Shown here piece after piece: positions 1 through 24,265 of a stretch of 24,265 nucleotides of DNA; the stretch's first letter is position 1; each line of letters starts with the position of its first letter. The stretch is from IMG/VR virus record IMGVR_UViG_3300007513_000201, positions 1 to 24,265 of that record. One strand, written 5' to 3'. The position numbers and the translations under genes are program-made. A model generated the notes under the pieces. The model made no database searches and was not told the DNA's origin. It was given only the letters and a program-made list of their open reading frames with translations. The DNA is from a virus.

Positions 1-1
1 T

Positions 2-289
2 CGTTGTGGTTTTCGATACTATTTAAGCGAACTAAGGAAAGAATGGAATGGTCTAAAGACCTGTCCTGAGTGTTTTGAGACAAAACAGCCACAATTAGAG
101 CCAAACCCACATGTTGCGGATCCAGAAGCATTGTATCAACCAAGACCAGATTTGGATATTGAAGCTGGTCAAGGTAGAGTTTATACTGTAAACAACAGTG
201 ATGTAGATCCAAATCAAGATGTAATTGGAAGTGCTTTTGATGGATTGGAAGGAACAGGAGAAACAGGAGATTTGACAATATCAACATGA
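2..289 (+). CDS. Zinc-ribbon-like phage protein, C-terminal part (start outside window)
   Basis: The reading frame is open from base 2 to the TGA at 287-289, giving 95 residues; the start lies before the window. Near its beginning it has R-C-G-F, then K-E-W-N-G-L and a C-P-E-C pair, which together look like the second half of a four-cysteine zinc ribbon. An acidic, Pro/Asp-rich tail follows. Small proteins with this C-x-x-C ... KEWNGL ... CPEC pattern recur, from memory, beside head-tail joining genes in marine phages, and their function is not known. The TGA overlaps the ATG of the next gene (ATGA), so the two are probably translationally coupled. Zinc binding is inferred from the cysteines only. 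Confidence 0.75.
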   Translation, partial: RCGFRYYLSELRKEWNGLKTCPECFETKQPQLEPNPHVADPEALYQPRPDLDIEAGQGRVYTVNNSDVDPNQDVIGSAFDGLEGTGETGDLTIST

Positions 290-933
290 GTTTTACTTAC
301 GCAACATTAAAAACAGCCATCCAAGATTACATGGAAAATGATGAAACGACATTTACCAATAATTTGGATGTTTTTATAAAGGATATTGAAGAAGACATCC
401 TGAAAAATGTTGAGCTTTTGTCTTATCGAAAGAATGTAACTGGAACAGCAGCATCAGGAACTCCATATCTTGGAATGCCATCTGACTATCTTTCCGCTTT
501 CAGCCTGGCGGTCATTAGCTCCAGTATTTATTACTATTTGCTTTTAAAACATCCTTCTTTTATGCGGGATTACACACCAAACGCTTCTACCACTGGTCGT
601 CCAAAATATTATGCTCAATTTGACAATGACACGTTTATTATTGCTCCAACCCCAGATGAAAATTATACATTTGAGCTCCATTATTTTTATCGACCAGCTT
701 CATTAACTGCTGGAGCTTCCGATGGCACTACTTATTTATCAACAAATGCTCCTAATACTTTATTGTCTGGATGTCTGTTGCAGGCAGCCTTGTTTATGAA
801 GGTGGATCCTGCTGAAATAGCTGTTTATCAACAAAATTATGACAGGGAACTTGGACAGCTTAAAAATTGGGCTGAAGGCAGACAAACACAGGAAGAGTTC
901 CGTTACGATAGAATTAGGCAACAAAGTCCTTAA
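286..933 (+). CDS. Putative head-to-tail adaptor protein (SU10-adaptor-like)
   Basis: This 215-residue protein probably sits in the neck of the virion between portal and tail nozzle. The N-terminal third is helical. A strand-rich centre follows with L-G-M-P-S-D-Y-L (62-69) and F-I-I-A-P-T-P (117-123). Then comes F-E-L-H-Y-F-Y-R-P (129-137), and near the C-terminus an A-P-N-T-L-L-S-G-C-L-L-Q-A-A stretch (155-168) and a long helix. That order (Y-x-x-P, acidic loop, L-x-x-G-x-L-x-x-A helix) resembles the SU10-type adaptor family of podoviruses; the match is from memory and moderately secure. The length is normal for neck adaptors. The start ATG overlaps the preceding TGA. A nozzle-type protein at 14214 fits a short-tailed particle. 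Confidence 0.6.
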   Translation: MSFTYATLKTAIQDYMENDETTFTNNLDVFIKDIEEDILKNVELLSYRKNVTGTAASGTPYLGMPSDYLSAFSLAVISSSIYYYLLLKHPSFMRDYTPNASTTGRPKYYAQFDNDTFIIAPTPDENYTFELHYFYRPASLTAGASDGTTYLSTNAPNTLLSGCLLQAALFMKVDPAEIAVYQQNYDRELGQLKNWAEGRQTQEEFRYDRIRQQSP

Positions 934-942
934 AATCAAAAA

Positions 943-1698
943 ATGCTTAATGGAAACAGTCCATCCAACAAGGATAAAACACTAAAAGGTAAAAAAGTTG
1001 CCATTGTTGCCATGGGCAAAAGTCAACTCGACTATCACCTGTCCATTAGCCATAGTAAAGAATACGACGAAGTTTGGGCGATTAATTCCATGTGTGCGGT
1101 TATCAAATCAGATCGAGTGTTTTTAATGGATCCTGTGTCCCGATTTTTTGAAACCAATGATGCTGGACCACAGACAAAAGTTTTGTGCAAAACATTGCCG
1201 AAATTAAAATGCCCTGTTTATTCTTGTGAATTGGACAAAAGAGTTCCAAGCCTTAAACTATACCCACTTGAAAAAGTAATAAAGGCAACTAATTGTGGTT
1301 ATTTCAATAACACGATTGCCTATGCTATTGCCTTTGCTTTATACAAGGAAGTAGCACAAATCAGTCTTTATGGTGCAGACTTTAGTTATACAACCAATGT
1401 TCATTTTGGCGAGCTTGGAAGAGCTTGTTGTGAATTTTGGTTGGCTAAATGTATGACACAAGGAATTGATGTTTCCGTAGCAGCAACTTCGCCCATGTTG
1501 GACACAAATATTCCAGAGAAAGAAAAATTATATGGATACCACAGACTTGATAATCCACCTGTGGTATATTTAAAAGATGGTGAGCTTAAGGTAACTGAAT
1601 TTGACAAGATACAGCCTGATGAAAAAGTGCCTTTTGGTGTTTCAGGAAGAAAAGACATTTCAGCCAGCTTAAGTCCACCAGAACCAGAGAAATACTGA
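943..1698 (+). CDS. Rossmann-like protein resembling MptE/DUF115 enzymes
   Basis: This is a 251-residue soluble protein without a signal peptide. It opens with a strand and Gly turn, V-A-I-V-A-M-G-K-S (19-27), followed by Y-D-E-V-W-A-I-N-S (41-49). A helix and strand, N-T-I-A-Y-A-I-A-F-A (123-132) then I-S-L-Y-G-A-D-F-S-Y (140-149), follow. This pattern of an N-terminal G-x-x-S loop, a W-A-I-N strand and an I-x-L-x-G-x-D-x-S-Y strand resembles the DUF115/MptE-like group and, more distantly, CMP-sialic-acid-using transferases. A nucleotide- or nucleotide-sugar-dependent role is therefore possible but unproven. It is odd among neck and structural genes. The start has no clear ribosome site; the stop overlaps the next ATG (TGATG). 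Confidence 0.5.
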   Translation: MLNGNSPSNKDKTLKGKKVAIVAMGKSQLDYHLSISHSKEYDEVWAINSMCAVIKSDRVFLMDPVSRFFETNDAGPQTKVLCKTLPKLKCPVYSCELDKRVPSLKLYPLEKVIKATNCGYFNNTIAYAIAFALYKEVAQISLYGADFSYTTNVHFGELGRACCEFWLAKCMTQGIDVSVAATSPMLDTNIPEKEKLYGYHRLDNPPVVYLKDGELKVTEFDKIQPDEKVPFGVSGRKDISASLSPPEPEKY

Positions 1699-1988
1699 TG
1701 GAAACAGATCCTTTTGACATGTCCCTCGGTGATCTGGGAGTGAAAACAACACATGGCAGAGGTCATACATTTGCAGAAGTTGCAGAAATGGCTACTGATA
1801 AATTGATTTCGGTGAGTGACACAGCACCAGAACCAATTAGAGCGCAAGCCCATGCCTTTAAAAACAGATGTCGCTATATAATTGCATATTATATGAAAGA
1901 GGCTATTAATAACCATATTTGTACGATATGCAATCAATTGGAAGCGCAAGGTCATAAAGATCTGGCGAATATAATCAGGAGGCTATAA
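1698..1988 (+). CDS. Conserved phage protein of unknown function (96 aa)
   Basis: This is a short helical protein. The recognisable part is the run L-I-S-V-S-D-T-A-P-E-P-I-R-A-Q-A-H-A-F (36-54), then a helix with Y-Y-M-K-E-A-I (64-70), ending in L-A-N-I-I-R-R-L. Proteins with this S-D-T-A-P-x-x-I-R-x-Q-A-x-A-F signature and a C-terminal I-R-R-L occur, from memory, in marine phage structural operons, but their job is not known. The start shares bases with the previous stop (TGATG at 1696-1700) and its own TAA shares bases with the next ATG (TAATG at 1986-1990), so it is translated as part of a tightly coupled string. No catalytic motif or membrane segment is seen. Confidence 0.75.
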   Translation: METDPFDMSLGDLGVKTTHGRGHTFAEVAEMATDKLISVSDTAPEPIRAQAHAFKNRCRYIIAYYMKEAINNHICTICNQLEAQGHKDLANIIRRL

Positions 1989-2419
1989 TGGCTATAACTC
2001 AAGCAATGTGTACTTCTTTCAAAAGTGAGCTTATGCAAGCGGTACATAATTTTAAAGCTACTGGAGGAAACTCTTTCAAGCTCGCTTTATATACTAGCTC
2101 TGCGACTATGAGTGCTACTACTACTGCTTATAGTACAAACCAAGAAGCATCAGGAACGAACTATACTGCGGGGGGATCGGCTTTAACAAACATTGCCCCG
2201 ACAACATCAGGAACCACAGCGTTTACCGATTTTTCTGATTTGACTTTTGGAACAGCTACCATCACTGCAAGAGGTTGTATGATCTATAATGATACAGCTA
2301 CTGGTGATCCAGCAGTTGCAGTCTTTGATTTTGGTGGAGACAAAACCAGTACCGCAGGCAGTTTTACCATAACTTTCCCAACCGCAGACGCAAGTAACGC
2401 TGTTATTAGAATAGCGTAA
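1988..2419 (+). CDS. Phage structural protein, beta-rich, role unknown
   Basis: This 143-residue Thr/Ser/Ala-rich protein begins with a short helix, S-F-K-S-E-L-M-Q-A-V-H (10-20), and becomes strand-rich. Marks include F-K-L-A-L-Y-T-S-S-A, N-Y-T-A-G-G, I-T-A-R-G-C-M-I-Y-N-D-T, a D-F-G-G-D-K-T-S-T-A-G-S-F hairpin, and a C-terminal A-S-N-A-V-I-R-I-A. Near-identical layouts are, from memory, very common in marine phage genomes beside the fibre gene and are treated as virion proteins; whether they decorate the head or belong to the tail is not settled. There is no signal peptide or enzyme motif. It begins on the TAATG overlap with the preceding gene and is followed nine bases later by the repeat protein at 2428. 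Confidence 0.7.
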   Translation: MAITQAMCTSFKSELMQAVHNFKATGGNSFKLALYTSSATMSATTTAYSTNQEASGTNYTAGGSALTNIAPTTSGTTAFTDFSDLTFGTATITARGCMIYNDTATGDPAVAVFDFGGDKTSTAGSFTITFPTADASNAVIRIA

Positions 2420-2427
2420 TTTAGCCC

Positions 2428-3093
2428 ATGGCTAATATCACTGGCTGGGGTCGGAGTACATGGGGTTCTGGCACTTGGGGTGAACCAGTCGCTGTTGAAC
2501 TTACTGGTTTAGCAGGGACAACCGCACTAGGTACAGAAACTGTTAGTGCTGCGGCAAATGTTGCAGTAACAGGACTTGCTGGTACAGGTGCTGTTGGTAC
2601 AGTTGTTGCAACGGGTCAAGCCAATGTAACCGAAACAGGAGTCGCAGGAACCAGCGCATTAGCCAGTGTTACCCCTTCAGGCGCAGCCAATGTAACAGAA
2701 ACAGGACTAGCGGGCACAGGTGCGGTAGGCACTGTACTCGCAGCGGGCTTTGCAATCACAGGAGTCAGTGGAACAGCTTCCACAGTTTCTCAAGGCGATG
2801 AAACAGTTACAGGCGCTGCTAATGTTTATCCAACAGGACTTGCGGGAACCAGTGCTTTAGGTAGTGTTGGCATTATTGGCAACAACATTATTGGTATTAC
2901 CAGTGATGCGTTGACCTCTGGACTTGGTTCGCTGACCATTACTACGCATGTTGATATTGCATTAACTGGATTGGCTGGAACAGGCGGAATAAGCCAAATA
3001 CTTGTTTGGGGAATTATTGACACTGATCAAGACCCAGAATGGGCAGCCGTTAGTGACACACAGGATCCAGAGTGGACAGACGTAGCAGCGTAG
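2428..3093 (+). CDS. Gly/Thr/Ala-rich 22-residue-repeat structural protein
   Basis: A 221-residue protein. After an N-terminal motif G-W-G-R-S-T-W-G-S-G-T-W-G-E-P (6-20), it has about eight tandem repeats of T-G-L-A-G-T-x-A-x-G-T-V with V-T near the end. Repeats begin at residues 26, 48, 70, 92, 111, 136, 158 and 180, so most are exactly 22 residues. The C-terminus carries two copies of D-P-E-W-x-x-V-S/A. The composition (no Cys; rich in Gly, Thr, Ala, Val) suggests a beta-strand stack such as a fibre shaft or surface appendage. Similar G-W-G ... repeat ... W-x-x-V proteins occur in marine phages as presumed structural proteins. No clear ribosome site precedes it; upstream translation probably feeds it. 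Confidence 0.65.
   Translation: MANITGWGRSTWGSGTWGEPVAVELTGLAGTTALGTETVSAAANVAVTGLAGTGAVGTVVATGQANVTETGVAGTSALASVTPSGAANVTETGLAGTGAVGTVLAAGFAITGVSGTASTVSQGDETVTGAANVYPTGLAGTSALGSVGIIGNNIIGITSDALTSGLGSLTITTHVDIALTGLAGTGGISQILVWGIIDTDQDPEWAAVSDTQDPEWTDVAA
2503..3015 (+). repeat. Eight 66-bp-class coding repeats (22 residues each)
   Basis: The T-G-L-A-G-T unit starts at residues 26, 48, 70, 92, 111, 136, 158 and 180 of the protein at 2428. Spacing is 22 residues except 19 and 25 around the fourth and fifth units, which sum to 44, so the overall register is kept. Units differ freely at the DNA level. Confidence 0.75.
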
Positions 3094-3145
3094 AGTTAGA
3101 ATAAAAGATGAGTTATACTCATATAAATCGACGGAGGAAATAAGC
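3094..3145 (+). promoter_or_regulatory. Longest gene-free gap; strong ribosome site and small inverted repeat before the fibre gene
   Basis: At 52 bases this is the longest non-coding gap in the window. It holds a perfect 6-bp inverted repeat with a 3-base loop (ATGAGT-tat-ACTCAT, 3108-3122) and then GGAGG at 3133-3137, eight bases before the ATG at 3146. The ribosome site is among the best in the window and fits an abundantly made fibre. The hairpin is too short and has no T-tract, so a terminator is not supported. A TATACT at 3114-3119 could be a -10 box, but no good -35 lies 17 bases upstream. Confidence 0.4.
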
Positions 3146-6136
3146 ATGGCGACTTATGTTAATGATTTAAGACTCAAGGAAATTGCTACAGGTGACGAAT
3201 CAGGAACCTGGGGCACATCAACCAATACGAACCTATCGCTCATCGGGGAAGCAGTGAGTTATGCAACTCAAGAGTCTTTTTCCAGTGATGCAGACGTAAC
3301 AACCACTGTAGCTGATGGCGCAGCAGACCCTGCTCGCGCTTTCTATTTCAAAGTAACATCAAGCGGTTCTTTATCCGCAACCAGAGTGCTCACTATTGCA
3401 CCAAACACAATGAGTCGTGTTCAGATTATTGAAAACGCAACCAGTGGCTCACAAATCATAACCATCAAACAAGGAACTGGGGCTACTGTAAATATCCCCA
3501 ATGGCGAAACCAGAATGGTTTATATGGATGGTGCTGGCAGTGGCGCAGCAGTAGTCGATGCACTGGCAGACATAAATATTGGCGGTAAACTTACAGTCGG
3601 TGTCGATGACACAGGATACGATGTAAAATTCTTCGGAGCTACTTCTGGGGCTTATATGCTCTGGGATGAATCCGCTGATGATCTGGTTTTAGCAGGTGCG
3701 GCAGGCTTAGATATTGCAGGAGATATAGATGTTGATGGCACAGCTAATTTAGACGTAGTAGATATTGATGGCGCAACTCAAGCAGATGGAACTATCACAG
3801 TTGGTGTCGATGACACAGGTTACGATGTTAAGTTTTTCGGAGCAACATCAGGTGCTTACATGCTTTGGGACGAATCGGCTGATGACTTAAAATTAGTAGG
3901 AGCTGCGGGATTAACTGTTGCTGGTGATGCAGATATTGATGGAACTACAAACTTAGACGCTGTTGATATTGATGGTGCTGTGCAAGCAGATGGAACTATT
4001 ACAGTAGGCGTGAATGACACAGGCTATGACGTAAAATTCTTCGGGGCAACTTCAGGGGCTTATATGCTCTGGGATGAGAGTGCTGATGACTTGAAACTGG
4101 TAGGAGCAGCAGGGCTAACTGTTGCTGGTGATGCAGACATTGACGGAACGACTAATCTTGATGCTGTTGATATCGATGGAGCAGTACAACTAGACAGCAC
4201 ACTTACTGTTGGCGTGGATGACACAGGCTATGATGTCAAACTTTTCGGTGCTACTGCTAGTAAATATATGCTGTGGGATGAATCAGCAGACAGTTTAATT
4301 GTTAAAGATATTGTAGATGCAGTTAATTTTAAAGTTAATGGTGGTCAAGGTACTGACGGACAAGTTTTAACCTCAACAGGAAGTGGAGTAGCTTGGGAAG
4401 ACGCTGCTGGCGGTGTAACAGGACTGACAGGTTTAGTAGAAAACAATTCAATCTGGCTTGGTAATGATCCAACATCAACTACAAGCACAGCAGAACAAAA
4501 TGTTGCTGTAGGTACAACGGCTCTTGATGCCATAACGACTGGTGATAAAAATACTGCTATTGGCTATAACGCTCTAACCGCTAATACTACAGCAGATTTC
4601 AATGTCGCAATTGGTCGTGGTGCAATGACCACTAATACGACAGGGGCAGGCAATACGGCTGTCGGAACTGCTTCTCTGGATGGAAACTCAACTGGAAACT
4701 ATAACACAGCCGTTGGTTATAATTCTTTGTTGACAAACAGCACTGCGGCAGACAACACAGCCGTTGGTTATAATGCTTTGTCTCTTAATACAACAACAGC
4801 AAATAATACAGCAGTTGGTAGATCAGCTTTAGCAAATAATGTAGCAGCAAATAATACTGCCGTTGGTAAAAGTGCTTTAGCTGAAAACACCACAGGCGTA
4901 TCTAATACAGCAGTTGGTCAGAATGCTTTAAATGCAAACACTACATCTTCTTATAATACGGCAGTTGGTAAAGGTGCTTTAGCAGCAAACACCTCAGGAG
5001 GAGCAAATACAGTTGTTGGTGAAAATTCAGCAGTAGCACTAACTACAGGCACTGGTGTTACAGTTATTGGTAGAAATTCTTTAGCAGCAGCCACTACATC
5101 AAGTAATAATATCGCAGTTGGTCAGAATGCTGCTGTGTCCTTAAGCAGCGGTGAATATAATATTGCTATTGGTAATAATTGTATGTATGCCGTAGTTACA
5201 GGCGATAAAAATATAGGAATTGGTAATGATACTTTTACTCAACTGACAAGTGGCGCAGCCAATATAGCAATGGGTCGCTATACTTTGGATGCTTTAACGA
5301 CTGGTAGTAATAATATTGGAATAGGTGCGCCTTCTTTGTCAGGAGTTACTACAGGTGATAATAATATTGGAATAGGTGTAGGTGCTTTAACAGCAAGCAC
5401 TACAGCATCAGGTAATACTGCTGTTGGTCATAATGCTTTAACAGCAGATACCACAGGCGCATCGAATACTGCTGTTGGTTATCTTGCTTTAGATGCAAAT
5501 ACTACAGCTAGTAACAACACAGCAGTTGGAAACAATGCTTTAGGTGCTAACACCACAGGTGGCTATAATGTTGCATTAGGTGTTGAAGCAGGAGATAAAA
5601 TTACCACAGGACAAACCAATATTTGTATTGGATATGGCGCAGATACATCTGCATCAAGCAGCGATAATCAAATAGTTATAGGACCTATAAACGGAGGTGA
5701 AAACAATCAATTTACTTTTGGAAAAGCATCTAATGTAGTTCAAAATGAATTTGATACTGATGCTAATTGGACTCGAACCTCTGATATTAGAAAGAAAAGA
5801 GATATTAAAGACGATACTTTAGGTCTTGGGTTCATTAATGATCTGCGTACAGTAACCCATAAATGGAAACCCTCTAATGAATTTCCTAAAGAATGGCAGG
5901 AATACAGCGAAGAAAACAACATGAACCTAGATGCAGTAATGCATGGAATGATTGCTCAAGAGGTCAAAGGGGCTTTAGATAAAGCAGGTGTAGATACTTT
6001 TACAGGATGGAAAGAAAGATCAGATGGCAGTCAAACAGTATCCAGAGAAATGTTTGTAATACCACTAATTAAAGCAGTACAAGAACTCTCGGCAGAAGTC
6101 GAGGCATTAAAACAACAACTAAACCAAGAGGAATAA
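3146..6136 (+). CDS. Tail fibre/tailspike with S74 intramolecular chaperone
   Basis: A 996-residue receptor-binding-type protein. Residues 1-150 form an N-terminal domain probably used for virion attachment. Residues 150-400 hold four 68-residue repeats starting T-V-G-V-D/N-D-T-G-Y-D-V-K. Residues about 452-846 are some 24 repeats of roughly 17-18 residues around N-T-A-V-G, likely a trimeric beta stalk. The C-terminal 118 residues are a Peptidase_S74/endosialidase chaperone: W-T-R-T-S-D-I-R-K-K-R-D-I has Ser879 and Lys884 (S+5), matching the Ser-Lys pair of this family. Self-cleavage is predicted just before Ser879. H-G-M-I-A-Q-E-V (941-948) and the final coiled coil (A-V-Q-E-L ... L-K-Q-Q-L) are also typical. 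GGAGG lies eight bases upstream. Confidence 0.88.
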   Translation: MATYVNDLRLKEIATGDESGTWGTSTNTNLSLIGEAVSYATQESFSSDADVTTTVADGAADPARAFYFKVTSSGSLSATRVLTIAPNTMSRVQIIENATSGSQIITIKQGTGATVNIPNGETRMVYMDGAGSGAAVVDALADINIGGKLTVGVDDTGYDVKFFGATSGAYMLWDESADDLVLAGAAGLDIAGDIDVDGTANLDVVDIDGATQADGTITVGVDDTGYDVKFFGATSGAYMLWDESADDLKLVGAAGLTVAGDADIDGTTNLDAVDIDGAVQADGTITVGVNDTGYDVKFFGATSGAYMLWDESADDLKLVGAAGLTVAGDADIDGTTNLDAVDIDGAVQLDSTLTVGVDDTGYDVKLFGATASKYMLWDESADSLIVKDIVDAVNFKVNGGQGTDGQVLTSTGSGVAWEDAAGGVTGLTGLVENNSIWLGNDPTSTTSTAEQNVAVGTTALDAITTGDKNTAIGYNALTANTTADFNVAIGRGAMTTNTTGAGNTAVGTASLDGNSTGNYNTAVGYNSLLTNSTAADNTAVGYNALSLNTTTANNTAVGRSALANNVAANNTAVGKSALAENTTGVSNTAVGQNALNANTTSSYNTAVGKGALAANTSGGANTVVGENSAVALTTGTGVTVIGRNSLAAATTSSNNIAVGQNAAVSLSSGEYNIAIGNNCMYAVVTGDKNIGIGNDTFTQLTSGAANIAMGRYTLDALTTGSNNIGIGAPSLSGVTTGDNNIGIGVGALTASTTASGNTAVGHNALTADTTGASNTAVGYLALDANTTASNNTAVGNNALGANTTGGYNVALGVEAGDKITTGQTNICIGYGADTSASSSDNQIVIGPINGGENNQFTFGKASNVVQNEFDTDANWTRTSDIRKKRDIKDDTLGLGFINDLRTVTHKWKPSNEFPKEWQEYSEENNMNLDAVMHGMIAQEVKGALDKAGVDTFTGWKERSDGSQTVSREMFVIPLIKAVQELSAEVEALKQQLNQEE
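3593..4340 (+). repeat. Four tandem 204-bp coding repeats in the fibre gene
   Basis: Units start at 3593, 3797, 4001 and 4205, exactly 204 bp (68 residues) apart. Each begins T-V-G-V-D/N-D-T-G-Y-D-V-K-x-F-G-A-T and carries Y-M-L-W-D-E-S-A-D. Units 2 and 3 are almost identical in protein sequence; unit 4 diverges after the D-E-S-A-D motif. Many codon third positions differ between units, so the duplication is not recent. Confidence 0.9.
4499..5682 (+). repeat. About 24 N-T-A-V-G coding repeats in the fibre stalk
   Basis: Between residues 452 and 846 of the fibre, N-(T/I/V)-(A/G)-(V/I)-G recurs about every 17-18 residues, followed by x-x-A-L and T-T-G-x-x. Hand count gives about 24 copies, with N-T-A-V-G dominant in units 4-10 and 19-21 and N-I-G-I-G or N-I-A-V-G between. 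The same class of repeat precedes S74 domains in other phage fibres. Confidence 0.85.
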
Positions 6137-6139
6137 AAA

Positions 6140-6466
6140 ATGGCAGTGACTAAAACTTTAACAGTGGCAATCCCCTATAACAAGAGTAGCAAAGTCCAGC
6201 AATGGGATTTTACGATGAAGTACGAGGAAGGGGCTGATGCCACTTACTATACCTCGTCTTTCCAAACATCAATCCCAGCTACTGATCCAGTTACTGGTGC
6301 TGTGAATTTCACACCCAAGGCGGAAGCATCATGGACATTGGCTGAATTGACCTCTCTTTGCCCGACAAGCCAGTGGGATAATGTGTTTGCGAGTCAATAC
6401 GACAGCGTAATTACCAATCCGCCTGATGATCCTGTGCCTGATCCAAGTTACGTTATTCCAAGCTAG
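6140..6466 (+). CDS. Conserved phage protein of unknown function (108 aa)
   Basis: A small protein following the fibre gene by three bases, with GAGGA just upstream of its ATG. The first half is strand-rich: K-T-L-T-V-A-I-P-Y (5-13), then a Trp at 22 and F-T-M-K-Y-E-E. The middle has a Y-Y-T-S-S-F hairpin and W-T-L-A-E-L (61-66), and the end is rich in Pro and Asp (P-P-D-D-P-V-P-D-P). Proteins of this size and pattern are, from memory, often found directly after phage fibre genes. A role as fibre chaperone or small virion protein is possible, but position is the only support. No membrane segment or catalytic signature is visible. Confidence 0.6.
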   Translation: MAVTKTLTVAIPYNKSSKVQQWDFTMKYEEGADATYYTSSFQTSIPATDPVTGAVNFTPKAEASWTLAELTSLCPTSQWDNVFASQYDSVITNPPDDPVPDPSYVIPS

Positions 6467-6468
6467 TC

Positions 6469-6702
6469 ATGGCTGAAGCAAAAGAAAATGTGGTCTTTCT
6501 GGACGACAAGGAAGTCAAGGTAGCTGATCTTAGTGATGAGCAAAAATACCTCCATTCACAGGTTATTGATTTAACGAACCAGAAAGCAAGGATTACCTTT
6601 CAATTGGATCAGGTAAACGCCTCACTGAAGGTTTTTAAAGATGCTTTTGTCAAATCAACCAAGGAAAAAGCGGAAGAAGTTTTAGCTGTTGACAATGGCT
6701 GA
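6469..6702 (+). CDS. Small coiled-coil phage protein (DUF6447-like?)
   Basis: A 77-residue acidic/lysine-rich protein. It begins with a short strand pair, V-V-F-L-D-D-K-E-V-K-V (8-18), then L-S-D-E-Q-K-Y-L, followed by one long helix with heptad-like spacing through I-T-F-Q-L-D-Q-V-N-A-S-L-K-V-F (42-56). The layout of a small hairpin with D-D-K-E-(V/Y), an L-S-D-E-Q turn and a helical tail resembles phage proteins grouped as DUF6447, which have no known function; the link is tentative. It overlaps the next gene by eight bases (ATG at 6695, TGA at 6700-6702), so the two are probably made together. Confidence 0.6.
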   Translation: MAEAKENVVFLDDKEVKVADLSDEQKYLHSQVIDLTNQKARITFQLDQVNASLKVFKDAFVKSTKEKAEEVLAVDNG

Positions 6703-7402
6703 CGAGGACATAAAGGTAGAAGTACATCCATTGCCTTCAGTGTTTCTTATGGAAACACAGATGCCAGAGAAAATGGTCAATGACCTTAACACTTATTTGG
6801 ACGATTTGTTGAAACAGGATGATCGTGAGTCCTTGGCAGGTACGTTAGTAGGGCAAATCCATCGTGGTGAACAACTGAACATGGACCCAGAACATGAATT
6901 GTTACAGGAATACTGCCAGTTTGTAACAGGTTTGGGGGCTTCGTATGTGAATACAGTGATGGAACAAACAGGACACGCCTTGGAAAAGCCGAGGCAAGTG
7001 GGAATAGATGAAGTCTGGTCGGTGCATAGTTTTGAAGGTGATTACAACCCGATCCACGATCATGGCACGAAAACCATTATGGGTATATCAACAACAGCGT
7101 GGACAAAAGTGCCACAGCAGATATTGGACCAACCGACAGCAGGATCACCGCAATACAGCAAATACAATGATTCTGGAGCCTGTGATGGCTATTTGGCGTT
7201 CAGTTATGGGCGCAACCAGATCATGGATGTGGAGCGATTGCGACCCCCACAGAGCGCAGAAGTGCAACCACAGGTAGGAAGGCTATTCGTTTTTCCATCG
7301 TGGTTACAGCACATGGTTTATCCTTTCTTCGGGAAAGGTGAACGCAGGACAGTGGCATCGAATCTTAACTGTTGGGAAGTGCAAGAACAACCAGCGACAT
7401 GA
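6695..7402 (+). CDS. Putative 2OG-Fe(II) oxygenase-like protein
   Basis: Read from the ATG at 6695 this is 235 residues. The frame also has an in-frame TTG two codons earlier, but the ATG is preferred. The probable metal site is H-D-H (121-123) in Y-N-P-I-H-D-H-G-T, with a distal His206 in F-P-S-W-L-Q-H and Arg217/218 in E-R-R-T-V-A-S-N. This order (G-D-Y-N-P-x-H-x-H, then F-P-x-W-x-x-H, then R ... N) matches the putative 2OG-Fe(II) oxygenase family seen in many marine phages. The family would hydroxylate a target using 2-oxoglutarate and oxygen; the substrate here is unknown. Its place just after the fibre genes allows a role in modifying a virion or host protein. Loss of activity cannot be excluded. 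Confidence 0.65.
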   Translation: MADEDIKVEVHPLPSVFLMETQMPEKMVNDLNTYLDDLLKQDDRESLAGTLVGQIHRGEQLNMDPEHELLQEYCQFVTGLGASYVNTVMEQTGHALEKPRQVGIDEVWSVHSFEGDYNPIHDHGTKTIMGISTTAWTKVPQQILDQPTAGSPQYSKYNDSGACDGYLAFSYGRNQIMDVERLRPPQSAEVQPQVGRLFVFPSWLQHMVYPFFGKGERRTVASNLNCWEVQEQPAT

Positions 7403-7569
7403 GCAAGTTGTCGGTAGCACAAATTAACGCAAAGATTGAGGCTCACGAAGCGGTCTGTGCAGAGCGTTGGCTTGAGATCATTAACAGGGTAAAAAGGGTG
7501 GAACATTTTATTGTTGCCACATTGATTACTCTGGTAATAGGGATGGCTGGAATTATATTCGGGTCATAA
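7399..7569 (+). CDS. Small single-pass membrane protein (XhlA/holin-accessory-like)
   Basis: Fifty-six residues from the ATG at 7399, which overlaps the preceding TGA as ATGA; an in-frame TTG at 7372 is a less likely start. The N-terminal 35 residues are charged and helical (I-N-A-K-I-E-A-H-E ... R-W-L-E-I-I-N-R-V-K-R-V-E). One hydrophobic helix follows, I-V-A-T-L-I-T-L-V-I-G-M-A-G-I-I-F-G (about 38-55), reaching the C-terminus. An amphipathic helix with R-V-x-x-V-E leading into one terminal membrane span resembles XhlA-type haemolysin/holin accessory proteins. A lysis or membrane-anchoring role is suggested by this shape only. Confidence 0.6.
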   Translation: MSKLSVAQINAKIEAHEAVCAERWLEIINRVKRVEHFIVATLITLVIGMAGIIFGS

Positions 7570-7591
7570 ATTTTAACAACCGAGGGAAATT

Positions 7592-7762
7592 ATGGGTACT
7601 TTAGTAAATATTGTAACTCTTATTATGCTTATTGTTACTGGCGCAAGCATTATTGCTGCGATTACACCTACGCCAAAGGATGATAAATGGATAGGTAAAC
7701 TTTATAAGCTGATTGATATTGCTGCATTAAATATTGGAAAAGCCAAAGATCGAGGAAACTAG
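7592..7762 (+). CDS. Small membrane protein, 56 aa
   Basis: ATG at 7592, preceded by GAGGG about six bases upstream, and TAG at 7760-7762. The first 25 residues are a hydrophobic helix (L-V-N-I-V-T-L-I-M-L-I-V-T-G-A-S-I-I-A-A), followed by T-P-T-P-K-D-D-K and a soluble tail I-G-K-L-Y-K-L-I-D-I-A-A-L-N-I-G-K-A-K. The T-P-T-x-x-D-D-K ... Y-K-x-I-D-x-x-A-L-N tail recurs, from memory, in short membrane proteins of marine phages. It could be a small holin or holin antagonist, but there is no direct evidence. Good coding sense and a clear ribosome site support it as a real gene despite its length. Confidence 0.65.
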   Translation: MGTLVNIVTLIMLIVTGASIIAAITPTPKDDKWIGKLYKLIDIAALNIGKAKDRGN

Positions 7763-7770
7763 GATCATGG

Positions 7771-7902
7771 ATGGAGCAATTATATAAAGACGGAAAAATA
7801 TCTGAAAAGGAATATAGCAATTATGTTTTTTACAAAAAAGGTTTTTGGATATGCTTTGCATACGTCTTATTCGATACACTTAGAGCCTATGGCTTGTTGT
7901 AA
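7771..7902 (+). CDS. Tiny hypothetical protein, 43 aa, possibly membrane-bound
   Basis: ATG at 7771 and TAA at 7900-7902. The protein starts M-E-Q-L-Y-K-D-G-K-I-S-E-K-E-Y and continues into an aromatic hydrophobic stretch, G-F-W-I-C-F-A-Y-V-L-F (24-34), ending T-L-R-A-Y-G-L-L. AGGA at 7761-7764 is well placed as a ribosome site. The gene fills the space between the membrane protein and the nuclease without leaving a gap, which supports it. Its function is unknown; the short span may be membrane-associated. The alternative is a chance frame, which the amphipathic-then-hydrophobic pattern makes less likely. Confidence 0.45.
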   Translation: MEQLYKDGKISEKEYSNYVFYKKGFWICFAYVLFDTLRAYGLL

Positions 7903-7904
7903 GA

Positions 7905-8324
7905 ATGTATGAGTACCAATGCGAAGTTAAAAGGATAGTTGATGGGGACACTGTAGATGTCATCATCGATTTAGGGTTTTCTATACATTTTTCTACCAGA
8001 GTCCGTCTTTACGGAATCGATACCCCCGAATCACGCACACGAGACAAGGATGAAAAAGTCCGAGGCTTTTTAAGCAAAGATTATTTAAAAGAATGGCTTG
8101 ACCAAGGTGGCGTTATCATTCGTACCTATAGGGATAAAAAAGGTAAGTTTGGCAGGGTGCTGGGCGAAATGGTTGTTGGGGGGCGTAACATCAATTTACT
8201 CATGGTTGAAGAGAACCTTGCTGTTAAATACGAAGGGCAGAGCAAGGACGACATAAAGAAAGAACATCAGGTTAATCGGGAGAAGTTGATTGAGAAGGGG
8301 ATTTTTGACCCAAGTGAAGTATGA
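7905..8324 (+). CDS. Thermonuclease (Snase/TNase-like) family nuclease
   Basis: A 139-residue staphylococcal-nuclease-fold enzyme that cuts nucleic acid with calcium help. By eye, the family's active residues are present: Asp15 in V-D-G-D-T-V-D, Arg34, Asp39 and Glu42 in V-R-L-Y-G-I-D-T-P-E, and Arg84 in K-F-G-R-V-L. These match Asp21, Arg35, Asp40, Glu43 and Arg87 of the Staphylococcus enzyme. N-I-N-L-L-M-V-E-E-N-L-A-V-K-Y follows as expected. The length is that of the bare catalytic domain with no signal peptide, so it acts inside the infected cell, perhaps on host DNA or RNA. Its stop overlaps the next start (ATGA), linking it to the envelope genes. Confidence 0.9.
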   Translation: MYEYQCEVKRIVDGDTVDVIIDLGFSIHFSTRVRLYGIDTPESRTRDKDEKVRGFLSKDYLKEWLDQGGVIIRTYRDKKGKFGRVLGEMVVGGRNINLLMVEENLAVKYEGQSKDDIKKEHQVNREKLIEKGIFDPSEV

Positions 8325-9733
8325 TGAAACGCTTGTTGGGCATATCTGGAATAGTTTTCTTCTTTGCCTTGTCGAGTACCTTTACTACGATTCGGGCAGA
8401 GCAAACAGGTGACTGTACTGCTGGTACTGAGTTTTGTGAACAGAACTCGTTAGCGACCACAAATACCACGACTACTACAAATACCAATACGAACACCAAT
8501 ACGAACACTAACACGAACACAAATACTAATACGAATGCCAATACGAACACCAATACCAATACAACCACTACGACATCTACTGGTACAAATACTAATACCA
8601 ACACAAATACAAATGCGAATACAAACGTAAATACCAGCACAGCAACAAATACCAACACCAATGCCAACACGAATGTAAATACGAGTACCGCAACGAATAC
8701 AAATGCGAATACAAACACCAATACTTCGACAGCGACCAATACGAATGCCAATACAAACGTAAACACCAATACCAGTACCAGTGCGAACACGAACACAAAC
8801 AGCAACACGAATGTAAATACGAATACATCCAATGTAACCTCGAACTCAACATCGAGCACAAACAACACAAATACAAGCACGAGTGCTAATACGAACACTA
8901 ATACCAATAACAATACCAGCACCAGTACGAACACAAACACCAACAACAATAATAATACGAGCACAAGTACCAGCAGTAATACCAACAACAACACAAACAC
9001 CAGCACCAGCAACAATACCAATACTTCGACAAGCGATAACACGAACACCAATAACAACACCAATGTGAATCAGTCCACATCTGATTCCAATGTGAAAACA
9101 GACAATAAAAATGTTAACGAGAGCACTTCAACTTCTGATAACACCAACCGAAACATTAATGAGTCGAAATCTGAGCAGACGATAAACCAGAATATTAAAC
9201 AGGAAGCACCGCCAGCTTCAGCAATAGCACCGAGCATCATGTCCTATTCACAGGACTTGTGTACTGTTGGCAGAAGTGGAGCGTTTCAGGGACAGGTGTT
9301 TGGTCTCTCAGGAGGCAGGACAGTGGTGGATGAGAATTGTGAACGCCTAAAATTATCCAAATATCTTTACGATATGGGCATGAAAGTAGCCAGTGTTGCG
9401 TTGCTTTGCCAAGATGTCAGGGTTTTTAAAGCAATGGAAATGGCAGGAACGCCTTGTCCATATAATGGAGCCATTGGTGATTCTGCGAAAACTGCTTGGG
9501 TAGCCAACATAGAAGACAGACCCGATGCCAAAGACCATAGCAAGAAACTAAAGAAAGAGAACAAGAAGGTTAGGGATAAAGCCAAAGGCAAAACGGATAT
9601 GCAAAGAAAAGTAAAAGAAGGTTATTCATACTGGAGGGCTTACTGGAGAATGTGCAAACATGAAAAGAATCCTAATGGCTCTTTTAAATCCAAAAAGGAA
9701 TGTAGGATAGAATATGCAAGGGTTTCTTCTTAG
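8321..9733 (+). CDS. Exported Asn/Thr-repeat protein with Cys-rich C-terminal domain
   Basis: A 470-residue protein. A signal peptide is clear (K-R, a hydrophobic core through I-V-F-F-F-A-L, likely cut after I-R-A at 26). Two cysteines follow (G-D-C-T-A-G-T-E-F-C). Residues 46 to about 250 are mostly alternating Asn and Thr with Ser, Ala and Val, then a charged Asn/Ser linker to about 294. The C-terminal domain has six cysteines and marks such as Y-S-Q-D-L-C, N-C-E-R-L-K-L-S-K, Y-D-M-G-M-K-V-A-S-V and A-G-T-P-C-P-Y, and a Lys-rich tail. From memory this domain recurs in marine phages with no known function. With eight cysteines after a signal peptide, disulfides outside the cytoplasm are likely. 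No lipobox is seen. The next gene overlaps it by 20 bases. Confidence 0.75.
   Translation: MMKRLLGISGIVFFFALSSTFTTIRAEQTGDCTAGTEFCEQNSLATTNTTTTTNTNTNTNTNTNTNTNTNTNANTNTNTNTTTTTSTGTNTNTNTNTNANTNVNTSTATNTNTNANTNVNTSTATNTNANTNTNTSTATNTNANTNVNTNTSTSANTNTNSNTNVNTNTSNVTSNSTSSTNNTNTSTSANTNTNTNNNTSTSTNTNTNNNNNTSTSTSSNTNNNTNTSTSNNTNTSTSDNTNTNNNTNVNQSTSDSNVKTDNKNVNESTSTSDNTNRNINESKSEQTINQNIKQEAPPASAIAPSIMSYSQDLCTVGRSGAFQGQVFGLSGGRTVVDENCERLKLSKYLYDMGMKVASVALLCQDVRVFKAMEMAGTPCPYNGAIGDSAKTAWVANIEDRPDAKDHSKKLKKENKKVRDKAKGKTDMQRKVKEGYSYWRAYWRMCKHEKNPNGSFKSKKECRIEYARVSS
8453..9070 (+). repeat. Asn-Thr hexanucleotide-class coding repeat (AAY ACN)
   Basis: About 600 bases of alternating Asn (AAY) and Thr (ACN) codons, interrupted by Ser, Ala and Val, encode the low-complexity stalk. 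Third positions vary freely (AAT/AAC; ACA/ACC/ACG/ACT), so the tract is not a pure DNA microsatellite. It also leaves the opposite strand free of stops, which creates a false long antisense frame. Confidence 0.9.
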
Positions 9734-12344
9734 TCTGCTTCTTTTTGTTTCGGTTTCACAAGTAGAAGCTGATTATGTTTATGAAGCGAGCCAACCCTTA
9801 TACGACTTACAAACCAATTCAGCAGGGTCTACAGGGTTAGGATCAAATGATGATTCAGTATCGGCAGCCTTTGACTTAGGCTTTACCTTTACCTTTTATG
9901 GTAATGACTTTACTCAAGCAAGAATGGCTACCAATGGCTGTCTGCATTTTAACCTGACAGGCAGTTATTGTGGGGATTACACCCCCGATCCACTCCCTCA
10001 ATACACCAATACTTTATTTCCATTCTGGACTGACCTCATAAAAGACGGTGGTTCAGCCATGAGAGCCAAAGCCTTTGATGATTACACCATTTTTGGCTGG
10101 TATAAGATGCGGGAATACAATCGTGCTAATTCTGATAATAGTTTGGAAGTCTGGTTGTATCCTAATAATACTTATGAGTTCCGTTATGGCGAACTGGATA
10201 TTATTAGCCATGATGTTTTAATAGGCGAACAGGGCAGTACCTCACAGATTTACACCTACCATTTCTTTGACGAGTGCAGTACAGGCACTACCAATGTATC
10301 TGGAACTTGTGTAAGTTACGACTGGAACTCCAGCAGTAATGCGGTGAATACTTTACTGGAAGGCGGTGGCTCTTTGTATGGGGATGGTACAGATCAATCG
10401 TTGTGTGCAACAGTTCCTTTAACTTCAGTCAACTGTGCTGGTTATGCCGTAGCTTATTTTAATCAACAGTGTGATTTAAGTGCTTTATACGATGATGAGT
10501 GTACTGGCTACGCTGCTGCTTATTTGTTGCAACAATGCAATCTGGATATTTTCTATTCGGTAAATTGTGTTGGCTATGCTAATGCACTGTTTGACAGTGA
10601 ATGCGATGACGACCCTCAGTTTTCTCCTTCTTGTCCAGGCTATTTGTTTGAACAATCGGCTGCCTACTTTGTCGAAGAACAATACGACTATGGCTATGAG
10701 GAATTTGATTATTACGAAGAAGACTATTTTGTTTACGAAGATGAAAGTTTAGGGACTGTAGGGTATGAAGAAGTTTGGGACGATGACCCTTATGCCAATA
10801 TGGAATTTACAGATGCAGAGTGGTATGAAATTGACTTAGAAGAATTTGGACAAGAGCAGGTAGATGAGTGGTATGGAGCAGAAGTTTCGTTTGATGATGA
10901 GGGTTTGATTGTTTGGGAGGATTCTGCTTTAAGCGATTGGGATGAACTCGATATGCAAATGGATGAATACGATGAGTTCGTTGAAATCTATGAAGAAGTT
11001 TACTACGAAGAAGAGTATTTTGATCCAGTTTATGAAGAAGAATTTGTAGAAACGCTTTACATCGAAGAAGAATACATTATTTATGAAGAGCTTTATGAAG
11101 AGCCTATAGAGGTTGCTTTTGAGTATGAACCCGAATATGAAACGCCATTACTGGAAGATGTGCTCATGCAAAACTTTGAGCATGAGCAGATTGTAGAAGT
11201 TTTTTATGAAGAAGAGCCAGAATTTCTTGAGTTTGAAACGATAGAAGAACTGGATGAATGGTTTGAAGAGGAAATGGAAGAAGAGCAACTTGCCGAAGAA
11301 GAAGTCATAGAGGAAGCAATAGAAGAGTCTATTGAAGAAGAACTGCTGGCAGAAGAAAGGGAAGAGCTCGAAGAAGCTATAGAGGAAGAAGAATTTGAAG
11401 TGGTTGCCAGAGAAGATAACAAGGGCGATAAAAGAGAAATGCAACTGAATGTGGTTGCCAATACTGTGCGAACAGCGACCAATAGTATGAGTGGGACTAC
11501 ATCGGGTACATCCATGCAATCTACAGGCAATTCTGTGGCTTCTGGAGGCGTTTCTAGCCCTACTGCTACTGCGGTAGCCAGTTCCGCTTCGGGAGGCGGT
11601 ATGAGCATATCCAGTTCTCCCAGTATTTCAGCACAGTTTACATCTGCTACAGCGCAGACACAGACCCTTTTGGATATGAGTTCAGTAGCTTCAACAGGAG
11701 GCTCAATGTCAACTGACATGGGTTCGTTTGATTCAGGAATTACCTCTGTTGCATCAGCAGATACATCTCTTTCGGCTGATATGGCTTCGGTTGATTCTGG
11801 TTCCACTGTAGAGGTTGGAGCTTCGGTAGAAACAGAAGTTGCCTCTGGAGACACAGAAGTAACTGTTGCAGACACAGGGAGTTCGGATACAGCATCTGGT
11901 TCTTCTGGCACAGTATCTGTCAGTGTTGTTCCCATGCAGACATTTGATGGTTCACCACAGGTGGTCATGGCAGAAGTACAGGTACAAAATATGCAGGGAG
12001 AGATCGACACAGCCATTTCAGGAGTGATGACAGCCAGTGAAGCGGATCAGGTTGCAGATAAAATCATTGCCCAAAACATAAAGGAACAGCAGGAAGAACA
12101 GGAAGCAGAACAGCAACAAACAGGGCAATATGCCGACTCAACTACGCTGATTGCCTACATGGGTTATGTGCCTGGATTCAATGCCTACAGTCAAATACAG
12201 TTGCCACAAGCCTCCGCTTGGTATGAACCAAAAACAATTTATGGTAATGTATCCATATCGGATAATGTGCAGGCATTTTATGGAATGTATGCAGACAGTC
12301 TGAATGGCATGAACAATTTAATTAATATGCAACCAAAACTATAG
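9714..12344 (+). CDS. Large exported protein: nidogen-like domain, 22-residue Cys array, acidic Tyr/Glu region
   Basis: An 876-residue protein. The signal peptide is L-L-S-L-L-L-F-V-S-V-S with likely cleavage after V-E-A (19). Residues about 20-200 resemble NIDO-like beta domains: D-L-G-F-T-F-T-F-Y-G, M-A-T-N-G-C-L-H-F, P-F-W-T-D-L, F-G-W-Y, N-T-Y-E-F-R-Y-G. Cysteines at 231, 241, 253, 263, 275, 285, 297 and 307 alternate 10 and 12 residues apart around G-Y-A-x-A-Y. Residues about 321-563 are very acidic with many Tyr. A Ser/Thr/Ala/Val-rich linker (about 575-735) and a C-terminal domain (A-Y-M-G-Y-V-P-G-F; W-Y-E-P-K-T-I-Y; S-D-N-V-Q-A-F-Y) end it. Similar modular proteins recur in marine phages, from memory; function is unknown. 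AGGA precedes the ATG within the previous gene. Confidence 0.75.
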   Translation: MQGFLLSLLLFVSVSQVEADYVYEASQPLYDLQTNSAGSTGLGSNDDSVSAAFDLGFTFTFYGNDFTQARMATNGCLHFNLTGSYCGDYTPDPLPQYTNTLFPFWTDLIKDGGSAMRAKAFDDYTIFGWYKMREYNRANSDNSLEVWLYPNNTYEFRYGELDIISHDVLIGEQGSTSQIYTYHFFDECSTGTTNVSGTCVSYDWNSSSNAVNTLLEGGGSLYGDGTDQSLCATVPLTSVNCAGYAVAYFNQQCDLSALYDDECTGYAAAYLLQQCNLDIFYSVNCVGYANALFDSECDDDPQFSPSCPGYLFEQSAAYFVEEQYDYGYEEFDYYEEDYFVYEDESLGTVGYEEVWDDDPYANMEFTDAEWYEIDLEEFGQEQVDEWYGAEVSFDDEGLIVWEDSALSDWDELDMQMDEYDEFVEIYEEVYYEEEYFDPVYEEEFVETLYIEEEYIIYEELYEEPIEVAFEYEPEYETPLLEDVLMQNFEHEQIVEVFYEEEPEFLEFETIEELDEWFEEEMEEEQLAEEEVIEEAIEESIEEELLAEEREELEEAIEEEEFEVVAREDNKGDKREMQLNVVANTVRTATNSMSGTTSGTSMQSTGNSVASGGVSSPTATAVASSASGGGMSISSSPSISAQFTSATAQTQTLLDMSSVASTGGSMSTDMGSFDSGITSVASADTSLSADMASVDSGSTVEVGASVETEVASGDTEVTVADTGSSDTASGSSGTVSVSVVPMQTFDGSPQVVMAEVQVQNMQGEIDTAISGVMTASEADQVADKIIAQNIKEQQEEQEAEQQQTGQYADSTTLIAYMGYVPGFNAYSQIQLPQASAWYEPKTIYGNVSISDNVQAFYGMYADSLNGMNNLINMQPKL
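10404..10634 (+). repeat. Cys-array repeat, 10/12-residue alternation
   Basis: Eight cysteine codons (residues 231-307 of the protein at 9714) alternate exactly 10, 12, 10, 12, 10, 12, 10 residues apart, giving a 22-residue unit. Within units the pattern is C-x-G-Y-A-x-A-Y/L-x-x-Q/S-x-C then D/N-L or D-D with an aromatic before the next Cys. Confidence 0.88.
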
Positions 12345-12353
12345 GGAGCTAAA

Positions 12354-12809
12354 ATGGACTGGTTTCAATCTAAAACAACACAATTGATTGCTTTGGTTTC
12401 TATTGTAGGAACACTAGCAGGGTTTGGTTACACAGGCGCAACCTATGTCAACAGGCTTGAAAATCTTGAAGCCAAGATAGGCGGGATTGTAGAAACAGAA
12501 GATGCACAGCAAGCTATTGAAGAACGCTTTGCAGGAATAGAGACCTCTGTTGAATTTGTCAACAAGACAATTGATGAGAGTTTGCTCGTTTGGATTAAAG
12601 AAGCACAGGACAATGTTTCGGCTATTCAGGTAACAGTTGGAAAGCTGGAGTCCGATATTGAGAACATTGATATTCCCGATATTGAGCCTCTGCAAGAGAG
12701 TATATCAACAACAAACGCAAGTATTGCTGGGATTAAAGCCAGCGTTGATGCGATCTATGCAGATGTTCAATCCCTTAAAAATAAAAGTGATAACCCATTA
12801 GCACAGTGA
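12354..12809 (+). CDS. Membrane-anchored coiled-coil protein
   Basis: A 151-residue protein with an N-terminal membrane helix, Q-L-I-A-L-V-S-I-V-G-T-L-A-G-F-G-Y (10-26), then a largely helical, acidic and Ile/Leu-spaced region. V-N-R-L-E-N-L-E-A-K-I (32-42), V-T-V-G-K-L-E-S-D-I and the I-D-I-P-D-I-E-P-L-Q break mark it out as a long coiled coil. One anchor plus coiled coil recalls an inner spanin or a tether. A better spanin pair lies at 13418/13815, so this is more likely a separate scaffold or partner of the exported proteins before it. GGGAG precedes the ATG. Function is unknown. Confidence 0.7.
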   Translation: MDWFQSKTTQLIALVSIVGTLAGFGYTGATYVNRLENLEAKIGGIVETEDAQQAIEERFAGIETSVEFVNKTIDESLLVWIKEAQDNVSAIQVTVGKLESDIENIDIPDIEPLQESISTTNASIAGIKASVDAIYADVQSLKNKSDNPLAQ

Positions 12810-12816
12810 GGCGATT

Positions 12817-13200
12817 ATGAGCGATGAAAATTACCCAAGCGGAAGATTCGGTGGCGACATGGACAGGAATGAAGTTGAGATTGATCTCAATAAATTCATG
12901 GCATTGTTGCAGGAAACAGCAGAACTTAAAGACAAGATCAGGGATTTGGAGGATGTAACCAAAGCCAACCCTTATCAAAAAATTATTTTTGTAGCCGAGG
13001 CAGTAGACAGTTGGCGGATATTCCCCAGAATTTTTCTGTGCGTTTATATCTTTTTGCTTTATTACGCAACCATGTGGTTTATGAATTTACCAGACCCAAC
13101 CTTTGAGCAGTCTGGATTAATCAGTATTATTGTTGGTAGTTTCGCAGCCTGTTTCGGACTTTATGCAGGAAACTCCAATGCAGCTAAGAAGAATAAGTAA
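12817..13200 (+). CDS. Putative holin (two membrane helices)
   Basis: A 127-residue protein with a charged N-terminus and short coiled coil (L-N-K-F-M-A-L-L-Q ... L-K-D-K-I-R-D-L-E), then N-P-Y-Q-K-I-I-F (51-58) and D-S-W-R-I-F-P-R-I-F. Membrane helix 1 is at about 71-89 (I-F-L-C-V-Y-I-F-L-L-Y-Y). A W-F-M-N-L-P-D-P loop leads to helix 2 at about 100-117 (G-L-I-S-I-I-V-G-S-F-A-A), and the tail is basic (N-A-A-K-K-N-K). Two spans, a Pro-Asp loop and a Lys-rich end suit a class II holin, and very similar marine-phage proteins are called holins from memory. Holins form the inner-membrane hole at lysis. GAGG precedes the ATG at 12817. Confidence 0.6.
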   Translation: MSDENYPSGRFGGDMDRNEVEIDLNKFMALLQETAELKDKIRDLEDVTKANPYQKIIFVAEAVDSWRIFPRIFLCVYIFLLYYATMWFMNLPDPTFEQSGLISIIVGSFAACFGLYAGNSNAAKKNK

Positions 13201-13201
13201 T

Positions 13202-13209
13202 AAAGGAGG
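13202..13209 (+). promoter_or_regulatory. Consensus ribosome-binding site AAAGGAGG
   Basis: AAAGGAGG ends five bases before the ATG at 13215. It is the closest match to consensus noted in the window and suggests that the small basic protein, and through overlap the spanins behind it, are translated independently of the upstream gene. Confidence 0.75.
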
Positions 13210-13214
13210 CTAGT

Positions 13215-13421
13215 ATGGCTATAGGTTTAAGCAAATGGTTCAAGGCGACCTTTCTTGGTCTTGAAGAAAAAAGAGTACGCACCAGAGATAAAGACGGCAA
13301 ATATGTTGGTGACGATAAATCCACCCCTGATGTCAATGAGGCTTATACTACTATTAATGTCCGTAAAAGTAACATAAAGAAGGCACAGGAAAGAAGACTT
13401 AAAAGACGCAACATTAAATGA
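13215..13421 (+). CDS. Small basic phage protein of unknown function (68 aa)
   Basis: A strongly basic protein with W-F-K-A-T-F-L-G (8-15), then R-T-R-D-K-D-G-K-Y-V-G-D-D-K-S-T-P-D-V-N-E-A and a C-terminal run of Lys and Arg (K-K-A-Q-E-R-R-L-K-R-R). The R-D-K-x-G-x-(Y/F)-V-x-D-D-x-S-T-P motif with an N-terminal aromatic helix occurs, from memory, in short proteins of marine phages, without a known role. The basic tail could bind nucleic acid or phospholipid. AAAGGAGG lies five bases upstream, and the TGA shares bases with the next ATG. Confidence 0.65.
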   Translation: MAIGLSKWFKATFLGLEEKRVRTRDKDGKYVGDDKSTPDVNEAYTTINVRKSNIKKAQERRLKRRNIK

Positions 13422-13855
13422 AGCTCGCTGTTTTCTTAGGGGTAATGCTGTTGCTGACGATTTCTGCTTTTGTGGGTTATCGCATGATTGTGGTAGCCGA
13501 GATAGAAAAATTGGAACTAGCCTTGCAAACAGCACTCAACAATCAACAGGTGCTTGAGAATACAGTCAAGCAACAAAATGACCAGATTGTGCAAGCGTTG
13601 GAAAGTGCTAAGAAAACCCAGCAACAAATCCAGAGCTTGAATACACGCTATAGCGAATCACAGGCACAGGTAACAAATTTGAGAAATAAGTTTGCCAATC
13701 ACAATCTTGAGGGCATGGCATTAGCCAAGCCTGCGTTATTGGAGGGCAAGATCAACAAAGCCTCTGCCAGAGTGTTGGAAAACTTAACTGTAATAACAAA
13801 TCCAGAACAATTTAATGAAGAACTTGCTGATACTGCTACTGCTGCTGTCAATTAA
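13418..13855 (+). CDS. Inner-membrane spanin (Rz-like)
   Basis: A 145-residue protein with an N-terminal membrane anchor (L-A-V-F-L-G-V-M-L-L-L-T-I-S-A-F-V-G, 3-20). A long coiled coil runs from about 28 to 92 (I-E-K-L-E-L-A-L ... V-T-N-L-R-N-K-F), and a conserved block H-N-L-E-G-M-A-L-A-K-P-A-L-L-E-G-K-I-N-K (95-114) follows. This is the plan of an inner spanin, which joins an outer-membrane lipoprotein and disrupts the outer membrane at the end of lysis. The lipoprotein gene at 13815 overlaps its last 41 bases in another frame, the classical Rz/Rz1 arrangement in partly nested form. It is coupled to the gene before by ATGA. Confidence 0.75.
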   Translation: MKLAVFLGVMLLLTISAFVGYRMIVVAEIEKLELALQTALNNQQVLENTVKQQNDQIVQALESAKKTQQQIQSLNTRYSESQAQVTNLRNKFANHNLEGMALAKPALLEGKINKASARVLENLTVITNPEQFNEELADTATAAVN

Positions 13856-14213
13856 TGGTTGTACCTCTTTCTCTCTTTTTGGAGAAAGAAAAGCGAAAAC
13901 TATGGCACCAGAGACAAAGCCTGTGGAAGTTGTCACTGTTACCAGAACTGCGCCCATTTACCATCCACCATTGCCAGAGCCGATTGAATCTTCGGGAATA
14001 GAATGGCGGATACTTTCTCCTGATATAATGCAACAATATCTTGAGAGTGTGGAAGCAGGAGAAGAACCAAGAGTAGCGTATTATGGGCTAACGAGCCAAG
14101 GTTATGAGAATTTAAGCATGACTATGGGGGAAGTTACCAGATATTTGGAACAGATACTGCATATTGTAGGTTATTATCGGGAAATGGATGAAGAAGAAGA
14201 GGATACTAAATAA
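13815..14213 (+). CDS. Outer-membrane spanin lipoprotein (Rz1-like)
   Basis: A 132-residue lipoprotein. The signal L-L-I-L-L-L-L-L-S-I-N-G-C places the acylated cysteine at 16, with lipobox S-I-N-G-C. After it come T-S-F-S-L-F-G-E-R-K and a Pro-rich stretch Y-H-P-P-L-P-E-P (49-56). A conserved C-terminal region follows with W-R-I-L-S-P-D-I-M-Q-Q-Y-L, A-Y-Y-G-L-T-S-Q-G-Y-E-N-L-S and an acidic end. Proline-rich short lipoproteins overlapping a membrane-anchored coiled-coil gene are the hallmark of o-spanins. This one is longer than lambda Rz1, as in other marine phages. The start lies 41 bases inside the inner-spanin gene in another frame. Confidence 0.75.
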   Translation: MKNLLILLLLLSINGCTSFSLFGERKAKTMAPETKPVEVVTVTRTAPIYHPPLPEPIESSGIEWRILSPDIMQQYLESVEAGEEPRVAYYGLTSQGYENLSMTMGEVTRYLEQILHIVGYYREMDEEEEDTK

Positions 14214-16097
14214 ATGCCATTAGCAAAATACATTTTAAAACCAGGGATAAACCGAGAAGGAACTGATTATAGCAATGAAGGCGGTTGGTTTGATGCTAAT
14301 TTAGTTAGATTCAGAAAAGGATTACCTGAAAAAATAGGTGGATGGGAAAAAATTAGCACAAATACCTATCTTGGCACAGGCAGAGCTCTTCATGCTTGGG
14401 TTGACTTAGAAACCTCAAAATATCTTGGGGTGGGAACAACCTATAAATATTACATTATGTTTGGTAATGCATTTAATGATGTAACACCAATTCGAGCTAC
14501 CACATCTGCTGGAGATGTTACGTTTTCCGCAACCAATGGAGATGCAACTCTTACAGTTGCTGACACTGCACATGGTGCAGTTAAAAATGATTTTGTTACT
14601 TTTAGCGGTGCTGCTACTTTAGGTGGTTTAATTACAGCCAATGTATTAAATCAAGAATATCAGATAGCTACTATTGTTAATGCCAATAGCTATACAGTTG
14701 AAGCTAAAGATACAGATGGCGATACAGTGACTGCAAATAGTAGTGATAGTGGCAATGGCGGTTCCAGCGTAGTTGGAACATATCAGATCAATGTAGGTCT
14801 GGATGTTTATGTTGCATCATCTGGATGGGGAGCCAGCCCATGGAGTGATGGAACTTGGGGATCTACAAGCTCAATAGCAGAAACTAACCAGCTAAGAATT
14901 TGGACACATGATAATTTTGGAGAAGACTTGGTTATTAACCCAAGGGCTGGCGGAATTTATTATTGGGATAAAACCAATGGCGTGACAACAAGAGCTGTAG
15001 CTTTTTCTAGCTTAACAGGCGCAAATTTAACCCCAACAAAATCGTTACAGATTTTAGTAAGCGATATTGATCGTCATATTATTTGTTTGGGAGCTGATCC
15101 TTTAAACGCAGGAGGAACTGCCAGAACAGGAAGTTTAGATCCGATGTTTGTTTGTTGGTGTGACCAAGAAAATGCTGCGGAATGGGAGCCAAAAACAAAT
15201 AATACAGCAGGTTCTTTAAGGCTTTCGGCAGGATCTTTGATTATTGGTGGCATTAGGGCTCGACAAGAAACACTGATTTGGACAGATACATCTCTTTATT
15301 CGATGACTTTTGTTGGATCCCCTTATGTATTCAGCATCAATTTAATCAACGAAGGCATTGGTCTTATAGGACCGAAAGCAGCAATAAACGCTCCAAGTGG
15401 TGTTTTCTGGATGGATTTGAAAGGATTTTATTTTTACAACGGATCCATTTCCCCGCTTGCATCTTTAGTGCATGATTATGTGTTTAGTGATTTGAATATT
15501 TCCCAAGCCTACAAAGTATTTGGGTTTTTGAACAAGGCTTTTGATGAAGTTGGCTGGTTTTATCCATCAAGTAGCTCAACTGAAATAGATCGATACGTTG
15601 TATATAATTATGTTGAACAAACTTGGGTAATTGGACAATTGGTTAGACATGGATGGCTTGATGAAGGCATAGAAGACTTCCCTAGAGCTACTGGCACAGA
15701 CACCAGCAACTATGTTTATAAACATGAAACTGGCAACGATGCTGATGGATCTCCAATGGATAATGTATATATCGAATCCAGCACCATGGATATAGGAGAA
15801 GGAGACTATTTCAGCTTTATTAGGCGCATTATTCCAGACATTAGGTTTACAGGATCAAACTCAGGCGCGGTTATGAACATTGTTTTAAAGAAAAAAGACT
15901 GGAATGCGGAAAGTTTGACTACTTCTTCAACCACATCAGTGACATCTTCGACCAACAAAATAAATACCAGGGCGAGAGGAAGGCAAATGGTTATAAGGTT
16001 TGAATCAGATGATGATAATACAGCAGGTTTGCGCGAAGGTTTGGGATTTCGTGTGGGAGCTACAAGGATGGAAATCAGACCTGATGGCAAAAGATAA
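14214..16097 (+). CDS. Tail nozzle / phage stabilisation protein-like
   Basis: A 627-residue beta-rich structural protein, probably the tube or nozzle at the tail tip of a podovirus (P22 gp10-like group). The N-terminus has N-L-V-R-F-R-K-G-L-P-E-K-I-G-G-W. Residues about 100-190 look like an inserted Ig-like domain (A-D-T-A-H-G-A-V-K-N-D-F-V-T-F-S-G-A). A Trp/Gly motif G-W-G-A-S-P-W-S-D-G-T-W-G lies at 204-216. The C-terminus ends R-G-R-Q-M-V-I-R-F-E ... V-G-A-T-R-M-E-I-R-P-D-G-K-R, typical of this phage family. No catalytic motif is seen. The TAA shares bases with the next ATG (TAATG at 16095-16099). The match is by pattern; fold prediction would settle it. Confidence 0.68.
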   Translation: MPLAKYILKPGINREGTDYSNEGGWFDANLVRFRKGLPEKIGGWEKISTNTYLGTGRALHAWVDLETSKYLGVGTTYKYYIMFGNAFNDVTPIRATTSAGDVTFSATNGDATLTVADTAHGAVKNDFVTFSGAATLGGLITANVLNQEYQIATIVNANSYTVEAKDTDGDTVTANSSDSGNGGSSVVGTYQINVGLDVYVASSGWGASPWSDGTWGSTSSIAETNQLRIWTHDNFGEDLVINPRAGGIYYWDKTNGVTTRAVAFSSLTGANLTPTKSLQILVSDIDRHIICLGADPLNAGGTARTGSLDPMFVCWCDQENAAEWEPKTNNTAGSLRLSAGSLIIGGIRARQETLIWTDTSLYSMTFVGSPYVFSINLINEGIGLIGPKAAINAPSGVFWMDLKGFYFYNGSISPLASLVHDYVFSDLNISQAYKVFGFLNKAFDEVGWFYPSSSSTEIDRYVVYNYVEQTWVIGQLVRHGWLDEGIEDFPRATGTDTSNYVYKHETGNDADGSPMDNVYIESSTMDIGEGDYFSFIRRIIPDIRFTGSNSGAVMNIVLKKKDWNAESLTTSSTTSVTSSTNKINTRARGRQMVIRFESDDDNTAGLREGLGFRVGATRMEIRPDGKR

Positions 16098-16420
16098 TGG
16101 CAAAATTGCTGGAAACGAGGTTGCCGACAGCAGTTGATGAAGTTGATCCACAGACTTTTAACAGGATGGGACGCATTTTAGAGCTTAATTTAGGCACTTT
16201 TGACCCCACTTCCACTCCACAATACACAGATACAGAGCAAAATCAGAACCAATTTAACGCTGGAGATGTTGTCTGGAACACAAGCTCTGGCAGTTTGGAG
16301 CTCTATGATGGTAACAAATGGCATGAAATATATGCGCCATCCCGCAACGGAGTGGGCGCAACTGGCTCTATTGGAACAGTAACAATAGTAACGAATGGAG
16401 CAACAGCGATAGAGATTTAA
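16097..16420 (+). CDS. Small virion-associated protein of unknown role (107 aa)
   Basis: This short protein has an N-terminal helix, R-L-P-T-A-V-D-E-V-D-P-Q-T-F-N-R-M, then L-E-L-N-L-G-T-F-D-P-T-S-T-P-Q-Y (28-43), then F-N-A-G-D-V-V-W-N-T-S-S-G-S-L-E-L-Y (53-70). A C-terminal strand pair G-S-I-G-T-V-T-I-V-T-N-G ends it. The F-x-x-G-D-x-(V/I)-W-N-T-S ... L-x-L-(Y/W)-x-G-x-x-W pattern is a carbohydrate-binding or fibre-adaptor-like strand layout and recurs directly after nozzle genes in marine phages, from memory. It may help seat the nozzle, but only position supports this. A 29-base gap follows. Confidence 0.6.
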   Translation: MAKLLETRLPTAVDEVDPQTFNRMGRILELNLGTFDPTSTPQYTDTEQNQNQFNAGDVVWNTSSGSLELYDGNKWHEIYAPSRNGVGATGSIGTVTIVTNGATAIEI

Positions 16421-16449
16421 GACAATTTTATGATAATATCTATAATAAG

Positions 16450-17787
16450 ATGGCAGAGACAACACTAACCCTTCCAAGTTCGTTGGACAGTGGAATCATG
16501 GGGTCAATCCCCATTGATTCTGGTTCTGGCATCTTAAACCTGCCAGAAGCAACCGATAAATTGGCTAAAATGGGCAGAAAAGGCGATGTTTACATTGCCC
16601 ATCTGTCAGAAGGTGAAACTATTGTTCCCTTGGGAGTGTTTGACAAAAACCCAGAAGCCAAGGAATTATTGTTTAAATCCATAAGGGAACTTGGTTTCGA
16701 GCCAGAACAATTTATTGTTGGCAACAAGCTCAACTCCATCAATCCCGAAACTGGCTTGCCTGAATTTGGCATTGGCAGTTTTATTAAGCGTCTGGTTAAA
16801 AAAGTAGCACCGATTGTCGGTACAGTTGTCGGTTATATGTATGGCGGTCCTATGGGCGCAACCATAGGAAGAACTCTCGGTGGCAAGGTTAAAGGAGAAT
16901 CTTGGGGAGATGCTTTGCGAAGAGGCATTACCACAGGTGGCATGATTTATGGCTCCAATGCTCTCTTTGGATCAAATCCAATTCAGTGGGGAGCAGAAAA
17001 ATGGGGCGCATCCACATTGCCTGGGTCTCAATGGGCTTCTTCAACTTTAGCAAACACAGCAGCCAGACAAGGAATGTTTGGCTTGGGTCTGCCAGCAGCA
17101 CAAACATTGCCAGGCGCAGGTGGCACACCACAGGCTGCCCCGAAAGAAGGACTAGGCATGGGAGGTAGCTATTCACAGGGCGTAGCAGACGCTTTGGGCA
17201 CAGGAACACAAGTAGCAGGAACAGGAGCAGGAACAGAAACACCATGGTGGAAAAGCCTGTTTATGGAAGAAGGGAAGTTTTCACCAAGCAGAACGCTTGG
17301 AACTGTAGGTATTGGCGGAGCTCTTTTGGGCGGTATGGCTCAAGAAGAAGACACAGGACAAGGAGAAATGGAGCCTACAAAATACCAAAATTACTTAGAA
17401 GCTGTTGCTAACGCAGAAGCCAGAGGCTTGCAATATGGAGACTTGGGCTATCCGACACCAGAACAGTTTGGCGTTTACAAGCCACCAGCACATGAGCTGA
17501 TGGGTGGATTGTTTGGTCCAAGTGTAGCTAATAAAGATTACTATGATTATGTTGATTACTGGAAGAATGCGCCATCTGCCAACTTATTTTCTGATCTCAA
17601 AGGAACCAATGAAGGTGGCTATATTGAAGGACCAGGAACCGAGAAAAGCGACAGTATTCCAGCGCTTTTGAGCGATGGAGAGTTTGTTTTTACCGCAGAT
17701 GCGGTAAGAGGTGCTGGAAATGGAGATAGAAGACAGGGAGCACGAAAGATGTATAATATGATGAGACAATTTGAACAGGTAGCTTGA
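16450..17787 (+). CDS. Putative internal virion/ejection protein with C-terminal S-D-G-E-F motif
   Basis: A 445-residue protein. Near the N-terminus it has G-D-V-Y-I-A-H-L-S-E-G-E-T-I-V-P (45-60), followed by N-K-L-N-S-I-N-P-E-T-G-L-P-E-F. A Gly-rich hydrophobic segment (about 119-145, V-A-P-I-V-G-T-V-V-G-Y-M-Y-G-G) could enter a membrane. A Gly/Ala/Pro-rich middle is followed at 394-445 by G-P-G-T-E-K-S-D-S-I-P-A-L-L-S-D-G-E-F-V-F and a basic helical end. The G-P-G-T-x-x-S-D-x-I-P-A-x-L-S-D-G-E-F motif is shared by several phage internal or tape-measure-like proteins. An ejection role is inferred from the motif and from the three large helical proteins behind it. Confidence 0.55.
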   Translation: MAETTLTLPSSLDSGIMGSIPIDSGSGILNLPEATDKLAKMGRKGDVYIAHLSEGETIVPLGVFDKNPEAKELLFKSIRELGFEPEQFIVGNKLNSINPETGLPEFGIGSFIKRLVKKVAPIVGTVVGYMYGGPMGATIGRTLGGKVKGESWGDALRRGITTGGMIYGSNALFGSNPIQWGAEKWGASTLPGSQWASSTLANTAARQGMFGLGLPAAQTLPGAGGTPQAAPKEGLGMGGSYSQGVADALGTGTQVAGTGAGTETPWWKSLFMEEGKFSPSRTLGTVGIGGALLGGMAQEEDTGQGEMEPTKYQNYLEAVANAEARGLQYGDLGYPTPEQFGVYKPPAHELMGGLFGPSVANKDYYDYVDYWKNAPSANLFSDLKGTNEGGYIEGPGTEKSDSIPALLSDGEFVFTADAVRGAGNGDRRQGARKMYNMMRQFEQVA

Positions 17788-17788
17788 C

Positions 17789-19036
17789 ATGGCAGAAACC
17801 ACCACCCAGATAGTAAAACAAGGCGTTTCCGAAGCCATTGAGCCATATCAAAGGCGACTTTTAGAAAGCGCTTGGCTTAGAGCTGGAGTTCCACTCTATG
17901 CTGGAATTACCCCAACTGGACTTCCACCACAAATACAAATAGCTGGCTTGAGCCCGATGCAACAGGAAATGCTTGCTTATGGCAGGTCTGGCATCGGTGG
18001 TTGGCGACCTTATATACAAGGGGCTGGAAGAGGATTATCTCAAGCACAAAGGATGACTCAACCACAATTGGATATGATACAAGCTGGCAGAGGATTTTTA
18101 GGGCGTGGTGGCAGGCAATTTGGTAGAGCTGGTCAATATGTTGGACAAATGGGAGGCGCTTTAGGGCGATCCTTCGGAATGCCTGGGCGAACAGCAAGAA
18201 GTTATCTGGCTGAATCCACAGGTCGATTTGATCCAAGATCAGCACAAAGATACATGAATCCCTATACACAAAATGTTGTCAATCAAACTTTGGGAATGAT
18301 GGAAGAACAAGGAGATGTGCAACGTAGAAGACTTAGGGATGAAGCGTTAAGGTCTGGTGCTTTTGGTGGCTCCAGAGCTGGTCTTGCCAGAGCAAAACTG
18401 GAAGGCGAGCTACAGGAAGCAAAAGCCAGAGCAATTGCACCGATGTACCAACAAGGCTACTCACAATCATTACAGGCTGCGATGCAAGAACAAGCCAGAA
18501 GAATGGGCGCTCTTTCAGGCGCAGCAGGACAGGAAGCACAGCTCGGAACCGCAGCGACTGGCACTTTGGGACAACAAGCCCAATTAATGGCTGGATTGGG
18601 CGGTGCTTACGGAGATTTAGCAACAAGATATGGCGGTTTGGCACAACAACAAAGAGGCGCTCAAGCTGGAACTGCATCTTTGGCACAACAATTGGCACAG
18701 CTCGGACAGTCCAGACAAGGCATGTTTGGTCAGGATATTGGTCTTATGAGCCAAATGGGAGGTCTTGAGCAACGACAAATGCAAGCTATATTGGATGCCC
18801 AGAGAGCCATGGCACAGGAAGCAGCAGGCGAGCCCTTTAAAAGACCACAATATTTTGGTGATATTTTGGCGGGTGTCCCAAGCGGTCAAACCAGCATGGC
18901 AACAATGACCCAGCCGAGTGCAAATCCATTTGCCCAAGGATTGGGAGCAATCATCAGTGCTGGTGCGGTTATGAACCCATGGGCACAAAACAAACAGAAT
19001 CCTCTTGGCTTTGGCAGTGGCTACGCTTTTTCATAA
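17789..19036 (+). CDS. Putative internal virion protein, Gln/Ala/Gly-rich
   Basis: A 415-residue helical protein, unusually rich in Gln, Ala, Gly, Arg and Met. A recognisable stretch is Y-M-N-P-Y-T-Q-N-V-V-N-Q-T-L-G-M-M (155-171), then R-D-E-A-L-R-S-G-A-F-G-G-S-R-A-G-L-A-R-A (182-201). The N-P-Y-x-x-x-V and A-G/S-G-A-F-G-G-S-R pairing is common in presumed ejection proteins of podovirus-like marine phages. The middle and C-terminal parts are quasi-repetitive (A-A-M-Q-E-Q-A, G-Q-Q-A-Q-L-M-A-G-L-G). It lies one base after the TGA of the previous gene. Such proteins leave the capsid with the DNA; that is an inference here. No signal peptide or Cys cluster is seen. Confidence 0.55.
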   Translation: MAETTTQIVKQGVSEAIEPYQRRLLESAWLRAGVPLYAGITPTGLPPQIQIAGLSPMQQEMLAYGRSGIGGWRPYIQGAGRGLSQAQRMTQPQLDMIQAGRGFLGRGGRQFGRAGQYVGQMGGALGRSFGMPGRTARSYLAESTGRFDPRSAQRYMNPYTQNVVNQTLGMMEEQGDVQRRRLRDEALRSGAFGGSRAGLARAKLEGELQEAKARAIAPMYQQGYSQSLQAAMQEQARRMGALSGAAGQEAQLGTAATGTLGQQAQLMAGLGGAYGDLATRYGGLAQQQRGAQAGTASLAQQLAQLGQSRQGMFGQDIGLMSQMGGLEQRQMQAILDAQRAMAQEAAGEPFKRPQYFGDILAGVPSGQTSMATMTQPSANPFAQGLGAIISAGAVMNPWAQNKQNPLGFGSGYAFS

Positions 19037-19039
19037 ACC

Positions 19040-20893
19040 ATGGCGATCAATAGATCCATATTAAACCGACCCATGATGCGAGCACCGCGCAGGAATGCTA
19101 GTGGTGTAGGCATTACCAGTGGGTTACTCCCTGTCAGGAGACAGTTTGGCTCTCCTCCTATGGGTGAAATTGACATGGGCATCCACAATATGCAACCACA
19201 AGGACCGATGAACATGGGCGCACCAAGCGGTCTTAATGCCAGCTTTACATCAATGATGGATCCAAGTGGTGGTGGCGTTCCAAACATGGGTGGTACATCA
19301 ATAATTCCTCAAGGAACAGATATTGGTCAAATGGGACTTGATGTTGGTGGACAACAGCAAGCGCAAGAGCAAGTAGAACAGGATGAAATGGCTAAGAATA
19401 TTAGTAATAAATCTGAGGAAATGAATAAAGCTATAGAAACAGGGGATTTTAGAGCTATGTTGAGCGCATTAGGGTTTAATTTTGATCTTTCTTTTGCGAA
19501 AGAAGTGGAACAAGAAAAGGATGTTTTAGCACAGGTGTTGGGCATTGATGACGATGAAGGCAAAATGCGACCCGAAATGGCTGACTTCCTGATGGCTCTT
19601 GGAGCCAGTTTGATGTCTAACAAGTCTGGTTCTGGCATGTCTGGAGCGTTTTCTGCGCTTGGTGAAGCTGGAATGAAAGCATTACCAACACTCACTGCTG
19701 GCAGGAAAGAGAAAGAAGCCCTTGAAAAACAAATTGCGTTATCTGCCTATAGCACTGTATCAGCCAGAAGAGCAGCAGAAGCACAACATACTAGAGATCT
19801 TGAATTAAAAGGTCTTGATGTGGACATGAAACCTTGGACTGATAATGAAGGAAATATTGTAACTGTAAATGAAAAAATGCCTGTAATGGGTGAGGGTAGC
19901 TCAATACTTGGATACGAACAAGCAGCCAAAGGTGGTTTTAAACCACAGAAAGGTGGCACTAACTTTAATGTAAATATGGGAGAAGGCTCAGAAGGTGGCA
20001 TAAAAAGACTTGCCAATAATGTTTGGGATGGAGCAATAATAGAATCAGACAGCTCCATAGCTGAAGGAAACCTACAACTTATCGATCAATTTTCATCCTT
20101 GCTCACCGACATTCCAGAAGCTGGATTGGGACCAGCTTCTAGGTTCTTAACCAGTGTGCAAGCTCTTGGTAAACAAATGGGCGCTGATAGCCTTGTCAGA
20201 CAAATGAATGAAAACTATGGTGAGCTTGGTCCAAAACAAGCCATAGAATCACTCACCATGGCGTTTGTGTTACAAAAAATTCAACAAACAAAAGGTGCTA
20301 TTTCCGAAAGAGAAATGGCTGCTTTTGAAAGAGCTTCACCAACTCTTCTTGCAAGCAAGCAGGGCAACCAAATCCTGTTGGCTTTGATGAGAAGAAAGGA
20401 AAACTTGGAAATAGCTTATGCTGATTCGGTTACTAATTTAATGACGGATGTTATCGATAAATTGTCCAATCCAAATCTACCGAGAGCAGAAAAAGCACAA
20501 CTCAATAATCCAGCCTATCTCAAAAAGCTCCTGAGAGAAAACAAAATGAATTTTCAAAATGAGCAAGAAGAAGATGGAAACTTTAAGAACAGATTATGGA
20601 ACCAAGAGTGGGAAACCCAGCTTGAAGCAATAAAACAAGGTCTTGGTGGTGTTGATTTAGAAACATACAATCGATTGAGTGCGGAACAAACAAGAGGAAG
20701 ACAAGAATTGCTTAATAGAGAAAACGCCCTCTTGTCCACTTCTTCAAAAAGCACAGGAAATATAACAATGAGCAATATGCCTGACCTTGCAACCATAACC
20801 GACGAAGATGAGCTTTTTGATCTAGCAGACAGAACAAATGACAGAGAAGCTATAGAAGCAATCGTAGCTCGTATAACTGAGCTGAGACAATAA
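19040..20893 (+). CDS. Putative internal virion/ejection protein (617 aa)
   Basis: A protein with a Gly/Met/Pro-rich, presumably disordered N-terminus (about 1-100), then a mainly helical body. Features include F-L-M-A-L-G-A-S-L-M-S-N-K-S-G (182-196) and A-Y-S-T-V-S-A-R-R-A-A-E-A-Q-H (233-247). Late in the protein K-G-A-I-S-E-R-E-M-A-A-F-E-R-A-S-P lies between a Q-K-I-Q-Q segment and L-A-S-K-Q-G-N-Q-I-L. The K-G-x-x-S-E-x-E-M-x-x-F-x-x-A-S-P block is a recurrent mark of phage ejection-type structural proteins. Its position between two other large helical proteins suits the internal-protein role. Start context is weak; it probably relies on translation from upstream. No enzyme motif is visible. 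Confidence 0.55.
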   Translation: MAINRSILNRPMMRAPRRNASGVGITSGLLPVRRQFGSPPMGEIDMGIHNMQPQGPMNMGAPSGLNASFTSMMDPSGGGVPNMGGTSIIPQGTDIGQMGLDVGGQQQAQEQVEQDEMAKNISNKSEEMNKAIETGDFRAMLSALGFNFDLSFAKEVEQEKDVLAQVLGIDDDEGKMRPEMADFLMALGASLMSNKSGSGMSGAFSALGEAGMKALPTLTAGRKEKEALEKQIALSAYSTVSARRAAEAQHTRDLELKGLDVDMKPWTDNEGNIVTVNEKMPVMGEGSSILGYEQAAKGGFKPQKGGTNFNVNMGEGSEGGIKRLANNVWDGAIIESDSSIAEGNLQLIDQFSSLLTDIPEAGLGPASRFLTSVQALGKQMGADSLVRQMNENYGELGPKQAIESLTMAFVLQKIQQTKGAISEREMAAFERASPTLLASKQGNQILLALMRRKENLEIAYADSVTNLMTDVIDKLSNPNLPRAEKAQLNNPAYLKKLLRENKMNFQNEQEEDGNFKNRLWNQEWETQLEAIKQGLGGVDLETYNRLSAEQTRGRQELLNRENALLSTSSKSTGNITMSNMPDLATITDEDELFDLADRTNDREAIEAIVARITELRQ

Positions 20894-20895
20894 CA

Positions 20896-23118
20896 ATGGC
20901 AGAAGATCGATTAGCAGAATTACAAAAAAAAATTGCGGAGCTGGATAAAGAAGACCGCGATCTTTTTAGAAGACATGTTGTTACAGGGCTTTTGTTTGAT
21001 CCAGACATGGAGCTTGATGTTATCGCTGGAAGAATGTTTCCAGAAACAGAAAATCCAAGGGATGTTCATGGCTATGATCGTGACTCAGAAGGAATTTATT
21101 ATTTTGATCCAGAGACAGATGAAAAAAGATATGCTACAGGATCTGGCACAGATGAAAATTTTGGTGATTGGATAGACAGGCAACTGGGTCAAAACCTGAT
21201 CCCAGCAGGTCAATTGGGAAGCGAAATATTTGGCGGTTTAGCTGGCATTAAAGCTGGAACCAAGGTAGCTCAAAAAGGCGCTCAATTTATACCACGCCCA
21301 GTAATAAAGGCTGGGGTTACATTGTTGTTGGAAATGCTTGGTGGCTATGTAGGAACAAAACTTTCTGGAAGAACCATGTATGAAGCAAGCGAACTCATTA
21401 ATAATTTGGTATTGAATGGAGATCCGCAAGACATGGAACAAATATTGAAAGATCTTGAAGTCAGTGGTCGGTGGGGAATGATCCCATTTGGTGGTAAGTC
21501 AATGAAAATGGTAATCGACAAGTTTACTGGCAGGGGAAAAATACTGGAAGAAATACTCAAAAGAGCCGAAACCCCAAACCAGTTGCAAAAGGAAGCTACG
21601 CAAAGAGGAGTTGCACTAACTTCTGCGGAAGCAGATGAGCTTTGGAAAGCTGGAAATGATATACAGTATTATCTGAGTAGGCAACCAGGCACTGAAGTGG
21701 TGAACTTTTATCGAAGTCGATCTCAAGATGTCACAGATATGGTTTATAATTTTGCTGACGAGTTGCTTGCAGCAGGAAAGGTTGCTGACCCACAGGAAGC
21801 TATTACGAGAGCGTCCAAAAAAGCCCTTGATATTATGAAACAAAAGCGCAAAACAAGGGCTGGAAGAATATATGAAACAGTTTTTAAAACAGCAGATGAT
21901 GTTGATATAGCTCCTTTTATCAATCAAATAGATGACATGATTGCCAGTGGCAAATATGGAAACCCAGGCTCTGCTGTCAATAAAAAGCTGGCTGCCATCA
22001 AAAAACAATTTTTTGATGTAAATGGAAACCCAATCACCGATTTTGAAACCCTGCATAATTTACGGACAACTGAGCTCGGAAACGTGTTGGATAAATTACA
22101 GGGTGGCAACCAAAGAAATTTAATGAAAGAAGTGACTAAAGTTAAAAACAACTTAACCGAACTGTTGGATAATGTGCATGGAGATTATAGTTTTGCTAGG
22201 GAAGTTTTTGATCCAACCAGAGCGCCAGCGCTTAGAATTGAGAATAGCTTGATTGGCAACTTGGCAAAAGTCGGAACCGATAAACAAGCTGTTAATGCTT
22301 GGAAGGCATTGTTTGATCCAAAGCTGTCAGCAAATTCTGCACAAAGATCAAAAAGGGTTTTGCAGGCAGTTGATCCTGTAGCTTGGCAGAATATTAAGGC
22401 TTTTTGGCTAAAAGGACAACTCGATGACTCCATGAGAATGGCAATTGGAGCCGAAGTTGGCGGTGGTCAAGCATCATTTGCCAACAAATTAATGAACCAA
22501 AGAGGGCAGAAAGTCATTAATGCAATGTTTGAGCCACAAGAAGTGGAAGCGCTCAATAAGATATTGGAGATAACCAGAGCATCGGCAAGGATCCCAAGAT
22601 CTGGATCACCAACACAACCATTAATAAGAACAGGTGAAGAAATAATATCAGATTTGTCAGCCGACGCTGGAAGGCTTGGGCTGGCTTTAAAAAATACTTT
22701 GGAAAGAATAACAGGTGGCTTGTATAGCAACACCGCATTAAGCAACAGACAATTGAAACAATTGGGAAGTTATGAAGATCAGTTAATCCAAGCGCTGTTT
22801 GATCCTGATAAACTTAAAACTTTGCAAGAAGTGCTACAACATAAAGGCATTTTAAATTATGTAATACCACAATCTCTACTGAGAGGTGGCGCTGAAGGCG
22901 CAGAAGAAGGATACGAATTTTTTACAGGAGAAGAAGCGCAAGCAACAGAGCCACCATCACCAGTGGAAACAACAATGAACATGCCACCACCATCTCCAAT
23001 GTCCAGCATGGCTCCAGTGGCTGGATCCTTGCCCCTGATACAACAAAACCAGCCGATGATGGCTGGTTCTGATGCTCTCAAAGAGTTTGAAATGAGGAAG
23101 CTGGCTGGGCTGGTTTAA
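20896..23118 (+). CDS. Large helical putative internal virion protein (740 aa)
   Basis: This is the last structural gene. After a charged coiled start (L-A-E-L-Q-K-K-I-A-E-L), it carries a short acidic/aromatic stretch (Y-D-R-D-S-E-G-I-Y-Y-F-D-P-E) and a hydrophobic, Gly-containing helix pair (about 110-160: L-G-S-E-I-F-G-G-L-A-G-I ... L-L-L-E-M-L-G-G-Y-V-G-T). Then follow several hundred helical residues rich in Lys, Asp and Leu. The C-terminus becomes Pro/Met-rich (M-N-M-P-P-P-S-P-M-S-S-M). The hydrophobic pair could insert in the host envelope during ejection, by analogy with large internal core proteins of podoviruses; no catalytic lytic motif was recognised. Its TAA interlocks with the TAA of the opposing gene at 23115-23118. 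Confidence 0.5.
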   Translation: MAEDRLAELQKKIAELDKEDRDLFRRHVVTGLLFDPDMELDVIAGRMFPETENPRDVHGYDRDSEGIYYFDPETDEKRYATGSGTDENFGDWIDRQLGQNLIPAGQLGSEIFGGLAGIKAGTKVAQKGAQFIPRPVIKAGVTLLLEMLGGYVGTKLSGRTMYEASELINNLVLNGDPQDMEQILKDLEVSGRWGMIPFGGKSMKMVIDKFTGRGKILEEILKRAETPNQLQKEATQRGVALTSAEADELWKAGNDIQYYLSRQPGTEVVNFYRSRSQDVTDMVYNFADELLAAGKVADPQEAITRASKKALDIMKQKRKTRAGRIYETVFKTADDVDIAPFINQIDDMIASGKYGNPGSAVNKKLAAIKKQFFDVNGNPITDFETLHNLRTTELGNVLDKLQGGNQRNLMKEVTKVKNNLTELLDNVHGDYSFAREVFDPTRAPALRIENSLIGNLAKVGTDKQAVNAWKALFDPKLSANSAQRSKRVLQAVDPVAWQNIKAFWLKGQLDDSMRMAIGAEVGGGQASFANKLMNQRGQKVINAMFEPQEVEALNKILEITRASARIPRSGSPTQPLIRTGEEIISDLSADAGRLGLALKNTLERITGGLYSNTALSNRQLKQLGSYEDQLIQALFDPDKLKTLQEVLQHKGILNYVIPQSLLRGGAEGAEEGYEFFTGEEAQATEPPSPVETTMNMPPPSPMSSMAPVAGSLPLIQQNQPMMAGSDALKEFEMRKLAGLV

Positions 23119-23639
23119 TCCCCTAGTTTTTTAAATTTTTTAGCAACCTTTCCTTGCTTGGTTAAAGTTGATTGATATTCCAAGGCTTTTCTTTTCATTG
23201 CACGGAAAGCCTCTTTTGTGGAGTTCCCTTCCTCATCTTGTGGGTATCTTTTGCTTTTGCCGCCCAAAGAAACGACTGAGGAGCCATATTTTTCAAAACT
23301 AAGCTCAAGTTTAGGTTCAGAGCTTTCAACTCCATTCACAGATATAAAGTATGAATCTGTTTCTGTAATTGCATCAATCTTTCTCCATCCAGCTGGTTCG
23401 TAATGTGCAGGGATGTTGATACCTTCATCCCAAATGTAATCGCCTTTTTTGAGTTCTGAATTTAAAACAAATAACGAGTTACTAAAAAACTCAGCAGTTG
23501 CTTTGCCTTTTTTAGTAAGAGTTACGCAACGACCACCACATTTAAAGCAGACATATCCATCTCTTGGGTTGAAAGAATACTCCCCTGATCCACCACATCT
23601 GCTACAAGTTTCTTTTTCAAACTCTGTCATTGCCATCAT
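23115..23639 (-). CDS. DnaJ-type zinc-ribbon protein, unknown function
   Basis: Encoded on the - strand, 174 residues. The N-terminus has C-S-R-C-G-G-S-G-E-Y-S-F-N (12-24) and Y-V-C-F-K-C-G-G-R-C (29-38), so a C-x-x-C ... C-x-x-C ribbon with G-G-S-G and an extra Cys38. This C-x-x-C-x-G-x-G arrangement resembles the DnaJ central zinc domain and recurs in small phage proteins. The rest holds a strand-rich region (Y-F-I-S-V-N-G-V, L-E-L-S-F-E-K-Y) and a Lys-rich tail (K-V-A-K-K-F-K-K-L-G-D). The ATG at 23639 overlaps the previous - strand stop (ATGA); a later Met at codon 4 is an alternative. It is transcribed toward the structural operon. Confidence 0.65.
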   Translation of the reverse strand: MMAMTEFEKETCSRCGGSGEYSFNPRDGYVCFKCGGRCVTLTKKGKATAEFFSNSLFVLNSELKKGDYIWDEGINIPAHYEPAGWRKIDAITETDSYFISVNGVESSEPKLELSFEKYGSSVVSLGGKSKRYPQDEEGNSTKEAFRAMKRKALEYQSTLTKQGKVAKKFKKLGD

Positions 23640-24265
23640 CCACCCCCTAGTTTTTCTAAAAGTTTCTTTTTCGCAATCTTTTCGTCATTCAAGAAAAAGT
23701 AACATCGGTATGTGTCATCTTCGTTACGATAAGTATTGCTCCTCATAATTTTTAAAGTAATGTCGCCAATGCTTACACTTTTTGTGATGGATTTTTCATA
23801 ACCAGCAAAGTATTTTTTGCGTCCATAGTTTCCAACAATTTCATGCTCATCAAAGCCTTCACTCACTTCAGTCTCCATGTCTTTCAAAATTTTTCCGCCA
23901 TCAGCAACATTGATAAGTGGGTTTCCGTAAATTTTTTCGATCAATCCTTTTAAGAACTCGATGTGCTCTTTTGCGCCTTTAATATCAGCTTTTTTATTTT
24001 TGATCCAAAGTATGTTAGCTCTTTCTATAATCTCTTCTTCTGTGTATTTATCATAGACCCACTCTTTGTAAGCGCTACCATAAACATATCTGTGGTTGTT
24101 TATGACATCTGCAATCTCATCTACTGGGATGTATTCAACTTTGTATCTATGTCTAAATCTTCCCACCATAGAAGCGCTGGGTGAACCAGATGGTATTGCT
24201 TCTATTTTCTTAGTCTCGCCTCCAATATTAAACCTACAGTTCACACCTTTAACGCCAGTAAAGTT
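23636..24265 (-). CDS. Hypothetical phage protein, - strand (5' end outside window)
   Basis: The frame is open to the end of the window on the - strand, so the start is missing and 209 residues are visible. A GTG at 24244 could start a 202-residue form, but the upstream codons are also open and read as F-T-G-V-K-G-V-N-C-R-F-N-I-G-G, so a longer protein is more likely. Marks are Y-I-P-V-D-E-I-A-D-V-I-N-N-H, E-E-E-I-I-E-R-A-N-I-L-W, and a strand-rich C-terminal half (V-S-I-G-D-I-T-L-K-I-M; Y-R-C-Y-F-F-L-N-D) ending K-L-G-G-G. No known domain is recognised. The TGA overlaps the next start (ATGA), forming a two-gene - strand unit. Confidence 0.6.
   Translation of the reverse strand, partial: NFTGVKGVNCRFNIGGETKKIEAIPSGSPSASMVGRFRHRYKVEYIPVDEIADVINNHRYVYGSAYKEWVYDKYTEEEIIERANILWIKNKKADIKGAKEHIEFLKGLIEKIYGNPLINVADGGKILKDMETEVSEGFDEHEIVGNYGRKKYFAGYEKSITKSVSIGDITLKIMRSNTYRNEDDTYRCYFFLNDEKIAKKKLLEKLGGG

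Follow-up and report, generated by a model that had tools for sequence, protein, structure and literature searches.

How do phages without a recognisable spanin open the outer membrane of their hosts? Kongari et al. counted 91 of 677 phages without an identifiable spanin, P-SSP7 and Syn5 included, stated that such phages are an open problem, and called for other routes to be considered, non-lipoprotein ones among them (PMC6139136). Pelagiphages and their relatives are among the most abundant marine viruses, and for most of them the opening of the outer membrane is unexplained. The locus described here brings this question to a stretch of 24,265 nucleotides (hereafter, the window), which is part of a podovirus-like phage and in which two proteins that look exported, A and B, are encoded within a cluster of membrane and lysis genes. 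What part would such proteins play there?

The features of the locus are summarized in Table 1. The original prediction had described A and B as overlapping, exported proteins; the two reading frames do overlap, as they do in 57 of 70 loci, and translational coupling between them is likely. The lysis-type setting that had been proposed was also present, with a membrane coiled-coil protein (gene C), a protein with two transmembrane (TM) segments, and an Rz/Rz1 pair. The two-TM protein is a holin-like candidate, and its family adjoins A in other loci too. The SNase gene on the 5' side is likewise close to A in the gene maps of several relatives. Note that the minus-strand reading frame at 8272-9063 is a mere mirror of the N/T repeat in A. 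A 52-kb IMG/VR sister contig (L009/G001) has the same genes and, over 16,276 bases, differs from the window by a single mismatch. The sister contig also encodes a serine-recombinase-like protein (L125:724-1407), which makes a temperate lifestyle possible. Two further genes of the window were noted, namely a 2OG-Fe(II) oxygenase (6689-7402; PF13759, phrog_81) located between the tail genes and A-B-C and, amid the structural genes, a 251-residue protein of non-structural look (943-1698; VAIVAMGKSQLDYHLS...).

Table 1. Coordinates of the features of the A-B-C locus (window positions unless another record or residue numbers are given)
Feature	Position	Strand	Remarks
SNase-family nuclease	7905..8324	+	PF00565, 3e-12; immediately 5' of A, 4-base overlap
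Gene A	8321..9733	+	470 aa; same orientation as late genes
A predicted signal peptide	about aa 1-26		N-terminus MMKRLLGISGIVFFFALSSTFTTIRA, cleavage before EQ; hydrophobic core and A-x-A-like site
A N/T/S-rich low-complexity region	8456..9220	+	about aa 46-300; 90 N, 89 T, 33 S in 255 residues
A core	9230..9520	+	about aa 300-400; C1 - beta hairpin - C2 - helix (x22) - C3 - C4
A/B overlap	9714..9733	+	20 bases
Gene B	9714..12344	+	876 aa; same orientation as late genes
B predicted signal peptide	about aa 1-19		N-terminus MQGFLLSLLLFVSVSQVEA, cleavage before DY; hydrophobic core and A-x-A-like site
B N-terminal NIDO-like domain	9771..10409	+	below Pfam cut-off
B acidic E/Y/D-rich region	10671..11423	+	86 E, 22 D, 24 Y in 251 residues
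B conserved C-terminal region	12021..12341	+	
Gene C	12354..12809	+	TM/coiled-coil protein
Two-TM protein	12817..13200	+	phrog_10198, uncharacterised family; two hydrophobic segments
Small basic ORF	13215		between two-TM protein and spanin pair
i-spanin, Rz-like	13418..13855	+	phrog_739, 2e-7
o-spanin, Rz1-like lipoprotein	13815..14213	+	phrog_812, 4e-12; SINGC lipobox
Virion structural protein	14214		phrog_3287; relatives annotated stabilisation protein
Mini-A lipoproteins	L109:5600-5860; L008 ORF at 1710; L111:886-1101		

Both A and B have signal-peptide-like N-termini, as had been predicted, here called from hydropathy alone; the n-region of B has no K/R, and many of its relatives have one (MQKR...). 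The many cysteines attributed to the two proteins were also found, with 8 in A (residues 32, 39, 314, 340, 363, 379, 445 and 461) and 12 in B. In A, the signal peptide is followed by a Cys pair, the N/T/S-rich repeat, whose length differs among relatives, the 4-Cys core, which is the best-conserved portion of the A-B-C module, and a basic, helical tail that contains another Cys pair. In B, the order is signal peptide, NIDO-like beta domain, C-x-GYA Cys repeats, an E/Y-rich acidic region, an S/T/G-rich region and a conserved C-terminus with a QPKL end. The NIDO family (PF06119) matched 16 of 51 B relatives, at best with 5e-4 and below the cut-off, and did not match the B of the window itself.

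Structure prediction, one of the checks proposed at the outset, gave an AlphaFold model for residues 298-470 of A (pLDDT 84), with a beta hairpin between C1 and C2, helices and a long tail helix, and one for the N-terminal part of B (pLDDT 80), with a beta-rich domain and paired helices in the Cys repeats. No significant match to the PDB was obtained for A or for B, the NIDO-like domain model included, by sequence or fold search, and the A model matched only uncharacterised phage proteins in BFVD. Neither protein matched a characterised family in Pfam, PHROGs or NCBIfam, consistent with their having been called undescribed. Residues 218-387 of A (the end of the repeat and the core) aligned to positions 105-281 of 314 in phrog_20531 (4e-11), which resembles A in this alignment and differs from it in being a cluster of uncharacterised proteins without assigned partner genes.

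Gene C encodes an N-terminal TM segment and a coiled coil, and it ends with a conserved NPL motif (KSDNPLAQ in the window). By charge, 34 of 65 C sequences were N-in and 8 the reverse, the rest being tied, and the mean flank charge was +0.23 N-terminal of the TM segment versus -0.45 after it. These charges favour a predicted N-in, C-out topology with the coil in the periplasm. In architecture only, C thus has the plan of an i-spanin, with a single N-terminal TM segment and a predicted periplasmic coiled coil. Assignment of C as Rz-like through phrog_739 was rejected, the score of 16-17 bits being coiled-coil noise from a model that matches 11 of 14 control genomes; its assignment as a DUF2730 releasin was also rejected, with 14 bits against a Pfam cut-off of 24.9 (E 0.056), among matches to generic coiled coils. 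Among the relatives, the annotations of C as lysozyme in CRP-207 (L008:3292-3873) and CRP-810 (L109:7204-7626), and of A as OmpA family in CRP-810 (L109:5818-6573), are likely wrong.

Conservation of A and B as neighbours had been set in advance as a check. Among the 69 loci with readable downstream sequence, A was followed by B and then by a C-type protein with the NPL ending in 66, so that the expected co-occurrence with the coiled coil also held. As to the unit itself, which had been given as the pair, the linkage of A and B stood but its limits did not; the conserved unit is the triplet A-B-C, because the NPL-ending C is integral to it. Where dS was measurable, dN/dS was about 0.05-0.17 for the A core, the B N-domain, the B acidic region and C, and these parts are under purifying selection.

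The 4-Cys core of A was found in at least 599 confirmed IMG/VR contig stretches and in 11 of 50,697 phage records. The latter are six pelagiphages (HTVC202P, Baldr, HTVC033P, HTVC115P, HTVC023P and the myovirus Mosig), the roseophages CRP-207 and CRP-810, two Manatee Spring phages and the T7-like Votkovvirus S28C10. Only 20 loci were found in GTDB genomes, and they appear to be contigs of phages that were binned together with MAGs. The A-B-C linkage spans podo-, T7-like and myoviruses, and its carriers are many, unrelated and aquatic, mostly marine. Searches by tblastn with B or C as the query returned nothing or only the query itself, because B and C diverge fast. In HTVC027P, neither A nor an NPL-ending protein was found within the 50 kb searched, and the module is therefore not universal among pelagiphages. 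At gp13-gp17 (L118:1385-3341), just ahead of an M15 peptidase, HTVC027P encodes TM/coil proteins along with a secreted protein of the 4-Cys kind. Its gp14 is 51% and 44% identical to A of HTVC202P and Baldr over about 40 residues, confined to the signal-peptide region, and we do not claim homology of the 4-Cys part. No description of the A-B-C triplet was found in the open-access literature. A-B-C is real, conserved and undescribed as a system.

The front domain of B differs between groups of phages. It is CBM_4_9-like in pelagiphages versus NIDO-like in the window type (Pfam matches below the cut-off), and the acidic middle and the C-terminus of B are retained although the front domains differ. 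Between the window, at about 9750-10470, and three related loci (L064, L087 and L041), DNA identity was mostly 79-91%, versus mostly 50-73% in the flanks; for L064 and L087, the N-domain at 9771-10409 had 79-91% against 42-80% around it. In the same comparisons, dS was 0.9-1.2 in the B N-domain, and it was at least 1.6 or saturated in the A core, the B acidic region, the B C-terminus and C. The front domain of B, with its high identity and low dS relative to the flanks, is therefore swapped as a cassette; the stretch at 9750-10470 is a recombination island exchanged between phages, which is what local selection on a binding domain would be expected to produce.

Where the module lies was also informative. 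In 18 larger records, all four stand-alone GH24 lysozymes were 0.95-1.63 kb from the module, and four of five Rz/Rz1 pairs were within 1.2 kb of it. With random placement in about 45 kb, the chance of four lysozymes being so near is roughly 1e-5 to 1e-4, a value to be read with the relatedness, and hence non-independence, of the records. In Votkovvirus S28C10, the order is tail fibre, two-TM protein, A, B, C, small genes and TerL; in T7, the stretch from tail fibre to terminase houses the lysis genes, holin and spanins. The endolysin is far away from the module in HTVC202P and Baldr, and the remainder of the 52-kb sister contig gave no PF00959 match and no endolysin recognised by eye. The position of the module beside lysis genes favours a role at the envelope during lysis.

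The o-spanin family phrog_812 was not found in any of the 11 A-bearing phage records. When HTVC202P, Baldr and S28C10 were scanned in six frames for lipoboxes, no late lipoprotein was detected, the single convincing lipoprotein being encoded by an HTVC202P gene on the strand opposite to the structural genes. In roseophage-type records only (CRP-207, CRP-810 and ct7L0027), a short lipoprotein containing a mini-A motif is encoded directly 5' of A. Of 10,927 ORFs, these three ranked highest after A itself, with HMM E values of 7e-4, 0.003 and 0.06; two of them have C-x22-C in the motif. In CRP-810 and ct7L0027, the lipoprotein comes after a TM/coil gene.

Our leading reading, a serious possibility that stops somewhat short of being probable, is that A-B-C is a late, lipoprotein-free trans-envelope complex which acts at lysis and does, or aids, the job of a spanin. 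A-B-C would be expressed late; C would be anchored in the inner membrane and extend its coiled coil into the periplasm, A and B would be secreted and stabilised by disulfides, and the basic tail of A could pair with the acidic stretch of B, the three forming a putative complex across the host envelope. The front domain of B might bind a polymer of the envelope or surface, perhaps LPS, peptidoglycan or another glycan, and the complex may disrupt or detach the outer membrane at lysis without a lipid-anchored subunit, the site and the effect both being conjectural. This job would be done alone in phages without a recognisable Rz1 and beside Rz/Rz1 in phages of the window type; a complete Rz/Rz1 pair is encoded next to the module in the window phage, so A-B-C is not just a substitute for one. 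The basis in hand is the gene set, its order and overlap, the export-type N-termini, the topology deduced from sequence, the lysis-cassette site, the selection and the domain exchange. Against a spanin-like reading stand chiefly this Rz/Rz1 pair and the absence of a recognisable A or C from the searched part of HTVC027P; the distant endolysins of HTVC202P and Baldr also count against it. A and B have neither a lipid nor a membrane anchor, and known spanins contain nothing comparable to the 200-residue NIDO/CBM-like domain or to the Cys repeats.

The main rival, which we consider unlikely, is a surface adhesin or aggregation factor, in which the stalk of A and the binding domain of B, displayed on dying cells or on cell debris, would hold cells, polymers or virions together. 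Such a function would suit the long low-complexity stalks and the carbohydrate- or matrix-type binding domain of B, which is swappable and recently exchanged, and it has a precedent in the curli of pelagiphages, for which sibling capture has been proposed (PMC7029224, PMC9599517). However, neither an outer-membrane export route nor a surface anchor was identified in A/B, and an adhesin would not need to be so closely linked to lysis genes and to a coiled coil of the inner membrane. CsgG (PF03783) was absent from all 21 module-bearing records, including Mosig, HTVC023P and the sister contig, with positive controls, which counts against an adhesin of this kind and rules out curli secretion as the reading of A-B-C.

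A role in periplasmic control like that of T4 RI, Imm or Sp, in which A/B would sense or block an incoming phage or would restrain the holin or endolysin until release, is less probable still. The small disulfide-bearing secreted domain with a membrane partner, beside two-TM holin-like proteins, recalls T4 RI, reported as a secreted antiholin (PMC8385771), but B is large and modular, the module is among the late genes rather than the early ones, and the family searches described above gave no characterised match. It is very improbable that A and B are virion-associated, either exported through the secretory pathway or put together at the membrane: tail and structural genes flank them, and the combination of a variable binding domain and a constant end is reminiscent of tail fibres, yet their N-termini are signal-peptide-like, and A-B-C is common to podo- and myoviruses with unrelated tails. 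Signal peptides are unusual on the virion proteins of tailed phages. Hardly credible, finally, is the view that C is a releasin or another endolysin regulator of DUF2730 type and that A and B adjoin it with no functional tie. The C of Votkovvirus carries a DUF2730 annotation, the C of the window touches the same family, and Mu gp25 is a precedent (PMC9239132); that match is however sub-threshold and amid generic coiled coils, the charge pattern of C favours N-in, opposite to gp25, and several neighbouring lysozymes start without a SAR-like segment.

Returning to a trans-envelope complex acting at lysis, A-B-C is a concrete candidate for the opening of the outer membrane, kept in podo- and myoviruses of SAR11, in phages of Rhodobacteraceae and in freshwater phages, and the core of A can be used as a marker for finding the module. 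The fuller claim is that A-B-C is an envelope machine, previously undescribed, with which aquatic phages breach or detach the outer membrane at the lysis stage with no lipoprotein of their own, and in which binding domains tuned to host or environment are swapped onto a constant core; as it stands, this claim is doubtful. If true, A-B-C and a comparable secreted pair of cyanophages would explain the passage of the outer membrane in many spanin-less marine phages.

Among known systems, the phage curli (T8SS) of pelagiphages and Melnitz (CsgG/CsgF/CsgA-B, FecR) are like A-B-C in being exported proteins of marine podo- and myophages. They are unlike it in gene set, A-B-C having no CsgG, and neither A nor B had a Pfam match to the curlin repeat (CsgA/B). 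For Melnitz, an earlier proposal tied the curli pores to lysis timing (PMC9004378). In cyanophages, a widespread pair of secreted proteins is found beside a two-TM protein (DUF6450; L116:38376-39238 in P-SSP7, and 453 cyanophage records). This pair (phrog_650 and phrog_1755/848) shares with the locus two secreted proteins adjoining a two-TM protein, and its second protein has, by eye, the 4-Cys C1-hairpin-C2-helix-C3-C4 pattern of A. Homology of phrog_1755/848 to the A core was rejected (hhalign probability about 0, P 0.9), and no counterpart of A or of the NPL-ending C was found in P-SSP7 and Syn5. The releasin gp25 of Mu, a DUF2730 protein (PMC9239132), is like C a short lysis-region protein with an N-terminal TM segment and a coiled coil; unlike gp25, C probably has the opposite topology, and its DUF2730 match does not reach the cut-off.

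Two-component spanins (lambda Rz/Rz1, T4 PseT.3/PseT.2) share with A-B-C the lysis-cassette site, overlapping genes and a disulfide-forming partner, and with C in particular a partner that has an N-terminal TM segment and a periplasmic coiled coil. They differ in that A-B-C has three genes, signal peptides of the cleavable type on A and B, and a large binding domain, and coexists with a true Rz/Rz1 pair in the window phage. A lipobox was looked for in A and B and was absent, so that A-B-C is not a spanin by definition; it may nevertheless work like a spanin system.
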